A DNA stretch of 64,000 nucleotides, taken from contig JAUVZY010000016.1 of the NCBI GenBank assembly GCA_030602315.1, forward strand, positions 1 to 64,000, written 5' to 3'. The notes under the pieces are model-generated. The model saw only the letters and a list, made by a program, of their open reading frames with translations, was not told the DNA's origin and did no database searches. A program made the translations under genes and the position numbers. Source of the DNA: Pseudomonadaceae bacterium (GTDB taxonomy: Bacteria; Pseudomonadota; Gammaproteobacteria; Pseudomonadales; Pseudomonadaceae). This document shows, piece after piece, positions 1 to 64,000 of the stretch. Every line of letters begins with the position of its first letter. The stretch's first letter is position 1.

Positions 1-1
1 A

Positions 2-1264
2 ATGCTGAGCTGGGACGAATTCGACAAACCCGAAGAAACCACCGCCAAACCCGCCAACGGCGCCGCCAAGGCTGCCGACGAGCTGGTCGGTGAAGTCACC
101 CTGGAAAAGCTCGACTCGGTCGGCGACGCCGCCGCCCATGACGCCCGCGCCGTCGCCGCCGACGACTCGGCCGCCGTCGCCCGCGCCAAGGCCGCGCTGA
201 ACGACCTCGACGTGCAGGAAGGCCTGGACGAACTCGAAGGCAGCGCCGCCCGCGTGCGCGTCGACGAAAAGCGCATGATCAACTGCCGCGCCGACCTCAA
301 CCAGCTCGTCCCCTTCAAGTACGACTGGGCCTGGCAGAAGTATCTGGATGGTTGCGCCAACCACTGGATGCCGCAGGAAGTGAACATGAACGCCGACATT
401 GCCCTGTGGAAGAGCAAGGACGGCCTCACCGAAGACGAGCGCCGCATCGTCAAGCGCAACCTCGGCTTCTTCTCCACCGCCGACTCGCTGGTCGCCAACA
501 ACCTGGCCCTGGCCGTGTACCGCCTGATCACCAACCCCGAATGCCGCCAGTACATCCTGCGCCAGGCCTTCGAAGAGGCGATCCACACCCACGCCTACCA
601 GTACTGCATCGAATCGCTGGGCATGGATGAAGGCGAGATCTTCAACATGTACCACGAGATCCCGAGCGTCGCGAAAAAGGCCAGCTGGGGCCTCAAGTAC
701 ACCCGCTCCATCTCCGACCCGCGCTTCAACACCGGCACCGTCGAGACCGACAAGCAGTTCCTGAAGAACCTGATCGCCTACTACTGCGTGCTCGAAGGCA
801 TCTTCTTCTACTGCGGCTTCACCCAGATCCTCTCCATGGGCCGCCGCAACAAGATGACCGGCACCGCCGAGCAGTTCCAGTACATCCTGCGCGACGAGTC
901 CATGCACCTGAACTTCGGCATCGACATGATCAACCAGATCAAGATCGAAAACCCGCACCTGTGGGACGCCGAAATGAAGGACGAAGCGACTCAGATGATC
1001 CTCCAGGGCACCCAGCTGGAAATCGAATACGCCCGCGACACCATGCCCCGCGGCGTCCTCGGCATGAACGCCTCGATGATGGAGGACTACCTCAAGTTCA
1101 TCGCCAACCGCCGCCTGACCCAGATCGGCCTCAAAGAGGAATACCCGGGCACCACCAACCCGTTCCCGTGGATGAGCGAAATCATGGACCTGAAGAAGGA
1201 GAAGAACTTCTTCGAGACGCGCGTGATTGAGTATCAGACGGGTGGGGCGTTGAGCTGGGATTGA
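2..1264 (+). CDS. nrdB: Class Ia ribonucleotide reductase, beta (radical) subunit NrdB
   Basis: This is the small subunit of aerobic ribonucleotide reductase. It carries the di-iron/tyrosyl-radical cofactor used by NrdA to reduce ribonucleoside diphosphates. The 420-residue protein appears complete, with its ATG at base 2. Visible ligands are D161 ([10 protein letters not shown]), then E192, H195 and radical Y199 in EAIHTHAY, and a second Glu/Glu-His set in [10 protein letters not shown] and [10 protein letters not shown]. The first 90 or so residues are a low-complexity Ala/Asp/Glu-rich extension, as in Pseudomonas NrdB, and absent from the shorter E. coli protein (family knowledge). nrdA is expected just upstream, outside the window. 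An intrinsic terminator follows. Confidence 0.97.
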
Positions 1265-1300
1265 GTCAAAGGTCGAACATCACCGATCACCAAGGAAAGG

Positions 1301-1330
1301 AAAAAGGCCCCGCTTAGCGGGGCTTTTTTA
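1301..1330 (+). terminator. Rho-independent terminator after nrdB
   Basis: A GC-rich hairpin (GCCCCGC, short TTA loop, GCGGGGC) is flanked by an A-run before and a T-run after. It lies about 40 bases past the nrdB stop and immediately before the next start codon. The A-run means it could also work on the other strand. Confidence 0.9.
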
Positions 1331-1335
1331 AGGTC

Positions 1336-2478
1336 ATGAGACAAGTATTCATCTGCATCAACGCAACTGGTTTACGGCACGAAAGTGAAGACCGCCTAAT
1401 TGAAGTTGGCGCCATCGAGATAAACGATCGCGAGCTCACTGGACGGCATTTTCACTGCTATATAAACCCCCAAATGGAGGTGGAGGAACACTCAATCGCC
1501 GAACACGGAATCACGAATGAATTCCTTTCTGACAAGCCGTTATTCAGCCACATCGCAGACGAACTAGACGACTTCTTAGGATTTTCCGAAATTCTTGTAA
1601 ACAACAAATCGGAAATCAAGCTTTTACAAAAAGAGTTCGCCCTGCTTCGTATTCAACCAAAAAACGCTCAATTGAAACGGGCCACCGAGCCAAATACCGT
1701 TCAAGACATACTGACCATCAGCTCCTTTCAGGAGTACAAAGAAGCTGAACAAGCATACCGCAACCAATGTCGAGACCTTTTCGGCGCTTTATTGGACGCA
1801 GAAATTTTTGCAGATGCGTACCTTACCGCCACTAAAAATGAATTAATAGTAAATAGCCTAGGCGACCTCCTAGAGCACGTGAACACCTCAGATCCAAACG
1901 ACTTATTTAGAGGGGTTCCCGACAGGAACTTCAAGCTACTTCCATCGCTTTTCAGGCATGACAATGAGGGCCATAAGGTTAGAGAGGACAAGATGATGTG
2001 GGTTTTCAAAGCTCACTCACGCCCTCACTTGGAAAAACAGCCCGAGAATGAACTCCAATGGCTCACATTAGCACAACATCATGGGCTCCCCACGCGTCTT
2101 CTCGACTGGACGTTTAGCCCACTTGTTGCATGCTTTTTTGCCGTTCGAGAGCTTCCTGAGCGCGACGGCGCCGTCTATCTTTACGAAGCTAGAGAATATA
2201 AAAGAGAAGAAAAAATAAATATTCAAAAGCTAACCAAGCCCGTCGAATTTCTCCCGGCGCACGGATCACGAAGAATAACGGCCCAATCAGGCGCATTCAC
2301 AATTCATCCAGACTGCTGCCAAGAAATCGATGAACCCAAAATTTTGAAATTCGTCATCCCAAGCCGCTCCAAAGAGTCCTTCCTGAAGCACCTGACTAAA
2401 TACGGAATCAACAACTCAACCATTTTCCCTGATCTTGATGGCCTGTGTGCTCACATAAAAAAGCAACAAGGGTACTAG
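1336..2478 (+). CDS. Pseudo-exonuclease (DnaQ/epsilon-like) domain fused to an FRG domain
   Basis: The 380-residue protein has two parts. Residues 1-170 follow DNA polymerase III epsilon (DnaQ) closely: RQVFI...[39 protein letters not shown], and [14 protein letters not shown] in place of HGALLDAQILAEVYL. Residues 185-285 form an FRG domain (Pfam PF08867 type), with LFRG at 190-193 and [13 protein letters not shown] at 247-259. Four of the five exonuclease residues are changed: the first motif Asp/Glu become C7/N9, the motif II Asp becomes E93, and the motif III His becomes F149. Only D154 remains. The alignment is from memory against E. coli DnaQ. The gene is visibly richer in A/T than its neighbours, suggesting transfer. 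It is not the cellular dnaQ. The FRG domain's biochemical role is not established. A role in sensing replication or as phage defence is inference. A weak AAGG precedes the ATG. Confidence 0.8.
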
Positions 2479-2658
2479 CGAGGTAGCCCGGACACCGCCC
2501 GGTGGAAAATCGCTCCGCGAGTTTTCCACCCTACCCGTAACTTCGGGCTGCGTAGCGAGGTAGCCTGGACACCGCCCGGTGGAAAATCGCTCCGCGAGTT
2601 TTCCACCCTACCCATAACTTCGGGCTGCGTAGGGTGGACAACGCTCTGCTTGTCCACC
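2477..2658. repeat. REP-like cluster: two 77-bp direct repeats plus a hairpin
   Basis: Two nearly identical 77-bp units (2477-2553 and 2554-2630) each contain a hairpin GGTGGAAAATCGC/GCGAGTTTTCCACC. They are followed by a second palindrome, GTAGGGTGGACAA...TTGTCCACC (2629-2658). The same GTAGGGTGG/CCACCCTAC core recurs at 3213-3292, 3861-3891, 6503-6721 and 38844-39064. The first unit begins inside the stop codon of the preceding gene. Confidence 0.85.
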
Positions 2659-2757
2659 GCTCCAAGAGCTGACTTGTAAACGGCATTCAAAACGGTATCT
2701 TGCGCAGTGATGGCAAGTTGATGGCTAGCCTTTGCCCCCACTCAGGAACGAGTATCC

Positions 2758-3201
2758 ATGTTCAAGCAATTCATGATGAGCGCCGCGGCGCTGAGCTTTG
2801 CTGTGCTGACCGGCTGCGCCTCCGTACCGATGGAATCCAGCGAAAAGGACCAGGCACTAAAGACATTTGCTGCTCCACCTCAAGATCAAGCCGGACTTTA
2901 TATCTTCCGCGACTCGCTGCTCGGGGCCGCCCTGAAGAAAACCGTTAAGATCGATGGCGAAGTCATCGGTGAAACCGGCCCCAATACGTATTTCTACCGC
3001 CTGATAACGCCCGGTCAACACACGCTAGCGACCGAATCGGAGTTCAGCGACAACATGCTTCAGCTCAATGCCGAGGCCGGTAAAAACCACTATGTCCGGC
3101 AATCTATCAAGCTCGGCGTATTCGTCGGCGGTGCGAAATTAACCGAAGTTTCTGAGAGCGAAGGCCAGAAAGGGGTACAAAGCACCAAACTGGCCCAATA
3201 A
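2758..3201 (+). CDS. DUF2846-type lipoprotein
   Basis: A 147-residue predicted lipoprotein. The signal peptide ends in a lipobox LTGC with the lipidated Cys near residue 20. The mature part (QAGLYIFRDS, KIDGEVIGETGPNTYFYRLITPGQHTL) matches the DUF2846 pattern as I know it: a small beta-rich domain with unknown function. Position +2 after the Cys is Ala, so outer-membrane sorting is expected. REP-like sequences lie on both sides, so it is probably a single-gene unit. Confidence 0.75.
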   Translation: MFKQFMMSAAALSFAVLTGCASVPMESSEKDQALKTFAAPPQDQAGLYIFRDSLLGAALKKTVKIDGEVIGETGPNTYFYRLITPGQHTLATESEFSDNMLQLNAEAGKNHYVRQSIKLGVFVGGAKLTEVSESEGQKGVQSTKLAQ

Positions 3202-3212
3202 CCGCTGACTTG

Positions 3213-3292
3213 GGGGAAAATCGCTCCGCGAGTTTTCCACCCTACACGCAACTTCGGCTGGCGTAGGGTGGACAACGCTCTGCTTGTCCACC
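3213..3292. repeat. REP-like hairpin pair upstream of the RAYT gene
   Basis: Hairpin GGGGAAAATCGC/GCGAGTTTTCCACC (3213-3244) is followed by palindrome GTAGGGTGGACAA...TTGTCCACC (3263-3292). Both are almost identical to the 2477-2658 cluster. The pair lies about 35 bases before the RAYT start. Confidence 0.85.
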
Positions 3293-3326
3293 GCTCTACC
3301 CCGCCGCTGCTCAAGGATGAGCAACC

Positions 3327-3857
3327 ATGTCCAACTACCGCCGTGCCCGCGTGCCGGGGGCGACTTACTTCTTCACGGTGAATCTGCGCGAGCGGTCGAG
3401 CGACCTGCTGGTTCGGGAAATTGCGTTGCTGCGTGAGTGCGTGCGAGCCACCCGTGCACGGCATCCCTTTCATATCGATGCCTGGGTCGTGCTGCCGGAA
3501 CACATGCACTGCCTCTGGACACTTTCCGAAGGCGATGCGGACTTTGCCTTGCGCTGGAAGGTCATCAAACGCGCCTTTTCCAAGCGACTGCCGGCTACCG
3601 AGGCCCGCACGTCCACCCACCTCGCTCGCGGCGAACGCGGCATTTGGCAACGCCGGTATTGGGAACATCTGATCCGGGATGACGCCGACTACCAGCGCCA
3701 CTTCGATTACATCCATTACAACCCGGTGAAACATGGGCACGCCGAGCGCGTGGCGGACTGGCCGTATTCGAGCTTTCATCGGGCGGTGCGGGCGGGTCTG
3801 TATGCGGAAGACTGGGCGGGAGACGGCAACGCGAGCGGGAGCTTTGGCGAGGGGTGA
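3327..3857 (+). CDS. REP-associated tyrosine transposase (RAYT, TnpA-REP)
   Basis: A 176-residue Y1/HUH single-strand transposase of the domesticated REP-associated type. The HUH motif is H59-M60-H61 (LPEHMHCLWTL). The catalytic tyrosine is expected at Y128 in the DYIHYNPVKHG block, by analogy with Y115 of E. coli TnpA-REP. N-terminal YRRARVPGATYFFTVNL and RYWEHLIRDDADYQRHFDYI are family hallmarks. The length fits an intact enzyme. Hairpins at 3213-3292 and 3861-3891 flank the gene, the arrangement called a REPtron. It probably seeded the related hairpins elsewhere in this window. RAYTs usually do not move their own gene. Confidence 0.93.
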   Translation: MSNYRRARVPGATYFFTVNLRERSSDLLVREIALLRECVRATRARHPFHIDAWVVLPEHMHCLWTLSEGDADFALRWKVIKRAFSKRLPATEARTSTHLARGERGIWQRRYWEHLIRDDADYQRHFDYIHYNPVKHGHAERVADWPYSSFHRAVRAGLYAEDWAGDGNASGSFGEG

Positions 3858-3860
3858 ATG

Positions 3861-3891
3861 GTGGAAAACGCTTCGCGGTTTTCCACCCTAC
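3861..3891. repeat. REP-like hairpin downstream of the RAYT gene
   Basis: An imperfect palindrome GTGGAAAACGC/GCGGTTTTCCAC followed by CCTAC, a variant of the upstream hairpin, starts three bases past the RAYT stop. It is the right-hand partner of the 3213-3292 pair. Confidence 0.8.
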
Positions 3892-3961
3892 GGGTTGATT
3901 GCATCCTGCCAGCATCTCGATAAACTGCGCGCCGTAGATCACTTGGCTCCGCTTACAGGGA

Positions 3962-4852
3962 ATGTTTATGGTGCTGCAATTTATAGCGCTCGCTACTTTG
4001 GTTTCTTGCCTGTTTCTGCCGTTAGGTGTGATGTACGCCTGGATTCACAAGCAGGAGAAGGCCGACCGGCGCAACCCTCTCACCGAAAACCTTCTCAGAC
4101 TTCCCGCCGAATCATTGACCGAGCGTTTACAGGAGCAAGCAATTGATCTGATGCAAGTGTTTTTCATGTCGCTTGTCATCCCTTCGATCGTTCTGCTGAC
4201 GCTTTTCGCCACTTGGATCGACATGGAAAAAGTTCAAATCAACTTCATGTCTGTCCTGGCAGTAGTCATCGTTCTGGGTGGTATCGGATGGGCCACGCGA
4301 AAAATGCTGATAGGCATGCGCGACCTTCGCGCCACACGCGCCGGTATCGAAGGCGAGTTGGCGACCGCGCAGTTACTGACGCCTCTGCTCGCGAAAGGCT
4401 GGAAGCTCTTCCACGACATTCCCGGTCAGCGGGGCAACATTGACCATGTATTGGTCGGCCCCGGCGGTGTATTCGCCATTGAAACGAAATTCCGTTCCAA
4501 GCCGCTCTCGGTAAAAGGGCTGGACGGGGCAACCGCCCGCTATGACGGGCAGGCGATTCATTTCCCCAATAGCAGGGAGACGCTTCCGCTCCAGCAAGCC
4601 GCTGCGGTCAGCAAAGAGCTGGCCGCCACACTGTCCGGTAAGCTGGGTGAGCCGGTTGTCGTTTCGCCAGTGGTCTCGCTGCCCGGCTGGTACGTCACCG
4701 TCAATTGCAAGCCGGCTCCCGGTCTGGTTGCAGTGATCAACCCGAAGACCCACGGCTGGTTCGAGCGCTCGTCGGGCTTCGACCAACACCTGCAAAATCG
4801 GATCTGCTTCGCCCTTTCCGAACTTGCCGCCCGCACAGCCAAACGCGCCTGA
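3962..4852 (+). CDS. Membrane-anchored NERD-domain (nuclease-related) protein
   Basis: A 296-residue protein. The N-terminal half carries hydrophobic segments near residues 4-25, 60-78 and 88-106. The C-terminal half is a NERD domain, with IEGELATAQLLTPLLAKGWKLFHDIP, GNIDHVLVGPGGVFAIETKFRS and a C-terminal YVTVNCKPAPGLVAVIN block. D at NIDHV and E-x-K in IETKFR match the restriction-endonuclease-like catalytic residues of the family. The exact cellular role of NERD proteins is unknown; the fold suggests DNA or RNA cleavage. The ATG at 3968 has better spacing from AGGGA than the ATG given here, so residue 3 may be the true start. The next gene also encodes a nuclease-fold candidate. Confidence 0.75.
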   Translation: MFMVLQFIALATLVSCLFLPLGVMYAWIHKQEKADRRNPLTENLLRLPAESLTERLQEQAIDLMQVFFMSLVIPSIVLLTLFATWIDMEKVQINFMSVLAVVIVLGGIGWATRKMLIGMRDLRATRAGIEGELATAQLLTPLLAKGWKLFHDIPGQRGNIDHVLVGPGGVFAIETKFRSKPLSVKGLDGATARYDGQAIHFPNSRETLPLQQAAAVSKELAATLSGKLGEPVVVSPVVSLPGWYVTVNCKPAPGLVAVINPKTHGWFERSSGFDQHLQNRICFALSELAARTAKRA

Positions 4853-4938
4853 TGCTGGGCGAGTGAAACAGGCAACGCGCTGGCTATCCGCCGCTTCATG
4901 CGTAGCCGCGCCCGCCCAACCCAAAAAAGGAATTTGCC

Positions 4939-5577
4939 ATGCCCGGCATCACTCATGTCGCCAGCGCCTTCAAGGCCTTTCTCACTGACTTGCAGGCCCG
5001 TCGTGCGGTGGATTTGCCGGAGCTTTCCCGGTTGCGCAACGGCTTCGAGGGCTGGCTCAAAATCGAATTGTATCTGTGGCTGATAGAGCGGTACGGCCTG
5101 CAAGCGACGGCCGATGTGGGCCTTGAGTACAAGGTTTGGCTCGATCAGCGCCGCGCCCAGATGGACCGCAAAACCAAGCAGTGCGACCTGTGGGTGCGCG
5201 ACGCCGAGGGACGCGGCTTCCACTACATCGAGCTGAAGGTACCCTTCGCCAACAACAATCAGGGCAAGCTGTTCCTCAGCGCCTCGGATGACTTTTGGTA
5301 CATGTCACGGCTGTTGGCCGCCGACCAATCCGCGGCGACCGGCAGCGCCATCCTGCTGGGCGTCGGCTTTGCCGAGCAAGACTGGCGCGTAGCGATCAAC
5401 GAGGCAGTTGCCTATGCCGATAACGACCCCGCTCACGTACAACACGAAATGGGCGCGCTCCCGCTCGATAACGAACGCGCACTGCTATGGGCAGTGATGA
5501 CGAAGATCTATCCGTCCCGCCAGGGCAATCCCTCCGCCTGTTCAAGTGCCGGGGCGCTGTCCGTTCCGATCGATTAA
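4939..5577 (+). CDS. Hypothetical protein with a PD-(D/E)XK-like core
   Basis: A 212-residue protein that I cannot assign to a named family. The stretch from D83 (KQCDLWVRDAEG) to E98-L-K100 (FHYIELKVPF) has the D-x(n)-E-x-K spacing and strand-turn-strand look of PD-(D/E)XK nucleases. Upstream helices with E37 and E43 (FEGWLKIELYLW) resemble the accessory acidic helix of that fold. No signal peptide or membrane segment is visible. It starts 86 bases after the NERD gene on the same strand, so the two could be co-transcribed. The C-terminal tail after about residue 195 is low complexity. A nuclease role is inference from the motif only. Confidence 0.6.
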   Translation: MPGITHVASAFKAFLTDLQARRAVDLPELSRLRNGFEGWLKIELYLWLIERYGLQATADVGLEYKVWLDQRRAQMDRKTKQCDLWVRDAEGRGFHYIELKVPFANNNQGKLFLSASDDFWYMSRLLAADQSAATGSAILLGVGFAEQDWRVAINEAVAYADNDPAHVQHEMGALPLDNERALLWAVMTKIYPSRQGNPSACSSAGALSVPID

Positions 5578-5806
5578 TCGTCTGGCCTAGCAGCACACCC
5601 GGACTGAAAAATGTCCTCAGACCGGCAGGGACAAGCCATGCGTGAAGTCGTGGAAGTGGTCGAGCAGCACCAGCACGACCCGGCCATGAGGACTTGTCCG
5701 CGCCCCTTGCGCGCGCAGACAAACCCTGAGATGACAGGCGCCGATCAAGCACCTAGCGCCCGGCAAAGCGCACAATGGGCGACAACAGCCGCTTATTGGA
5801 GCCATC

Positions 5807-6481
5807 ATGGAACACGACCCCACACAGGCCCTGCTGGCCAGCTGGTCCGGCAATGCCGATGCCTGGACGCGAGCGGTGCGCGAAGGCCGGATTCGCAGCC
5901 GGCGCGCGCTGACCGATGGCGCGGTGCTTCAGGCTATCCGCCGCTGTTCGGCGCGGCGGCTGCTGGATGTCGGCTGCGGCGAGGGCTGGCTGTGCCGGGC
6001 GCTGGCCGGCAGCGGCATCGAGCTCACCGGCGTCGATGCGTCGCCAGCGCTGGTGGAGGCGGCTCGGAATGCGGGCGGCGCGGACTTTCGCTGCCTGAGC
6101 TACGCCGAGCTAATCGAGGCGCCACAGGCCGCCGGTGATGGGTTCGACGTGATCGTCTGCAACTTCTCCCTGCTGGACGACCGCACGCCCGAGCTGCTGG
6201 CCGCACTGGCGCAGATCGCCACGCCGGACGCGACCCTGCTGATCCAGACGCTGCACCCGCTTGCCGTCGAACCGCCCTACCAGGACGGCTGGCGGCTGGA
6301 ACGCTTCGCCGGCTTCGACGGAGCAGACGCCTGGCAGCCGATGCCCTGGTACTTCCGCACGCTCGAAAGCTGGCTCAATGCCCTCTCCCCCACCTGGCGG
6401 CTGCAATCTTTGGAAGAGCCACGCCTGCCGGGCGCTGCGGCGCCGGCTTCGTTGTTGTTGAGTGGGCGACGGGTTGTGTGA
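5807..6481 (+). CDS. Class I SAM-dependent methyltransferase
   Basis: A 224-residue Rossmann-fold methyltransferase. Motif I is LLDVGCGEGWLCRAL (residues 52-66). The acidic end of strand 2 is ELTGVDASPALVE. The post-strand-4 motif is FDVIVCNFSLLDD. No target-recognition domain is recognisable, so the substrate is unknown. The protein is soluble and appears complete. It is a lone gene, followed directly by REP-like repeats. Confidence 0.85.
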   Translation: MEHDPTQALLASWSGNADAWTRAVREGRIRSRRALTDGAVLQAIRRCSARRLLDVGCGEGWLCRALAGSGIELTGVDASPALVEAARNAGGADFRCLSYAELIEAPQAAGDGFDVIVCNFSLLDDRTPELLAALAQIATPDATLLIQTLHPLAVEPPYQDGWRLERFAGFDGADAWQPMPWYFRTLESWLNALSPTWRLQSLEEPRLPGAAAPASLLLSGRRVV

Positions 6482-6502
6482 TGTGAGCGGGTAGCCGGGA
6501 GC

Positions 6503-6721
6503 CCCCGGCGGCCAAGGCTGCGCCGTTGACCGCCCTACGGCTCGGCGCTGTGTAGGGTGGTCAACGCTTTGCTTGGCCACCAGGACGGGCGGTCGGATCA
6601 CCACATGCCGAAGCACGCTGCCCGGTTTCCCCGGCGGCCAAGGCTGCGCCGTTGACCGCCCTACAGCTCGGCGCTGTGTAGGGTGGTCAACGCTTTGCTT
6701 GGGCACCATGGCGGGCGGTCG
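6503..6721. repeat. Two 93-bp REP-like direct repeats
   Basis: Near-identical copies at 6503-6595 and 6629-6721, 126 bases apart, each contain GGTCAACGC/GTTGACC-type palindromic halves and the GTAGGGTGG core. They differ at a few positions (ACGG/ACAG, TGGCC/TGGGC). They are the same broad element type as 2477-2658 but a distinct subfamily. Confidence 0.8.
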
Positions 6722-6856
6722 ACCCAACGGTTTGCTGAAGTGAGCGACTCAGACTCAGCCTTCAGCCGGTAACTGCCCCGATTCGCAGCCATGGGCCGCA
6801 CCTACAGCAAGGGTCGGTACAATGCCTCCCTCGCCTCACCGCCCGGAGCCCCGCCC

Positions 6857-7552
6857 ATGTTCACCCTCGTCCACCTGACCACCCCGCCGCCGGAAGCCAT
6901 GAAGAGCCAGGTGCTGCAGATGGTGGTGGACTATTTCAGCGATATCAGCCCCGTGTCCCTCACGCCGAGCAACCCGCTGTATCAGCTGTACCAGTACGTG
7001 GTGGGGCTCGAGGTGCATCGCTATCTGGACAGCATGGACGGCGCCCAGGCCGGCAAGCCCGAATTGATCATGGCGCTGGATGCGGATGACCCGGCGGTGC
7101 TGCTCGGTTTCGCGCTGTACCTGCCCTATGTCGATGACCCGGACGCCTGTGCGCTGGTCTATCTGGCGGTGCAGGCCAGCCAGCGCCGGCAGGGCATCGG
7201 CCGGGCCATGGTGGAAGCGATGGTGACGCGTTATCCCCATGCGGAGGTGGCGTGCGTGGCCGGCAAGGTGCCGTACTTCGCCGCGCTGGGCTTTCAGCCG
7301 CTCGCGGTGCGCGGCCCGCAGGTGCTGATGAACACGCGGAACCAGCCTTCCAACGGCCTGGTGGCGGTGCAGGATCTGCAGCCGATCTTCCAATCGAAGG
7401 AGGTTCGGCAGATTCACAGCTACCTGGTGCAGCAACACGGGCGCAAGGCCATGAGCGACGCCGAGAAAAAGCGCGACCGGCTGCTCGACCAGCTGACGCA
7501 ACAGGCAGCCCACTTGATCGAGACGTACACGTCAGCCAAGCGTTTGCATTGA
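6857..7552 (+). CDS. GNAT-family N-acetyltransferase
   Basis: The 231-residue protein has the GNAT acetyl-CoA signature: strand ACALVYLAVQASQRRQGIGRAMVEAM with the R/QxxGxG/A loop (RRQGIG), followed by VACVAGKVPYFAALGFQPL. An additional C-terminal helical tail of about 75 residues, rich in Lys, Arg and Gln, follows the catalytic domain. I chose the ATG at 6857 because GGAG lies 8 bases upstream. An in-frame ATG at 6791 would add 22 residues without a good ribosome site. The substrate is unknown. Confidence 0.82.
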   Translation: MFTLVHLTTPPPEAMKSQVLQMVVDYFSDISPVSLTPSNPLYQLYQYVVGLEVHRYLDSMDGAQAGKPELIMALDADDPAVLLGFALYLPYVDDPDACALVYLAVQASQRRQGIGRAMVEAMVTRYPHAEVACVAGKVPYFAALGFQPLAVRGPQVLMNTRNQPSNGLVAVQDLQPIFQSKEVRQIHSYLVQQHGRKAMSDAEKKRDRLLDQLTQQAAHLIETYTSAKRLH

Positions 7553-7777
7553 CGTCGCAGTGCGCCGTAGATGCCCCGATGAACCGGCCGGGGCTGCTCC
7601 CATCCAGAGGATGTTTGCCTCTGCCTGGACGGCCCCTGTCGGCGCCTGCTCCCGCGTCGGCACCTGCGCTCAGATCACTCCAGCGTCGCAGTGCGTGTAG
7701 CGATTGCTGGCGGCCGTGCGCCGTACGCAATCGCGCTTGTGCCTAGGGTGGGCTTCAGCCCAGCAAGGGCTCTGCCG

Positions 7778-8521
7778 CTAGCGCTTCACGCAAACGAAGA
7801 TGGCGTTCCCGGACTGCCGATCCCAGGGGACGATCCGCTCATAGTCATGCTCGAACACGTGCACCTCGAAGTACGGGCGCAGCACCGCCTGCAGCTCGGT
7901 GAAGCTCAGGGCGACCATGGGGTGTTCGTCCTGCCAGCTCTGGGTCTGTCCGGCGTGGGTCCGTTCGATGCTGAGCCGAAGCGACTGCCGCTCGCCGCTG
8001 CCGCTGTAGTGCCAGCCGGAGCTGAAGCGGAACTGGCTGTCCTCGGCGGTGGCGGTGTGGATGGCGCTGAGGGCGTTGTCGATACGGGTCTTGTCGACGA
8101 AGTTGAAGCAGAACAGGCCGTCGTCCTTGAGCGCAGCGTGCACGCTGGCCAGGCACGCCTTCAGCTGCTCGACGCCGGCGCTGTAGTGGATCGAGTAGAG
8201 AAAGCAGGTGACGAGATCGAGCGGCTCGGCCACCTGGAAGTTGCACATGTCCTGGCAGGAGAACTGCGCCTCCGGGCAGCGCAGCAGGGCGCGGTCGAGC
8301 ATCGGCTGGTTGAGGTCGATGCCGCTGCTCTGGTAGCCGAAGTCGAGAAAGTGCCGCGCATGCGCCCCGGTGCCGCAGGCGAGGTCGAGGTGCGCTCTGC
8401 CGCCGTTGCCGAACAGCTGATGCAGCCGATGGATGCCGTGGCTCTGCGCGCGGTAGTCGATGTCAGCGCACATCAGGTCGTAATAGCCGGAGAGATCGGT
8501 GTACAGGGCGTTGGCGGACAT
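7778..8521 (-). CDS. Class I SAM-dependent methyltransferase
   Basis: A 247-residue methyltransferase with motif I AHLDLACGTGAHARHF and the strand-2 acidic residue in SSGIDLNQPMLDRA. The post-I motif FSCQDMCNFQVAEPLDLVTCF and a C-terminal beta region (SGSGERQSLRLSIERT) follow. This layout resembles the small-molecule N-methyltransferase group (TylM1/DesVI-like), but the substrate cannot be deduced. The gene stands alone, with about 200 unremarkable bases on each side. Confidence 0.83.
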   Translation of the reverse strand: MSANALYTDLSGYYDLMCADIDYRAQSHGIHRLHQLFGNGGRAHLDLACGTGAHARHFLDFGYQSSGIDLNQPMLDRALLRCPEAQFSCQDMCNFQVAEPLDLVTCFLYSIHYSAGVEQLKACLASVHAALKDDGLFCFNFVDKTRIDNALSAIHTATAEDSQFRFSSGWHYSGSGERQSLRLSIERTHAGQTQSWQDEHPMVALSFTELQAVLRPYFEVHVFEHDYERIVPWDRQSGNAIFVCVKR

Positions 8522-8707
8522 GATGGCCTGATGCGGGTGGCAAGTATCGGGGGCGCATCGTACACCAGCGCGGCGAGCGCGCCAGCGTTCAGGCGCCTCG
8601 CAACCTGGTCAGGCCGGCGCCTTCTGATTCGCTGGTACCGGGTACGCTTGCCGGCGCGCGTGGCCACGCGGGCGGCCGGCCGAACGGCGCGCCCGGGCCC
8701 GCCGGGG

Positions 8708-9709
8708 TCAGGCATCCGGCCCGGCGCTGCCACCCAGCGGATCGATCGGCGGCGCGGCCGGAGGAACGTGGGTGCTGGACGTGCTGCGTGTGGCGACGCT
8801 GTCGATCGCCTCGCGCAACGTTTCGGGCGCCTGGTAGTGCAGCATGTGCCCTGCCCCGTCGAGCAGGCGCAGTTCGGAGCTGGCGAGCGCGCCGTGCAGG
8901 CGCACCGAGTGGGTTTCGCTCGGCAGCAGCGCATCCTCGCGCCCGGCGAGAATGGTCACCGGCAGGCTCAGCTCGGCATAGCGGGCGCTGAGCGCGGTGG
9001 CGCACTGGATCAGCTGACCGAGTTCGGCCGAGGCTGCCTCGAGCTGCGATGGACGCAGCGCCATCCAGGTGGGGTAGGCCTCGAACGCGGCCGGCACCTC
9101 GCCCGGCGCGAACACGCGTTTGATCAGCGTTGGCCACGCCGCGCGGATCAGCCACGGCGCGATGCTGTAGCGCAGCACCTCGCCCACCACCGGAATGCGC
9201 GAGTCCTGCAACAGGTGCAGGTCCGGCAGCCCCGCCGGGTAGAAATAGCCTGACTCCAGAATGAGCCCCGATACCGCCTCGGGAAATTCCAGCGCCAGCG
9301 CCAAGGCCAGCAGAGCGCCGTAGGAGTGGCCGAGCACCAGCGGGCGCTCCAGACCAAGCTGCTTGAACGCCTGCTGGAACAGCCGCGCCTGATCCAGCAC
9401 GTCCCAGCTGCGCGCGTGCGGGCGCTCGCTGTGGCCGTAACCGGGCCTGTCGAAGATGATCACCCGGTAGTCACGCGCCGCCAGCGCCACCAGGCCACTG
9501 AGCTGAAAATCCACGCCCATGGTGGCCAAACCATGCAGCAGCACCAGCGGCCGCCCCTGCCCCTGTTCGGTGTAGTGCAGGCGCACGCCGTCCACCTCGA
9601 CGAACTGGCCGGTGGGCGGATGCTCTTCTTCGGTCTTGCGGCTGCGATAGGCGATGTAGGCGGCCGATGCGGCCATGGCGACGGCGCTACGAAGCAGGAA
9701 GGAAGGCAT
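8708..9709 (-). CDS. Alpha/beta hydrolase with N-terminal membrane anchor
   Basis: A 333-residue alpha/beta hydrolase. The oxyanion segment is LVLLHGLATMG, the nucleophile elbow GHSYG (Ser in LVLGHSYGALLALALA), a likely acid is D in LAGREDALLPSE, and the catalytic His is in GAGHMLHYQAPE. Residues 3-20 are hydrophobic and followed by basic residues, giving a signal anchor or uncleaved leader. The C-terminal 35 residues are Pro/Ser-rich and probably disordered. Esterase, lipase or haloalkane-type substrates are all possible. Confidence 0.88.
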   Translation of the reverse strand: MPSFLLRSAVAMAASAAYIAYRSRKTEEEHPPTGQFVEVDGVRLHYTEQGQGRPLVLLHGLATMGVDFQLSGLVALAARDYRVIIFDRPGYGHSERPHARSWDVLDQARLFQQAFKQLGLERPLVLGHSYGALLALALALEFPEAVSGLILESGYFYPAGLPDLHLLQDSRIPVVGEVLRYSIAPWLIRAAWPTLIKRVFAPGEVPAAFEAYPTWMALRPSQLEAASAELGQLIQCATALSARYAELSLPVTILAGREDALLPSETHSVRLHGALASSELRLLDGAGHMLHYQAPETLREAIDSVATRSTSSTHVPPAAPPIDPLGGSAGPDA

Positions 9710-9801
9710 GGCTCATCTCCGGTGGCGTATTCACCACTAGAGCATGGCGCCGGCGCGCCGTTCCTGCTGCGCGACTGGTGGTTGCCGCCGGGGTGAGCGG
9801 C

Positions 9802-9930
9802 TCAGGCGCCCTTGAGCTGCAGCAGCAGAAAACCGGCCGCGATGCCGGCCGCGGCGATCGCCCAGCCGATCCGATGGGCCTTGTTCTTCATCGCCTGACG
9901 CGCGGGATCCACGGGCTTTTTCTTTCTCAT
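9802..9930 (-). CDS. Small single-span membrane protein, 42 residues
   Basis: A short reading frame starts MRKKKPVDPARQAMKNK, has a hydrophobic helix IGWAIAAAGIAAGFLLLQL, and ends KGA. The basic N-terminus should stay in the cytoplasm. An AGGT ribosome site sits eight bases before the ATG. The clean positive-inside topology and ribosome site argue that it is real. Its function is unknown. Confidence 0.6.
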   Translation of the reverse strand: MRKKKPVDPARQAMKNKAHRIGWAIAAAGIAAGFLLLQLKGA

Positions 9931-10267
9931 AGGGTTACCTCTATCAGCCGATCTTCCGGCAATCACAAGGCCAAGGGCGCAGCAGGCGGACCCGACGCGC
10001 GAAACGGAGCGCGACCCTACGTGGCTGCGCTCGCGCCTGCAAGAGGACGGCGATGCTCACGGTGCAACCGGCTGCTGTAGCTTGGCCAAAACCCGCCGAC
10101 GCCCCCCCGCTCGGCGGATGGCGGCCGCCCGGGCAAGGCCGCGATGCCTTATTCACCCGAACATTGATAGCAACCCGCCAGCAGGCTAGAGTCGCGCGCT
10201 CACCCGCCATGGACGACGAGGTGGCTTTAAAGCCCCGCCTGCGCGGGATTTGCACAGGACGCTTTTT
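9931..10267. other. Gene-free stretch between divergent genes
   Basis: The stretch separates the small membrane protein gene (minus) from the lipoprotein gene (plus). It holds the promoter at 10164-10192 described separately. I see no RNA gene or long repeat in the remainder. Confidence 0.5.
10164..10192 (+). promoter_or_regulatory. Sigma70-type promoter for the 10268 lipoprotein gene
   Basis: TTGATA (10164-10169), a 17-base spacer and TAGAGT (10187-10192) make a good housekeeping promoter. The start codon follows about 75 bases downstream. Confidence 0.6.
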
Positions 10268-10861
10268 ATGAACATCCTCAAACCGCTGGCCGCCCTGGCC
10301 ATGCTCGTCACTCTCTCCGGCTGCAGCATCAAGCAAACCGTTACCCCCGCCTCCTTCGTCCAGCCCGCTCAGGCTGAAATCTGCATGGTTCCCGAGCAGG
10401 GGCTGCGCAAGGGCTTCCATCAGACCTACCGCGACCAGTTGCTGAAGAAAGGTTTCGCCGTGCGTGAGCTGCCGGCCGGTTCCAGTGCAACCGACTGCGC
10501 GCTGGTCACTCGCTACACCGGAACCTGGGCCTGGGATCTGGCGCTGTACATGAACTACGCCGACATCAAGGTCTTCCAGGCCAGCCGGCAGATCGGCCAC
10601 GCCAATTACGACGCTCGCTGGGGCGGCGGCCGGTTGGACAAGTTCATCGATGCCGAAACGAAGATCATTGAGATGACCAACCAGCTGTTCCCGCTCGGCG
10701 CCGCCGCCCTGCCGCAGGCCACGCCTTCGCTGGAGAGCCCCGCAGCCGGACAACCACTGAGCAAGGCGCAGTATCAGCAGGAGCAGCTCCAGCGCCTGAT
10801 GAACGAAAACCTCTCCTACGAGGAATACAAGCGTCGCCACCAGCAGATCATGCAGCAGTGA
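10268..10861 (+). CDS. Sbal_3080-type lipoprotein
   Basis: A 197-residue lipoprotein with signal peptide and lipobox LSGC (MNILKPLAALAMLVTLSGC). The domain with ICMVPEQGLRKGFHQTYRDQLLKKGF and the strand YTGTWAWDLALYMNYADIKVF resembles the family annotated as Sbal_3080 lipoprotein; its function is unknown. The C-terminal 50 residues form a Gln-rich helix (KAQYQQEQLQRLMNENLSYEEYKRRHQQ), like the SHOCT-type oligomerisation tail. The start at 10268 is preferred over 10250 because CAGGA lies about nine bases upstream and the signal peptide starts there. Confidence 0.75.
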   Translation: MNILKPLAALAMLVTLSGCSIKQTVTPASFVQPAQAEICMVPEQGLRKGFHQTYRDQLLKKGFAVRELPAGSSATDCALVTRYTGTWAWDLALYMNYADIKVFQASRQIGHANYDARWGGGRLDKFIDAETKIIEMTNQLFPLGAAALPQATPSLESPAAGQPLSKAQYQQEQLQRLMNENLSYEEYKRRHQQIMQQ

Positions 10862-10908
10862 TCGCCACGGGCTGAGGGGCCTTCATCCGGGCGACAGATA
10901 GCGCCGGC

Positions 10909-11760
10909 TCACTGCGCCCCGAACAGCGCCGTCCAGTAGATGCCTGCGTCGCTCTTGGGGTCGACCGCATAGGCCGCGCCCAGCTCGGCGAACTGCGGGT
11001 TCATCAGCGTGGCGCAGTGGCCGGGGCTGGCCAGCCAGCCGTCGAGGACCTTGCGCGGGGTGTCGAGGGCGGCGGCGAGGTTTTCGCCGATCGCCCGGCC
11101 CTGATAACCGGCCAGCTCGGCGCGATCGCCGGGGGTGTGCCCCTGCCGGTCGCGGTGCTCGAAGAAGTTCTGGTTGGCCATCGCCCGGCTATGGGATTCG
11201 GCGGCCAGTGCCAGCGAGGCATTCCAGCGCACTGGCGCGGCGGCGGCGAAGGATTCGGCACCGCAGCGGCGCGCCTGGGCACGGGCGCTGTTGATCAGCT
11301 CCAGCAGGCGCTGACCCTCGGCCTGCCAGTCACCGAGGTTGCCGGTGAGCAGCGGCCGGGCAAGCACGATGCGCCAGTCCCGCAGGGTGTGATTGACGCC
11401 GATGTCGGTGTACTGCGGATCGAGCAGCACCTGGCAGAAGCTGTCCTGCAGCGCCCGGGCCGCCGCCTGCGCATCGCGCGGGCCGGACAGGCTGATGGCC
11501 TGCACGGTGACCATCGGGTAGCCGGTACGCGCCACCTCCTGCTGCAGATCGCCGACGCCGGAAACCGGCAGCACCAGCCGTGAATCCACCGCGAGCGGGG
11601 TCAGGTCGCCGCGCCCCTGCCCGGCGCACTGGCGCACTTCGCTGCGATAGACGTTGATGGCCTCGACCAGCCGGGCCGCCTCGTCGGCCGCGGCGGTAGG
11701 CGCCACGGCCAAGCCGGCGGCCAGAGGGGTCAAGCAGACAAGCAACGACAGGACACGCAT
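10909..11760 (-). CDS. Secreted CAP-domain (SCP/PR1-like) protein
   Basis: A 283-residue exported protein. The signal peptide MRVLSLLVCLTPLAAGLAVAPTAAA is followed by an N-terminal helical region, then a CAP domain from about residue 170. The CAP hallmarks are SRAMANQNFFEHRD, GENLAAALDTPRKVLDGWLASPGHCATLMNPQFAELGAAY. Prokaryotic CAP proteins bind or act on wall or lipid ligands, but no activity can be predicted here. I chose the ATG at 11760 because GGAGGATTCC directly precedes it; the longer frame lacks a ribosome site and would bury the signal peptide. Confidence 0.85.
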   Translation of the reverse strand: MRVLSLLVCLTPLAAGLAVAPTAAADEAARLVEAINVYRSEVRQCAGQGRGDLTPLAVDSRLVLPVSGVGDLQQEVARTGYPMVTVQAISLSGPRDAQAAARALQDSFCQVLLDPQYTDIGVNHTLRDWRIVLARPLLTGNLGDWQAEGQRLLELINSARAQARRCGAESFAAAAPVRWNASLALAAESHSRAMANQNFFEHRDRQGHTPGDRAELAGYQGRAIGENLAAALDTPRKVLDGWLASPGHCATLMNPQFAELGAAYAVDPKSDAGIYWTALFGAQ

Positions 11761-11938
11761 GGAATCCTCCAATGTTTTTTCGCCATCATCCGCCATTTGC
11801 GCTCGCCGTGCGCGGCCCAAGCAAACCGGCAAGCCGCAACGATAGCCGTTTGCGCCGCGCCTGTCGGCGGGCGAACGCTGCAAACCGGCGCGGAGACAGT
11901 ACAATGGCGCCCTTTTTCAAATACCCGACGCCTGCGCC

Positions 11939-13927
11939 ATGCCATTACCCAAGCATCATCTGGAACTGCTCGCCCCCGCCCGCGATGTCGCCATCGCCCG
12001 CGAGGCCATCCTGCATGGCGCGGATGCCGTCTACATCGGCGGCCCCAGCTTCGGTGCGCGGCACAATGCCTGCAACGAGGTGAGCGAGATCGCCGAGCTG
12101 GTGAAATTCGCCCACCAGTACCATGCGCGGGTGTTCGTCACCCTCAATACCATCCTGCATGACGATGAACTGGAGCCGGCGCGCAAGCTGATCGGCCAGT
12201 TCTACGACGCGGGCGTGGATGCGCTGATCATCCAGGACATGGGCATCCTCGAGCTGGACATCCCGCCGATCGAGCTGCACGCCAGCACCCAGACCGACAT
12301 CCGTACGCTGGAACGGGCGAAATTTCTCGGCAACGCCGGGTTCTCGCAGCTGGTGCTGGCGCGCGAGCTGTCGCTGCCGGAAATCCGTGCCATCCACGAA
12401 GAAGTGGACACCCCGCTGGAGTTCTTCATTCATGGCGCGCTCTGCGTGGCCTTCTCCGGCCAGTGCTACATCAGCCACGCGCAGACCGGGCGCAGCGCCA
12501 ACCGTGGCGACTGCTCCCAGGCCTGCCGCCTGCCCTTCACCCTGAAGGACGACCAGGGCCGCGTGGTGGCCTTCGAAAAGCACCTGCTGTCGATGAAGGA
12601 CAACAACCAGAGCGCCAACCTGCGCGCGCTGATCGACGCCGGGGTGCGCTCGTTCAAGATCGAGGGCCGCTACAAGGACATGGGCTACGTGAAGAACATC
12701 ACCGCCTATTACCGCCAGCGCCTCGACGAGATCCTCGAAGAACGCCCCGACCTCGCCCGTGCCTCCAGCGGGCGCACCGAGCATTTCTTCGTGCCGGACC
12801 CGGACAAGACCTTCCACCGCGGCAGCACCGACTACTTCGTCAGCGAACGCAAGATCGACATCGGCGCCTTCGATTCCCCCACCTTCACCGGCCTGCCGGT
12901 GGGCGAAGTGCTGAAGGTGAACAAGCGCGACCTGATCGCCCGCACCCGGGAGCCACTGTCCAACGGCGACGGGCTCAACGTGCTGGTCAAGCGCGAGGTG
13001 GTCGGCTTTCGCGCCAGCGTGGTCAAGGAACTCGGCCAGTTCGAGGAAGACGGCCAGCTGCGCTACGAATACCGCATCGAGCCCAACGAAATGCCGCCGG
13101 CACTGGCCAGGCTGCGACCGAACCACCCGCTCAGCCGCAACCTCGACCACAACTGGCAGCAGGCGCTGCAGAAGATCTCCTCCGAGCGGCGCATCGGCCT
13201 TTGCTGGCAGGCGCGGCTGAGCGAGGCCGCGCTGGAGCTGACCGCCACCAGCGAGGAAGGCGTGAGCGCCAGCGTGCGTCTGGACGGCCCGTTCGGCGAA
13301 GCGAAAAAGCCCGAGCAGGCGCTCGAGCAACTGCGCGATCTGCTCGGCCAGCTGGGCACCACGCCCTACCACGCCGAAGCCATCGAGCTGGAGGCGCCCC
13401 AGGCCTATTTCATCCCCAATTCGCAGTTGAAGGCGCTGCGCCGCGAGGCCATCGAAGCGCTGACCGCCGCTCGCGTCGCCGCCCATCCGCGCGGCTACCG
13501 CCAGCCGGAAAGCGATCCGCCGCCGGTCTACCCCGAGGCGCACCTGTCGTTTCTGGCCAACGTCTACAACGAGAAGGCGCGGGCGTTCTATCACCGCCAC
13601 GGCGTGCAGCTGATCGACGCGGCCTACGAGGCCCACGAGGAAACCGGCGAAGTGCCGGTGATGATCACCAAGCACTGCCTGCGCTTTTCCTTCAACCTCT
13701 GCCCCAAGCAGGCCAAGGGCGTGACCGGCGTGCGCACCAAGGTCGAGCCGATGCAGCTGATCCAGGGCGATGAAGTGCTGACGCTCAAGTTCGACTGCAA
13801 GCCCTGCGAGATGCACGTGATCGGCAAGATCAAGGGCCACATCCTCGACCTGCCGCAGCCGGGCAGCAGCGCCAGCATCGTCGGCCAGATCAGCCCGGAC
13901 GACCTGCTCAAGACCATCAAGCGCTGA
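11939..13927 (+). CDS. rlhA: U32 peptidase-family RNA hydroxylation protein RlhA (YdcP-like)
   Basis: A 662-residue U32-family protein. The core (LELLAPARDVAIAREAILHGADAVYIGG, FIHGALCVAFSGQCYIS, GDCSQACRLPF) has the cysteine set that likely binds an iron-sulfur cluster. The long C-terminal extension ends with a second Cys group (KHCLRFSFNLCPKQ, FDCKPCEMHV). E. coli RlhA (653 residues) needs prephenate and hydroxylates 23S rRNA C2501. Its paralogue TrhP, which acts on tRNA wobble uridine, is about 200 residues shorter. Length therefore favours RlhA, although Pseudomonas annotations often say YegQ. Confidence 0.75.
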   Translation: MPLPKHHLELLAPARDVAIAREAILHGADAVYIGGPSFGARHNACNEVSEIAELVKFAHQYHARVFVTLNTILHDDELEPARKLIGQFYDAGVDALIIQDMGILELDIPPIELHASTQTDIRTLERAKFLGNAGFSQLVLARELSLPEIRAIHEEVDTPLEFFIHGALCVAFSGQCYISHAQTGRSANRGDCSQACRLPFTLKDDQGRVVAFEKHLLSMKDNNQSANLRALIDAGVRSFKIEGRYKDMGYVKNITAYYRQRLDEILEERPDLARASSGRTEHFFVPDPDKTFHRGSTDYFVSERKIDIGAFDSPTFTGLPVGEVLKVNKRDLIARTREPLSNGDGLNVLVKREVVGFRASVVKELGQFEEDGQLRYEYRIEPNEMPPALARLRPNHPLSRNLDHNWQQALQKISSERRIGLCWQARLSEAALELTATSEEGVSASVRLDGPFGEAKKPEQALEQLRDLLGQLGTTPYHAEAIELEAPQAYFIPNSQLKALRREAIEALTAARVAAHPRGYRQPESDPPPVYPEAHLSFLANVYNEKARAFYHRHGVQLIDAAYEAHEETGEVPVMITKHCLRFSFNLCPKQAKGVTGVRTKVEPMQLIQGDEVLTLKFDCKPCEMHVIGKIKGHILDLPQPGSSASIVGQISPDDLLKTIKR

Positions 13928-14301
13928 GCGAGCGGCTCAGGTCGCCGCGCTGCCGACCGAAAGACGCAACCTGCCGGCGACACCACACGCCGCGAAGTCG
14001 AACGCGTGGCGTGCCTCAGGGTGTTCGACACCCCGCCCCACGCGACCACGCGAACACTTCGCCTGCGTTCACCGCTCACCCTGCCTGCCGATGGCGGAGC
14101 TTTTCCTCGGTCATCGCCACCGGGAAGAGCATGGCAGCACTGACCAGCAAGAAGCCGCGCGAAGTTGCACCGGCTTTGCTAGCTCAACGTCGAGGATTGG
14201 GATTGTGCTTGGGATGGCGGCCTGCGCACAGCCGCTCACGAATCGAGCAGCCCTGGAAGGCAGAGCCAAGTGCGCATCTGGCCAACACCGCCCGATGAGG
14301 C
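13928..14301. other. Gene-free stretch between rlhA and tRNA-Val
   Basis: This stretch precedes the tRNA-Val terminator. Frames in it are short and lack ribosome sites or recognisable products. I see no repeat or RNA gene beyond the terminator and tRNA listed separately. Confidence 0.4.
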
Positions 14302-14338
14302 CGAAAACAAAAAGGGCGATCCTTTCGGATCGCCCTCT
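14302..14338 (-). terminator. Rho-independent terminator of tRNA-Val
   Basis: Read on the minus strand, stem GGGCGATCC/GGATCGCCC with a GAAA tetraloop is followed by TTTTTGTTTT. It lies about 27 bases past the tRNA 3' end. Confidence 0.9.
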
Positions 14339-14364
14339 AAGCCCCGCGCAATGCGGGTTTTGTT

Positions 14365-14440
14365 TGGTAGGCACAATTGGACTCGAACCAACGACCCCCA
14401 CCATGTCAAGGTGGTGCTCTAACCAACTGAGCTATGTGCC
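14365..14440 (-). tRNA. tRNA-Val (anticodon GAC)
   Basis: A 76-base cloverleaf on the minus strand. The acceptor GGCACAT pairs with ATTGTGCC-type sequence. The D-arm is AGCTCAGTTGGTTAGAGC, the anticodon stem CCACC/GGTGG holds loop TTGACAT (anticodon GAC), and the T-loop is GGTTCGAGTCC. CCA is encoded. Confidence 0.96.
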
Positions 14441-14610
14441 TTCGATGGGGGCGCATTCTATAGACCTCAGAATTCAAGTCAAGCCCTTTTTTCAATGACT
14501 TACTGAGATCGCTCGGTTTCGCTGTCAGCCAACCTGCAGGACCGGCTGGTCGACCGGCCGGCGCCGGGTTAGGATCGGGCTGTCAAATATTTAAAACGGG
14601 GCATCCGGAA

Positions 14611-15894
14611 ATGACGCACACCGCCTACCCTGCTTCCTATTACGCCGCCAGTGCCCTGCCCGCGCCCGCCCGGCCCGCGCTCGAGGGCGAGCATGAGGCC
14701 GATGTCTGTGTCGTCGGCGCCGGCTACACCGGGCTTTCCACCGCGCTGTTTCTGGCCGAGGCCGGCTTTTCGGTGATCGTGCTGGAGGCGGCCAAGGTCG
14801 GCTTCGGCGCCTCGGGGCGCAATGGCGGGCAGATCGTCAACAGCTACAGCCGCGACCTGGATGTGGTCGAGCGCAATGTCGGTGCCCGCGAGGCGTCGTT
14901 GATCGGCGCCATGGCCTTCGAGGGCGGGCGGATCATCCGCGAGCGCGTGGCGCGCTATGGCATCGCCTGCGACTTGAAAGATGGCGGGGTGTTCGCCGCC
15001 TTCACGGCCCGGCAGATGCGTCATCTGGAAAGCCAGCGCCAGCTCTGGCGCCGCTATGGCTACGACCGGCTGGAACCGCTCGACCGCGACGGCATCCGCC
15101 GCGTGGTCGCCACCGAGCGCTACTGCGGCGGCATGCTCGATCACGGCGGCGGGCACATCCACCCGCTGAACCTGGCGCTTGGCGAAGCAGCGGCGTTCGA
15201 ATCGCTCGGCGGACGGATCTTCGAGCAGAGCCCGGCGCTGTCGGTCAGCCGCGAGGCCAGCCCGCGAGTGAAGACGCCGCGGGGCGAGGTTCGTGCGCAG
15301 TTCGTGGTGGTGGCCGGCAATGCCTACCTGGGCGACCTGTTGCCGGAGCTGGCGGCCAAGTCCATGCCGTGCGGCAGCCAGGTGATCGCCACCGAGCCGC
15401 TGGGCGACGCGCTGGCCCGCAGCCTGCTGCCGCAGGACTACTGCGTCGAAGACTGCAACTACCTGCTCGATTACTACCGGCTCTCGGCGGACAAGCGGCT
15501 GATCTACGGCGGCGGGGTGGTCTACGGCGCGCGCGATCCGCAGAACATCGAGGCGATCATTCGGCCGAAGATGCTCAAGACCTTCCCGCAGCTGGCCAAC
15601 GTGCGCATCGACTACGCCTGGACCGGCAACTTCCTGCTGACCCTGTCGCGCCTGCCCCAGGTCGGGCGCATCGGCGATTCGATCTACTACTCCCAGGGCT
15701 GCAGCGGCCATGGCGTCACCTATACCCACCTGGCCGGCCAGGTGATCGCCGAAGCGCTGCGCGGGCAGGCCGAGCGTTTCGATGCCTTCGGCAGCCTGCC
15801 GCACTACCCGTTCCCCGGCGGGCGCACCCTGCGCGTTCCGCTCACCGCACTGGGCGCGTTCTACTACGACCTGCGCGACAAGCTCGGCGTCTAG
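14611..15894 (+). CDS. puuB: FAD-dependent oxidoreductase, gamma-glutamylputrescine oxidase type
   Basis: A 427-residue DAO-family flavoprotein. The N-terminal dinucleotide motif is VCVVGAGYTGLSTALFLAEAG. GFGASGRNGGQI and the C-terminal YYSQGCSGHGVTYTHLAG are characteristic of the PuuB/OrdL group. PuuB oxidises gamma-glutamylputrescine in polyamine catabolism. Other members of the group act on related amines, so the exact substrate is not certain. No other puu genes are beside it. Its stop codon abuts the stop of the convergent PA2778-like gene. Confidence 0.8.
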   Translation: MTHTAYPASYYAASALPAPARPALEGEHEADVCVVGAGYTGLSTALFLAEAGFSVIVLEAAKVGFGASGRNGGQIVNSYSRDLDVVERNVGAREASLIGAMAFEGGRIIRERVARYGIACDLKDGGVFAAFTARQMRHLESQRQLWRRYGYDRLEPLDRDGIRRVVATERYCGGMLDHGGGHIHPLNLALGEAAAFESLGGRIFEQSPALSVSREASPRVKTPRGEVRAQFVVVAGNAYLGDLLPELAAKSMPCGSQVIATEPLGDALARSLLPQDYCVEDCNYLLDYYRLSADKRLIYGGGVVYGARDPQNIEAIIRPKMLKTFPQLANVRIDYAWTGNFLLTLSRLPQVGRIGDSIYYSQGCSGHGVTYTHLAGQVIAEALRGQAERFDAFGSLPHYPFPGGRTLRVPLTALGAFYYDLRDKLGV

Positions 15895-16791
15895 CTAGTT
15901 GGCGGCGCAGGCCGGCAGCGCCCGGCATTGCGCCGCGCTCTCGGCGCCCGCGGGGTCGGCGCAGCGGCGCGCCGTCTGCGCCTGCGCATGGCACTGGCGC
16001 TCGCCGAGCACATGCGCCAGGTTGTTCCACGCCGGGGCGAACTGCCCGTCACGCGCGACACTGGTGCGCAGGGCCTGTTCGGCCTGCGCCAGGTCGTTCT
16101 GCGCGTAATGCAGGTTGCCCAGGGCGAACCATGGCAGCGGCGAATCCCAGCGCGTTGCCGCGGTGCGGTAGGCGCGCTTGGCCGCCTCGGGGTTACCGGA
16201 TTCTTCCAGATCGTTGGCAGCCTGCATCCAGACCACCAGCTGCGGCGCTGCCGGCAGTTGCTCGGGCGGCAGCGTCACCACCGCCCAGCGATCGCCCTTG
16301 TGCCAGCTGCGCAAAAATTGCCGGAAGCTTTCCTGGCGCCGTCGTTCGGTGCCCGAGCGCAGGATGAGCGTCTGATTGTCGAGGTCATAGCCGACCACTA
16401 CAGCAAAGTGCCACTGCGGCCAGCGATCGAAAGCCAGGTTCTGTAGCACCAGCACGGGATTGCCGGCGGCGACCTCCGCCAGCAGGTCATCCAGACGGCG
16501 CCCCAGCGGATAGACGAGCAAGCCGTGGGCGCGTGCCGTCGCCACCATTTCCACCTGCAGGCTGCCCTGGCGGGCGGGCAGGTAGACGCGGTCGACCAGC
16601 GCCTGGTCATCGGTTTCGATTCCCCGATGAACCAGGGTGGTCGCCAGAGCTGCCGGGCCGCACTGGTACTCTGCCTGGGGAAAGAACGGCACATCCGCCA
16701 GTTCGACCTGCCGCGGGAGGTTGCTCTCGTCGATCGGCACGACCGACGCGCAGCCCCCCAGCAGGGCGATCAGCACGGCAACGATCCGCAT
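15895..16791 (-). CDS. PA2778-type lipoprotein cysteine peptidase with TPR tail
   Basis: The 298-residue protein has a lipobox LLGGCAS and then a C39-like papain-fold domain. The nucleophile Cys is in AEYQCGPAALAT and the His in QWHFAVVVGYD. Two or three TPR-like repeats follow (WFALGNLHYAQNDLAQAEQALRTS, APAWNNLAHVLGE). PA2778 proteins always travel with PA2779 (the next gene upstream) and are periplasmic; the substrate is unknown. The start ATG overlaps the PA2779 stop (TGATG), implying translational coupling. Confidence 0.88.
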   Translation of the reverse strand: MRIVAVLIALLGGCASVVPIDESNLPRQVELADVPFFPQAEYQCGPAALATTLVHRGIETDDQALVDRVYLPARQGSLQVEMVATARAHGLLVYPLGRRLDDLLAEVAAGNPVLVLQNLAFDRWPQWHFAVVVGYDLDNQTLILRSGTERRRQESFRQFLRSWHKGDRWAVVTLPPEQLPAAPQLVVWMQAANDLEESGNPEAAKRAYRTAATRWDSPLPWFALGNLHYAQNDLAQAEQALRTSVARDGQFAPAWNNLAHVLGERQCHAQAQTARRCADPAGAESAAQCRALPACAAN

Positions 16792-17195
16792 CAGCGGTTA
16801 ATGCAGTTGATGAAGTTGAACACGTTGGTGGCACACAGCATGTCGGTGATGATGAAGATCACCAGAAACAGCACGATGATGCCGATGACGCTGGCACTGC
16901 CGGCCGGCGCTTCCGACAGCTGCTGGTTGAACTGAGCCAGCTCGGCCGGCGTGAGGCTGTTGATCCGCGACTCCACCTGCGCCCGATCGACGCCCATGGA
17001 TTCGAGCTTGGCCTTGACCTCCTGATCATCGAGCATGCTCAGCAATTGCTGGCGGTCCACCTGTTGGCGCTGCTCCGACAGCACCTCCGACGTTCCAATC
17101 ATCGCCGCTTGGGCAGCCGGCACCTGAACCATCAGTGAAAAGTGCAGTGCGGCCAGCACGGCGGCCAGATAGCGCATCCAACGAGCTTTGAACAT
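16791..17195 (-). CDS. PA2779-type membrane protein
   Basis: A 134-residue partner of the PA2778-like peptidase. It has a signal peptide (YLAAVLAALHFSLMVQVPAAQAA), a helical central part (EVLSEQRQQVDRQQLLSMLDDQEVKAKL) and a C-terminal membrane helix (SASVIGIIVLFLVIFIITDMLC). The ATG at 17195 follows GAGGAACT; upstream in-frame codons have no ribosome site. The family function is unknown. Confidence 0.88.
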   Translation of the reverse strand: MFKARWMRYLAAVLAALHFSLMVQVPAAQAAMIGTSEVLSEQRQQVDRQQLLSMLDDQEVKAKLESMGVDRAQVESRINSLTPAELAQFNQQLSEAPAGSASVIGIIVLFLVIFIITDMLCATNVFNFINCINR

Positions 17196-17420
17196 AGCGA
17201 GTTCCTCAGCAAGCAATGGGAAATGGTGCGCCCCCGGTAGCCAGGAAGAATTCGTACCAGAGGTACGGCTTTGACGAGACGGCACACCCGCGGTTCCGCC
17301 ATCAGGGCGCTGGCAGCCAGCGCTCCGATACTCAAAGTCTAGAAGTACACGCGGCGAGCGCCAGCCTGGCTGGCGCGGCAGGACCTGGCCGGCGCGCGGG
17401 CCGGTCAGCCGAAGGCGGGG

Positions 17421-17747
17421 TCAGTAAAGCGGGGGATGATCGACCAGCCCTTCGATCTCGGCACGCACCAGCGCGCGCTGATCGAGCTTGCGGCGGGCGG
17501 GCTCGGGCAGGTCCTTGTAGCGGATGACGCCCTGCTCCACCAGCAGGTTGATGACGTCTTCGAAGACACGCACCACTTCGCGATCCGAGGCGTTGAGCTC
17601 GTCGAGCTTGCGCTTGACCTCGAGCCTGGCCTCCAGCCAGCTGTGCAGTTCGGGGCATTGCTCGGACAGGCTGCCGTCCATCCCCTCGAAAGGCTGCTCC
17701 TCGACCCGCAACAGTCGCCCCTGTTGATCCCGCTGCACGAACACCAT
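17421..17747 (-). CDS. Small conserved Pseudomonas protein (misnamed 'tryptophan synthase beta-like')
   Basis: A 108-residue soluble protein beginning MVFVQRDQQGRLLRVEEQPFEGM, with ELNASDREVVRVFEDVINLLVEQGVIRYKDLPEPARRKL. It resembles a Pseudomonas family carried under the name 'tryptophan synthase subunit beta like', although no tryptophan synthase domain is visible. I prefer the ATG at 17747 (GGTGGG upstream, family-like start). An ATG at 17819 would add 24 residues and lie five bases past the lafW stop, so it may be expressed with the flagellar operon. Confidence 0.65.
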   Translation of the reverse strand: MVFVQRDQQGRLLRVEEQPFEGMDGSLSEQCPELHSWLEARLEVKRKLDELNASDREVVRVFEDVINLLVEQGVIRYKDLPEPARRKLDQRALVRAEIEGLVDHPPLY

Positions 17748-17823
17748 CGACCGGCCCACCCGACTGGTAACGCGCCACCACTGGCGCATCAGCGATTGCT
17801 TGGAGGCTCTCCAGTACATCGCG

Positions 17824-18855
17824 TCAGGAGAGCAGGCTCACGACCATGAACCGGCTCAGGTTGGCCTGGGCCATGATCGTTTGCTGGGCGGCAGCATAGC
17901 TGGAGCCGTTGCGCTGCAACAGCCTGTAGAGCGACTCGGCGAAGTCCTGGGCCCAGGTTTTTTCATCCTCGCCAACGTGCCGCTCGATGAACTCGCGGAT
18001 CTCCTGTTGGCGGTGGGCCAGCTGCTCGCGCAGCGCGGCGATCTGGTCGAGGGTCTGCACCACCGCATCGAGCAGGCGACGGATCTCGCGCGGATCGTCC
18101 GCCGGCAGCTGCTCGGGCAGGCGCAACAGGCTGTCTTCGAGGCTCTCCACCCGCTGCGCCCGCTCGGCGGCGAACAGCTTGCCCTCGCCGCGCACCGTCA
18201 GATGCTCGCGCAGTTGCAGCCAGTCGGTTTCCGGCGCGGAAAACTTCAGCGCGCCCTGGGGTGTCAGTTCGGCGCGAATGCCCGCCTCGCCCAGGCCGGC
18301 GTTGAAGCGGCGCAGCAGCTGCTGGTCACTGAGCCCTTCCTCGAGCACCACCGCCACCGGCTCGGCCAGCTTGCGCCCGGCGGCAAACAGCAGGCGCTCG
18401 GCGCCCGCGGCGCGCAGCTGGTCCAGCGATTCGAGCCCCTTGAGCGTGAAGCGCGCGCGGGCCGGCTCGTGCAGGCGCAGGCGCAGGCTCGCATCCAGCG
18501 CGCCGCCGGTGCGCTCGCTGCGTTGATCGAGGGTGGTTCGAGCGTCTTCGAGCAGCCCCTGCAGGCGCTCGCGGTCGTTCATTACCGCGGTGCCGAGCTG
18601 GCGGCTTAAGCCGAGCTTGAGCAGGTTGAGCCGCCCGCTCAGATCGGCCAGGTAGCTTTCGGCGCTCTGCATCGAGGTCAGCTGCTGATTGAGCTGCAGG
18701 CTGAAGCCCGAGGTGCGCGGCATGATCTGCGCGGCCGAGGCGGCGGCGCTGGCCACCGACGCCTGGGCGCCCTCGCGCACCGGCAGCACGGCCTGCTGGC
18801 GGCGGCCCTGCGGCTCGATGGCCGCGATCGGTGAGAGGGGTTTTTCGACCTTCAT
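17824..18855 (-). CDS. LafW-like flagellar protein downstream of flgL
   Basis: A 343-residue protein that I do not recognise by sequence. It starts nine bases after the flgL stop, so it is in the flgK-flgL unit. In the E. coli Flag-2 locus the gene after lfgL is lafW, a putative hook-associated protein; the name here rests on that position only. The N-terminal 60 residues are Ala/Ser/Gln-rich. The centre is mixed alpha/beta, and residues 250-330 are helical (LDAVVQTLDQIAALREQLAHRQ). No signal peptide is present, as expected for a type III export substrate or cytosolic chaperone. Confidence 0.55.
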   Translation of the reverse strand: MKVEKPLSPIAAIEPQGRRQQAVLPVREGAQASVASAAASAAQIMPRTSGFSLQLNQQLTSMQSAESYLADLSGRLNLLKLGLSRQLGTAVMNDRERLQGLLEDARTTLDQRSERTGGALDASLRLRLHEPARARFTLKGLESLDQLRAAGAERLLFAAGRKLAEPVAVVLEEGLSDQQLLRRFNAGLGEAGIRAELTPQGALKFSAPETDWLQLREHLTVRGEGKLFAAERAQRVESLEDSLLRLPEQLPADDPREIRRLLDAVVQTLDQIAALREQLAHRQQEIREFIERHVGEDEKTWAQDFAESLYRLLQRNGSSYAAAQQTIMAQANLSRFMVVSLLS

Positions 18856-18864
18856 CGGCGCTCC

Positions 18865-19785
18865 TTACAGCAGCTCGAACAGCGACAGCGAGTTGAGCTT
18901 GAGATAGGTCTTCTGCGTCGCCTGCAGGGACAGCTGGTAGTTTTTCAGGTCGATGCTCGCCCGCGCGTAGTCCAGCTGCGCCAGATCGCCTTCGATCTTG
19001 CCGTTGACCAGCGCCACCTCGTCGTTGCTGTCACGCAAAAGGCTCAGGGTGTTCTGCCGCCCGCCAAGCTCGGTGACCGTGACCATCACCCGACCGTGGC
19101 TGTCATCCAGCGCCGCCAGGGTGTCGACGATCTGCTGGCGCACCGCCGGGTCGTTGCTGTTGAGCCCCGAGTTGCGCAGGGTATCGACCAGCGCATGCAG
19201 GCGATTGAGCAGCGGCATGTCCGGCCCGAAGATCTCCAGCGCCGTGGTGTTTTCCGGCAGCAGCACGCCGTTGGCCACTTCGGCCAGGCGGTGCTTGGCG
19301 TTGCCGGTGGCCGCGTAGGTGCCGGTGAGCGGATCGAAGGTGGCCGCCGGGGTTTCGCCGAGGGTGCCGGAGAACAGATAGCGGCCCTCCTCGTCGCGCA
19401 CGTTGATGAAGCTGAGCAGGGTCTGCTCGATGCTCGACAGCTCGCCGGCCATCGCCGCCAGGTCCTGCTCGGTGTTCGAACCGTTGGCTGCCCACAGCAA
19501 CAGGTCACGCACCTGCAGCATCGAGTCGGACACCGCGGTGAGGTTGGCCTCCTGGATCGACAGGCTGTCGGACACGTTGTTGATGTTCACCTTGTACTGG
19601 TTCAGGCTCGCTTCGGTGCGCTGCACGCGCAGGATTCGCACGCTGGCGATCGGGTCGTCCGACGGCAGGGTGATGCGCTTGCCGCTGGCCATCTGCTGCA
19701 TGAGCTTGCCCATCTGCGCGGAATTGCGGTTCATCGCGCTGTGCATGGTGGCGGTGATCTGGGTGTTGCTGATACGCATGGGCAT
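18865..19785 (-). CDS. flgL: Flagellar hook-filament junction protein FlgL (lateral)
   Basis: The 306-residue protein has flagellin-like ends: MRISNTQITATMHSAMNRNSAQMGKLMQQMASGKRITLPSDDP at the start and DYARASIDLKNYQLSLQATQKTYLKLNSLSLFELL at the end. These form the D0/D1 coiled coils of HAP3. It is exported through the flagellar type III system and joins FlgK to the filament. It follows flgK by 11 bases. A second in-frame ATG two codons in is an equally plausible start, but GAGG spacing favours the first. Confidence 0.93.
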   Translation of the reverse strand: MPMRISNTQITATMHSAMNRNSAQMGKLMQQMASGKRITLPSDDPIASVRILRVQRTEASLNQYKVNINNVSDSLSIQEANLTAVSDSMLQVRDLLLWAANGSNTEQDLAAMAGELSSIEQTLLSFINVRDEEGRYLFSGTLGETPAATFDPLTGTYAATGNAKHRLAEVANGVLLPENTTALEIFGPDMPLLNRLHALVDTLRNSGLNSNDPAVRQQIVDTLAALDDSHGRVMVTVTELGGRQNTLSLLRDSNDEVALVNGKIEGDLAQLDYARASIDLKNYQLSLQATQKTYLKLNSLSLFELL

Positions 19786-19796
19786 GGAGCTTTTCC

Positions 19797-21164
19797 TCAG
19801 AACGCAGCGAGCAGGTCGTCGAACAGGCGATTGGCGGTGGTGATGACCTTCATGTTGGCCTGGTAGGCCTGCTGGTAGGTCATCAGGTTGACCGCTTCCT
19901 CGTCGAGATTGACCGCGCTGACGCTGTCGCGCTGTGCCTGGGCCTGTTCGGCGACGGTGGTCGAGGCGCTGAGGTCGGCCTGGTTCTGCCGGCTGTCGCT
20001 GGCCACCCGGCCGAGCAGACCGGCGTAGGCATCACTTAAGGTACTGACGCTGCCGTTGACCGTGATGCTGAAGTTTTTCAGGCTCAGCAGCGTCAGCAAG
20101 GCCTCGTTGTTGCCGCTTTCGCCGGCGGCCGAGGAGAACGCCAGCTCCTGCGCGGTGAGCGGATTGATCTCCAGCATGCCGGTGATGCTGGTGGGGTTGT
20201 AGGTAAAAAGCGCCTGCCCCGGATTGCCGTTGAGGTCGAAACCGCTACCCAACAGGCTGTTGACCTGCTCGGACATCTGCCGGGCCATTTCATGCAGCGC
20301 GCTCTGCATCGGCCGCAGGGACACCTGCTCGGTCCGGTAGAGGCCGCCCAGGCTGCCGCCGAAGTCGTCCTGGCGCAGCGGAAAACGGGTGCCGGCGAAC
20401 GACAGCGAGAAGGTCTGGTCGCCATCGGGGGTGTCGGTCAGCTCCAGGGTTGCCGCGGTCGGCCCCACCACCAGCGGCTGGCCGTTGCGGAAGGCCACGG
20501 TGAGCGCGCCGTCAGGCGTTTCGTTCACCCGCAAAGCGGCATATTCGCTGAGCTGCTTGATCAGGTTCTCGCGCTGGTCGCGCAGCGCGGTGGTGTCGGC
20601 GGCGATCGACTCGCTGGCGGTGATCTCCTTGTTCAGCATGGCCAGGTTGCGCGCCAGCGCGTTGATCTCGCCGACGGTGGCGCGGCGCTGCTCCTGCAGC
20701 GCGCCGATCTGCGCCTGGATGTTGCCGTTCAGGCCGTTGAAGCGCTGCGCCAGGTTGCGCGCCTCGGAGATCACCTGCTGGCGCAGGGCGACCGAGCCGG
20801 GTGCCACACTGGCCTCGCTCAAGGCGGCGAAGAAGCGGTCGAGGCCGACGCTGATGCTCGAGCCCTCGCCCACCATCAGCCCTTCCAGCGCGGTGAGGTA
20901 CTGCTGGGCGGTCTGGTGGAAGCCCTGCTCGGTGACCGCGCGCCACAGCTGCTGGTTCTGGAAGTCGTTGGACAGGCGGCGGATCTGGATCACCTTCACC
21001 CCGCCGCCGGCATTGAGCGCCGCCGCGCCGGAGAGCGATGCGGTGACGGTCTGCAGACGGCTGAACCCCGGGGTGTTGACGTTGGCGATGTTCTGGCCGG
21101 TGCTGGCCATCGATACCTGGCTGGCGTTGATCCCGCTGTAGGCGATCTGGCTGAGGGTGGTCAC
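19797..21164 (-). CDS. flgK: Flagellar hook-associated protein FlgK (lateral)
   Basis: A 455-residue HAP1, compact for the family. The N-terminus (LSQIAYSGINASQVSMASTGQNIANVNTPGFSRLQ) is the rod/hook/HAP signature. The C-terminus (SAVNLDEEAVNLMTYQQAYQANMKVITTANRLFDDLLAAF) forms the D0 helix. It overlaps flgJ by four bases. It also has its own late promoter candidate at 21268-21295, inside flgJ, which fits late expression of FlgK and FlgL. Confidence 0.95.
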   Translation of the reverse strand: MTTLSQIAYSGINASQVSMASTGQNIANVNTPGFSRLQTVTASLSGAAALNAGGGVKVIQIRRLSNDFQNQQLWRAVTEQGFHQTAQQYLTALEGLMVGEGSSISVGLDRFFAALSEASVAPGSVALRQQVISEARNLAQRFNGLNGNIQAQIGALQEQRRATVGEINALARNLAMLNKEITASESIAADTTALRDQRENLIKQLSEYAALRVNETPDGALTVAFRNGQPLVVGPTAATLELTDTPDGDQTFSLSFAGTRFPLRQDDFGGSLGGLYRTEQVSLRPMQSALHEMARQMSEQVNSLLGSGFDLNGNPGQALFTYNPTSITGMLEINPLTAQELAFSSAAGESGNNEALLTLLSLKNFSITVNGSVSTLSDAYAGLLGRVASDSRQNQADLSASTTVAEQAQAQRDSVSAVNLDEEAVNLMTYQQAYQANMKVITTANRLFDDLLAAF

Positions 21165-22186
21165 GACGACAGGCTCTCCCGGAGTCCGTTACGCGGGATC
21201 GGCGCGGCGAAGGCCGGCGACCGCAGATGATGAGTGGCGCCCGCTTCGGAGGCGCTCTTTTCCGTCAGAGCGACCGTTTCGGCGGCCGACTTAAGCACCG
21301 GCTCGCCGGTCGGTGCCAGCGGCTGATGGCGCATGCCCAGGCCTTCGAGAATGCGCCGGGTGTAGTCGCGGGTTTCGCGGTAGGGAATGCGCTCGATCCA
21401 CTCGCCGATGCCGATCTCGCCGCGGCGCGGGTCACCGTGCGCACGCAACCACTCGTCCACCTTGCCGGGGCCGGCGTTGTAGGCCGCCAGCGCCAGCGCG
21501 CCATGGCCGTCGTAACGTTCCAGCAGCTGACCGAGATAGGCGCTGCCCAGGCGCTTGTTGTAGGCGCCATCGGCGGTCAGGCGGGATTCGTCGAAGGCCA
21601 GCCCAAGGCGCGCGGCGACCTCGCGGGCGGTGTCCGGCATCAGCTGCATCAGGCCGCGGGCGCCCTTGGGCGACACCGCGTCGACGCGCCCGCCCGACTC
21701 CTGGCGGATTACCCCGTCGACCAGCGCCTGGAACGCCGCGCTGCCCTGCTTCCACAGCCCACCCAGGCGGTCCACGCCCTGGTTCCAGCGCTCGGCCAGC
21801 GGCATCACCAGGCTCATCGACGGGCGGCTGGTGGTGCGTTCCAGCGGGGCTTCGCGCGCGCTTTCGCCGGCCTGCTCCAGCGCCTCGGGCGACAGGTTGC
21901 CGGAGAGCTGGCGCACCAGCAGGTCGGCGATGCCGGCCTGCTTCTGCCCGGCCAGGGTCTCGGCGAGGATTTCGTCGTGCAAGCTGCGGAAGGTGTCCAT
22001 CTCGCGGCTGCGTACCGAGCTGCCCTCGGAGAGCACATCGCCGGCCTTGCGCATCTGCTTGAGGATCTGCTGCAGAAACAGCGCCTCGAACTGCTCGGCG
22101 GCGGCCTGCAGCTCCTGCTGGCGCGCCGGCGGCGCTTCGGCCTGGCGCCGGGCGTTGAGGTGCTGGGTAAAGGAAATGATGCTCAT
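21161..22186 (-). CDS. flgJ: Flagellar rod-assembly protein FlgJ with an SLT lytic transglycosylase domain
   Basis: The 341-residue protein has an N-terminal rod-cap domain (EQFEALFLQQILKQMRKAGDVLSEGS). Residues 150-260 form a peptidoglycan-cleaving domain of the Slt/MltC type, with catalytic E163 in IRQESGG, SPKGARGLMQLMP at 172-184 and AYNAGP at 235-240. Typical gammaproteobacterial FlgJ instead carries a GH73 glucosaminidase. The product would open the wall for the rod and cap it in the periplasm. The last 60 residues are a linker-like tail whose coding DNA holds the flgK promoter candidate. Confidence 0.9.
   Translation of the reverse strand: MSIISFTQHLNARRQAEAPPARQQELQAAAEQFEALFLQQILKQMRKAGDVLSEGSSVRSREMDTFRSLHDEILAETLAGQKQAGIADLLVRQLSGNLSPEALEQAGESAREAPLERTTSRPSMSLVMPLAERWNQGVDRLGGLWKQGSAAFQALVDGVIRQESGGRVDAVSPKGARGLMQLMPDTAREVAARLGLAFDESRLTADGAYNKRLGSAYLGQLLERYDGHGALALAAYNAGPGKVDEWLRAHGDPRRGEIGIGEWIERIPYRETRDYTRRILEGLGMRHQPLAPTGEPVLKSAAETVALTEKSASEAGATHHLRSPAFAAPIPRNGLRESLSS
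21268..21295 (-). promoter_or_regulatory. Late flagellar promoter candidate for flgKL-lafW, inside flgJ
   Basis: On the minus strand, CTTAAG (21290-21295), 15 bases, then GTCGCTC (21268-21274). The same bipartite pattern occurs before lafA, fliD, flgM and the pilZ gene. It lies about 105 bases ahead of the flgK start. Confidence 0.6.
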
Positions 22187-22192
22187 ACGGCC

Positions 22193-23296
22193 TCAGATGA
22201 CGATCAGTTCGGCGTTCAGCGCACCGGCGCGCTCCAGCGCCTGGAGAATGCTCATCACATCGTCCGGGGTCGCGCCCAGGCTGTTGACCGTATTGATGAT
22301 GCTTTCCAGGCTGGCGCCTTCGGGCCACTTGAACATCGGATTGGTCTGCTGATTGACGTCCACGTCCGACTGCGGCGTGGCCACCGTCTGCCCGCGCGAG
22401 AAGGCGTTGGGCTGGCTGACCTGCTGGCTCTCGCTGATGGTCACCGTCAGGGTGCCGTGCGACACCGCGGCGGCGCGCACGCGCACGCCCTGGCCGACCA
22501 CCACCGTGCCGGTGCGGCTGTTGAACACCACCTTCGGCCGGGTGCGGCCTTCTTCCACTTCCACCTGCTCGAGCAGGGCCATGAAGCTGGTGCGCTGGCT
22601 GGCCGACTGCGGCGCGCGGATGCTCACCTTGGTGCCGTCCAGCGCCTGTGCCGCGCCGGGGCCGAAGACCTTTTCCAGCGCGCTGACCACCCGGGCGGCG
22701 GTCTGGAAGCTCGGCTGGCGCAGGTTGAGCATGATGTCGGGACGGGCGTTGAAATCGCTGGGGATCATCCGCTCGATGGTCGCGCCGTTGGCGATCAGCC
22801 CGGTGTTGGCGTGGTTGATCGCCACGCTCGAGCCGCTCTTGCCCTCGGCCTTCAGGCCGCCGACCACCAGCGCGCCCTGGGCCAGCGCGTAGACCTCGCC
22901 GTCGACCCCGCGCAGCGGCGTCATCAGCAGCTGGCCGCCGCGCAGGCTCTTGGCGTCGCCCAGCGAGGAGACCGTCACGTCGATGCTCTGGCCCGGGCTG
23001 TAGGACGGCGGCACCATCGCCGTCACGGTCACCGCGGCGACGTTCTTGAGCTTGGGGTCGGTGCCCGGCGGCAGGTTCACGCCGAACTGCTCGACCATGT
23101 TGGCCACCGACTGGCTGGTGAACTTCACCTGGTTCTTGTCGCCGGTGCCGTCCAGGCCGACCACCAGGCCATAGCCGATCAGCTGGTTGCCGCGGATGCC
23201 CTCCACGTCGACCAGATCGAGCAGCGGCACCGCCGCCGCACGCAGCGGCAGCAGGGCCAGGAACACAACGGGCATCAACGCCAGGATGCGACGCAT
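22193..23296 (-). CDS. flgI: Flagellar P-ring protein FlgI (lateral)
   Basis: A 367-residue periplasmic protein that forms the P ring round the rod in the peptidoglycan layer. It has a Sec signal peptide ([19 protein letters not shown]). Family blocks include [54 protein letters not shown] and the C-terminal [31 protein letters not shown]. It sits between flgH and flgJ with very short gaps. Confidence 0.97.
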
Positions 23297-23310
23297 CGAA
23301 AGGGCCTCGC

Positions 23311-23982
23311 TTACAACGGGAAGATCGGATGGTTGAACAGGCGGGTGAGCCAGCCGGCGGTGTTGCTGTCGTTCAGCGCGCCGCGCCCGGCGTAGGAAAT
23401 CCGCGCGTTGGCGATGTCCTGCGATGACACCTGGTTGTAGCGGTTGATGTCCTCGACCCGCACCAGCCCGGTGACGCGCACGAATTCCTCGCCCTGATTG
23501 AGCCGCAGGCTCTTCTCGCCCTTCACCAGCAGCGTGCCGTTGGGCAGCACGCGGTGCACGGTGACGGCGATCGAGCCGCGCAGGAAGTTCTGCTGCGAGC
23601 TTTGCGCCTGACCGTTGAAGGCCCGCTCGGCTTCGGCGGAACTGGCCAGGCGCTCGTAGTCCTTGCCCAGCACGTTGGGCACACCGACGCTCAGCTCCGA
23701 GCTCTTGCCAAAGCGGGTGCCGGCGCTCTTGCTGGACTGGGTGGACTCCTGCAGCACCACCGTGAGGATGTCGCCGACGCGCACCGCGCGCTGATCCTGC
23801 ACCAGCGAGCCGGCGACCTGATGGCGGTACAGCCCGCCGGCCACCGTCGGCGGCAGGCTGTAGTCCAGCTCCAGCGGCTCGTAGGCGCTGGAGTCCTCGT
23901 CCGGCAGCATCTCGTTGAAGCTGGCGCAGCCTCCGAGCAGGAAGGTGGCAAGCAGCAGGGCGATCGGCTTCATCGGCATCAC
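23311..23982 (-). CDS. flgH: Flagellar L-ring lipoprotein FlgH (lateral)
   Basis: The 223-residue lipoprotein has lipobox LLGGCAS and forms the outer-membrane L ring. Diagnostic blocks are [57 protein letters not shown] and [22 protein letters not shown]. The start ATG overlaps the flgG stop by four bases (ATGA). A second Met two codons later is an alternative start. Confidence 0.97.
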
Positions 23983-24764
23983 ACCGTCTGGTTGAGGAAC
24001 TGCTGCATGCCCGAGGCGGCGTCCAGCACCTTGGCGTTGGCCTCGTAGGCGCGCTGGATGGCGATCATGTTCACCATCGCCTCGACCACCTGCACGTTGG
24101 AGCCCTCCAGCACGCCCTGCTTGAGCGTGCCCAGGCCCTCTTCGCCCGGCGCGCCTTCCACCGGCTCGCCGCTGGCCACCGTCTCGCGGTACAGGTTGCC
24201 GCCCAGCGCCTCGAGGCCGGCCGGGTTGGCGAAGTTGGCCAGGGTGATCTGGCCGATCTCGGCCGGCTGGGTCTCACCCGGCAGCACCACGGTGACGGTG
24301 CCGTCGCTGCCCACGGTGAAGCGGCTGCTGCCGGCCGGCACTTCGATGCCCGGCACCAGCGGCAGGCCCTGGGCGTTGACGATCACGCCCTCGGCGTTGA
24401 GCTGGAACTGGCCGTTCTCGGTGTAGAGGATCTCGCCGTTGGGCGACTCGACCTGGAAGAAGCCGCGCCCGACGATGGCCAGATCCATCGGCTGGCCGGT
24501 GGTCTGGATGCTGCCTTCGGTGAACACCTTCTGCGTGCCGGCCACGCGCACGCCGCTGCCGAGCTGGATGCCAGAAGGCACGGTGTTGACCTGATCGGCC
24601 TGGGCGCCCGGCTGCAGTTCGATGGTGTAGAACAGGTCCTCGAACACCACCCGGTCGCTCTTGAAGCCGTTGGTGTTGACGTTGGCCAGGTTGTTGGCCA
24701 CCGCCGCCATGGCGGTGTCCTGGGCGGCGAGACCGGTCTTGGCGACCCACATTGCGTTGCTCAT
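23979..24764 (-). CDS. flgG: Flagellar distal rod protein FlgG (lateral)
   Basis: The 261-residue rod protein begins [42 protein letters not shown] and ends [43 protein letters not shown]. These are the paired D0 helices of rod/hook proteins. It has no cleaved signal and is exported by the flagellar type III machine. The length equals that of classical FlgG. It lies between flgF and flgH. Confidence 0.97.
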
Positions 24765-24774
24765 CGTCTGCTCC

Positions 24775-25500
24775 TTAGCCGCGAATCATGCGGTTGCCGG
24801 CCTCGGAGAGGGTCTCGGCGGCCTTCATCATCTTTACCTGGGTCTCGAACAGCCGACTCAGGCTCATGCTGCCCACCAGCTCGTTGATGGCGGACACGTT
24901 GCTCGCTTCCAGATAGCCCGACACCAGGCGCACCTCGTCGCTGGCCTCGGCGGGCTGGCCATCCTTGGTGGCCAACAGGCCGGAGGCGTCCTTGACCAGC
25001 AGCTCGGCCGGCACGTCGACCCGCTTGATGCGATCGACCTCGACCATCATCCAGTCGCCGCGCGGCATCACCGAGACGGTGCCGTCGTTGCCGATGTTGA
25101 GCATGTCGTGCTCGGGCAGCACGATCGGCCCGCCCTCGCCGAGCACCGGCCGACCGTTGATGGTCAGGCGCATCTCGGCGTCCACCTGGATGCTGCCGTG
25201 GCGGGTGTAGAGCTCGCCGGCCGGCGTTTCCAGCGCGATCAGGCCCGGCCCCTGCACGGCAAAATCCAGATCGCGCCCGGTCGGCATCAGCGTGCCCGGG
25301 GTCAGGTCTACGCCGTTGCTGCGCACCTGCGCCAGGTGGCGGCTGTCGTAGCCGGGGCCCTGCACCGCCACCGCCTGCGACTGCTCGAGGTCGGCGCGAA
25401 AACCGGGCGTGTTGACGTTGGCCAGGTTGTTGGCGCGCACCTGCATGGCGGTCATGGTGCGGCTTGCGGCGGTCATCGCCGTGTATCCCAATCGATCCAT
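24775..25500 (-). CDS. flgF: Flagellar proximal rod protein FlgF (lateral)
   Basis: The 241-residue protein starts [38 protein letters not shown] and ends INELVGSMSLSRLFETQVKMMKAAETLSEAGNRMIRG. This is the FlgF form of the rod signature. Ten bases separate it from flgG downstream and eleven from flgE upstream. Confidence 0.95.
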   Translation of the reverse strand: MDRLGYTAMTAASRTMTAMQVRANNLANVNTPGFRADLEQSQAVAVQGPGYDSRHLAQVRSNGVDLTPGTLMPTGRDLDFAVQGPGLIALETPAGELYTRHGSIQVDAEMRLTINGRPVLGEGGPIVLPEHDMLNIGNDGTVSVMPRGDWMMVEVDRIKRVDVPAELLVKDASGLLATKDGQPAEASDEVRLVSGYLEASNVSAINELVGSMSLSRLFETQVKMMKAAETLSEAGNRMIRG

Positions 25501-25510
25501 GGCGCGGGCC

Positions 25511-26698
25511 TCAGATGGCGTTGAACAACACCTGGGTCAGCTCCTTGTTGGTGGAGAGCACCTTGGTGTTGGCCTGGTAGTTGCGCTGGCCTTCCATCAG
25601 GCTGACCAGCTGCTGGGTGAGGTCGACGTTGGAATTCTCCAGCGCCCCGGCGGTGAGCACGCCGAACGGGCCGACCCCGGGCACCCCGAGCAGCGCCGCG
25701 CCGGATTCGGAGGTCTCGCTCCAGGCGGTGCCGTTTTCGTTACGCAGGCCCTGGGTATTGATGAAGCTGGCCAGGATCACCTGCCCCTGCAGCAGGCGCT
25801 GGCCGTTGCTGTAGTTGGCGTAGACCTTGCCATCGCGCTCCACCGCGATGCCGGTCTGCTCGCCGGCGGCATAACCGCTGGCCAGGTTCGAGGTGACCAC
25901 GAACGCCGAGCCGTACTGGCTGGTGCCGGTGTAGTCGATGGCGATGTTCATCGGGTCCACCCCCGGCAGCGGGAAGCTGACGGTGACCGGGGCCACCGGC
26001 CCGGTGAGCGCGCCGTTGGTGCCGAAGGTCACCGCCTGCGGTCCGCCCACCGCCACGCCATCGGCGTAGTAGTGCGCTTCCCAGGTGTTGTCGGCGGTCT
26101 TGATGAAGTACTGGGTCAGGGTGTGTTCCTTGCCCTGGGAGTCGAACACCTTGGTGGTGTAGGTGGAGTTGAAGGTGTCCACGTTGGCCGGATTGAACGG
26201 CACCACGCTCGGCGGCGTCTGGTTGGCGTCGAGGTTGGCGACGAAGCCCAGCGTGTCGGTGGCCTTGGCCGGCAGGTTGGCGTTCTGCAGACGCAGGTCG
26301 CCGATCATGCCGACCTGCAGGTTGCCGTTGGCATCCACCGGGTAGCCCTGCAGGTACTGGCCGGCACTGTTGACGATGGTGTTGCTGGCGTCGGTGCCGA
26401 ACACCCCGGCGCGGGTGTAGTTGGCCTCGCCGGTCTGGGTGCGGGTGACGAAGAAGCCGCCGCCGGAGATCGCCATGTCCAGGCTGCGCCCGGTGGACAC
26501 CAGCGCGCCGCCCAGGGAGATGCTCTGGGTCTTGCCCTGCACCTCGACGCCCATCGGCTGGCTTTCGGCGTAGATGCTGCCGAACTCCACGCGCGAGGAC
26601 TTGAAGCCGGTGGTACCGGCGTTGGCGATGTTGTTGCTGACGGTATTGAGCTGTTCGTTGACCGCATTCAGGCCGGTCAGGGCGATGTTGAAACTCAT
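25511..26698 (-). CDS. flgE: Flagellar hook protein FlgE (lateral)
   Basis: The 395-residue hook subunit has N-terminal SFNIALTGLNAVNEQLNTVSNNIANAGTTGFKSSRVEFG and C-terminal ALENSNVDLTQQLVSLMEGQRNYQANTKVLSTNKELTQVLFNAI. The middle is the variable, surface-exposed D1/D2 region. The size is ordinary for a gammaproteobacterial hook protein. It is exported and polymerises under the FlgD cap; FliK here should set hook length. Confidence 0.96.
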   Translation of the reverse strand: MSFNIALTGLNAVNEQLNTVSNNIANAGTTGFKSSRVEFGSIYAESQPMGVEVQGKTQSISLGGALVSTGRSLDMAISGGGFFVTRTQTGEANYTRAGVFGTDASNTIVNSAGQYLQGYPVDANGNLQVGMIGDLRLQNANLPAKATDTLGFVANLDANQTPPSVVPFNPANVDTFNSTYTTKVFDSQGKEHTLTQYFIKTADNTWEAHYYADGVAVGGPQAVTFGTNGALTGPVAPVTVSFPLPGVDPMNIAIDYTGTSQYGSAFVVTSNLASGYAAGEQTGIAVERDGKVYANYSNGQRLLQGQVILASFINTQGLRNENGTAWSETSESGAALLGVPGVGPFGVLTAGALENSNVDLTQQLVSLMEGQRNYQANTKVLSTNKELTQVLFNAI

Positions 26699-26731
26699 GG
26701 GATCACCTCGTGATAAACGTGACCGGCCCGC

Positions 26732-27397
26732 TTAAAGCAGGCCGTTGAATTCGGTAAGGGTGTAGAACGGCACCATGCCGACGCCGGCGATATCCAGCAC
26801 CGGGCCTTCGTCGCCGACGCGGACCTTGCCCACGCGCCCGGCGATTTCCACCGTCGGGTACTCGCCGCTGTCGGTCACCGCCTCGATGCGGTAGCTGCCG
26901 GCGGAAAGACCCAGGGCGATGGGGTCGATCTCGAAGGCGACCTTGCCCGGCCGCTGGTTGCCCAGGTTCAGCTCGGTCTGCCGGCCCAGCGCGTCGGTCA
27001 GGCGCAGCAGCGTGCTGCCCGAGGCATGCGCCAGCTCGAGGCCGCCCTTGATCGGCGTGCTGCCGTCGAGCTGGACCTTGTCGGTAGCCACCCGCACCTC
27101 CTGGTTCACCAGGCTCGAGGCCACCAGCGTCTGCAGGTTGTCCAGGAGCACCAGGTTGCTCTGGCTGAGCTTGGTCATGTTCTCCAGGCTCTTTACCTGG
27201 GACATGGCGGAGAACTGGTTGAGAAACTGGGTGCTGTCGACCGGCGCGGTCGGGTCCTGATTGCGGATCTGCGCCACCATCAGGGTGATGAAGTTGTTCT
27301 CCATCTGCGCCGCATCGCTGATCTTGACCGCGCCGTGTACCGCGTCAGGGTTGCCGCCCGCCGTGCTGGCGCTGGTCTGATTGGTCACCAGGCTCAT
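26732..27397 (-). CDS. flgD: Flagellar hook-cap protein FlgD (lateral)
   Basis: The 221-residue protein carries the FlgD core QMENNFITLMVAQIRNQDPTAPVDSTQFLNQFSAMSQVKSLENM near the N-terminus. A C-terminal beta domain follows (LDGSTPIKGGLELAHASGSTLLRLTDALG, AGSYRIEAV). It scaffolds hook growth at the tip. It overlaps flgC at its start by a single base and precedes flgE by about 33 bases. Confidence 0.95.
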   Translation of the reverse strand: MSLVTNQTSASTAGGNPDAVHGAVKISDAAQMENNFITLMVAQIRNQDPTAPVDSTQFLNQFSAMSQVKSLENMTKLSQSNLVLLDNLQTLVASSLVNQEVRVATDKVQLDGSTPIKGGLELAHASGSTLLRLTDALGRQTELNLGNQRPGKVAFEIDPIALGLSAGSYRIEAVTDSGEYPTVEIAGRVGKVRVGDEGPVLDIAGVGMVPFYTLTEFNGLL

Positions 27398-27825
27398 CAG
27401 TTTTCTCCCAGGCGCAGCAGGCCCTGCTGCATGCTCTTGACTCGGTTGAGCACCTCGACGCCGGTCTCGAAGCTGCGGGTGGCCGCCATCATGTCGGTCA
27501 TTTCCTCGATCTGGTTGATGTCGGCGTAGTAGACGTAGCCGTCACGATCGGCCAGCGGGTTGTTCGGCTCGTAGCGGCGCTGCGGCTCGCGCCCGGCGCT
27601 GACCACGTCGAGCACCTGCACCTGCGCGCCGCCCATGCCCAGCCCGCGAAACAGCTCGCCGTTCTGGTACACCGCGGCGAACACCGGCTTGCGCGCCTGG
27701 TACACGTCTTCGGGCTTGGCCGCGGCGGACTCGGCGTTGGCCAGGTTGCTCGCCACGGTATTCAGGCGCACGGTCTGCGCGCTCATCGACGAGCCGGCGA
27801 TGCGGTAGATCGATTCGAATGCCAT
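27397..27825 (-). CDS. flgC: Flagellar proximal rod protein FlgC (lateral)
   Basis: The 142-residue rod subunit starts MAFESIYRIAGSSMSAQTVRLNTVASNLANAESAAA and ends DMMAATRSFETGVEVLNRVKSMQQGLLRLGEN. Length and ends are typical of FlgC. It begins one base after the flgB stop and runs into flgD, showing tight co-translation. Confidence 0.96.
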   Translation of the reverse strand: MAFESIYRIAGSSMSAQTVRLNTVASNLANAESAAAKPEDVYQARKPVFAAVYQNGELFRGLGMGGAQVQVLDVVSAGREPQRRYEPNNPLADRDGYVYYADINQIEEMTDMMAATRSFETGVEVLNRVKSMQQGLLRLGEN

Positions 27826-27826
27826 C

Positions 27827-28183
27827 TCAACGTCCCTCGATTGCCTGGCGCAGACCGCGCAGCTTCATGCCGATGAAGGTCAGGCTGGTCTGGAAATTCA
27901 TCGAATTGCGGGAGAATTCGGCCTGCTCCACCGCCAGCTCGACGGTGTTGCCGTCCTGCGCCGGCTGGTTCGGCACGCGGTACTTGAGCTCGACGGACGG
28001 GCTGCCCAGCGAGGCCAGGGGCGACTCGAAGCGGCGCATCTCGGCGGCGAAATCCAGATCCCGGGCCAGATAGCCGGGGGTATCCTCGTTGGCCAGGTTG
28101 GCGGCCAGCACCTCGCTGCGTTGCAGATGCAGCTCCAGCGCCTGGCGATGGATGCCCAGGCTTTCATCAATGCGAAAACTCAT
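27827..28183 (-). CDS. flgB: Flagellar proximal rod protein FlgB (lateral)
   Basis: The 118-residue protein contains LGIHRQALELHLQRSEVLAANLANEDTPGYLARDLDF and the C-terminal AVEQAEFSRNSMNFQTSLTFIGMKLRGLRQAIEG. It is the first gene of the flgBCDEFGHIJKL run. The sigma54 promoter on its strand at 28220-28235 would start transcription about 25 bases upstream of the ATG. Confidence 0.96.
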   Translation of the reverse strand: MSFRIDESLGIHRQALELHLQRSEVLAANLANEDTPGYLARDLDFAAEMRRFESPLASLGSPSVELKYRVPNQPAQDGNTVELAVEQAEFSRNSMNFQTSLTFIGMKLRGLRQAIEGR

Positions 28184-28207
28184 GCGAACTCTCTCCCTGC
28201 AGGGGTC

Positions 28208-28235
28208 TGGCGCCTTTTTTGCAGAAACCGTGCCG
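28208..28235. promoter_or_regulatory. Overlapping divergent sigma54 promoters for flgA (+) and flgB operon (-)
   Basis: Plus strand: TGGCGCC-TTTT-TTGCA with GG at 28209-28210 and GC at 28221-28222. Minus strand: CGGCACG-GTTT-CTGCA with GG at 28233-28234 and GC at the same 28221-28222. Both have the required 10-base gap between GG and GC. They share the central TGCA, so each -24 element lies where the other would start transcription. Confidence 0.72.
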
Positions 28236-28327
28236 ATCCCGATAACGAGGGCAAACCATTGAATTCTCAGGCGTTTTTCAAGCAGAACAGACCAACCCGA
28301 GCGGCCTGGCTTCCGCTTTTGCGAAGA

Positions 28328-29047
28328 ATGGGGAAATCAGGCGGAAGTATCGTTTCCGCCTGGCTGGTGCTTCTGTGTCTGCTTGAGGCGGCGCACGCCG
28401 AGGCGCGCAAGAGCATCGAAGCGGCGCTGGATGCGCACCTGGCCAGCCGCGCCGCGCTGACCGCCCAGCGCGAGGGCTGGCGCCAGCACCGCCTGCAGAT
28501 CCAGCACAACCTGCCGCCACGCGCCGCCACGCTCGCCGGCTGCAGCACGGCGCTGGAAGTGCGCGGCGCCAGCGGCGCGCTGGAGCCGGGGCGCCAGCGC
28601 CTGGAGGTTGCCTGCCCGGGCGAGGCCGGCTGGCGCTTAACGCTCTTGAGCGAAGTGGAGATCCTGGTCCCGGTGGTATTCGCCCGCCAGCCGATCGAGC
28701 GCGGCACCACCCTTCGCGCCGAGCACCTGGAGCTGCGCGAAATCAGCCTGGGCAAGAGCCGCGATCACTATCTCGCACCAGAACCGCTGCTGGGCATGAG
28801 CAGCAAGCGCAGGATCCGCGCCGGCCAGCAGCTTTCCTCGCGGCTGGTGGACGAGCCGCTGCTGGTGCGTCGCGGCCAGCCGCTGCGCATCAGCGCCAGC
28901 GTCGATGGCATCGAGGCCAGCACGCTGGGCGAGGCCCTGGAAGACGGCAACCGCGACCAGGTGATCCGCGTGCGCAACCAGAGCAGCGGCAAGACCATCA
29001 AGGCGCGGGTGATCGAGGCCGGGGTGGTGTCCAGCGTGCTCGAATAG
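28328..29047 (+). CDS. flgA: Flagellar P-ring assembly chaperone FlgA (lateral)
   Basis: The 239-residue exported protein has a signal peptide (MGKSGGSIVSAWLVLLCLLEAAHA). The SAF/FlgA domain has VFARQPIERGTTLRAEHLELREISLGK, LLGMSSKRRIRAGQQLSSRLVDEPLLVRRGQPL and DQVIRVRNQSSGKTIKARVIEAGVVSSVL. It assists FlgI polymerisation in the periplasm. It is the only flg structural gene on the plus strand here. The ribosome site before the ATG (GCGAAG) is weak; the signal peptide decides the start. Confidence 0.92.
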   Translation: MGKSGGSIVSAWLVLLCLLEAAHAEARKSIEAALDAHLASRAALTAQREGWRQHRLQIQHNLPPRAATLAGCSTALEVRGASGALEPGRQRLEVACPGEAGWRLTLLSEVEILVPVVFARQPIERGTTLRAEHLELREISLGKSRDHYLAPEPLLGMSSKRRIRAGQQLSSRLVDEPLLVRRGQPLRISASVDGIEASTLGEALEDGNRDQVIRVRNQSSGKTIKARVIEAGVVSSVLE

Positions 29048-29106
29048 GCCCAAACGCCCGTCCGCCGGGCGCCACGCCGCCGACGCCAAAAAATTTTAAA
29101 GCGCGA

Positions 29107-29134
29107 CTTAAGCCCCACCAGCGCGGTGTCGCCT
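29107..29134 (+). promoter_or_regulatory. Late flagellar promoter of the flagellin gene
   Basis: CTTAAG (29107-29112), 15 bases, GTCGCCT (29128-29134), with an A/T-rich tract just upstream (29089-29101). It ends 58 bases before the flagellin ATG. It matches the other four sites and is the reference copy of the pattern. Confidence 0.72.
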
Positions 29135-29192
29135 AGTTCCTTCAGCAGGCAAGACAGCCGGCTTCACATGCCACCTCAAGAAGGAACATCCC

Positions 29193-30074
29193 ATGGCTCT
29201 GTCGATCCACACTAACTACTCTTCCCTGGTCACTCAGACCAACCTGGCCAAGACCAACAACACCCTGGGCACCAACCAGCAGCGTCTGGGCACCGGCTTC
29301 CGCATCAACTCCGCTGCCGACGACGCCGCCGGCCTGCAGATCGCCACCCGCCTGAACGCCCAGGCCCGCGGCATGGGCGTGGCCATGCGCAACACCAGCG
29401 ATGCCGTATCGCTGCTGCAGACCGCCGAAGGCGCGTTCAGCGAAATGACCGACATCGTCATGCGCATGAAGGATCTGGCCACCCAGGCTGCCAACGACAC
29501 CAACAGCGCCGACGACCGTAAAGCTCTCTCGGCCGAATACAACGAGCTGGGCAAAGAGCTAGCCAACATCGTCAGCAACACTTCCTATGCTGGCGAAGCC
29601 CTCTTCAGTATCAGTGGTACTGCCGGTAAGTTCGGCGTAGCCGCTGGCGTGAAGTTCCAGATCGGCGCATCCGCCGCTGAGAGCCTGACCATGAACGCGG
29701 CGACTGAGCTCGGCGCCGTGACCACTGCCCTAGGCGCCCTTAGCGCTCAGTTCGCTGCTACCCCTGCGGCCGACACCAAGCTGGAAACTCAAGCCGGCGC
29801 TAGCGGTGCAATCACGCTGGCCAACACCGCCCTGGACAAGATCGGTACGCTTCGTGCTCAGTTCGGCGCCAACATCAACCGCCTGAACCACACCGCCAAC
29901 AACCTGGCCAACATGAAGGACAACACCGAGATGGCGCGCGGCCGCATCATGGACGCCGACTTCGCCAAGGAAAGCGCCAACATGACCAAGAACTCCATGC
30001 TGCTGCAGTCGGGCATCAGCATGCTCAAGCAGGCCGGCCAGATGCCGGGCATGGTCATGTCCCTGCTGGGCTGA
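29193..30074 (+). CDS. lafA: Lateral flagellin LafA
   Basis: The 293-residue flagellin has conserved D0/D1 ends: ALSIHTNYSSLVTQTNLAKTNNTLGTNQQRLGTGFRINSAADDAAGLQIA at the start and AKESANMTKNSMLLQSGISMLKQAGQMPGMVMSLLG at the end. The central domain is short (roughly residues 140-210), so the filament would have little surface D2/D3, as in many lateral flagellins. AAGGAAC precedes the ATG. The gene is monocistronic between its own promoter and a terminator. Confidence 0.95.
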   Translation: MALSIHTNYSSLVTQTNLAKTNNTLGTNQQRLGTGFRINSAADDAAGLQIATRLNAQARGMGVAMRNTSDAVSLLQTAEGAFSEMTDIVMRMKDLATQAANDTNSADDRKALSAEYNELGKELANIVSNTSYAGEALFSISGTAGKFGVAAGVKFQIGASAAESLTMNAATELGAVTTALGALSAQFAATPAADTKLETQAGASGAITLANTALDKIGTLRAQFGANINRLNHTANNLANMKDNTEMARGRIMDADFAKESANMTKNSMLLQSGISMLKQAGQMPGMVMSLLG

Positions 30075-30120
30075 TCGCGCCCTGGGGCAGGCCTCGCCTG
30101 CCCCTGCAATCCCCCCCGTC

Positions 30121-30150
30121 AAAGCCCCGGCGAAGAGCCGGGGCTTTGTC
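30121..30150 (+). terminator. Rho-independent terminator after lafA
   Basis: Perfect 11-bp stem AAAGCCCCGGC/GCCGGGGCTTT with a five-base loop, followed by GTCGTTT, 46 bases after the flagellin stop. Confidence 0.88.
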
Positions 30151-30353
30151 GTTTGGGCTGATTCCGTCAAGCCACTGGCGCTTTTGCCAGCCCCCGGGCG
30201 GACGGGTACTCCCGCCGGTCAAATGCGTCTAGCTCGCGGCTCTTTCGTGTGACCCACCTCACAACCCCATTGCAAAAGCTATGGCACTTTGCCGCGCATC
30301 GAAGGTGCGCATGCGAACTGCGTCATCTTTTTCAGTTTTCCGGGAGTGTCCTC

Positions 30354-31199
30354 ATGGAACAAAACCTCATCGGCGTTGACGGCGAGCCCGCTGGCGAGCC
30401 CAGCGGCGTGTGGCGCCTGCGCACCGGCCGCGAGGGCTACGAGGCGCTGTTCAATCCGGGCCGCTATCTGCTGACACTGGTCAATGACGACGGCGAGGAG
30501 CGCGTCGAACTGGGCTTTGCCGGCAGCCGGCTGCTGGAGCGGCTGATGCAGTCGCCGGGGGAAATCGTCTCGCGCGAGGAACTGATGAGTTTCGCCTGGG
30601 CCGACCGGGTGGTCGGACAGGGCAGCCTGAATCAGCAGATCTACACCCTGCGCCAGCTGCTGGGCGATGAAAAGAACCGCGACATCATCCAGACCCTGCC
30701 GCGCCGCGGTTATCTGTTCAATCCCGAATACCGCCTGAGCCCGCCGCTCGCCGCCGTCATGGCCGAGCCTGACTCAGCCACTACCGAACCGGCCCGGCCG
30801 GCCGTGGCGCAGTCGGCGCCAGTACGCCGCGCCACGCGTCGTATGCGTCGCCCGGCCTGGATCGGCGGACTGGCCGCCACCCTGGCGCTTGGCGCGGTGA
30901 GCCTGCCGGCGATTTCGAGCAAGAAGCCGCTGCTCAGCCAGGAGCTGCGCAGTGGGCTGCTGCACGAGGTGTTCGTCGCCCGCGATGCGGCGCGCATCGA
31001 GCGGCTGATGGCCGAGAGCCGTGAGCTCAGCGCGGCGCTGGCGCGCCTGAACAACAAGCCGCTGGAAGTCATTCACAGCGGCGACGGCGACTACCACAAG
31101 CTGTGGTGTCGCACCCCGTCCGGCGCGCGCTGGCTGATGGTGCACCGTAGCCAGCTCGACCAGGTCGATCAGGGAACCCTGCGCAAGTGCCTGTCCTGA
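30354..31199 (+). CDS. ToxR-like transmembrane winged-helix regulator (LafZ-like)
   Basis: The 281-residue protein has an N-terminal OmpR/PhoB-type winged helix (residues 35-125; LMQSPGEIVSREELMSFAW, QQIYTLRQLLGDEKNRDIIQTLPRRGYLF). A basic linker, one membrane helix (about 168-188) and a 90-residue periplasmic domain with two Cys (KLWCRT and LRKC) follow. This is ToxR/CadC architecture: a DNA-binding domain held at the membrane and controlled from the periplasm. In E. coli Flag-2 the gene beside flagellin, lafZ, is described as a transmembrane regulator, so I read this as its counterpart. GGGAG upstream supports the start. Target genes are unknown; the flagellin is the obvious candidate. Confidence 0.75.
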   Translation: MEQNLIGVDGEPAGEPSGVWRLRTGREGYEALFNPGRYLLTLVNDDGEERVELGFAGSRLLERLMQSPGEIVSREELMSFAWADRVVGQGSLNQQIYTLRQLLGDEKNRDIIQTLPRRGYLFNPEYRLSPPLAAVMAEPDSATTEPARPAVAQSAPVRRATRRMRRPAWIGGLAATLALGAVSLPAISSKKPLLSQELRSGLLHEVFVARDAARIERLMAESRELSAALARLNNKPLEVIHSGDGDYHKLWCRTPSGARWLMVHRSQLDQVDQGTLRKCLS

Positions 31200-31651
31200 G
31201 TCCTGGCGCCTGGCGCGCGTCGATGGTCGGCGCCGCCATCGCCGCCACCCTTACCGCGAGCCTGTTCATCGGCTGGAACCAACTGGTCACCCCGCCGTTG
31301 GCCGGTCGCTACGTCAGCGCCGGCGAGGTGCAGCTGGCCAATGGCGAGGTGGTGAGCGTCAGCACCACCTCGATGTTCAGCGGCGATCGCTTCTTCATGA
31401 TCAGCCGCCAGGGCGCGGCGGTGCTGGAGCTTTCCGGCAAGTTCAGTCGCGGCCTGCTCGGCAGCTACCGGCTGCTGATCGAAAAGGGCGAAGTGACCGG
31501 GCTGGACGCCGAGACGCACGATGACCTGCTGTTCAACATGCTCTACACCCGCACCCCCGGCTCGGTAATTAGCCTGGAGCCCTTTCGCGGCTGTCTCTAC
31601 GCGCTGGAGACGCGCCAGCTGTACTGCCCCGAGCAGGACAGCGGCGACTAG
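31187..31651 (+). CDS. Single-span periplasmic partner of the LafZ-like regulator
   Basis: The 154-residue protein starts with GTG, 13 bases inside the end of the regulator gene, implying translational coupling. One membrane helix (MVGAAIAATLTASLFIGW) is followed by a periplasmic domain with VQLANGEVVSVSTTSMFSGDRFFMISRQG and two Cys near the C-terminus (FRGCLYAL, QLYCPEQ). Gene order and topology copy ToxR-ToxS and TcpP-TcpH, where the small partner protects or gates the regulator. I do not recognise the family, so the role is inference. An ATG at 31223 is an alternative start. Confidence 0.7.
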   Translation: MPVLSPGAWRASMVGAAIAATLTASLFIGWNQLVTPPLAGRYVSAGEVQLANGEVVSVSTTSMFSGDRFFMISRQGAAVLELSGKFSRGLLGSYRLLIEKGEVTGLDAETHDDLLFNMLYTRTPGSVISLEPFRGCLYALETRQLYCPEQDSGD

Positions 31652-31663
31652 CACGGAGCCGGC

Positions 31664-32551
31664 TCAGCCCCCGGAAGAAAACTGCACCTGCGGGTTGGCC
31701 TTGCCGAACAGCTCGCGGTAGAGCGTTTCGGCGTCGCTGGTCAGCAGCAGCAGTTCAATGCGCCGATTGACCCCACTCTCCGGATCCTGGGCATCCAGCG
31801 GCGTGGTGTCGGCCTGGGCGGTCACCTGCAGCACCTGCTCAACCGGCATCCCGCTCTCCACCAGCACCTGGCGCGCACGCTGGGCGCGATCACCGGAGAG
31901 GTTCCAGTTGTTGTAGCCGGTGCGGGTGCGATACGGCGCCGCGTCGGTGTGGCCGCTGATGATCAGCTTGTTCTCCACCTTGGCCAGCACGCCCGCCAAT
32001 TGCTTCAACAGCTTTTCGAAGTGCCCATCGAGCAGCGTGCCGCCACGCTTGAACATGAAGCGCTCGGCATCGTCCTTGAGCAGCAGGCGCAAGCCCTGGG
32101 GCACCACCTCGACCTGCACGTTGGCCAGCGCATCGGCCTGCTCGGCGACCTTTTGCAGCAGCTCGGCCAGCTCCTTGAGCTCGGCCCGGCTTTCGAAGCT
32201 GCGCGGCGCGCCTTCGCGCAGGGCGTCGGGTGTCAGGGCATCGTTGTAGGGGTCGTCGTCCCGACGGATCACCTGCACCGGCACGCCATCGAGATCCAGC
32301 GGCGTGGTACTGCTGCCGTCGAACACACCGGCGCCGCCTTCGAGCACCGGGTTGGCGAACTCTTCGGAGATCACCGGCGCCTCGTTCTTGCTCTGCGGCT
32401 GGACGATCCACAGCACCATGAACAGCGCCATCATCGCCATGGTGAAATCGGCGAAGGCCACCTTCCAGGCGCCGCCGTGATCGTCGTCGTGGCCCTTCTT
32501 GGCGCGCCGCTTGACGATGATTTCCTGGTGATCCGCGCCGCGCTTTTTCAT
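31664..32551 (-). CDS. motB: Flagellar stator protein MotB (LafU)
   Basis: The 295-residue stator subunit has one membrane helix with ion-binding D35 (VAFADFTMAMMALFMVLWIV), a plug/linker, and a C-terminal OmpA-like peptidoglycan domain (LIISGHTDAAPYRTRTGYNNWNLSGDRAQRARQVLVESG, GVNRRIELLLL). The helix resembles proton-type MotB more than sodium PomB. The start at 32551 overlaps the motA stop by four bases (ATGA). It is the last gene of the fliD-S-T-K-L-A-motAB unit and converges with the LafZ pair. Confidence 0.95.
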   Translation of the reverse strand: MKKRGADHQEIIVKRRAKKGHDDDHGGAWKVAFADFTMAMMALFMVLWIVQPQSKNEAPVISEEFANPVLEGGAGVFDGSSTTPLDLDGVPVQVIRRDDDPYNDALTPDALREGAPRSFESRAELKELAELLQKVAEQADALANVQVEVVPQGLRLLLKDDAERFMFKRGGTLLDGHFEKLLKQLAGVLAKVENKLIISGHTDAAPYRTRTGYNNWNLSGDRAQRARQVLVESGMPVEQVLQVTAQADTTPLDAQDPESGVNRRIELLLLTSDAETLYRELFGKANPQVQFSSGG

Positions 32552-33420
32552 GCCGCGTCCCTTTGATCCTCGAACTGGTTGACCCAGATCTCGAGTTGCT
32601 TGAAGGCCGGCTTCACATCCTGCTCGATCAGCTTGCGCCCGGCGTCCACCGCCAGCAGCGTGGGCTTGCCGGCGACGTGGGCGACCAGCGTGGTGCGCAC
32701 GCATTCGAGCGCCGAAAGCTCGGTCTTGACCCGCTGCCCCATGGCGTTGGAAAGCGGCTCCATCACGCAGTAGCACATGAAGATGCCGAGGAAGGTGCCC
32801 ACCAGCGCCGCCGCCACGTGGGCGCCGACTTCGGCCACCGAGCCACCGATCGAGCCCATGGTGATGATGATGCCGAGAATCGCCGCGAGAATGCCAAAGC
32901 CCGGCATCGCCTCGCCGACCTTGTGCAGCGACTTGGCCGGCAGCAGCAGCGCATGCTCCATCGCCTCCAGTTCCTGCTCGAGAAAGCCTTCGAGTTCATG
33001 GGCGCTGATCTTGCCCATGGCCATCAGGCGGAAGTTGTCGGCGATGAAGAACATCAGGTTCTCTTCCTGGAGGATCAGCGGGTACTTGCTGAACAGGTCG
33101 CTCTCCTCCGGCTGCTCGATGTGTTCGTCGAGCGCCTTCAGGCCACCCTCCTCCACGGTTTCCAGCAGCTCATACAGCAGCATCAGGAGCTGGCGCTGGA
33201 ACTCCTCGCCACGCCGCTTGACCACGAACACGCCCTTGATCTGGTGACACATCTCCACCAGCACTTCCTTGGGGTTGGCCACCACCAGGCTGCCCAGACC
33301 CGCACCGATGATGATCACCACCTCGGCAGGCTGCCAGAGCATGGCGAGCTCGCCATGGGCCATCAGGTAGCCACCGACGACCGCGGCGACAATGATCAAC
33401 GCACCGAGCACCTTCTGCAC
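32548..33420 (-). CDS. motA: Flagellar stator protein MotA (LafT)
   Basis: The 290-residue protein has four membrane helices: QKVLGALIIVAAVVGGYLMAHG, VVIIIGAGLGSLVVANP, PGFGILAAILGIIITMGSIGG and HVAAALVGTFLGIFMCYCVMEPL. The cytoplasmic loop carries charged residues (KRRGEEFQRQLLMLLYELLETVEEGG) expected to touch FliG. The GTG at 33420 is the start: AGGAAGG precedes it and it falls at the end of the sigma-factor gene. In-frame ATGs further up would lie inside that gene. Confidence 0.95.
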   Translation of the reverse strand: MQKVLGALIIVAAVVGGYLMAHGELAMLWQPAEVVIIIGAGLGSLVVANPKEVLVEMCHQIKGVFVVKRRGEEFQRQLLMLLYELLETVEEGGLKALDEHIEQPEESDLFSKYPLILQEENLMFFIADNFRLMAMGKISAHELEGFLEQELEAMEHALLLPAKSLHKVGEAMPGFGILAAILGIIITMGSIGGSVAEVGAHVAAALVGTFLGIFMCYCVMEPLSNAMGQRVKTELSALECVRTTLVAHVAGKPTLLAVDAGRKLIEQDVKPAFKQLEIWVNQFEDQRDAA

Positions 33421-33422
33421 GA

Positions 33423-34154
33423 TCAGCCTTCCTCTTTCAGCAAGCGGCAAGCCTTGGCGATCGCCTGCTTGCTCAGTTGACACACCCGCGCGTCGCTGAC
33501 GTTCAGCACCAGCGCGATTTCTTTCAGACTCAGTTCATGCTGGTAATAGAGCGTGAGCACCAGCCGCTCGCGCTCGTCCAGCCGCTCCAGCGCCTGGGCC
33601 AGCAGCCGCTCGCGCAGCACCGCCTCCTCGACCCCGCCGGTGCTGCCGGCCAACGCCTCCTGACCGTTCTGCAACAGCTCGTCGAGACTCTCGATGGCCT
33701 CGCAACACTCGGCCTGCAGGTAGTCCTGGTAGGCGGCGGCATCCAGCCCGGTGTGGCCGAGGATCTCCTCGTCGCTCGGACGCCGGCCCAGCTGGCGTGC
33801 CAGCGCGCGGATTGCGTCGCGGATGCGGTGCACCTGCTGACGCAGCTGGCGCGGGCGCCAGTCCTGGCGGCGCAGTTCGTCGAGAATCGCGCCGCGAATG
33901 CGCAGCGAGGCGAAACGACCGAACTGCTCGTCCGGCGCGCCGTAGCGGCGCAGCACCTCGAGCAGCCCCATCAGGCCGATCTGCTCCATGTCCTCGCGGT
34001 CGAGCACCTGATTGGCCTGCAGCGAGAGCTGGCGGACGATGCGCTTGACCAGCGGCAGGTACTGCAGCATCCAGCGCTGCTCGTCGGCCGGCGACAGCAG
34101 CGAGGTGTCGCCCTGGCCGCCGAGCCCGTAGTCCATTGCGCAGGTGGCGTTCAT
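33423..34154 (-). CDS. fliA: Flagellar sigma factor, FliA family (LafS)
   Basis: The 243-residue sigma28-family protein has region 2 (QYLPLVKRIVRQLSLQANQVLDREDMEQIGLMGLLEVLRRYGAPDEQFGRFASLRIRGAILDELRRQDWRPRQLR), region 3, and a region 4 helix-turn-helix (LTLYYQHELSLKEIALVLNVSDARVCQLSKQAIAKA). It should transcribe the late genes of this locus, held off by FlgM (38409-38693). The five CTTAAG-N15/16-GTCGCYT sites are the likely targets. It is encoded between fliL and motA, exactly where lafS sits in lateral systems. Confidence 0.93.
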   Translation of the reverse strand: MNATCAMDYGLGGQGDTSLLSPADEQRWMLQYLPLVKRIVRQLSLQANQVLDREDMEQIGLMGLLEVLRRYGAPDEQFGRFASLRIRGAILDELRRQDWRPRQLRQQVHRIRDAIRALARQLGRRPSDEEILGHTGLDAAAYQDYLQAECCEAIESLDELLQNGQEALAGSTGGVEEAVLRERLLAQALERLDERERLVLTLYYQHELSLKEIALVLNVSDARVCQLSKQAIAKACRLLKEEG

Positions 34155-34164
34155 GCGCGGCGCC

Positions 34165-34641
34165 CTACTGCACGACGAGCTTGCTGATCAGCACCTGGAA
34201 CTCCGGCGCTGCGATGTTGCGGCTGGTGATGTCGCCGCGCACGGCCTTCTCCAGCTCTTCCTGCAGCTGCGCGATGGGCATGCCGCGCAGTTCCTCGAAG
34301 CTACGCCCGGAGAGGTGGGCGACCACCGAGTTGCGCACCATCGGGTCGATCTGCTCGAGCTTTTTCGACTCCACCGTGGCCGCTGCCTGCAGCACCAGAT
34401 CCAGCACGAAGTAGTGCTCGCGGTTCTGCCCCGGCAGGCTCAGGATCACCTTGTTCACCGGCACGAACTGGTATTCGGTGGTCTGGTCCACCTTGCCGCC
34501 CAACAGGCCGGCGAGCAGCCCCGGGCCGGCGGGCTGGCCCTCGTCGTTCGGCTTGAGCAGCAGGTAGGTCGCCGCGACGCCGCCGGCGACGATCAGAAGG
34601 TTCAGGACAATGGCGATCAGCAGCACGCGCGGCGTGGTCAT
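34165..34641 (-). CDS. fliL: Flagellar basal-body protein FliL (LafF)
   Basis: The 158-residue inner-membrane protein has one helix (VLLIAIVLNLLIVAGGVAATYLLL) and a periplasmic stomatin-like domain (YQFVPVNKVILSLPGQNREHYFVLDLVLQ; MPIAQLQEELEKAVRGDITSRNIAAPEFQVLISKLVVQ). FliL rings the stator and supports torque. It lies between fliK and the sigma-factor gene. Confidence 0.9.
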   Translation of the reverse strand: MTTPRVLLIAIVLNLLIVAGGVAATYLLLKPNDEGQPAGPGLLAGLLGGKVDQTTEYQFVPVNKVILSLPGQNREHYFVLDLVLQAAATVESKKLEQIDPMVRNSVVAHLSGRSFEELRGMPIAQLQEELEKAVRGDITSRNIAAPEFQVLISKLVVQ

Positions 34642-34664
34642 GGCAATGGTTGCTCCGGTACGTC

Positions 34665-35708
34665 TTAAACCGTGATCAGCACGTCACGGCTGGCGCGCAG
34701 GGCCGGCGTGTCGACTGTCGTGTCTTGTTCATGGGCCGCGGCGATCGTCTCATCGGCCAACGGCAGCGGCTGGGCTGGCGAGCGCTGGCGACCGGCGCCC
34801 CCCTCGGCGCCCACCTGCACATCGACCTGCACGAAATGCTGGCTGACCAGCTCCTGACGCAGCCGCTCGCTGGTCTGGGTCAGCAGCCGCGCGACGTCGG
34901 CCTGGCTGGCATGGATCTGCACGCTGACCCGCCCGGCTTCGTGGGTCACCTGAATCTCCAGGCGGCCGAGCTCGGCCGGGTCGAGGCGGATGGTGGTCTG
35001 CTGCACGTTCTGCTTGAGCTGCAGCGCCACGTTCTCGCGCAGCGCCTGCATCATCTGCTCGCCCCAGCGCGCCTCGGGCGCCTGCAGACGCAGCAGCGGC
35101 TCGGCCGGTGTGGCCGCCGGCGCGCCGCTGGCAACTGCCGCCGCCGGCTCGCTGGCGCCGAGGCTGGCGGCCAGTGCGCTGGGCGAGCTCGGCGACAGGC
35201 TGGCCAGAGCGTCGGCACGGTTGATCGCGCGTGGCGCGGCCTCGAGCGGCGGCAGCTCGGCGGGTGCCGGCGCCTCGGTCTTCCCGGCGGCAACGCCAGG
35301 CGTGGCCTCCGGCAAGGGCATCGCGTCGGCGCTGAGCGGGCGCGATGCCAGCGCTGCCACAGCGGTCGGCAAGGCTGGCGCGCTTCGCGGCGCGCCAAGC
35401 GGATCGGCGCCACCGAGCACCACGCTGCGCTGCGCCTGCATCTGCTGCAACCAGGCCTCGGTGCCTTCCAGGCCAGGCGGCGGCGACTCGGCCCACGCCA
35501 GCGCCGCCTCCAGCGGTTCGGCGCTCACCGGCTCGGGCAGAGGCTCGGCCAGCTCGAAACCGGCCAGCAGCGCCTGCAGCGGCTCGAGCGCCGCCTCGGC
35601 ACCGGCGGGCAACTGCGGATCGCCCCACAAGTTGGCGGCCGGGGCGCTGGCCTCGGCGCTCTGGCCGGCCCCGGGCAGGGGTTGATTCAGCGGAGTCGGA
35701 GTCAACAC
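34665..35708 (-). CDS. fliK: Flagellar hook-length control protein FliK (LafE)
   Basis: The 347-residue protein has a long Ala/Pro/Glu-rich, low-complexity N-terminal two-thirds and a folded C-terminal domain. That domain reads WGEQMMQALRENVALQLKQNVQQTTIRLDPAELGRLEIQVTHEAGRVSVQIHASQADVARLLTQTSERLRQEL, which is Flg_hook/FliK_C. The C-terminal domain switches FlhB export specificity when the hook is complete. The start is a GTG directly after the preceding stop (TAAGTG). Confidence 0.92.
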   Translation of the reverse strand: MLTPTPLNQPLPGAGQSAEASAPAANLWGDPQLPAGAEAALEPLQALLAGFELAEPLPEPVSAEPLEAALAWAESPPPGLEGTEAWLQQMQAQRSVVLGGADPLGAPRSAPALPTAVAALASRPLSADAMPLPEATPGVAAGKTEAPAPAELPPLEAAPRAINRADALASLSPSSPSALAASLGASEPAAAVASGAPAATPAEPLLRLQAPEARWGEQMMQALRENVALQLKQNVQQTTIRLDPAELGRLEIQVTHEAGRVSVQIHASQADVARLLTQTSERLRQELVSQHFVQVDVQVGAEGGAGRQRSPAQPLPLADETIAAAHEQDTTVDTPALRASRDVLITV

Positions 35709-36044
35709 TTACGCATCACCCTGTAGTGAGTTGATCTGGCGATAGGCCAGGCCGCCTTCGGCGTATTCGAGATGGCTTTGCAGCAGCCGGCGCAGACGCT
35801 CGCATTCGGCCGCGCAGGCCTGACGGGCCTCGCCGTGCAGGCGCTTGAGTGCCTGACGCGCCGGCTGCAACGCCGGGTCGGCGGCCAGCGCCGCCTGGCG
35901 CTCGAGCGTCTGGCGGATCGCCGCGTCGATCGGCGCGAAGGCCTCCCAGTCCCGCCGCGCCAGGGCGTCCGCCAGCTGCGCATGCAGGGATTTCAAGGCG
36001 AGCAATTCAGCCCTGCGCGGCACGGACGCCGTCCCAGCCTTCAC
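35709..36044 (-). CDS. FliT-like export chaperone candidate (LafD position)
   Basis: A small helical protein of up to 111 residues between fliS and fliK, where lateral systems carry a FliT-type gene (lafD). It has LKSLHAQLADALARRDWEAFAPIDAAIRQTLERQAALAA and a C-terminal helical stretch, fitting a FliT helical bundle, but sequence similarity is weak. With the ATG at 36044 it overlaps fliS by 38 bases; a TTG start just after the fliS stop would be about 13 residues shorter. The assignment is by position and predicted helix content. Confidence 0.6.
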   Translation of the reverse strand: MKAGTASVPRRAELLALKSLHAQLADALARRDWEAFAPIDAAIRQTLERQAALAADPALQPARQALKRLHGEARQACAAECERLRRLLQSHLEYAEGGLAYRQINSLQGDA

Positions 36045-36405
36045 GCAGCACGGTCAGCAGGCCGACCACCTCGTCCAGCCCCTCCAGCGACAGCGTCACG
36101 CTGACGTCGGAGAGCCGGTAGATGCAGTAGTCGTACAGGCGCGCCAGGTTCTGCACCGTTTCGCCGCCGTTCTCGTAGTCGAGCGCGCCATTGAGCCCGC
36201 CGAGAATGCTCAGGCACTTCTCCAGCGAACGCCCCTTCTGCTGAAAGCGCTTGGCCTCGATGTGCCCGCGGGCGCGGGCCAGCTCGTCGAGCAGGCCGTC
36301 GAACAGCACCAGTACCAGCTCATAGGGCGAGGCGGCGGCGGCGCGCGCTTCGAGGTCTATCGAGCGGTAGCTGTCGTAGCTTTCCTGGAGTGAGTAGTCG
36401 TTCAT
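36007..36405 (-). CDS. fliS: Flagellin export chaperone FliS (LafC)
   Basis: The 132-residue chaperone has the FliS pattern: YRSIDLEARAAAASPYELVLVLFDGLLDELARARGHIEAKRFQQKGRSLEKCLSILGGLNGALDYENGGE followed by NLARLYDYCIYRLSDVSV. It binds the flagellin C-terminus and prevents early polymerisation. It overlaps fliD by four bases. Confidence 0.94.
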   Translation of the reverse strand: MNDYSLQESYDSYRSIDLEARAAAASPYELVLVLFDGLLDELARARGHIEAKRFQQKGRSLEKCLSILGGLNGALDYENGGETVQNLARLYDYCIYRLSDVSVTLSLEGLDEVVGLLTVLREGWDGVRAAQG

Positions 36406-37727
36406 CCGAACATCCCGTAGGTCTGGTTCATCTCCGCCATGGTCTGCATCAGGTTGCTGTACTGGCGCAGGTAGCGGTTGTAGTAGAGCTCGTACTGCTT
36501 ATCGATCGTCTCGAACTGCTGGTCGACCCGGCGCAACATGGCGTCGAGGGTTTCGCGGCGGTTCTTCAGCACGCCGTTGACACTGTTGGTGTACAGCGCG
36601 AGGTTCTTGTCGAGGCTGTCGATCAGGCTGTCCTTGTCGGTGAAGAGCTTGTCGAAGCCGGTCGGATCGGCGGCCACCGCCTTCTCGAAGCGCGCTGCGT
36701 CGATGGTCAGCTTGCCGTTGCGGTCGGCGAGGATGCCGAAGTCGGTCAGGCTCTTGCCGCCAAAGGCGGTGCGCACTACCTGGTTCAACATCGACTCGAT
36801 CGACCGCACGCTGGCGTCGCCGGCCAGCGGGCCGCGTGTATCGGACTTGCTGCCGCTGGCGGTCAGGCTGTCGAAGCTGCTCATCAGCGCGTTGAACGCA
36901 TCGATGAAGGCCTGCGCCTGGGCCTTGGTGCCTGCCTGGTCCTGGCCGATGGTCATGCCAAGCGGCGAATCGCCGCTCTGGTGCGCCTTGCTGAACGTCA
37001 GGCTGACGCCATCGACGATGTTCTCGAAGGTATTGCTGGTGCTGGTCAGCTCGATGCCGTTCTCGCCACCGAGCATGACGATGGCATCGCGACCCACCGA
37101 CAGCTCGCGCGGGTTTGCCAGCGCATCGTCGAACGCACCGGCGGGCAGGCTGCCCGAGAGGCTGATCGTGCCGTCGACGCCACTGCGGGTGCTGCCCAGC
37201 ACCAGCGAGACGGTGCCGTTGCTGCGCACCAGGGTCGCGCTCACGCCGGTGTTGTCGGCCGCCTTGTTGATCGCGTTGGCCAGCTCGGCCAGCGAATTGC
37301 TGCCGTTGCCGTCGCTGTCGATGGCCGAAAGATCGACGCTGAAACTGGCGGCGCCCTGGCCGATGGTCAGCGTCCCGCTCGACGGCACGTCGGCATCGCT
37401 CAGCCCCTCGAGCGCCACCTGGTGACTGCTGGCCAGCTGCTTGACGAAGAACTGGTAGCTGCCCGGCACGGCGGTCGTGGCGACCTTGGCGCTGGCGTAG
37501 CCGTCCTGGCTGAAGGTGGCGCTGTTGACCAGCATGCTCTTGCCGCCGCTGCGCAGACCGAGCACGGCGGACTTGAAGCTCTGCAGGGCGCTGTTCAGGG
37601 TGCCGAGCGCCTTCTGCTGGGCCTGGTAGGCCTTCTGGTTGCGCACGGCCTTGGCCTCGGCGCCCTGCACCTGGAAGGTCGCCAGCCGAGTCGCCATTTG
37701 CTGTACGTAGTCTGAGTCGAATGCCAT
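36402..37727 (-). CDS. fliD: Flagellar filament cap protein FliD (LafB)
   Basis: The 441-residue cap protein has N-terminal MAFDSDYVQQMATRLATFQVQGAEAKAVRNQKAYQAQQKALGTLNSALQSFKSAVLGL and C-terminal NLALYTNSVNGVLKNRRETLDAMLRRVDQQFETIDKQYELYYNRYLRQYSNLMQTMAEM. These are the FliD_N and FliD_C coiled regions. It sits at the filament tip and directs flagellin folding. It is the first gene of a late unit running to motB, with a promoter candidate about 175 bases upstream. Confidence 0.95.
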   Translation of the reverse strand: MAFDSDYVQQMATRLATFQVQGAEAKAVRNQKAYQAQQKALGTLNSALQSFKSAVLGLRSGGKSMLVNSATFSQDGYASAKVATTAVPGSYQFFVKQLASSHQVALEGLSDADVPSSGTLTIGQGAASFSVDLSAIDSDGNGSNSLAELANAINKAADNTGVSATLVRSNGTVSLVLGSTRSGVDGTISLSGSLPAGAFDDALANPRELSVGRDAIVMLGGENGIELTSTSNTFENIVDGVSLTFSKAHQSGDSPLGMTIGQDQAGTKAQAQAFIDAFNALMSSFDSLTASGSKSDTRGPLAGDASVRSIESMLNQVVRTAFGGKSLTDFGILADRNGKLTIDAARFEKAVAADPTGFDKLFTDKDSLIDSLDKNLALYTNSVNGVLKNRRETLDAMLRRVDQQFETIDKQYELYYNRYLRQYSNLMQTMAEMNQTYGMFG

Positions 37728-37901
37728 AGCGCGAAATCCTGTGTCGATGTGCTTACAGCAAAACCGGTGCCAGCTTTTAAAACCAATGAAATCAACGGTT
37801 TATCAGCTAGTTACAGTGAAAGACGGCTTCCGCCGCCAAGAGGATCGGACGCAGGCGGAAACGCCTTTTCCGCTTGCAGCGTCCGGACCGTCGCAGACAA
37901 A

Positions 37902-37930
37902 CAGGCGACCCCGGCACGGGGCGGCTTAAG
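37902..37930 (-). promoter_or_regulatory. Late flagellar promoter of the fliD-motB unit
   Basis: On the minus strand, CTTAAG (37925-37930), 16 bases, GTCGCCT (37902-37908). This copy has one extra spacer base compared with the other four sites. The leader to the fliD ATG is about 175 bases. Confidence 0.6.
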
Positions 37931-37971
37931 ACAGGCGGGGAATAAAGGGGAGAAAACCCGCCGCGCGGCGC

Positions 37972-38412
37972 TCAATAGGCGGCGCGGGAGTACAGGCAGG
38001 CGGGGTCGGGCTGGCCGAGCAGGCTTTCGAGGATTTCGTGGTGCATGGCCAGCAGCTGGCCGTTGCGCAGATTGAGCGCCTTGCAGGCATGCGCCAGGGC
38101 GGCCAGCGCCTGCCACTTTGCGCCGAGCTCGGCCTGGCGTGGCACCGGATACAGCGCCAGCAGGCGCGTCATGGCCTCGGCGTCCTGCCCCAGGCCAAAG
38201 GCAGCGAGCACCTTGCTGCGCCGGCGGGCGCGCCCGCCCAGGGTGTCGAGCAGGCGCAGGATGTGCTCGTTGAGCTGATCGATCACCGGACAGTCGCGCG
38301 CGAGCAAGCCCTCGTAGAGCGCCTGCATATGGCGCTCGAGGGTACGGTAGTCGCTCAGGTCATCACCGATGTCCTGCTCGATCAACGCCAGCAGCTGCGC
38401 GCGTTTGCTCAA
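37972..38412 (-). CDS. flgN: FlgN-type chaperone for FlgK and FlgL
   Basis: The 146-residue helical protein follows flgM. The N-terminal helix (KRAQLLALIEQDIGDDLSDYRTLERHMQALYEGLLARD) and C-terminal helix (ALAHACKALNLRNGQLLAMHHEILESLLG) fit the FlgN bundle; the second contains the N-x-x-N-G-x-L element of the family. The start is probably the TTG at 38412, which overlaps the flgM stop (TTGA). No ATG is available without entering flgM, and the ribosome site is weak. Confidence 0.8.
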   Translation of the reverse strand: MSKRAQLLALIEQDIGDDLSDYRTLERHMQALYEGLLARDCPVIDQLNEHILRLLDTLGGRARRRSKVLAAFGLGQDAEAMTRLLALYPVPRQAELGAKWQALAALAHACKALNLRNGQLLAMHHEILESLLGQPDPACLYSRAAY

Positions 38413-38693
38413 CGGTCGTGTCCGCGATGGAAGGCCAGGATGCTGGCGGCCAGCGCCTGGGTGCTGGTGTCGAGCTCGCCGTTGGCCAGCGCCTGGCGGA
38501 TCTCGGCGATGCGCTCCATGTCCACGTCCGGCATGCTGCGCAGCGCTTCCTGCAGGCGCTCCACCGGCAGGCCGTCGTTGCGCGGCGCGCGCGCAGGAGC
38601 CGTCTCGGCCGGAGTCGGCGCCTTGGCGACCTGCGCCGCCGGCGCATCGCTGGCGAGGGGGGGCACAGGCTTGAGATGACGATTGATTTCCAT
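38409..38693 (-). CDS. flgM: Anti-sigma28 factor FlgM (lateral)
   Basis: The 94-residue protein has a disordered Pro/Ala-rich N-terminal half (HLKPVPPLASDAPAAQVAKAPTPAE) and the C-terminal sigma-binding region RLQEALRSMPDVDMERIAEIRQALANGELDTSTQALAASILAFH. It should block the FliA-family factor of this locus until it is exported after hook completion. GGAAAG lies before the ATG at 38693. It carries its own late promoter candidate, giving feedback. Confidence 0.93.
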   Translation of the reverse strand: MEINRHLKPVPPLASDAPAAQVAKAPTPAETAPARAPRNDGLPVERLQEALRSMPDVDMERIAEIRQALANGELDTSTQALAASILAFHRGHDR

Positions 38694-38729
38694 GGTCTTT
38701 CCACAAGAAAAGGCGGGCTTACCACACAC

Positions 38730-38757
38730 AAGCGACCAGCCGACGAGCCTGCTTAAG
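38730..38757 (-). promoter_or_regulatory. Late flagellar promoter of flgMN
   Basis: On the minus strand, CTTAAG (38752-38757), 15 bases, GTCGCTT (38730-38736), ending 36 bases before the flgM ATG. Confidence 0.65.
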
Positions 38758-38843
38758 GCGATGCGGAAGATTTTTTGCCGCGCGCCGCCAAAGGGCAAGC
38801 CCGATCATGTCAGCGGACGGCGCCGTACCGCCGCACCCGCAGA

Positions 38844-39064
38844 GTGGATCGCGCTTCCCCGATCCACCGACCGGCCCAGCGGGCCGGCAACGCACCACAC
38901 GGTGGACAAGGCTACGCCGTTGTCCACCCTACGCCAGCCACGGCGCCGTATCCGTAGGGTGGATCGCGCTTCTCCGATCCACCGACCGGCCCAGCGGGCC
39001 GGCAATCAAACCATACGGTGGACAAGGCTGCGCCGTTGTCCACCCTACGCCAGCCACGGCGCCG
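38844..39064. repeat. Two 106-bp REP-like direct repeats between flgM and fliJ
   Basis: Copies at 38844-38949 and 38959-39064 (period 115) each contain GTGGATCGCGCTTC...GATCCAC, CCGGCCCAGCGGGCCGG and GGTGGACAAGGC...GTTGTCCACCCTAC. They share the GTAGGGTGG/CCACCCTAC core with the repeats near the RAYT gene. They are the only such elements inside the flagellar locus and end shortly before the fliJ stop. Confidence 0.82.
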
Positions 39065-39087
39065 CATGGGCCTTGGCCTGCACCGGG

Positions 39088-39513
39088 CTATCCGGCCTGG
39101 GTGCGCCACCAGGCCTGGGCGGCGAGGCCGTCCTGGATCTTCTGTTCCTGGCGCGCCAGCGCCTGTTGCCACTGGGCGAGCTTGTCGTCCACCAGAACAT
39201 TGATCACCTGCTCCTGGCGCATCGCCGCCAGCAGGTCTTCGCGGATGCGCTCGAGGCTCTGCTCGGCCAGCGCCAGTTCCTGGCGCTGGCCGCCGAGCAT
39301 CTTGTGCAAGGTCAGCTTGTAGCGTTGCTGGTTGTCGCGCTGCAGGGTGGTGTTCACCCCCACCTCGTAGCCGCACAGGCGGTCCAGCGCGGCGATGTTG
39401 GCGCGGTAGCGCTGGCAGAGGTTCTGCTGATAGGCGACCCGGGCGAGCATCTGCTTGACCCGGTTGGCGCGCAACAGCGCCAGGCGCGAGAGGGTTTCGA
39501 TCTGCTGTTTCAT
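39088..39513 (-). CDS. fliJ: Flagellar export protein FliJ (lateral)
   Basis: The 141-residue coiled-coil protein starts MKQQIETLSRLALLRANRVKQMLARVAYQQNLCQRYRANIAALDRL and continues helical to the end. FliJ is the central stalk of the FliI ATPase ring in the export apparatus. The ATG overlaps the fliI stop by four bases. It closes the lafK-fliEFGHIJ run. Confidence 0.85.
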   Translation of the reverse strand: MKQQIETLSRLALLRANRVKQMLARVAYQQNLCQRYRANIAALDRLCGYEVGVNTTLQRDNQQRYKLTLHKMLGGQRQELALAEQSLERIREDLLAAMRQEQVINVLVDDKLAQWQQALARQEQKIQDGLAAQAWWRTQAG

Positions 39514-40829
39514 GATTTCACCAGCGCTTGCAGGGTGGCGATGCAGTCGGCGAGTTCGGCGCCGGCCTCGGTTTCCTGACGCAAAAAGCGCTCGATGCGC
39601 GGCGCCAGCTGCACGGCGCGGTCGGTGCGCCCATCCATGCCGGGGGTGTAGCCGCCCAGCGGGATCAGCTCCTTGATCTTCTCGTAGGCGCCGTAGAACT
39701 CCTTGAGCGCCCGCGCCGCGCCGGCATGGGCGGGGCTGCTGACCTGGCTCATGCAGCGGCTGACCGAGGCGCCGATGTCGATGGCCGGGTAATGGCCGAC
39801 CTCGGCCAGGCGCCGGCTGAGCACGATGTGGCCGTCGAGGATCGCCCGCGCGCAGTCGACGATCGGGTCCTGGTGGTCGTCGCCTTCGGCCAGCACGGTG
39901 TAGATGGCGCTCAGGCTGCCCTCGCCGCTCTCGCCGTTGCCGGCGCTTTCCACCAGCTCGGGCAGCAGGCCGAACACCGACGGCGGATAGCCCTTGGTGG
40001 CCGGCGGCTCGCCAAGGGCCAGGGCGATCTCGCGCTGGGCCATGGCGTAGCGGGTCAGCGAATCCACCAGCAGCAGCACGTCCTTGCCCTGATCGCGGAA
40101 ATACGCCGCCACGCTGTGGCACAGCTCGGTGGCCTTCATCCGCATCAGCGGCGATTCGTTGGCCGGCGCCACCACCACCACCGCCTTGCGCAGGCCCTCC
40201 TCGCCCAGCGAATGCAGGATGAATTCCTGCACCTCGCGGCCGCGCTCGCCGATCAGCCCGACCACCACCACATCGGCCTTGGTCTGGCGGGTAATCATCC
40301 CCAGCAGCACGCTCTTGCCCACCCCGGAGCCGGCGAACAGACCGACCCGCTGGCCCTTGCCGAGGGTGAGCAGGCCGTTGATGGCGCGCACGCCGACATC
40401 CAGCGGCTCGCTGACCGGCCGGCGCTTGAGCGGGTTGACCGTGGGCAGCGAGGGCGACAGCGCATCGCGCCCGCCGAGCCGGCCCTTTTCATCGAGCGGC
40501 TCGCCGAGCCCGTTGACCACCCGGCCGAGCCAGGATTCGTCGATGTGCAGGCGCGCCTCGTCCTTGGCCGGGAACACCCGCGAGCCGGCGGACAGCCCCA
40601 CCGGCTTCTTGAACGGCATGAGGTAGGTGATGTCGCGGTCGAAACCGACCACCTGGGCGTCGAGCAGCGAGCCGTCGGCCTGTTCGATGGCGCAGCGCTG
40701 GCCGGTGTGGCGCTGGCAGCCGAGGCTTTCCAGCAACAGCCCGGAGACGCGCACCAGACGGCCGCTGACCTTGGCCAGCTGGACGCTGTCCAGCGAGCGC
40801 AGGGCTTCGTCCAGGCTGAAGCTGGTCAC
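39510..40829 (-). CDS. fliI: Flagellar export ATPase FliI (lateral)
   Basis: The 439-residue ATPase has Walker A GLFAGSGVGKSVLLG, Walker B KDVLLLVDSLTRYA, and the FliI/YscN blocks LDVGVRAINGLLTLGKGQR, IGERGREVQEFI and ATKGYPPSVFGLLPELVESAGN. It powers substrate unloading at the export gate. It overlaps fliH and fliJ by four bases each. Confidence 0.97.
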   Translation of the reverse strand: MTSFSLDEALRSLDSVQLAKVSGRLVRVSGLLLESLGCQRHTGQRCAIEQADGSLLDAQVVGFDRDITYLMPFKKPVGLSAGSRVFPAKDEARLHIDESWLGRVVNGLGEPLDEKGRLGGRDALSPSLPTVNPLKRRPVSEPLDVGVRAINGLLTLGKGQRVGLFAGSGVGKSVLLGMITRQTKADVVVVGLIGERGREVQEFILHSLGEEGLRKAVVVVAPANESPLMRMKATELCHSVAAYFRDQGKDVLLLVDSLTRYAMAQREIALALGEPPATKGYPPSVFGLLPELVESAGNGESGEGSLSAIYTVLAEGDDHQDPIVDCARAILDGHIVLSRRLAEVGHYPAIDIGASVSRCMSQVSSPAHAGAARALKEFYGAYEKIKELIPLGGYTPGMDGRTDRAVQLAPRIERFLRQETEAGAELADCIATLQALVKS

Positions 40830-41521
40830 TGATCGTTACCCGCCAGCTCGAGGTGTTCGGCCAGGGTTTCCATGCAGGCGTCCAGCCGTTGCTGGCAGCC
40901 GATGTCGGCCTCGGCCTGGGCGGTGATCACCCGGCATTCGCCGAGCGCCAGGCGCTCGTCGGGCACCAGGCGCCAGCGCGCCGCGCGCTCGGGCGCGATC
41001 TCGCGGATGCGCGCGCATTCCTCGGGGTTGAGCAGCACGCGCACCTCGCCCAGATCGCCGGGCATGCCCGCCAGCGCCTCGTCGGCCAGGGTCAGCAACT
41101 GCGCCGGGCTCAAGGTCAGCTCGCAGCGGATCACCTGCTTGGCGACCTTCTGCACCAGCTCGAGCAGCTCGGTGCGGCGGCGATTCTCGTACTCGGCGAG
41201 AAACGCGCCGACCTGCTCGACGATGCGCTCGAGCGGCGCGCTGGCCGCCTCGAAGACCTGCTGGCCCTGGATCCGCCCTTCCTCGCGGCCCAACCGCGCG
41301 CCTTCCTGGCGGCCGGCTTCGTAGCCGTCCTGAAAGCCCGCTTCGCGGCCCTGTTGCAGGCCTTCCTGGTAGCCGCGCTCGTTGCCCTGCTGAAAACCGT
41401 CGGCCATGGCCCGCTGCACGCTGGCCGCATCGCCGGCAACCGGCGTCAGCGCCTCGCGGCAGCGCGGCGGGAAGCGATACGGACGCCAGTTGCTGCCGCC
41501 CTCGGCAATCACCTTGACCAT
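40826..41521 (-). CDS. fliH: Flagellar assembly protein FliH (lateral)
   Basis: The 231-residue protein contains the GxxxG-rich segment typical of FliH (GFQQGNERGYQEGLQQGREAGFQDGYEAGRQEGARLGREEGRIQGQ). A C-terminal domain follows (VQKVAKQVIRCELTLSPAQLLTLADEALAG, ECRVITAQAEADIGCQQRLDACMETLAEHL). It is the FliI regulator and stator-like stalk. It starts three bases after fliG ends. Confidence 0.94.
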   Translation of the reverse strand: MVKVIAEGGSNWRPYRFPPRCREALTPVAGDAASVQRAMADGFQQGNERGYQEGLQQGREAGFQDGYEAGRQEGARLGREEGRIQGQQVFEAASAPLERIVEQVGAFLAEYENRRRTELLELVQKVAKQVIRCELTLSPAQLLTLADEALAGMPGDLGEVRVLLNPEECARIREIAPERAARWRLVPDERLALGECRVITAQAEADIGCQQRLDACMETLAEHLELAGNDQ

Positions 41522-41524
41522 GGC

Positions 41525-42571
41525 TTACTCCACCGTCTGCTCGCGGAACAGCTGCAGCTGGATCTCGCCCTCGGTGGCCAGCTCGCGCACCGTGGCCATG
41601 ATGTCCTTGCGCACCTGTTCGACGCGGCTGATCGGCACCGGCCCCTGGCGGCGCTTGATCGATTCCATCTGCTGCGCCTGGCGCTTGGGCATGGCCCCGG
41701 CGATGGCCTTGACCAGCTCGGGCTCGGCGCCCTTGAGCGCCACCACCCACTCGTCCAGCGGAATCGCTTCGAGAATCCGACCCAGCACCTCCGGCGTCTG
41801 CCGCGAGAGCACGAAGAAGTCGTACATCTCTTCCTCGATGCGCCCGACCAGGTTCTCGTCATGCGCGCGCAGAAGCTCGAACATCTGCGTCCGGTCGCCC
41901 TTGAAGCGGTTCATGATGTCGGCCGCCTGCTTGACCCCGCGCACCTGCGAGCCCTGGCTGGAGAGCACCGAGAGGCTGCGCTCGATCAGCTGCTCGAGCT
42001 CGGCGATCACCTCGTTGTTCACCTCGGTGAGGTTGGCGATGCGGAACAGCAGCTCGTCCTGCCGCTCGGCCGGCATGCACTCGAGCACCTCGCTGGCCAT
42101 GCCCGGCGGCAGGAAGGCGAGGAACACCGCCTGCATCTGCGCGTGCTCCTTGGCCAGCAGTGCGGCGAACTGCTTGGGATCGATCCATTCGAGCTTGACC
42201 ATCTTGGCGCGGATTTCCTCGCCGTAGATCGAGTCGAGCAGGTTGCGGGTGATCTCGCTGCCCAGCGCCTTGCCGAGCATGCCCGACAGGTAGCCGCGCG
42301 AGGCGCCCTTGATGCTGCTCTGCTCCTTGTAATCGTCGAAGAAGCGCCCGATCACCTCGGAAACCATCGGCAGCTTGATGTTCGACAGGCGCGCCATGGC
42401 CTGGCTGATGGCGATGATCTCCTCGCGGGAGAACTGCTTGAGCACGCCCGCCGAGATCTCGTCGCCCAGGCTCAGCATCAGCACGGCGGCCTGCTCGGTG
42501 GGACTGAGCGCGCGCAGGTGGCGGCGGGTTTCGCTATGGCTTTCAGCCAGCTGGGTGGAGTTCTCGGTCAT
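41525..42571 (-). CDS. fliG: Flagellar motor switch protein FliG (lateral)
   Basis: The 348-residue switch protein has FliG_N (LSPTEQAAVLMLSLGDEISAGVLKQFSREEIIAISQAMARL), FliG_M with an EHAQMQAVFLAFLPP motif, and FliG_C with the charged torque helix (RILEAIPLDEWVVALKGAEPELVKAIAGAMPKRQAQQM). It couples MotA to the C ring. It overlaps fliF by 29 bases. Confidence 0.97.
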   Translation of the reverse strand: MTENSTQLAESHSETRRHLRALSPTEQAAVLMLSLGDEISAGVLKQFSREEIIAISQAMARLSNIKLPMVSEVIGRFFDDYKEQSSIKGASRGYLSGMLGKALGSEITRNLLDSIYGEEIRAKMVKLEWIDPKQFAALLAKEHAQMQAVFLAFLPPGMASEVLECMPAERQDELLFRIANLTEVNNEVIAELEQLIERSLSVLSSQGSQVRGVKQAADIMNRFKGDRTQMFELLRAHDENLVGRIEEEMYDFFVLSRQTPEVLGRILEAIPLDEWVVALKGAEPELVKAIAGAMPKRQAQQMESIKRRQGPVPISRVEQVRKDIMATVRELATEGEIQLQLFREQTVE

Positions 42572-44243
42572 GGCGCCCTATCCATTGCTTGATGACTTCC
42601 GAGACGCGCTCGGGGTCGTTCTTGGCCAGCATCTGCAGGTGTTCGATCTGCATCTCCAGCCCCGAACCCGGGGCCGGCAGACGAATCTCCGCCAGCGGGT
42701 TCAACTCGCTGAACACGCCCAGCCCGTGCGGCTGCTGCGACGGCTGGTTGGCGAGCATGCGCTCGGCCATCGCCTGCGGGTTGAGCGCCGCCGGCATCAG
42801 GCTGCTCAGCTCGCCTTCGAGCGGCTCGGCCGGCGGCAGGGCCGGGACGCTGGAGCGGGTCAGGCTGCGCATCGCCGGGCGCACCACCATCAGCAGCAAC
42901 AGCAGGCTGATGAAGGCCGCCACACCGAGCTTGATCATGTCGTAGAGCTTGTCGGTCTCCCACCACGGCGGCGTCTCGAAGGTGCCCTCGGCGGTCGCGG
43001 CGAACGGCAGCACCGACAGCGTCAGGCTGTCGCCGCGGCTGGCGTTGTAGCCCACCGCGCTCTTGACCATCGCCTCGAACTGGCTGCGTGCCTCGGCGCT
43101 GAAACCGCCTTCCGGCGCGGCGGCGGCGTTGAGCACCACGGCGATGCTCTGCTGGCGCAGGGCGAACGGCGCATGCTTGATGTGGGTGACGCTCTGGTCG
43201 TAGTCGAGCTGGCGGTTGGTTTCCTTGCGCAGCGAGGTGGCGCCGCGGGTCTCGGTCTCGGTCTGCCCGCGCGGCGGGGTCTGGCCCTCTTCCTCGGCCA
43301 CCGCCACCGGCGGGCGGTTGGCCAGCGAGCCGGGAATGCCGAGCGCCAGCTTGTCCAGCGTGCTCTCGTCGCGCAGCACCTCGTTGCGCACCCGCGGGCT
43401 GTCGCCGTAGGCCTGGAAGGTTTCTTCCTTCTGGCTGAAGTCCATGTCGGCGGCCACGCTGATGCGGAAGTTGCCGTTGCCCAGCACCGGCGCCAGCACT
43501 TCCTCGATGTTGGCCACCGCCTTGGCCTTGTACTCGTCGACCACCTGCCAGTTCTGCAGGGAGCCGCCCCAGGCATCCAGCCCGCGCGAGAGCAACGTGC
43601 CCTGCTGGTCGACCACCTTGACGTTCTCCGGCTTTAAGGTCGGCACGCTGGCCGCCAGCAGGTTGACGATGGCGCCGACCTGCTCGGGCTTCATGCGAAA
43701 ACCGGGCGCCAGCTGCAGCATCACCGAGGCCTTGGCCGGCTCGCGGCGGCTGACCACGAAGGAGTTGCCCTCCTCCAGCGCCAGGTGCACGCGGGCCTGC
43801 TGCAAGCCTTCCATGCCCATCACGGTGCGCGCCAGCTCGCCTTCGAGGCTGCGCTTTAAGCGCACGTCCTGGACGAACTGGCTGGTGCCCAGCGGCTCGT
43901 CCTTGTCGAACAGCTCGTAGCCGGCCGGCACCGCCACCTTCACGCCCTTGGCTGCCAGCAGCATGCGCGCGCGGGCCAGCTGGTCGTCGCGCACCAGCAC
44001 CTGGCCGGTCTGCGGATGCAGGCGGTAGGCCAGCTGCTCGCCGTCGAGCACCTGCATCACCTCGGCCGCGGCAAAGCCTTCACCTGCGCCGTACAGCGGG
44101 CGATAGCCGGCGCTGTCACGCCACAGGTAAAACACCACGGCCACCGCCAGCAGGCCGGCAATCGCCGCCATGCCGCCCAGCGCCAGGCGCGGATCGAGTT
44201 TCAGCCCGGCCTCGGGCAACTTGCTTTTGATCGTCTGCAGCAC
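42543..44243 (-). CDS. fliF: Flagellar MS-ring protein FliF (lateral)
   Basis: The 566-residue MS-ring subunit has an N-terminal membrane helix (LALGGMAAIAGLLAVAVVFYLW). The ring-building domains include LYGAGEGFAAAEVMQVLDGEQLAYRL and ARTVMGMEGLQQARVHLALEEGNSFV. A second helix (LYDMIKLGVAAFISLLLLLMVV) and a cytoplasmic FliG-binding tail (EHLQMLAKNDPERVSEVIKQWI) follow. All expected parts are present. Confidence 0.97.
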   Translation of the reverse strand: MLQTIKSKLPEAGLKLDPRLALGGMAAIAGLLAVAVVFYLWRDSAGYRPLYGAGEGFAAAEVMQVLDGEQLAYRLHPQTGQVLVRDDQLARARMLLAAKGVKVAVPAGYELFDKDEPLGTSQFVQDVRLKRSLEGELARTVMGMEGLQQARVHLALEEGNSFVVSRREPAKASVMLQLAPGFRMKPEQVGAIVNLLAASVPTLKPENVKVVDQQGTLLSRGLDAWGGSLQNWQVVDEYKAKAVANIEEVLAPVLGNGNFRISVAADMDFSQKEETFQAYGDSPRVRNEVLRDESTLDKLALGIPGSLANRPPVAVAEEEGQTPPRGQTETETRGATSLRKETNRQLDYDQSVTHIKHAPFALRQQSIAVVLNAAAAPEGGFSAEARSQFEAMVKSAVGYNASRGDSLTLSVLPFAATAEGTFETPPWWETDKLYDMIKLGVAAFISLLLLLMVVRPAMRSLTRSSVPALPPAEPLEGELSSLMPAALNPQAMAERMLANQPSQQPHGLGVFSELNPLAEIRLPAPGSGLEMQIEHLQMLAKNDPERVSEVIKQWIGRHDRELHPAG

Positions 44244-44256
44244 GGTCAGGCTCCGG

Positions 44257-44586
44257 TCACAGCGGCATGCGCATGATGTCGTCGAACGCCGTGCTCAGCT
44301 TGTTGCGCACCTGCAACAGCGCCGAGAACGAGATGCTGGCCTTCTGGCTGTCGAGCATCGCGCCGAGCAGGTCATCGCTCTGGCCACGCTCGACCGCGGC
44401 GACCGCGGCGCTGGCCTGATGCTGCTGGGCGTCCACCGCGCGCAGCGCCTCGCCAAACACGCTGGCGATGCCCTGCGGCGCGGCGGAGGTCTGTGCCGCC
44501 GGGCGCACCGCGCCGCCTTCGGCGAGCGCCTTGAACTGCTCCAGCCGGCCTAGAAGGTCCTGTTGCACACTGTCGATCGAATTCAT
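44257..44586 (-). CDS. fliE: Flagellar MS ring-rod junction protein FliE (lateral)
   Basis: The 109-residue protein has FGEALRAVDAQQHQASAAVAAVERGQSDDLLGAMLDSQKASISFSALLQVRNKLSTAFDDIMRMPL, the FliE signature. It anchors the rod to the MS ring. Only 24 bases separate it from lafK upstream, so co-transcription with lafK is likely. I found no sigma54 element of correct spacing in the end of lafK. Confidence 0.95.
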   Translation of the reverse strand: MNSIDSVQQDLLGRLEQFKALAEGGAVRPAAQTSAAPQGIASVFGEALRAVDAQQHQASAAVAAVERGQSDDLLGAMLDSQKASISFSALLQVRNKLSTAFDDIMRMPL

Positions 44587-44610
44587 CGTCTGGCTCTCCT
44601 GGCTGGCCGG

Positions 44611-46020
<1,410 letters not shown>

Positions 46021-46407
46021 GAAAGATACCTGTGCGTATCGTGCGGTCGTTGTGTGCGCGACACGTCCATTCACTTGCGAAGTGCCGCACAGTTGCACGG
46101 CCGATTTAATTCGCAGGAACTTTTTGTCGCTCTTCACATCTGAGGCAGACGCTTGATCGAAAGCGCGTGCCAGGTCACGCACGGACCCTATCCCGCTCGG
46201 CAAAACGCCACCAGACAAAAGCCGTCAAACGTTGTCAGCCCCCGCCCGCTGACCGTGAAAAACCCCTTTTGATTTCTTCTGATTTAACCGAGAAGCCCGT
46301 CACACCTAGACTCTGCCCGTGACAGCGTGCCGGGCCTCCCCGCCAGCCGAGCCTCGCCTCAGACCGCAAAACAAAGGTCGCACCGCTCAGCCAGGACGCC
46401 CTCGCCG

Positions 46408-46422
46408 TGACCGCCGCGGTCA
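46408..46422. promoter_or_regulatory. Perfect 15-base palindrome between lafK and fliM
   Basis: TGACCGCCGCGGTCA, a 7+1+7 inverted repeat in the divergent lafK/fliM intergenic region, about 90 bases before the fliM start. It has the size of an operator; no protein can be assigned. Confidence 0.4.
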
Positions 46423-46455
46423 TGGCGAAGCCCTCCCCGCCGTCGAATTCGTTTC

Positions 46456-46479
46456 AGCCAGGCAGATGCCTGGCTTTTT
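46456..46479 (+). terminator. Intrinsic terminator in the fliM leader
   Basis: Perfect 9-bp stem AGCCAGGCA/TGCCTGGCT with a two-base loop, followed by TTTT. No plus-strand gene ends upstream, and fliM begins about 34 bases later. It is either an attenuator for the fliM operon or an insulator. A 20-codon frame (46422-46484) without a ribosome site runs through it. Confidence 0.65.
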
Positions 46480-46512
46480 CCTGAACCCGTCTTAGGAAAG
46501 GCAGCAGGCCGC

Positions 46513-47352
46513 ATGAACGGACAGTCGAAGGTCATTCATGGTGTGCCGACCGACAGTCTCGTGCGGCTCAAACCGCAGAAACTCGGCCGGCACTACCACA
46601 AGGTCCCGCAGTTCATCCGCGAAACCATGACGCGCTATCCGCGGCTGCTCAGCGATTATTTCCTGCGCAACTACCGCATCAATCTCGAACTGCAAAAGAT
46701 CGATATCCACGAGCAACTTGCCGAAGAAGCCGCGTGCATCTTCCGCTGCCCGATGGGCAAGATCGGTTTTTCCCTCGACCGCGCGCTGTTGACCGAAGCA
46801 CTGGAGTGCTACTACGGCGGCACCTGCCTGCCCAACGCCAGCATGCCGCCGATCTCCAGCTCCGAATCGCGCATGCGCTCGCGGCTGAGCCAGGACATCG
46901 CCGAGCTGTTCGGCCGCGCCATGCTCGGCGGCGAATCCCTCGGCCGGCTGGTGCCGCACGACAACACCTATGAAGAGGTGCATTGGGAATACATCGCCGA
47001 GTTCCAGTACCTCAGCCATGTCACCCAATCGCGCGCCTCGCTGTTCATCTACCTGGACAACCACCTGGTCGACGAGCTGACCCTGCGCCTGACCGGGCCG
47101 CACGCCCCGCGCGAAGCCGGCAACCCGGTGAACAACATCAAGCACCTGCCGGTACGCCTGGACTGCGTGCTGGCCGCGCTGCAAATGCCGCTGGCCCAGG
47201 TGCTCGGGCTGCGCCCCGGCAACGTCATCCCGATCCGCCTGCGCGAGCGCTGCGACGTGCAGATCAGCGGCCACCGCCTGTTCAACGGCACCCTCTTCGA
47301 AGAAGACGGTGCTCTCTTTCTGACTTCCCTTGAGAGCGTGAAGACCCCATGA
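46513..47352 (+). CDS. fliM: Flagellar motor switch protein FliM (lateral, lacks CheY-binding peptide)
   Basis: The 279-residue C-ring protein is shorter than the usual 320-330 residues. FIRETMTRYPRLLSDYFLRNYRINLELQKIDIHEQL and the C-terminal SpoA-like domain (LRERCDVQISGHRLFNGTLFEEDGALFLTSLE) support FliM. The N-terminal EIDALL-type peptide that binds CheY-P in typical FliM is absent; residues 1-25 read instead NGQSKVIHGVPTDSLV. It is the first gene of fliMNPQR-flhBA, overlapping fliN by four bases. An upstream terminator-like hairpin may control the operon. Confidence 0.85.
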   Translation: MNGQSKVIHGVPTDSLVRLKPQKLGRHYHKVPQFIRETMTRYPRLLSDYFLRNYRINLELQKIDIHEQLAEEAACIFRCPMGKIGFSLDRALLTEALECYYGGTCLPNASMPPISSSESRMRSRLSQDIAELFGRAMLGGESLGRLVPHDNTYEEVHWEYIAEFQYLSHVTQSRASLFIYLDNHLVDELTLRLTGPHAPREAGNPVNNIKHLPVRLDCVLAALQMPLAQVLGLRPGNVIPIRLRERCDVQISGHRLFNGTLFEEDGALFLTSLESVKTP

Positions 47353-47705
47353 CCGGCCCCCTTTCCGACTCCGACCTGGACGATTTGATCGACGGCGACC
47401 TGGACCTCGACGCCAGCCCCGCGCCGCAACGCGCCGAAGCCCCGCAAGGCCCGGATTTGAGCTTCTTCGGCAAGATCCCGGTGAACGTGACCCTGGAGGT
47501 CGCCTCCACCGAGGTGTCGCTGCAGCAGTTGATGGAAGTGGACGCCGCCAGCGTCATCGTCCTCGACAAGCTGGCCGGCGAGCCTTTGGATGTGAAGGTC
47601 AACGGCGCGCTGTTCGCCAAGGCCGAAGTGGTGGTGATGAACGGCAACTACGGGCTGCGCGTGCTGGAGCTGTGCGGCAACGGACTCGACGGCCTCAAGC
47701 CATGA
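47349..47705 (+). CDS. fliN: Flagellar motor switch protein FliN (lateral)
   Basis: The 118-residue protein has an acidic N-terminus (DSDLDDLIDGDLDLD) and the SpoA domain (FFGKIPVNVTLEVASTEVSLQQLMEVDAASVIVLDKLAGEPLDVKVNGALFAKAEVVVMNGNYGLRVLEL). It forms the bottom of the C ring with FliM and docks FliH. Four-base overlaps on both sides show translational coupling. Confidence 0.95.
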   Translation: MTGPLSDSDLDDLIDGDLDLDASPAPQRAEAPQGPDLSFFGKIPVNVTLEVASTEVSLQQLMEVDAASVIVLDKLAGEPLDVKVNGALFAKAEVVVMNGNYGLRVLELCGNGLDGLKP

Positions 47706-48448
47706 AAAAGCTGCTGCTCGCCGGGCTGGCCCTGGCGGCGCTGAGCCCGGACCTGGCCCTGGCGGCGGGCGGCGAGATCACCCTGCTCAGCCTGAACGAC
47801 ACCGAAGGCGGCCAGACGCTCAGCATCAAGCTGCAGATCCTCCTGGTGATGACCCTGCTCGGGCTGTTGCCGGCGATGCTGATGATGATGACCTGCTTCA
47901 CCCGCTTCATCATCGTGCTGGCCATCCTGCGCCAGGCCATCGGCCTGCAGCAGAGCCCGCCGAACAACGTGCTGATCGGCATCGCCCTGGCCCTCACCCT
48001 GCTGGTGATGCGCCCGGTATGGCAGGAAATCTACGCCGACGCCTACGTGCCGTTCGAGGCCGACCAGATCAGCCTGGAAGCCGGCCTGGGCGTGGCCAAG
48101 GCCTCGCTGTCGCGCTTCATGCTGGCGCAGACCAACCGCAGCGCGCTGGACACCATCACCGCGCTGGCCAACGAGCCGCTGCCCGAAGACCTGGAACAAC
48201 TGGACTTCTCCCTGCTGCTGCCGGCCTTCGTGCTCAGCGAGCTGAAAACCGCCTTCCAGCTTGGCTTCATGATCTTCCTGCCGTTTCTGGTGATCGACCT
48301 GGTGGTGGCCAGCGTGCTGATGGCGATGGGCATGATGATGCTCTCGCCGATGATGATCTCGCTGCCGTTCAAGCTGATGGTGTTCGTCCTGGTGGACGGC
48401 TGGGCACTCACCGTCGGCACCCTGACCAGCAGCGTGCAGCTGCTCTAG
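47702..48448 (+). CDS. fliP: Flagellar export gate protein FliP (lateral)
   Basis: The 248-residue protein has a cleavable signal peptide (MKKLLLAGLALAALSPDLALA) and the FliP signatures LSIKLQILLVMTLLGLLPAMLMMMTCFTRFIIVLAILRQAIG and LKTAFQLGFMIFLPFLVIDLVVASVLMAMGMMMLSPMMISLPFK. It forms the core of the FliPQR export channel. No fliO gene is present, as usual in lateral loci. Confidence 0.97.
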   Translation: MKKLLLAGLALAALSPDLALAAGGEITLLSLNDTEGGQTLSIKLQILLVMTLLGLLPAMLMMMTCFTRFIIVLAILRQAIGLQQSPPNNVLIGIALALTLLVMRPVWQEIYADAYVPFEADQISLEAGLGVAKASLSRFMLAQTNRSALDTITALANEPLPEDLEQLDFSLLLPAFVLSELKTAFQLGFMIFLPFLVIDLVVASVLMAMGMMMLSPMMISLPFKLMVFVLVDGWALTVGTLTSSVQLL

Positions 48449-48460
48449 CGAGGCCGAGCG

Positions 48461-48733
48461 ATGCTGACTCCCGAAGCGGCCGCCGGCCTGGTGGCCAATG
48501 CCGTGCAGATCACCGCGCTGATCGTCTGTGTGCTGGTGGTGCCGAGCCTGCTCGGCGGCCTGATCGTGGCGATCTTCCAGGCCGCCACCCAGATCAACGA
48601 GCAGATGCTGAGCTTTCTGCCGCGCCTTCTGATCACCCTGGCGATGCTGCTGATCGCCGGCCACTGGATCCTCGGCACCCTCTCGGACCTGTTCATTCAA
48701 ACCTTCCGCCAGGCGGCGAGGCTGGTGGGCTGA
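48461..48733 (+). CDS. fliQ: Flagellar export gate protein FliQ (lateral)
   Basis: The 90-residue two-helix membrane protein has ITALIVCVLVVPSLLGGLIVAIFQAATQINEQMLSFLPRLLITLAMLLIAGHWI, typical FliQ. It starts 12 bases after fliP and one base separates it from fliR. Confidence 0.96.
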   Translation: MLTPEAAAGLVANAVQITALIVCVLVVPSLLGGLIVAIFQAATQINEQMLSFLPRLLITLAMLLIAGHWILGTLSDLFIQTFRQAARLVG

Positions 48734-48734
48734 G

Positions 48735-49529
48735 ATGGAAGGCGCCGCGCTGATGTCGCTGGGCCAGGCGATGAACGCCGTGCAGAGCTACTGGTGGCCG
48801 TTCGTGCGGCTGCTGGCGCTGCTGAGCCTGGCGCCGATCTTCGGCCATCGCGCGCTGAACGTGCGCACCCGCGTACTGCTGGCGCTGGCGGTGACCATCG
48901 CCATCAGCGCCGCGCTGCCGGCCATGCCGGTGATCGACCCGCTATCGCTGGCCGGGGTGCTGACCACCCTGGAGCAGATCGCCATCGGCGCCCTGCTCGG
49001 CCTGGCGCTGCAGCTGGTGTTCATGATCTTCAGCGTGGTCGGCGAGGTGGTCTCGACCCAGATGGGCATGGCCATGGCGCGCTACAACGACCCGGTCAAC
49101 GGCGTGTCGTCCTCCAGCATCGTCGCGCAGCTGTACTTCATCCTGCTGGTGCTTCTGTTTTTCACCATCGACGGCCACCTGCTCTCGGTGAGCGTGCTGT
49201 ATCAGAGTTTCGTGTTCTGGCCGGTGGGCGGCGGGCTGCCCTGGCTGGGCCTGAACACCTTCGTCTACACCCTGGGCTGGGTGCTGGCGGCGGCGACGCT
49301 GATCACCCTGCCAGTGGTGTTCTGCATGACCCTGGTGCAGTTCTGCTTCGGCCTCTTGAACCGCATCTCGCCGGCGATGAACCTGTTTTCCCTGGGCTTT
49401 CCCATGGCGATTCTCACTGGCCTGGCCAGCATCGTGCTGATCATGCCGGACCTGCCGCAGCACTACCTGCACCTGACCCGCGAACTGCTCGGCAACCTCG
49501 GTGTGCTGCTGCGGGAGGGCCAGCCGTGA
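48735..49529 (+). CDS. fliR: Flagellar export gate protein FliR (lateral)
   Basis: The 264-residue polytopic protein has WPFVRLLALLSLAPIFGHRALNVRTRVLLALAVTIAIS, FSVVGEVVSTQMGMAMARYNDPVNG and FGLLNRISPAMNLFSLGFPMAILTGL, all family blocks. It completes the FliPQR pore. The flhB GTG overlaps its stop (GTGA). Confidence 0.96.
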   Translation: MEGAALMSLGQAMNAVQSYWWPFVRLLALLSLAPIFGHRALNVRTRVLLALAVTIAISAALPAMPVIDPLSLAGVLTTLEQIAIGALLGLALQLVFMIFSVVGEVVSTQMGMAMARYNDPVNGVSSSSIVAQLYFILLVLLFFTIDGHLLSVSVLYQSFVFWPVGGGLPWLGLNTFVYTLGWVLAAATLITLPVVFCMTLVQFCFGLLNRISPAMNLFSLGFPMAILTGLASIVLIMPDLPQHYLHLTRELLGNLGVLLREGQP

Positions 49530-50659
49530 GCGAGCAGGACAGCGCCCAGGAAAAGACCGAAGAGGCCTCCGCGCACAAGCTGAAAAAAAGCCGCGAGGAT
49601 GGCCAGGTCGCCCGCTCCAAGGATCTGGCCACCACCGTGTCGCTGCTGGTGACGCTGTTGGTGCTCAAGTTCGCCGGCGCGCTGTATTTCGAACTGCTCA
49701 GCGAGAGCTTTCGCCTCGCCTACCTGGACCTCAACCACAGCGAGGTCGGCCTGGACGACCTGCCGCTGTTGCTCGGCCACCAGATCCTGCTGTTCATCCA
49801 GCTGCTGGTGCCGCTGTTGCTGACCCCGCTGCTGGTCTCGGTGTTTTCGCTGATCCCCGGCGGCTGGGTGTTTTCCAGCAAGAACTTCGCCTTCAAGGGC
49901 AGCAAGCTCAACCCGCTGTCCGGTCTGAAGCGCATGTTCGGCCTGCAGAACTGGGCCGAGGTCGGCAAGTCGCTGCTCAAGATCGCCCTGCTCGCGCCCG
50001 TCGCCTGGCTGCTGCTGAGCAGCCTGTTTCCACAGCTGGTGGCGCTGCAGCGTGGCGACATCAACAGCGCGGTGGTCGGCTCGCTGGGCCTGATGTTCGA
50101 CACCACCCTCACCCTGCTGGCGATCTTCATGCTGTTTTCCTTGATCGACATTCCGCTGCAGCGGTTTTTCCACCTGAAAAAGCTGCGCATGACCAAGCAG
50201 GAGCTCAAGGAAGAGCACAAGAATCAGGAAGGCCGCCCGGAGGTGAAGGCGCGCATCAAGCAGCTGCAGCGCCAGCTGTTGCACCGCCAGATCAGCCGGG
50301 TGATCAAGGATGCCGACGTGGTGATCGTCAACCCGCAGCACTTTGCCGTGGCCATCCGCTACCAGCCGAAGAAGGCCGAAGCGCCCTACGTGATCGCCCG
50401 CGGCGTGGATGAAACCGCGCTGTACATGCGCCGCCTGGCCGCCAAGCACCAGCTCGAGGTGCTGGAGATTCCGCCGCTGGCGCGCGCGGTGTACTTCACC
50501 ACCCAGGTCAACCAGCAGATCCCCGCCGCGCTCTACACCGCGGTGGCGCAGGTGCTGACCTACGTGCTGCAGCTCAAGGCCTACCGCCAGGGCCGCCGCG
50601 CCAGGCCGCAGCTGGCCAAGAACCTTCCGATTCCCGACAGCCTCGCCAACCGGACCTGA
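49526..50659 (+). CDS. flhB: Flagellar export specificity switch protein FlhB (lateral)
   Basis: The 377-residue protein starts with a GTG overlapping the fliR stop. The N-terminus (SEQDSAQEKTEEASAHKLKKSREDGQVARSKDL) is the FlhB hallmark. Four membrane helices follow, and the cytoplasmic domain has the autocleavage motif N-P-Q-H (VIVNPQHFAVAIRY), a variant of the usual NPTH. Cleavage at Asn-Pro is likely, since both residues are kept. It works with FliK to change export from hook to filament substrates. Confidence 0.96.
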   Translation: MSEQDSAQEKTEEASAHKLKKSREDGQVARSKDLATTVSLLVTLLVLKFAGALYFELLSESFRLAYLDLNHSEVGLDDLPLLLGHQILLFIQLLVPLLLTPLLVSVFSLIPGGWVFSSKNFAFKGSKLNPLSGLKRMFGLQNWAEVGKSLLKIALLAPVAWLLLSSLFPQLVALQRGDINSAVVGSLGLMFDTTLTLLAIFMLFSLIDIPLQRFFHLKKLRMTKQELKEEHKNQEGRPEVKARIKQLQRQLLHRQISRVIKDADVVIVNPQHFAVAIRYQPKKAEAPYVIARGVDETALYMRRLAAKHQLEVLEIPPLARAVYFTTQVNQQIPAALYTAVAQVLTYVLQLKAYRQGRRARPQLAKNLPIPDSLANRT

Positions 50660-50661
50660 CC

Positions 50662-52758
50662 ATGAAGTTGCTCCAACCCCTCATGCCCACCCTGCGCAGC
50701 GGTCGCATCGGCATTCCGGTGATGATCCTCTCCATCCTGGCGATGATCGTGCTGCCGCTGCCGCCGCTGCTGCTCGACATCCTGTTCACCTTCAACATCG
50801 GCCTGGCGCTCCTGGTGCTGCTGGTCAGCGTGTCCTCGCGCAGCCCGCTGGACTTCTCGCTGCTGCCCACCGTGGTGCTGGTGACCACGCTGATGCGCCT
50901 GTCGCTGAACGTCGCCTCGACGCGGGTGGTGCTGCTCGACGGCCACACCGGCGCCGGCGCCGCGGGCAAGGTGATCGAAGCCTTCGGCAACGTGGTGATC
51001 GGCGGCAACTTCATCGTCGGCATGATCGTCTTCGTGATCCTGATGATCATCAACTTCATGGTCATCACCAAAGGCGGCGAGCGCATCTCCGAGGTGACCG
51101 CGCGCTTTACCCTCGACGCCCTGCCCGGCAAGCAGATGGCCATCGACGCCGATCTCAACGCCGGGCTGATCGACCAGAACGAAGCGCGCCGGCGCCGCGC
51201 CGAGGTGGCCAAGGAAGCCGACTTCTACGGCGCGATGGACGGCGCCAGCAAGTTCGTCCGCGGCGATGCCATCGCCGGCATCCTGATCCTTCTGATCAAC
51301 CTGTTCGGCGGCCTGGCCATCGGCATGCTGGTGCATGACCTGCCCGGCGGCGACGCCTTCCGCCAGTACGCCCTGCTCACCATCGGTGACGGCCTGGTGG
51401 CGCAGATTCCGGCGCTGCTGCTGGCCACCGCCGCGGCGATCATCGTCACCCGGGTCAACGAGTCGGCCGAGATCACCGGCCTCGTGCACCGGCAGATGCT
51501 CGCCACGCCCTCGCTGCTCTACACCGTGGCCGGCATCCTCCTGGTGCTGGCGCTGGTGCCGGGCATGCCGTTCGGTGCCTTCGCCGGGTTCGCCGCGCTG
51601 ATCGCCTTCGTCGCCTGGCGGGTGTCGAAGAACGCCCCGCCGGCCGATGCCAGTGACCTGGCGGAAGTCGAGGCGCTGGGCAAGGCGATGGACAAGGAGC
51701 GCGCCCAGCAACTGGCCTGGGAAGACATCCCGCTGGTCGAGCGGCTGTCGGTGTCGCTCGGCTACAAGCTGGTCGGGCTGGTCAACGAGGCCGCCGGCGC
51801 GCCGCTGCCCCAGCGCGTGCGCGGGGTGCGCCAGACGCTCTCGGAAAGCCTAGGCTTTCTGCTGCCGGAGATCCAGATCCGCGACAGCCTGCGGCTGAAG
51901 GCCTCGCAGTACACCATCCACATCAACGGCGAGAAGATCGACGGCGCCGAGATCCACGCCGACCGCCTGATGGCGATTCCCTCGCCGGAGCTGTACGGCG
52001 AAATCGACGGCATCCTCGGCATCGATCCGGCCTACCGCATGCAGGTGGTGTGGATCCAGCCGGAAGACAAGGCCCACGCGCTGAACCTCGGTTACCAGGT
52101 GATCGACTGCGCCAGCGTGATCGCCACCCACCTGAACAAGGTGATCCGCGAGCATTTGCCGGAGCTGTTCAAGCACGACGATGTGGAACACCTGCTGCAG
52201 CGCCTGACCCACCAGGCGCCCAAGCTGGCCGACAACCTCAAGGCCCAGCTGACCTACAGCCAGCAGCACCGCGTCTACCGCCAGCTGCTGCAGGAGCAGG
52301 TGCCGCTGCGCGATATCGTGACCATCGCCACCACCCTGCTCGAGGCCAGCGAAACCACCAAGGACCCGGTACTGCTGGCCGCCGACGTGCGCTTCGCCCT
52401 GCGCCGCAGCATCGTCTCGGCGATCGCCGGCGAGCGCAGCGAACTGGGGGTGTTCGTGCTGGAAACCGCGCTGGAAAACACCCTGCTCAGCGCCCTGAGC
52501 ATGGCCCAGCAGGCCGGCCCGATCAGCCTGGACAACATCCCGGTGGAGCCGCACCTGCTCAACCAGCTGCAGAACGCCATGCCGCTGGTCAAGGAGCAGC
52601 TGCGCCAGCACGGCCAGCCGCCGATCCTCACCGTGATGCCGCAACTGCGCCCGCTGCTGGCGCGCTACGCCAAGGTGTTCAGCCCCGGGCTGCACGTGCT
52701 GTCGCAGAACGAGATCCCCGACCGCGTCGGGGTCAACATCCTCGGCACCCTGGGCTGA
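50662..52758 (+). CDS. flhA: Flagellar export platform protein FlhA (lateral)
   Basis: The 698-residue protein has eight N-terminal membrane helices, the FHIPEP signature region (DFSLLPTVVLVTTLMRLSLNVASTRVVLL, RFTLDALPGKQMAIDADLNAGLIDQNEARRRR) and a C-terminal cytoplasmic ring (LGYKLVGLVN, LRRSIVSAI). The length is standard. It ends the fliMNPQR-flhBA operon and converges with the pilZ gene, leaving only four bases between the two stop codons. Confidence 0.97.
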   Translation: MKLLQPLMPTLRSGRIGIPVMILSILAMIVLPLPPLLLDILFTFNIGLALLVLLVSVSSRSPLDFSLLPTVVLVTTLMRLSLNVASTRVVLLDGHTGAGAAGKVIEAFGNVVIGGNFIVGMIVFVILMIINFMVITKGGERISEVTARFTLDALPGKQMAIDADLNAGLIDQNEARRRRAEVAKEADFYGAMDGASKFVRGDAIAGILILLINLFGGLAIGMLVHDLPGGDAFRQYALLTIGDGLVAQIPALLLATAAAIIVTRVNESAEITGLVHRQMLATPSLLYTVAGILLVLALVPGMPFGAFAGFAALIAFVAWRVSKNAPPADASDLAEVEALGKAMDKERAQQLAWEDIPLVERLSVSLGYKLVGLVNEAAGAPLPQRVRGVRQTLSESLGFLLPEIQIRDSLRLKASQYTIHINGEKIDGAEIHADRLMAIPSPELYGEIDGILGIDPAYRMQVVWIQPEDKAHALNLGYQVIDCASVIATHLNKVIREHLPELFKHDDVEHLLQRLTHQAPKLADNLKAQLTYSQQHRVYRQLLQEQVPLRDIVTIATTLLEASETTKDPVLLAADVRFALRRSIVSAIAGERSELGVFVLETALENTLLSALSMAQQAGPISLDNIPVEPHLLNQLQNAMPLVKEQLRQHGQPPILTVMPQLRPLLARYAKVFSPGLHVLSQNEIPDRVGVNILGTLG

Positions 52759-52762
52759 GGCG

Positions 52763-53104
52763 TCAGGCCGGCTGCTTGCGCACCCGCCGCAGTCCGGCCA
52801 CCCAGCGCTCATAGGCGGCGGTGGGCTCGTCGATGATCATCCCCGCCTCGTGATAGCCGCTGCGCGGATTCTCCTGACACCACAGGCAGCGGGCGTCGAT
52901 CTCCACCTCATCGAGCACGCCCTCCTCGTTGCGCATGGCGAGCCTGAGCTGCGCCACCGCCCCCGCTTCCAGCGGTGCATCGCATAAAAGCTTCAAGCCG
53001 CCTTCGGACACGTCCGCCACGTAGCCGATCAGGCGATTGTTCGCCCGGCCCTTGGCCTTGCAGCGGAAGATCGAGCGGAAGACGATTCGGCTTTGTTTTC
53101 GCAT
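52763..53104 (-). CDS. PilZ-domain (c-di-GMP-binding) protein at the end of the flagellar locus
   Basis: The 113-residue protein is a single PilZ domain. The RxxxR element is R10-S-I-F-R14, and the D-x-S-x-x-G element is in VADVSEGGLKL, both needed for c-di-GMP binding in the family. Single-domain PilZ proteins often act as motor brakes (YcgR-type) or allosteric adaptors; there is no YcgR-N domain here. GAAGGAG precedes the ATG at 53104. Its promoter carries the same CTTAAG-N15-GTCGCCT pattern as flagellin, tying it to the late flagellar class. Confidence 0.85.
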   Translation of the reverse strand: MRKQSRIVFRSIFRCKAKGRANNRLIGYVADVSEGGLKLLCDAPLEAGAVAQLRLAMRNEEGVLDEVEIDARCLWCQENPRSGYHEAGMIIDEPTAAYERWVAGLRRVRKQPA

Positions 53105-53134
53105 GGGCACTCCTTCGGCTCTAACGAACCGAAA

Positions 53135-53162
53135 AGGCGACCGTTGAAGGACCCCGCTTAAG
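53135..53162 (-). promoter_or_regulatory. Late flagellar promoter of the pilZ gene
   Basis: On the minus strand, CTTAAG (53157-53162), 15 bases, GTCGCCT (53135-53141), ending about 30 bases before the ATG at 53104. An A/T tract lies upstream. Confidence 0.68.
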
Positions 53163-53208
53163 CCGGCGACGAATTTTTTTTCAAACCGTGCGCCGGCCCG
53201 CCTGGCGG

Positions 53209-53634
53209 TCATGGCGCGAACAGCTGGCCCAGGTCGCGCATCGCCTTGAACTCCAGCGCATTGCCGCAGGGATCGAACAGAAAGAAGGTGGCCTGCTCGC
53301 CGACCTGGCCCTGGAAGCGCACATGCGGCTCGATGACAAAGGCCACCCCCTGCCCGCGCAGCCGCTCGGCCAGCGCCTCCCACTGCGCCCAGGGCAGCAC
53401 CACGCCAAAATGCGGCACCGGCACGTCGTGCCCGTCCACCGCGTTGGTATGCGCCTGCGCCTGGGAGGCGGTCTGGGGGTGCTGGTGAATCACCAGCTGG
53501 TGGCCGAAGAAATCGAAATCCACCCATTGCGCCGAACAGCGCCCTTCCGCAAGGCCGAACACTTCCCGATAGAAGTGCCGGGCGGCAGGCAGGTCATGCA
53601 CGGTAATGGCCAGATGAAACGGTGACAGCGACAT
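53209..53634 (-). CDS. VOC-family (glyoxalase-fold) protein
   Basis: The 141-residue protein has paired beta-alpha-beta modules starting FHLAITVHDLPAARHFYREVFGL, with metal-ligand candidates H8 in FHLAI, H in VPHFGV and E in FDPCGNALEFK. This is the general VOC layout (dioxygenase, glyoxalase or resistance protein). The substrate is unknown. ATG at 53634. Confidence 0.85.
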   Translation of the reverse strand: MSLSPFHLAITVHDLPAARHFYREVFGLAEGRCSAQWVDFDFFGHQLVIHQHPQTASQAQAHTNAVDGHDVPVPHFGVVLPWAQWEALAERLRGQGVAFVIEPHVRFQGQVGEQATFFLFDPCGNALEFKAMRDLGQLFAP

Positions 53635-53827
53635 GGACGCTCCCTGGGTAACAGACGGGGCAAAACCGGCCGCACCGGGCCGGCACGCGGCAACGGCCCG
53701 ATCGGCCCCTGCCTGCGTACGACCGGCGCGCGCCCCAATCGTCGCCCCCTGCCCAGCCAGCCGTTGCTGGACGCACGGCCGGCGCTGACCTATTGCTCAA
53801 ACACCCCCCTTCCCGAGGAGTGCGAGC

Positions 53828-54307
53828 ATGCCGAGCAAGAACACCATCTGCCTCTGGTACGACGGCGACGCGCTGGAGGCGGCGACCTTCTACGCGCAGA
53901 CCTTCGCCGACAGCACGGTCGGCGCCCTCTACCGCGCGCCGGCCGACTACCCGGGCGGCCACCAGGGCGATGTGCTGACCGTGGAATTCAGCGTGCTGGG
54001 CATCCCCTGCCTGGGCCTGAACGGCGGCCCCGCGTTCAGGCACAGCGAGGCGTTTTCCTTCCAGGTGCTGACCGAGGATCAGGCCGAGACCGACCGCCTG
54101 TGGCAGGCGCTCGTCGGCCACGGCGGTCAGCCCGGCGAATGCGGCTGGTGCAAGGACCGCTGGGGCCTGTCCTGGCAGATCACCCCGCGCGCGCTGCTGG
54201 AGGCGCTGAACGACCCCGACCCGGCCGCCGCCCGCCGCGCCTTCACGGCGATGCTGGGCATGGGCAAGATCGACATCGCCGCCATCGAAGCGGCCCGGCG
54301 CGGCTGA
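53828..54307 (+). CDS. PhnB-like VOC-fold protein
   Basis: The 159-residue protein has NTICLWYDGDALEAATFYAQTFADS, VLTVEFSVLGIPCLGLNGGPAFRHSEAFSFQV and CGWCKDRWGLSWQITPRALLEAL. This is the '3-demethylubiquinone-9 3-methyltransferase' / PhnB-type VOC domain, which despite the name has no methyltransferase fold. GAGGAGTGCGAGC precedes the ATG. The function is unknown. Confidence 0.87.
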   Translation: MPSKNTICLWYDGDALEAATFYAQTFADSTVGALYRAPADYPGGHQGDVLTVEFSVLGIPCLGLNGGPAFRHSEAFSFQVLTEDQAETDRLWQALVGHGGQPGECGWCKDRWGLSWQITPRALLEALNDPDPAAARRAFTAMLGMGKIDIAAIEAARRG

Positions 54308-54462
54308 CCGGCGCGCCGGGGCTGCCCCAGCCGGGTTTTCCTCGCGCGCGGTCGCCGCGCCAGCGGCGAGATGGCCTGCCGCTGTGCTCTAATGGCACCT
54401 CAATATCACCGCATGGATGCGCCTGCTCTGCCAGGGCCTCCCCTCGAACAAGGAATGCACCG

Positions 54463-55542
54463 TTGAAGTACCTCGCTGCCGCCTGCTCTGCCCTCGCCCT
54501 GTTTGCCAGCGCCGCCTGCGCCGATGAGTTTTCCCTGCATGGCGTGCGGCTGGGCATGCCGGCCCAGGAAGCGGCGCTGCTGCTTGAGGAAGCCTGCCCC
54601 GGCAAGTGCATGTCCTATCGCGCCGGCGGCCCCGGCGGCATCGGCGAGCAAACCGTGTACCTGCGCTATCAGACGATCTACTTCTCCAACACCCGCCAGG
54701 TCGAGGTGGATCGCTCCAAGCCCTACGAATCGGTGAGCTACACCCTGGGCCCGGACCGCACCGTGATCGCCGTGCTCGGCCGGGTATTCGGCTCGGCCAC
54801 CCGGGCCGATGAGTACTTCGAGAAGATGGCCGCCGCCTACCGTGGCCCGCTGCAGGCGTTCACCGAACAGAAAAAGCTGCTGGTGACGGCCAAGGGCGAC
54901 CTGAGCACCGACCATCTGTTCCGCTTTTACGAGCCGGCGCTGCAGGGCCGCAAATTCACCGTCAGCAAGCTGGCCGATCAATACGGCGCGACGGCGGTGG
55001 CCCATCACGTCGACTTCGACGCGGTCCGAGCGATCGAGCGCAGCCAGCCCGAACAGTTCGCCGAGATCCGCCGCTCGCTCGGCATCGGCGTGAAGCAGGA
55101 CGGCAGCCCGCAGCTGGAACCCCGCGAGACCAGCTCTCTGGAAGCGCGAAACGCGCAACAGCTCACGCCGATCCGCGGCGCGTTTGTCAGCCAGCTTAGC
55201 GAAGGCGCCGAGCGGATCGAGGTCATCGCCGAAGATGCGCAGTCACCGAGCAGGATCCTGCTCAATGGCCAGCAGGTGGCGCAGGCCTCGTTCGCCGAGG
55301 ACGGGCTGACCTACGAGGGGCTGCGCAGCCTGGGTGGCGGCCTGTTCGAGATCAGCGTCAGCCAGAGCGGCAACGGCTGCTATGCCCAGGGCCACACGGT
55401 GCTGCGGGTGCAGGACGGCCAAGGCTATCTGTCCGAGAGCTTCGGCCGCTGCGATGGCTTCATCGCGCGAAACGGCGCCACCCACTACTTCGTCTACGCC
55501 AGCACCGAATCCGAACCGGAGTGGGTACTGGCGCTGCCTTGA
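54463..55542 (+). CDS. Periplasmic protein of unknown function
   Basis: The 359-residue exported protein starts at a TTG (AAGGA eight bases upstream) with signal peptide LKYLAAACSALALFASAACA. The mature N-terminus (FSLHGVRLGMPAQEAALLLEEACPG) looks like a small repeated beta module seen in many uncharacterised periplasmic proteins. The C-terminal part is beta-rich and has Cys in NGCYAQGH and FGRCDGF. I do not recognise a family. It stands alone and converges with the PAS protein gene. Confidence 0.7.
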   Translation: MKYLAAACSALALFASAACADEFSLHGVRLGMPAQEAALLLEEACPGKCMSYRAGGPGGIGEQTVYLRYQTIYFSNTRQVEVDRSKPYESVSYTLGPDRTVIAVLGRVFGSATRADEYFEKMAAAYRGPLQAFTEQKKLLVTAKGDLSTDHLFRFYEPALQGRKFTVSKLADQYGATAVAHHVDFDAVRAIERSQPEQFAEIRRSLGIGVKQDGSPQLEPRETSSLEARNAQQLTPIRGAFVSQLSEGAERIEVIAEDAQSPSRILLNGQQVAQASFAEDGLTYEGLRSLGGGLFEISVSQSGNGCYAQGHTVLRVQDGQGYLSESFGRCDGFIARNGATHYFVYASTESEPEWVLALP

Positions 55543-55551
55543 GGCGCGCCG

Positions 55552-56337
55552 CTAGCCGCGCTCCATCACCACCCCTTCGAGCCCCAGCACCTCGCCGGCA
55601 TCGGAATAGATGCCGCAGCCGCGCTCATGCACGGCCTTGGCCTGGCCGTCGGCACCGACCAGCCGGTAGTCGACGGTAAACGGCCGCCGGGCGCGCAGCG
55701 CCTGCTGGATCGCGAGCCAGACCTGCTCGCGGTCGTCGGGGTGAATCAGGCTGTCGTAGGTCAGGCTGCGGCTGTCCACCAGCCGCTCGGGACTGTAGCC
55801 GGTCAGCGCCAGGCTGCCGGCGCTGACGTATTCCATGCTCCAGTCGCGGTTGTTGCGGCAGCGATAGACCATCAGCGGCAGGCCATCGAGCAGGTTGGTG
55901 AGGCTGCGGTGGCTGGCCTGCAGGCGCTGGCGTTGCGGAATCTGCGCGCTGACGTCGGCGAGGCTGGCGAGAAAGCCCTGGGCCTGGCGGCACAGGCGCA
56001 CCTCGGCCCAGCGCAGCTCGCCGCTGCCGGTCAGGTAGCGCAGCACCGCCACCCACTCGCTCTGCCCGCCACGCAGCGCCTCGAGCGCCTGCGTCCAGCG
56101 CGGGCGATCCTCTATATGAATGAAGTCGGCGTGCCGTCGCGTCAGGCAGTCGCCGCTGCGCTGGCCGATCAGGCGTTCCCAGCCGCTGCTCAGGCGGGTC
56201 ATCCGCCCGGCGTCATCGAGGCGTACCAGTGCCAGCGGCAGGCGGTCGAAGTCATCGCGCAAGGCCGGCTCGCGCGGCTCGAACCAGCGCTGCAGCCAGC
56301 CGAGCAGGCTGCTCTGGCAGCTGTGCAGAAGATTCAC
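55552..56337 (-). CDS. Tandem PAS-domain protein without output domain
   Basis: The 261-residue protein has two PAS domains. The first is around residues 30-130 (LPLALVRLDDAGRMTRLSSGWERLIGQ, DFIHIEDRPRW). The second, a PAS/PAC, is around 145-260 (LPLMVYRCRNNRDWSMEYVSAGSLALTGYSPERL, LIHPDDREQVWLAIQQALRARRPFTVDYRLV). It ends after the second PAC, with no kinase, GGDEF or helix-turn-helix. The GTG start overlaps the response regulator stop (GTGA) and follows GAGGAAAT. It presumably senses a ligand or redox state and signals by contact with the neighbouring kinase. Confidence 0.82.
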   Translation of the reverse strand: MNLLHSCQSSLLGWLQRWFEPREPALRDDFDRLPLALVRLDDAGRMTRLSSGWERLIGQRSGDCLTRRHADFIHIEDRPRWTQALEALRGGQSEWVAVLRYLTGSGELRWAEVRLCRQAQGFLASLADVSAQIPQRQRLQASHRSLTNLLDGLPLMVYRCRNNRDWSMEYVSAGSLALTGYSPERLVDSRSLTYDSLIHPDDREQVWLAIQQALRARRPFTVDYRLVGADGQAKAVHERGCGIYSDAGEVLGLEGVVMERG

Positions 56338-57008
56338 GGGATTTCCTCCGGGCGCGGCGCGGCGAACTGGCCGCTGCGGTGCGCCCAGGCGGCCAGTTCC
56401 AGGCGCGAATGCAGGTTGAGCTTGGACAGCAGGTGCTTGACGTGGATTTTCACCGTGCCGTCGCTGATGCCCAGGCGCCGGGCGATCAGCTTGTTGTTCA
56501 GCCCCTCGGCGATCAGCGCCAGGGTCTGGCGCTCGCGCTCGGTCAGCTCGGCCGGCGCCGCCAGCGCCTGCAGGCCGCCCGGCTCGCGCAGCCCGCTGGC
56601 GAGCACCGCGGCGAGCGTCGGATCGAGCACCAGCTGGCCGGCGGCACACTCGGCCAGCGCCGCCAGCAGGGCGTCGGGGTGGCTGTCCTTGAGCAGGTAG
56701 CCATCGGCGCCGGCCTGCAGCGCGGCGAGCAGGTCCTGGCGCGCCGCCGAGGCGGTCAGCACCACCACCCGGCCGCTGACCGCCTGGCGCTTGAGTTCGG
56801 CGAGCAGGCCCAGCCCGCCCACCCCGGGCATGTGCAGATCGAGCAGGATCAGTTCGGGCGCCAGTTCGGCGGCCAGCGCCAGGCCTTCCTCGGCGCTGGA
56901 GGTGCTGCCGACCACGCAGAAGTCCTCGGTCGCCTCCAGCAGCTCGGCCACGCCGCGGCGCAGCAGCGGGTGATCGTCGATCAGCAGCACCCGGCGACGT
57001 GCGTTCAT
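56334..57008 (-). CDS. NarL/FixJ-family response regulator
   Basis: The 224-residue regulator has a receiver with D11/D12, phospho-acceptor D57 (LILLDLHMPG) and LLKDS. A LuxR-type helix-turn-helix follows (LTERERQTLALIAEGLNNKLIARRLGISDGTVKIHVKHLLSKLNLHSRLELAAWA). The fit to NarL is good over both domains. The histidine kinase gene upstream overlaps by four bases and the PAS gene downstream by four. Targets are unknown; the divergent tmm operon is one candidate. Confidence 0.92.
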   Translation of the reverse strand: MNARRRVLLIDDHPLLRRGVAELLEATEDFCVVGSTSSAEEGLALAAELAPELILLDLHMPGVGGLGLLAELKRQAVSGRVVVLTASAARQDLLAALQAGADGYLLKDSHPDALLAALAECAAGQLVLDPTLAAVLASGLREPGGLQALAAPAELTERERQTLALIAEGLNNKLIARRLGISDGTVKIHVKHLLSKLNLHSRLELAAWAHRSGQFAAPRPEEIP

Positions 57009-58078
57009 AGCGGCCTCCAGCGCAGGCAGACCCGCGTGCCGCACGGCTCGGCCGGGCCGATGGCGAGCGTCGCGCCGATCGCCTCGGCGCGCTCGTGCAT
57101 GATGCGCAGGCCGTAGTGGCCGTGGCCCGGCGCGGTTTGGCCGATGCCCTGGCCGTCGTCCTGCACCTGTGCCTCGAAGCCGGCGCCGTCCCATTCGCGC
57201 AGCACGATGCGCACCTGGCGGGCGTGGGAGTGGCGCACCACGTTGGTCAGCGCCTCGCGCACGATCTGCAGGGTCTCGAAGGCCACCGCCTCGGGCAGGT
57301 GTTCGGCCGGCAGACGGTTGTCCAGGCTGAACACGCAGCTGCTGGCGCGGGCGAATTCCTCGACGCTGGCCTCCAGTGCCTGGCGCAGGCTGCGCCCGTC
57401 GAGGGTCAGGCGCGCGCTGGCAATCAGCTCGCGCACCTGGCGATGCACGCACTGCAACTGCTGCTGCAGGTCATCGAGCATGGCGCGGGCCTCTGCCGGC
57501 TGCGCCAGCACGGCCTCCAGGCGCCGCGCGCGGATCTGCAGGTAGCCCAGGCGCTGGGCCACCGAGTCGTGCAGCTCACGGGCCAGCGCGGCGGAGTCGA
57601 CTGGCGCCGGGCTCTGGCGCGCCTCGCGCACCGCGCGCAGCACCTCGCCCAGCTGCGCGGCGAAGCGACTCGCCTGGCGCTGCAGCACGGCGGCCGGCGG
57701 CTGCGGGTAATCGAGCAGCAGCAGGCCCTGGCGGCCCTGCTCCAGACGCAGCGGGCAGATCAGCCGGTGGCGGCCGGCGGCGCGGCAGGCGCGGCAGACG
57801 CACGCCTCGCCCGCCAGCGCCAGCTCATGCGGGCAGTCATCGGCCGCCTCGCCCAGGGTCTGCCAGCGGCCGTGGGCATCGGGCAGGCGCAGCCAGGCCC
57901 GGCGCGCCGGGGTCTGCGCGACCCAGGCCGCGAGCAGGGCCTCGAGCGGCGCCGGCGTGTGCGGCTGCTGCAGCAGGCGCAGCGGCAGCTCGGCCAGCGC
58001 CTGCTGGCACGGCGCGGGCGTGTCCGGCCGGCGGGCGATCCAGGCCAGCGGGGTGTGGCGCATCAACAGTTGCAGCAT
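57005..58078 (-). CDS. Soluble HPK7-type (NarX-like) histidine kinase with a Cys cluster
   Basis: The 357-residue kinase has no membrane helix. The central region carries five Cys at 82, 93, 95, 98 and 108, reminiscent of the cysteine module of NarX/NarQ and of the iron-sulfur kinase NreB. The HisKA_3 dimer helix follows with H170 (LARELHDSVAQRLGYLQIRARRLE), then HATPase_c (IVREALTNVVRHSHARQV, VQDDGQGIG, HYGLRIMHERAEAIG). The ATG at 58078 follows GGGG. It pairs with the NarL-type regulator. Oxygen, NO or redox sensing through the Cys cluster is inference. Confidence 0.85.
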   Translation of the reverse strand: MLQLLMRHTPLAWIARRPDTPAPCQQALAELPLRLLQQPHTPAPLEALLAAWVAQTPARRAWLRLPDAHGRWQTLGEAADDCPHELALAGEACVCRACRAAGRHRLICPLRLEQGRQGLLLLDYPQPPAAVLQRQASRFAAQLGEVLRAVREARQSPAPVDSAALARELHDSVAQRLGYLQIRARRLEAVLAQPAEARAMLDDLQQQLQCVHRQVRELIASARLTLDGRSLRQALEASVEEFARASSCVFSLDNRLPAEHLPEAVAFETLQIVREALTNVVRHSHARQVRIVLREWDGAGFEAQVQDDGQGIGQTAPGHGHYGLRIMHERAEAIGATLAIGPAEPCGTRVCLRWRPL

Positions 58079-58440
58079 CGGAACCCCAGTGCAGTGGCAA
58101 ACGGCAGGCGCGTTGCAAGTTCCGCACCACGCCGCCCACGCTGGCCCGGCGCACGGCGGGATCGCCCGGCGGATCAAGCACTTGGAATAAAAATTCCCTC
58201 ACAGGAAACACGTTTCGATGCGCTGCCCCTGCACCGCCTTGGCGCCTGGCGCTGCATCGCGGCGCGTCGCGGCCGCTGCGTGGCGGCGCGGCCGGAGGGG
58301 CTGCCCCGCCCCCGGGCCAGACGAGAGCTATTTCCAACGGGGTATCTCCAGCAAGGCAGTTTCGCTTGGGCCTGAAATCTCTAGGGTAATTCTCACGAGG
58401 AAACAAACTTTCCGGATAACCATCGTGAGGAACACCAACA
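58079..58440. other. Intergenic region between divergent kinase and tmm genes
   Basis: It should hold promoters for both directions. GGAAT-AAA-AATTCC (about 58178-58193) is a small palindrome on the kinase side. Near tmm, A/T-rich sequence with TAGGGTAAT (about 58383) could be a -10 region, without a clear -35. Sigma54-like GG/GC pairs here have the wrong spacing. The region 58217-58310 is very GC-rich with no gene visible. Confidence 0.4.
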
Positions 58441-59810
58441 TGAGCACCCGTATCGCCATCATCGGCGCCGGCCCCTGTGGCCTGGCCCAGCTGCGCGCCT
58501 TCCAGTCCGCCCGCGCCAAGGGCGCCGAAATTCCCGAGCTGGTCTGCTTCGAGAAGCAGAAGGACTGGGGCGGCATGTGGAACTACACCTGGCGCACCGG
58601 CCTGGACGAGAACGGCGAGCCGGTGCATGGCTCGATGTACCGCTACCTCTGGTCCAACGGGCCGAAGGAATGCCTGGAGTTCGCCGACTACACCTTCGAC
58701 GAGCACTTCGGCCGCCCGATCGGCTCCTACCCGCCGCGCGAGGTGCTGTGGGACTACATCAAGGGCCGCGTCGAGAAGGCCGGCGTGCGCGACTACATCC
58801 GCTTCAACACCGCGGTGTGGAACGTCAGCTTCGACGACGCCAGCGGCCTGTTCAACGTGACCGCGCACGACTACACCGGCGATGTCACCTACACCGAGCA
58901 GTTCGATTACGTGGTCTGCGCCAGCGGCCACTTCTCCACGCCGAACGTGCCGTATTTCGAGGGTTTCGAGAGTTTTGCCGGGCGCGTGCTGCACGCCCAC
59001 GACTTCCGCGACGCGCTGGAATTCAAGGGCAAGGACGTGCTGGTGGTCGGCGCCAGCTACTCGGCCGAAGACATCGGCTCGCAGTGCTACAAGTACGGCG
59101 CCCGCTCGATCACCAGCTGCTACCGCAGCCAGCCGATGGGCTACAAGTGGCCGAGCAACTGGGAGGAAAAACCGCTGCTGGAGAAGGTCAAGGGCCACAC
59201 CGCCTACTTCGCCGACGGCAGCTCCAAGCACATCGACGCGATCATCCTCTGCACCGGCTACAAGCACCACTTCCCCTTCCTGCCCGACAGCCTGGCGCTG
59301 AAGACCGCCAACCGCCTGTGGCCGCTGAACCTCTACAAGGGCGTGTTCTGGGAAGACAACCCCAAGCTGATCTACCTCGGCATGCAGGACCAGTGGTACA
59401 GCTTCAACATGTTCGACGCCCAGGCCTGGTACGCCCGCGACGTGATCCTCGGGCGCATCCCGCTGCCGTCGAAGGAGGCGATGCACGCGGAAAACCTCGC
59501 CTGGCGCGCCGAGGAAGAGTCGCTCACCACCGCCCAGGAAATGTTCGAGTTCCAGGGCAAGTACATCCAGCAGCTGATCGATGCCACCGACTACCCCAGC
59601 TTCCCGATTGCCGAGGTGAACCAGACCTTCCTGCAATGGAAGAAGGACAAGTACGAGGACATCATGGGCTATCGCAACAAGTGCCACCGCTCGCTGATGA
59701 CCGGCACCATGGCCACCGTGCACCACACCCCCTGGCTGGACGCGCTGGATGACTCGCTCGAGGCCTACCTCTCCGACGAGCCGGAAAAGCGCCTGAAGAC
59801 GGTCAGCTGA
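58441..59810 (+). CDS. tmm: Trimethylamine monooxygenase Tmm
   Basis: The 456-residue flavin monooxygenase oxidises trimethylamine to trimethylamine N-oxide using NADPH and O2. FAD motif GAGPCG is at residues 9-14. The FMO motif [11 protein letters not shown] is at 179-189 and NADPH motif GASYSAED at 204-211. Long stretches ([72 protein letters not shown]) agree with characterised Tmm of Methylocella and roseobacters as I remember them. AGGAACACCAAC precedes the ATG. It is followed by tdm on the same strand. Confidence 0.93.
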
Positions 59811-59903
59811 GCCGTCCCGGCGTCGCCATCGGCGGGCCGCTGCGCCGCACGGCCTGCCTCCGGTCTTGCGCTCGCCCGCCGAGCGCCCTTAGCGGAGCCC
59901 CTT

Positions 59904-62249
59904 ATGAATCAGCCGATTGTTTCGCACCCGCGCGAGCCGGCCCTGTTCGTCCGCGCGCCGGCGCTCGAACGTCATCGCGTGGCCCCCGGCGGCCTCACCG
60001 TCATCCACCTCGAGCCGGGCGACCGCCTCGAGGTCATCGACGTCGAAGGTCGCCAGCACGCCGAACTGCTCGCCTTCGACGGCCACGGCCGCCCGGCGCT
60101 GGACGCCCTGGGCCTGACCGGCAGCGCCGGCTGCCGCTTCATCGACCAGCTGCTGGCGCGTGACGACCGCGAAGCGGCGCATGTGCGCCTCGGCCTCAGC
60201 AAACGCCAGGTGGACACCCGCCAGCTGCCCGAGGCCGCGCGCCTGTGGGACGACGACAGCCCCGCCGGGCAGCGCCGCCAGCTCAGCGCCAGCGATGCGC
60301 TCGTGGTGATCGTCGCCGCGCCGGGCAGCGCCAGCGAGGTCACCAGCCAGACCCGCGCCAGCGAGCTGTACCTGTGGATCGCCCGCGCCAACCCGCGCGC
60401 CGTGCTCGCCCCACCGTTGCCGGCGCCGCTCGGCGAGGTGGTGGACGAGTTCACCATCGCGCCCGGCAGCGCCCGCGCCTACACGGTGCAGGCCGGCCAG
60501 TTCATCCAGGTGCTGGATGTGGCCGGGCGCCAGTGCTCGGACTTCATCGCCTTCGACCGCCGCGCGCTGGATGCCGGCCGCGAGATCGACCTCGATCCCA
60601 CCGTCACCCGCAGCCTCAACGGCAACGCCTATCCGGGGCCGGGGCTTTACAGCAAGTTCTTCGACCGCAACCTGCAGCCGATGCTGGAGGTGGTGCGCGA
60701 CACCGTGGGCCGCCACGACACCTTCGCCCTGGCCTGCACCGCCCGCTATTACGAGGCGCAGGGCTACTTCGGCCACGCCAACTGCAGCGACAACCTAAGC
60801 CGCGCGGTGGCCGAGCACGGCGTCAGCGCCCGCCCCGGCTGGCCGGCGATCAACTTCTTCTTCAACACCGCGATCGACGCGCACCAGCAGCTGACCCTGG
60901 ACGAGCCGTGGTCGCGCCCCGGCGACTACGTGCTGCTGCGCGCGCTGAACGAACTGGTCTGCGCCAGCAGCTCCTGCCCGGACGACATCGACCCGGCCAA
61001 CGGCTGGCAGCCCACCGACATCCACATCCGCGTGTACTCGCACAAGGAGCGCTTCAGTATCGCCATGGCCAATCGCAAAACCCCCGATGCCGACCCGGTG
61101 CTGACCCGGGAGAGCGGCTTTCACCAAGACACCAGCAAGCTCACCGGCCAGTTCACCGACTACCGCGGCTGGTGGCTGCCCACCCAGTTCAACGGTTTTG
61201 GCGCCATCGAGGAATACCACGGCTGCCGCGAGCGGGTGGCGGTGATGGATCTGTCGGCGCTGCGCAAGTTCGAGGTGCTCGGCCCCGACGCCGAGGCGCT
61301 GTTGAACTACTGCCTGACCCGCGACGTGCGCAAGCTCGCCGTCGGCCAGGTGGTCTACAGCGCCATGTGCTACGAGCACGGCGGCATGCTCGACGACGGC
61401 ACCCTGCTGCGCCTCGCGCCCGATGCCTTCCGCTGGATCTGTGGCGAGGACTACGCCGGCGTCTGGCTGCGCGAACAGGCCGAAAAGCTCGGCATGAAGG
61501 TGTGGATCAAGTCCGCCTCCGACCAGATCCACAACATCGCCGTGCAGGGTCCGCTGAGCCGCGAACTGCTCAAGCAGATGATCTTCACCCCCGGCACCCA
61601 GCCCAAACTCGAAGAGCTTGGCTGGTTCCGCTTCCTGGTCGGCCGCCTGGACGACTACAACGGCCCGCCGCTGATGGTCTCGCGCACCGGCTACACCGGC
61701 GAGCTGGGCTACGAGATCTGGTGCCACCCGGACCACGCCCACCAGGTCTGGAGCCGGCTGTGGCAGCTCGGCGAGCCGCTGGGGCTGGTGCCGCTCGGCC
61801 TCAACGCGCTGGACATGCTGCGCATCGAGGCCGGGCTGGTGTTCGCCGGCTACGAGTTCTGCGACCAGACCGACCCGTTCGAGGCCGGCATCGGCTTCAC
61901 CGTGCCGCTCAAGAGCAAGGACGTGGACTTCATCGGCCGCGAGGCGCTGCTGCGCCGCCAGGCGCACCCGCAGCACAAGCTGGTGGGCCTGGAGCTATCG
62001 GGCAACGAGCCGGCCCACCACGGCGATTGCGTGCACGTCGGCCGCGCCCAGGTCGGGGTGATCACCAGCGCCACCCGCTCGCCGGTACTGGGCAAGAACA
62101 TCGCCCTGTGCCGATTGGATGTCGCCTATTGCGAGCCCGGCACGGCGGTCGAGATCGGCAAGCTCGACGGCCAGCAGAAGCGCATCGCCGCCACGGTGGC
62201 CGCCAGCACCGTGGCCTATGACCCGGACAAGAGCCGGGTGCGGGCCTGA
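59904..62249 (+). CDS. tdm: Trimethylamine N-oxide demethylase Tdm (DUF1989-GcvT fusion)
   Basis: The 781-residue two-part enzyme has an N-terminal DUF1989 half (about 1-375), including HDTFALACTARYYEAQGYFGHANCSDNLSRA and CASSSCPDDIDPANGW with the conserved Cys that bind metal. The C-terminal half is GcvT/DMGDH-like and tetrahydrofolate-binding (about 395-775; RVAVMDLSALRKFEVLGPDAEALLNYCLTRDV, GLNALDMLRIEAGLVFAGYEF). This architecture is that of Tdm, which splits TMAO to dimethylamine and formaldehyde, with the folate domain able to capture the formaldehyde. GGAG precedes the ATG. The gap to tmm is 93 bases without a terminator. Confidence 0.9.
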   Translation: MNQPIVSHPREPALFVRAPALERHRVAPGGLTVIHLEPGDRLEVIDVEGRQHAELLAFDGHGRPALDALGLTGSAGCRFIDQLLARDDREAAHVRLGLSKRQVDTRQLPEAARLWDDDSPAGQRRQLSASDALVVIVAAPGSASEVTSQTRASELYLWIARANPRAVLAPPLPAPLGEVVDEFTIAPGSARAYTVQAGQFIQVLDVAGRQCSDFIAFDRRALDAGREIDLDPTVTRSLNGNAYPGPGLYSKFFDRNLQPMLEVVRDTVGRHDTFALACTARYYEAQGYFGHANCSDNLSRAVAEHGVSARPGWPAINFFFNTAIDAHQQLTLDEPWSRPGDYVLLRALNELVCASSSCPDDIDPANGWQPTDIHIRVYSHKERFSIAMANRKTPDADPVLTRESGFHQDTSKLTGQFTDYRGWWLPTQFNGFGAIEEYHGCRERVAVMDLSALRKFEVLGPDAEALLNYCLTRDVRKLAVGQVVYSAMCYEHGGMLDDGTLLRLAPDAFRWICGEDYAGVWLREQAEKLGMKVWIKSASDQIHNIAVQGPLSRELLKQMIFTPGTQPKLEELGWFRFLVGRLDDYNGPPLMVSRTGYTGELGYEIWCHPDHAHQVWSRLWQLGEPLGLVPLGLNALDMLRIEAGLVFAGYEFCDQTDPFEAGIGFTVPLKSKDVDFIGREALLRRQAHPQHKLVGLELSGNEPAHHGDCVHVGRAQVGVITSATRSPVLGKNIALCRLDVAYCEPGTAVEIGKLDGQQKRIAATVAASTVAYDPDKSRVRA

Positions 62250-62354
62250 CGGACGACCCAATTTCAGGCGTCAGCGCTCAGCGCTGGCCTGAAAGTGGGC
62301 AGGACGGCGCCGATTTCGCGCGAAAAGCGCCGTCCAGAGGGGCCTGCCGCCATC

Positions 62355-62370
62355 TGGCACAGCCCTTGCT
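62355..62370 (+). promoter_or_regulatory. Sigma54 promoter of the Amt-like gene
   Basis: TGGCACA-GCCC-TTGCT, with GG at 62356-62357 and GC at 62368-62369 at exact -24/-12 spacing, close to the consensus. The A/T-rich start region follows, and the gene begins about 120 bases downstream. Nitrogen control by NtrC is the usual use of such a promoter; I did not find a clear NtrC site. A long hairpin (TTTCAGGC...GCCTGAAA, 62263-62295) upstream may end the tdm transcript. Confidence 0.75.
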
Positions 62371-62493
62371 ATTTCTTGTAACGAACTTTTTATAACCAGA
62401 ATTAAACCCTGAAAGCCTTGCCGTGCAGGCGTGAAGACCCGTTTTGATCTGCCCGTGACGCCCCCCTTTCGACTACTGCTTCGAGGATTCGCG

Positions 62494-63849
62494 ATGGAAG
62501 AGCAAACCACACCCACGCTGGAAGAGCTTCACGCTCTGATTGAAATGACCAACACCCTGAACATGGAGATCTTCTACTGGTGGTGCACCGCGCTGATGGT
62601 GCTGATCCACGCGGGGTTCCTCTCCTATGAGATCGGCGCCTCGCGCCTGAAGAACGCGCTGGCCGCCGGGGTGAAGAACATCCTCGCCTTCGGCTTCATC
62701 ATCCCCAGCGTGTTTCTGGTCGGCTGGGCGGTGTACAACGCCTTCCCCGACGGCCTGGTGCCGCGCATGGATGCCCTGCTGGCAGCGATGCCGTGGAGCG
62801 AGTCGATGGGCCCGAACCTGCAGGACAACGCCACCGGCATCTTCTGGGGCGCCTTCGCCCTGTTCGCCGCCACCACCGGCTCGATCCTCTCCGGGGCGAT
62901 CATCGAACGGGCGCGGATGAGCGCCTTCATCATCCTCACCATCGCCCTGGGTGGCGTGCTCTGGCTGCTCGCCGCCTCCTGGGGCTGGCATCCGGAGGGC
63001 TGGCTGACGGTGAAGTTCGGCTATCACGATGTCGGCGCCGCCGGCGTGGTGCACATGGTCGCCGGCTTCTTCGCCCTGGCGGTGGTGATGAACCTCGGCG
63101 CGCGCATCGGCCGCTTCAACGCCGATGGCTCGGTCAACGAGATCGTCGGCCACAGCATGCCGATGAGCGTGGTCGGCCTGATGCTGATCATCGTCGGCTT
63201 CTTCGGCTTTCTCGGCGGCTGCATCATCTACAACTCCGGCGCGCAGTGGATCAACATCTACGGCCAGCCCACCAACCTCTCGGCGTTCGCCTTCAACACC
63301 CTGATGGGCTTTGCCGGCGGCCTGATCGGCGCCTACCTGACCACCCGCGAGCCGTTCTGGATGATGTCCGGCGGCCTGGCCGGGATCATCGCGGTGGCGC
63401 CGGCACTGGACCTCTACCACCCCGGGCTGGCCTACCTGATCGGCATGGGCGTGGCGGCGATCGCCCCGCTGGTCAACAACCTGCTGCTCAAGTCGCGGCT
63501 CGACGATGCCGTCGGCGCCTTCGCCGTGCACGGCTTCAGCGGCTTCGCCGGCCTGCTGATCTGCGGCGTGTTCCTCTCCGGCTACCCGAACGTCAACGGC
63601 ATGGCTGAAATCAGCTTCACCGGCCAGCTGATCAGCGCGCTGGTGCTGGCCGCGCTGGGCTTTGTCCCCGGCTACGCCATCTCCTACGCGCTCAAGAGCG
63701 TCGGCATGCTGCGCGTCCCGGCGCACGCCGAAGAACGCGGCCTGGACCTGACCGAAGTGCCGGCCCAGGCCTACCCGGAATGGAACGCCATGTACGGCCC
63801 GGCCGAAACCGTGAGCGCTCCGCTCGTCGTTCAAACCAAACCGGCCTGA
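62494..63849 (+). CDS. Amt/MEP-family ammonium (or methylated amine) transporter
   Basis: The 451-residue membrane protein has about eleven helices. The Amt pore residues are kept: D179 and H187 (YHDVGAAGVVHM) and H346 (FAVHGFSGFAG), plus GAIIERARMSAF. GAGGA precedes the ATG at 62494; an in-frame ATG at 62431 would only add a non-membrane leader. The protein differs visibly from AmtB of the glnK-amtB operon type. Beside tmm-tdm it may import ammonium released from, or methylamine used in, methylated-amine catabolism; this is inference. Confidence 0.88.
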   Translation: MEEQTTPTLEELHALIEMTNTLNMEIFYWWCTALMVLIHAGFLSYEIGASRLKNALAAGVKNILAFGFIIPSVFLVGWAVYNAFPDGLVPRMDALLAAMPWSESMGPNLQDNATGIFWGAFALFAATTGSILSGAIIERARMSAFIILTIALGGVLWLLAASWGWHPEGWLTVKFGYHDVGAAGVVHMVAGFFALAVVMNLGARIGRFNADGSVNEIVGHSMPMSVVGLMLIIVGFFGFLGGCIIYNSGAQWINIYGQPTNLSAFAFNTLMGFAGGLIGAYLTTREPFWMMSGGLAGIIAVAPALDLYHPGLAYLIGMGVAAIAPLVNNLLLKSRLDDAVGAFAVHGFSGFAGLLICGVFLSGYPNVNGMAEISFTGQLISALVLAALGFVPGYAISYALKSVGMLRVPAHAEERGLDLTEVPAQAYPEWNAMYGPAETVSAPLVVQTKPA

Positions 63850-63897
63850 CGGCCGAACCGGGGCGTGCCCGGCACGCCCCCGCACAGGAGCTTGACC

Positions 63898-64000
63898 ATG
63901 AGCATCACTACCTTCGAAGGCGCCGCCGCCGTTTTCACCTTCGCCGACAAACCCACCATCCTGATGGTGATCACCTTCTTCGTCGCCGCCACCAGCCTGT
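63898..64000 (+). CDS. Start of a small membrane protein gene (cut by window end)
   Basis: An open frame with AGGAG nine bases before the ATG runs off the end of the window. The visible part is MSITTFEGAAAVFTFADKPT followed by a hydrophobic stretch ILMVITFFVAATSL, a membrane helix. It is probably in the same operon as the Amt-like gene, 48 bases downstream. A G/C hairpin without a T-run lies between them. I cannot name it. Confidence 0.65.
   Translation, partial: MSITTFEGAAAVFTFADKPTILMVITFFVAATSL

What the first reader, a model, noticed from the sequence alone, without database searches (positions are those of the whole stretch)
28208..28235. Two sigma54 promoters folded onto one -12 dinucleotide drive flgA and flgB in opposite directions
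Seen: TGGCGCCTTTTTTGCA on the plus strand and CGGCACGGTTTCTGCA on the minus strand share TGCA at 28220-28223, each with correct GG-N10-GC spacing. Each -24 sits about where the other's transcript would start. Inference: RNA polymerase-sigma54 can occupy only one orientation at a time, so flgA and the rod/hook operon would be made in mutually exclusive bursts from one site, balancing FlgA chaperone against FlgI.
Basis: partly seen in the sequence, partly recalled or inferred. Interest (0 to 1): 0.68.

Follow-up and report, generated by a model that had tools for sequence, protein, structure and literature searches.

The report
Hook-operon promoter with enhancer inside flgA
The sequence motif is real, but across related bacteria only the half pointing at the flagellar hook operon is conserved, along with control sites buried in the start of the neighbouring gene; the half pointing the other way is a lineage-specific extra that may or may not work.

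Summary
The string is as described: TGGCGCCTTTTTTGCA (+, 28208-28223) and CGGCACGGTTTCTGCA (-, 28220-28235) share one -12 GC. The locus is a lateral-type flagellar cluster in an assembled genome. In 50 lateral-type flgA/flgB loci (the window and 49 family relatives) the flgB-ward sigma54 promoter is in 50 of 50 (one after hand re-anchoring). The mirrored -24 GG is in 8 of 50, and a flgA-ward site of at least 9/12 with GG is in 3 of 50: the window and two genomes of one other genus. What is conserved is a one-way module aimed at flgB: an IHF-like box 32/33 bp and a GGAA-n7-TTCC palindrome 123/124 bp from the -12, in 50 of 50, at or inside the start of flgA. The same module precedes fliD. I read the palindrome as a LafK-like enhancer embedded in flgA. 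Two-way use of the window site remains possible: exact symmetric sigma54 motifs lie between divergent ORFs in 7-13 of 29 hits, depending on the ORF rule, against 1-3 of 55 wrong-spacing controls. Mutually exclusive bursts balancing FlgA and FlgI are unsupported.

The parts
28220..28235 (-). flgB-ward sigma54 promoter, CGGCACGGTTTCTGCA; predicted +1 about 28209-28210, leader of about 26 nt with GGGAGAGAG before ATG 28183
   Evidence: 10/12 to consensus; counterpart in 50 of 50 lateral-type loci (49 at 9/12 or better by script, L050 at 8/12 after hand re-anchoring)
28208..28223 (+). mirror-image sigma54-like site toward flgA, TGGCGCCTTTTTTGCA; predicted +1 about 28234, leader of about 25 nt with GAGGG before TTG 28259
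   Evidence: 10/12; counterpart of at least 9/12 with GG in 3 of 50 loci (window, L048, L050); L017 and L019 also reach 9/12 but lack the GG
28252..28264 (-). IHF-like box ATTCAATGGTTTG (recalled consensus WATCAANNNNTTR, 1 mismatch)
   Evidence: 0-2 mismatches at 32 or 33 bp from the -12 box in 49 of 50 and in L050 after re-anchoring
28341..28359 (.). palindrome GCGGAAGTATCGTTTCCGC, candidate enhancer of the LafK-like activator, inside flgA
   Evidence: GGAA-n7-TTCC at 123/124 bp from the -12 box in 50 of 50; in-frame GGA and TCC codons in 50 of 50; only 2 exact copies of GCGGAA-N7-TTCCGC in the assembled genome
28310..28316 (+). half-site CTTCCGC, 31 bp before the palindrome; one also lies 28 bp before the fliD palindrome
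   Evidence: seen by eye in most relatives
27827..28183 (-). flgB (lateral type), first gene of the rod/hook operon
   Evidence: Pfam Flg_bb_rod
28259..29047 (+). flgA (lateral type), likely start TTG 28259 (alternative ATG 28328)
   Evidence: Pfam ChapFlgA; start analysis of relatives
37757..37772 (-). sigma54 promoter of fliD, TGGCACCGGTTTTGCT; mirror site scores 5/12
37790..37802 (+). perfect IHF-like box AATCAACGGTTTA at the fliD promoter
   Evidence: read
37855..37873 (.). second copy of the palindrome, GCGGAAACGCCTTTTCCGC, upstream of fliD
44611..46218 (-). LafK-like enhancer-binding protein (Sigma54_activat + HTH_8), candidate reader of the palindrome
   Evidence: Pfam; the name LafK is by analogy
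58102..58129 (.). second dual sigma54-like site (10/12 + 10/12) between a sensor kinase (-) and a flavin monooxygenase-like gene (+)
   Evidence: kinase-ward half in 11 of 11 relatives examined, mirror half in 0 of 11

Best explanation
The site is the sigma54 promoter of the lateral flgB rod/hook operon. It is part of a rigid control module: sigma54 -24/-12, then an IHF-like bend site about 32 bp upstream, then a palindromic enhancer about 121 bp upstream, probably bound by the LafK-like activator encoded in the same cluster. Because flgA starts just upstream in the opposite direction, the IHF-like box lies at flgA's start codon and the enhancer within its first codons, so this DNA is both coding and regulatory. 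The flgA-ward -24 arose in this lineage because a -12 ending in TGCA is its own reverse complement, so a suitable GG 12 bp away is enough to create a second promoter-like site. It is either inert or gives weak, opportunistic flgA transcription that loses to flgB when LafK is active. Shown by comparison: conservation, spacing and codon constraint. Inferred: the binding proteins, the start sites and the output.
For: flgB-ward promoter in 50 of 50 loci against a flgA-ward site (at least 9/12 with GG) in 3 of 50. IHF-like box at fixed +32/33. Palindrome at fixed 123/124 in 50 of 50, while the gap from the -12 box to flgB varies from 34 to 64 bp. Codon constraint: GGA 50 of 50 where the rest of FlgA has 21 of 796 Gly codons, and TCC 50 of 50 where it has 69 of 680 Ser codons. 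The exact palindrome occurs twice in the assembled genome, both at sigma54 promoters of this cluster, flgB and fliD. In the family 48 of 52 lateral-type genomes carry at least one exact palindrome somewhere, against 48 of 146 others. LafK-like bEBP in the cluster. In V. parahaemolyticus an rpoN deletion lowers lateral flgB2 expression and RpoN binds that promoter (PMC9817140, abstract and passages).
Against: No protein-DNA or transcript data. No other promoter for flgA was found: a sigma70 scan of 27900-28500 gave 0, so something must still drive flgA. The window holds two dual sites where about 0.02 are expected, more than a lone coincidence predicts. In L048/L050 the mirror half is fully conserved (12 of 12) while the adjoining 14 bp are not (4 of 14) at 77% FlgA identity, though the pair L008/L020, with no mirror promoter, is nearly the same (11 of 12, 4 of 14). 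The IHF-like box overlaps the flgA start codon, so part of its conservation may be the start.
Confidence: 0.74

Rival explanations
1. True bidirectional sigma54 promoter: one -12 serves two -24 elements, polymerase loads in either orientation, and LafK (enhancer upstream of flgB and downstream of flgA's start) fires both. Strong flgB firing represses flgA by steric competition.
For: Both halves 10/12; leaders of about 25 nt with ribosome-site-like sequence on both sides (read). Dual geometry recurs at the same locus in another genus, with the mirror half conserved between two genomes. Exact symmetric sigma54 motifs lie between divergent ORFs in 13 of 29 hits against 3 of 55 wrong-spacing controls with 75 nt slack at ORF starts, 10 of 29 against 1 of 55 with 30 nt, and 7 of 29 against 1 of 55 with none. 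In E. coli the flgA and flgB sigma28 promoters share a -35 (PMC12781870, section 21 and passages).
Against: A good mirror half is absent in 47 of 50 loci. GG at the correct offset is 8 of 50, within 0-13 at other offsets, and loci with at least 5 of 7 matches to the -24 box number 3 at the correct offset and 3 one base away. Relaxed dual sites show little excess: 35 against 30 and 27 with wrong spacing in 340 class genomes, and 3 of 30 of them are divergent.
Confidence: 0.22
2. The plus-strand half is not a promoter but a decoy or repressor: sigma54 polymerase parked in the flgA orientation without productive activation tunes down flgB.
For: Geometry only. sigma54 binding sites overlapping a promoter have been suggested to repress or activate it (PMC3844500, passages).
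Against: Not conserved, and no direct evidence.
Confidence: 0.06
3. The conserved palindrome and IHF-like box are protein-coding constraint on the start of FlgA, not regulatory DNA.
For: They lie in the flgA frame, and residues G and S-A recur.
Against: GGA and TCC are used in every one of 50 loci although both are minority codons in the rest of FlgA. The same palindrome and IHF-like box stand upstream of fliD. Spacing to the promoter is fixed within 1 bp.
Confidence: 0.05

Closest known systems
sigma54 promoters of lateral flagella (V. parahaemolyticus flgB2; LafK hierarchy)
   Same: Lateral flgB operon under sigma54, with a LafK-type activator in the cluster (PMC9817140 and PMC4481668, passages)
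   Different: A LafK-type palindrome, its fixed spacing and its place inside flgA were not in the passages I read; of 40 papers found on LafK and binding sites I saw a listing of 15
E. coli flgAMN/flgBCDEFGHIJ divergent promoters
   Same: Divergent flgA/flgB with overlapping promoters; the two sigma28 promoters share one -35 hexamer (PMC12781870)
   Different: sigma70/sigma28 with FlhDC and MarA, not sigma54
Bidirectional (pseudo-symmetric) promoters of E. coli
   Same: Symmetry lets polymerase bind in two orientations, with steric competition once one side is activated (PMC12825309, abstract and passages)
   Different: The term sigma54 does not occur in that paper's main text
Divergent sigma54 operon pairs (hyc/hyp in E. 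coli; T3SS and orp operons in D. vulgaris)
   Same: sigma54 promoters facing away from each other
   Different: Seen only as passages and reference titles; whether any share a -12 I did not see

Membership tests
sigma54 promoter (flgB-ward) | GG-N10-GC with good match to TGGCACG-N4-TTGCW | tested here: met
   10/12; conserved in 50 of 50 loci
sigma54 promoter (flgB-ward) | bEBP enhancer upstream, often with IHF between | tested here: inconclusive
   IHF-like box and palindrome at fixed spacing by sequence; binding not tested
sigma54 promoter (flgB-ward) | rpoN- and activator-dependent transcript | not testable with these tools
   no expression data for this genome
sigma54 promoter (flgA-ward) | GG-N10-GC match | tested here: met
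   10/12 in the window
sigma54 promoter (flgA-ward) | conservation in the same gene pair | tested here: not met
   3 of 50 loci with GG and at least 9/12
bidirectional promoter | one shared core element with two flanking elements at correct spacing | tested here: met
   shared -12 at 28221-28222
bidirectional promoter | two divergent start sites from the one element | not testable with these tools
   no 5' end data
LafK-type lateral flagellar system | second flagellar cluster with its own bEBP, sigma28, flagellin and motor genes | tested here: met
   bEBP, FliA-like sigma, flagellin, MotA, FliD, FliS, FliF, FliI, FlgN by Pfam; a second flgB on contig C1

The most novel reading that the evidence does not exclude
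A bidirectional sigma54 promoter: one palindromic -12 serves two -24 elements, so a single bEBP event opens DNA toward either flgA or flgB. The class is rare but real, with exact symmetric examples between divergent genes in Desulfobacterota (histidine kinase / PMT_2 protein), Ferrimonas and others. In this genome it has arisen twice by adding a mirror -24 to an old one-way promoter.
Probability: 0.25. Interest if true: 0.68.

Novelty: new variant of a known kind. Interest (0 to 1): 0.45.

Why it matters
If right, the enhancer and IHF-like box that switch on the lateral hook operon are embedded in the start of the neighbouring gene, so flgA coding sequence and flgB control evolve together, and the palindrome is a ready LafK-site motif to test. 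The side result, that exact symmetric sigma54 motifs sit between divergent ORFs more often than wrong-spacing controls, makes bidirectional sigma54 transcription directly testable. Among the papers listed in my searches (0 found; 2 of 2 listed; 20 of 33; 10 of 47; 9 of 9) I recognised none that reports a sigma54 promoter with a shared -12; I read passages of a few, not all.

Tried and rejected
A general excess of dual sigma54 sites: with up to 2 mismatches the correct spacing gives 35 sites, against 30 (one base longer on each side) and 27 (one base shorter) in the same 340 class genomes. Rejected as a common feature. The tool's own control, the pattern read backwards, gives 15 by my count, but it differs in dinucleotides and I do not rely on it.

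Conservation of the mirror -24 in the genus: in none of the 3 other genomes of the genus (one only 70% complete) was a lateral-type FlgA found, so it could not be tested. Class-wide, only two lateral-like FlgB hits stood out among 369 genomes (L057, L058). L058 has sigma54-like sites; neither has the n7 palindrome.

A sigma70 promoter for flgA: 0 found in 27900-28500. A sigma28-like CCCGATAA at 28238 was seen by eye, but no -35 fits and it is not conserved.

Near matches of the cluster in plasmids: none.

Palindrome as a marker of lateral systems: 48 of 146 genomes without one also hold an exact match, some of them recurrent unrelated sequences, and the reversed-pattern control matches in many genomes too, so it is enriched, not diagnostic. 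In G089, G183 and G051 the exact match is not at the flgA site. The 52 lateral-type genomes were counted from the E-values (at most 2.7e-29). I analysed 50 of them; G032 and G051 were not fetched. The palindrome was noticed by eye in 30 of the loci before it was counted in all 50.

The divergent/inside classes come from a crude ORF caller (ORFs of at least 70 aa), not gene prediction. My first rule, without slack at ORF starts, gave 7 of 29; I then allowed 75 nt, giving 13 of 29, and afterwards ran both rules and 30 nt on all four sets: no slack 7/29 against 1/55 controls and 3/30 two-mismatch sites; 30 nt 10/29, 1/55, 3/30; 75 nt 13/29, 3/55, 3/30. Cutting all loci to 1500 bp flanks changes nothing. 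The taxa differ between the sets, and the 13 fall into about 7 independent groups.

Second dual site: I examined the 11 best-matching relatives of the kinase (L203-L213) out of 62 genomes with a match; 8 further fetched loci with weaker matches were not examined.

Full report
What is there. The two 16-mers are exactly as reported and share the -12 GC at 28221-28222. The minus-strand ORF at 27827-28183 is FlgB-like (Flg_bb_rod) and the plus-strand ORF is FlgA (ChapFlgA). The cluster also holds a flagellin, a winged-helix regulator, MotA, a FliA-like sigma factor, FliS, FliD, FlgN, FliI, FliF and a sigma54 activator with a Fis-type HTH by Pfam, and a FlgI ORF on the flgB side recognised by eye (22193-23296). 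The genome is a 2.79 Mb, 78%-complete assembly with a second, distant flgB on another contig. This is a lateral-type second flagellum with a LafK-like activator; the name LafK is by analogy.

Chance. In the window exactly two 28-mers have both halves at 10/12: this one and 58102-58129. Markov copies of the window give 0.0225 per 64 kb, and none of 400 copies had two. A degenerate form occurs only at those two places in the assembly, none with wrong spacing; the three other genomes of the genus have 4 hits, against 1 with wrong spacing, so the degenerate form does arise by chance. Given one true promoter ending in TGCA, a mirror -24 this good has probability of about 0.004.

Conservation. One search found a lateral-type FlgA (E at most 2.7e-29) in 52 of 198 family genomes. 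I analysed 50 loci including the window (L003-L052): 30 came and 20 were fetched. All 50 have divergent flgA/flgB. The flgB-ward promoter is present in all: 49 at 9/12 or better by script, L050 at 8/12 after I re-anchored it by hand. A GG at the mirrored -24 is in 8 of 50, within the range at wrong offsets (0-13). A mirror site of at least 9/12 with GG is in 3: the window (10), L048 and L050 (9 each, one genus); L017 and L019 reach 9 without the GG. The second dual site behaves alike: the kinase-ward half is kept in 11 of 11 relatives examined and the mirror in 0 of 11. In both cases an old one-way promoter carries a mirror -24 here that most or all relatives lack.

The conserved module. Aligned on the -12 box, the loci show an IHF-like box (recalled consensus WATCAANNNNTTR, 0-2 mismatches) at +32/33 in all 50 and a GGAA-n7-TTCC palindrome at +123/124 in 50 of 50, although the gap from the -12 box to flgB varies from 34 to 64 bp. 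Both lie where flgA begins: 47 of 50 have an in-frame ATG/GTG/TTG within 15-60 bp of the -12 box, and the other three (L048, L051, L052) have an ATG at +61. In L020 an in-frame stop at +36 leaves TTG at +39, inside the IHF-like box, as the only start-like codon before the part aligned to FlgA. The palindrome carries in-frame GGA and TCC codons in every locus, against 21 of 796 Gly codons and 69 of 680 Ser codons in the rest of FlgA. In the own assembly the exact palindrome occurs twice: here and upstream of fliD, where a 1-mismatch sigma54 promoter and a perfect IHF-like box stand in the same order. The palindrome-to-promoter distance there is 98 bp instead of 121, roughly two helical turns shorter, and the IHF-like box is on the other strand. 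This is the basis for calling it the activator's enhancer; binding by the LafK-like protein is inferred.

Mechanism. Most likely the LafK-like protein on the palindrome, helped by an IHF bend, opens sigma54 polymerase on the flgB promoter. In the window the plus-strand half could load polymerase toward flgA: a start at about 28234 would give a 25-nt leader with GAGGG before TTG 28259, much like flgB's 26-nt leader. The enhancer would then be downstream, which sigma54 activators can tolerate (recalled). I expect any such flgA output to be weak and to fall when flgB is fully activated, as reported for activated E. coli bidirectional promoters (PMC12825309, abstract and passages).

Do bidirectional sigma54 promoters exist? 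A scan of 257 Gb of genomes for the exact symmetric form TGGCAY-N5-TTGCAA-N5-RTGCCA gave 29 loci; uniform chance would give about 15 (my arithmetic). Of these, 13 lie between divergent ORFs when 75 nt of slack is allowed at ORF starts, against 3 of 55 wrong-spacing loci and 3 of 30 two-mismatch loci. Without slack it is 7 of 29, 1 of 55 and 3 of 30. Five Desulfobacterota-type loci share one arrangement, histidine kinase against a PMT_2-type protein (kinases by Pfam in L093, L097, L100, L102; PMT_2 in L111 and L100; the rest by eye). Two Ferrimonas species share another. With mismatches allowed there is little excess (35 against 30 and 27). So the class looks rare but real in its exact form, and the window's imperfect site cannot borrow much certainty from it.

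Literature. Passages read: PMC12781870 (also section 21), PMC12825309, PMC9817140, PMC4481668, PMC8743547, PMC3844500, PMC4641369; other papers were seen as listings only. Overlapping flgA/flgB promoters are known for sigma70/sigma28. In V. parahaemolyticus RpoN binds the lateral flgB2 promoter but not that of flgM. In some searches I recognised no paper describing a sigma54 promoter with a shared -12; the listings were capped, and subscription journals are mostly missing from that library.

Verdict. Observation confirmed; interpretation partly supported. The flgB half and its embedded enhancer are the solid finding. Two-way firing is possible but unproven, and mutually exclusive bursts balancing FlgA against FlgI are speculation.

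Noticed in passing
58102-58129: Second dual sigma54-like 28-mer (10/12 + 10/12) between a sensor kinase (-) and an FMO-like monooxygenase gene (+); kinase-ward half in 11 of 11 relatives examined, mirror half in none of them.
   Followed up: yes
L093, L097, L100, L102, L111: Exact symmetric sigma54 motif between a divergent histidine kinase and a PMT_2-type protein in Desulfobacterota-type genomes; 28-mers identical in L093 and L111 and one base different in L102. L091 (Calditrichia) has a near-identical 28-mer in a different setting.
   Followed up: partly
L086 1576-1603 and L108 6369-6396: The same exact symmetric sigma54 28-mer (read on opposite strands) in two Ferrimonas species next to a glycosyltransferase gene; an Hpt gene faces it in L086.
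   Followed up: partly
L109 5221-5248: Exact symmetric sigma54 motif between a sigma54 activator gene in which Pfam found no receiver domain (PspF-like architecture) and a weakly PilZ-like gene.
   Followed up: partly
62355-62370: Strong sigma54 site TGGCACAGCCCTTGCT upstream of an ammonium transporter, beside a DUF1989-GCV_T gene: likely nitrogen control.
   Followed up: no
38409-38692 and 37972-38370, minus strand: FlgM-like ORF (by eye; no Pfam hit) and FlgN lie beside fliD rather than downstream of flgA, unlike the flgA,M,N group named for other lateral clusters.
   Followed up: no
family genomes: A recurrent near-identical palindrome GCGGAATCAT(C/G)GCTTCCGC in many genomes, apparently unrelated to the lateral cluster.
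   Followed up: no
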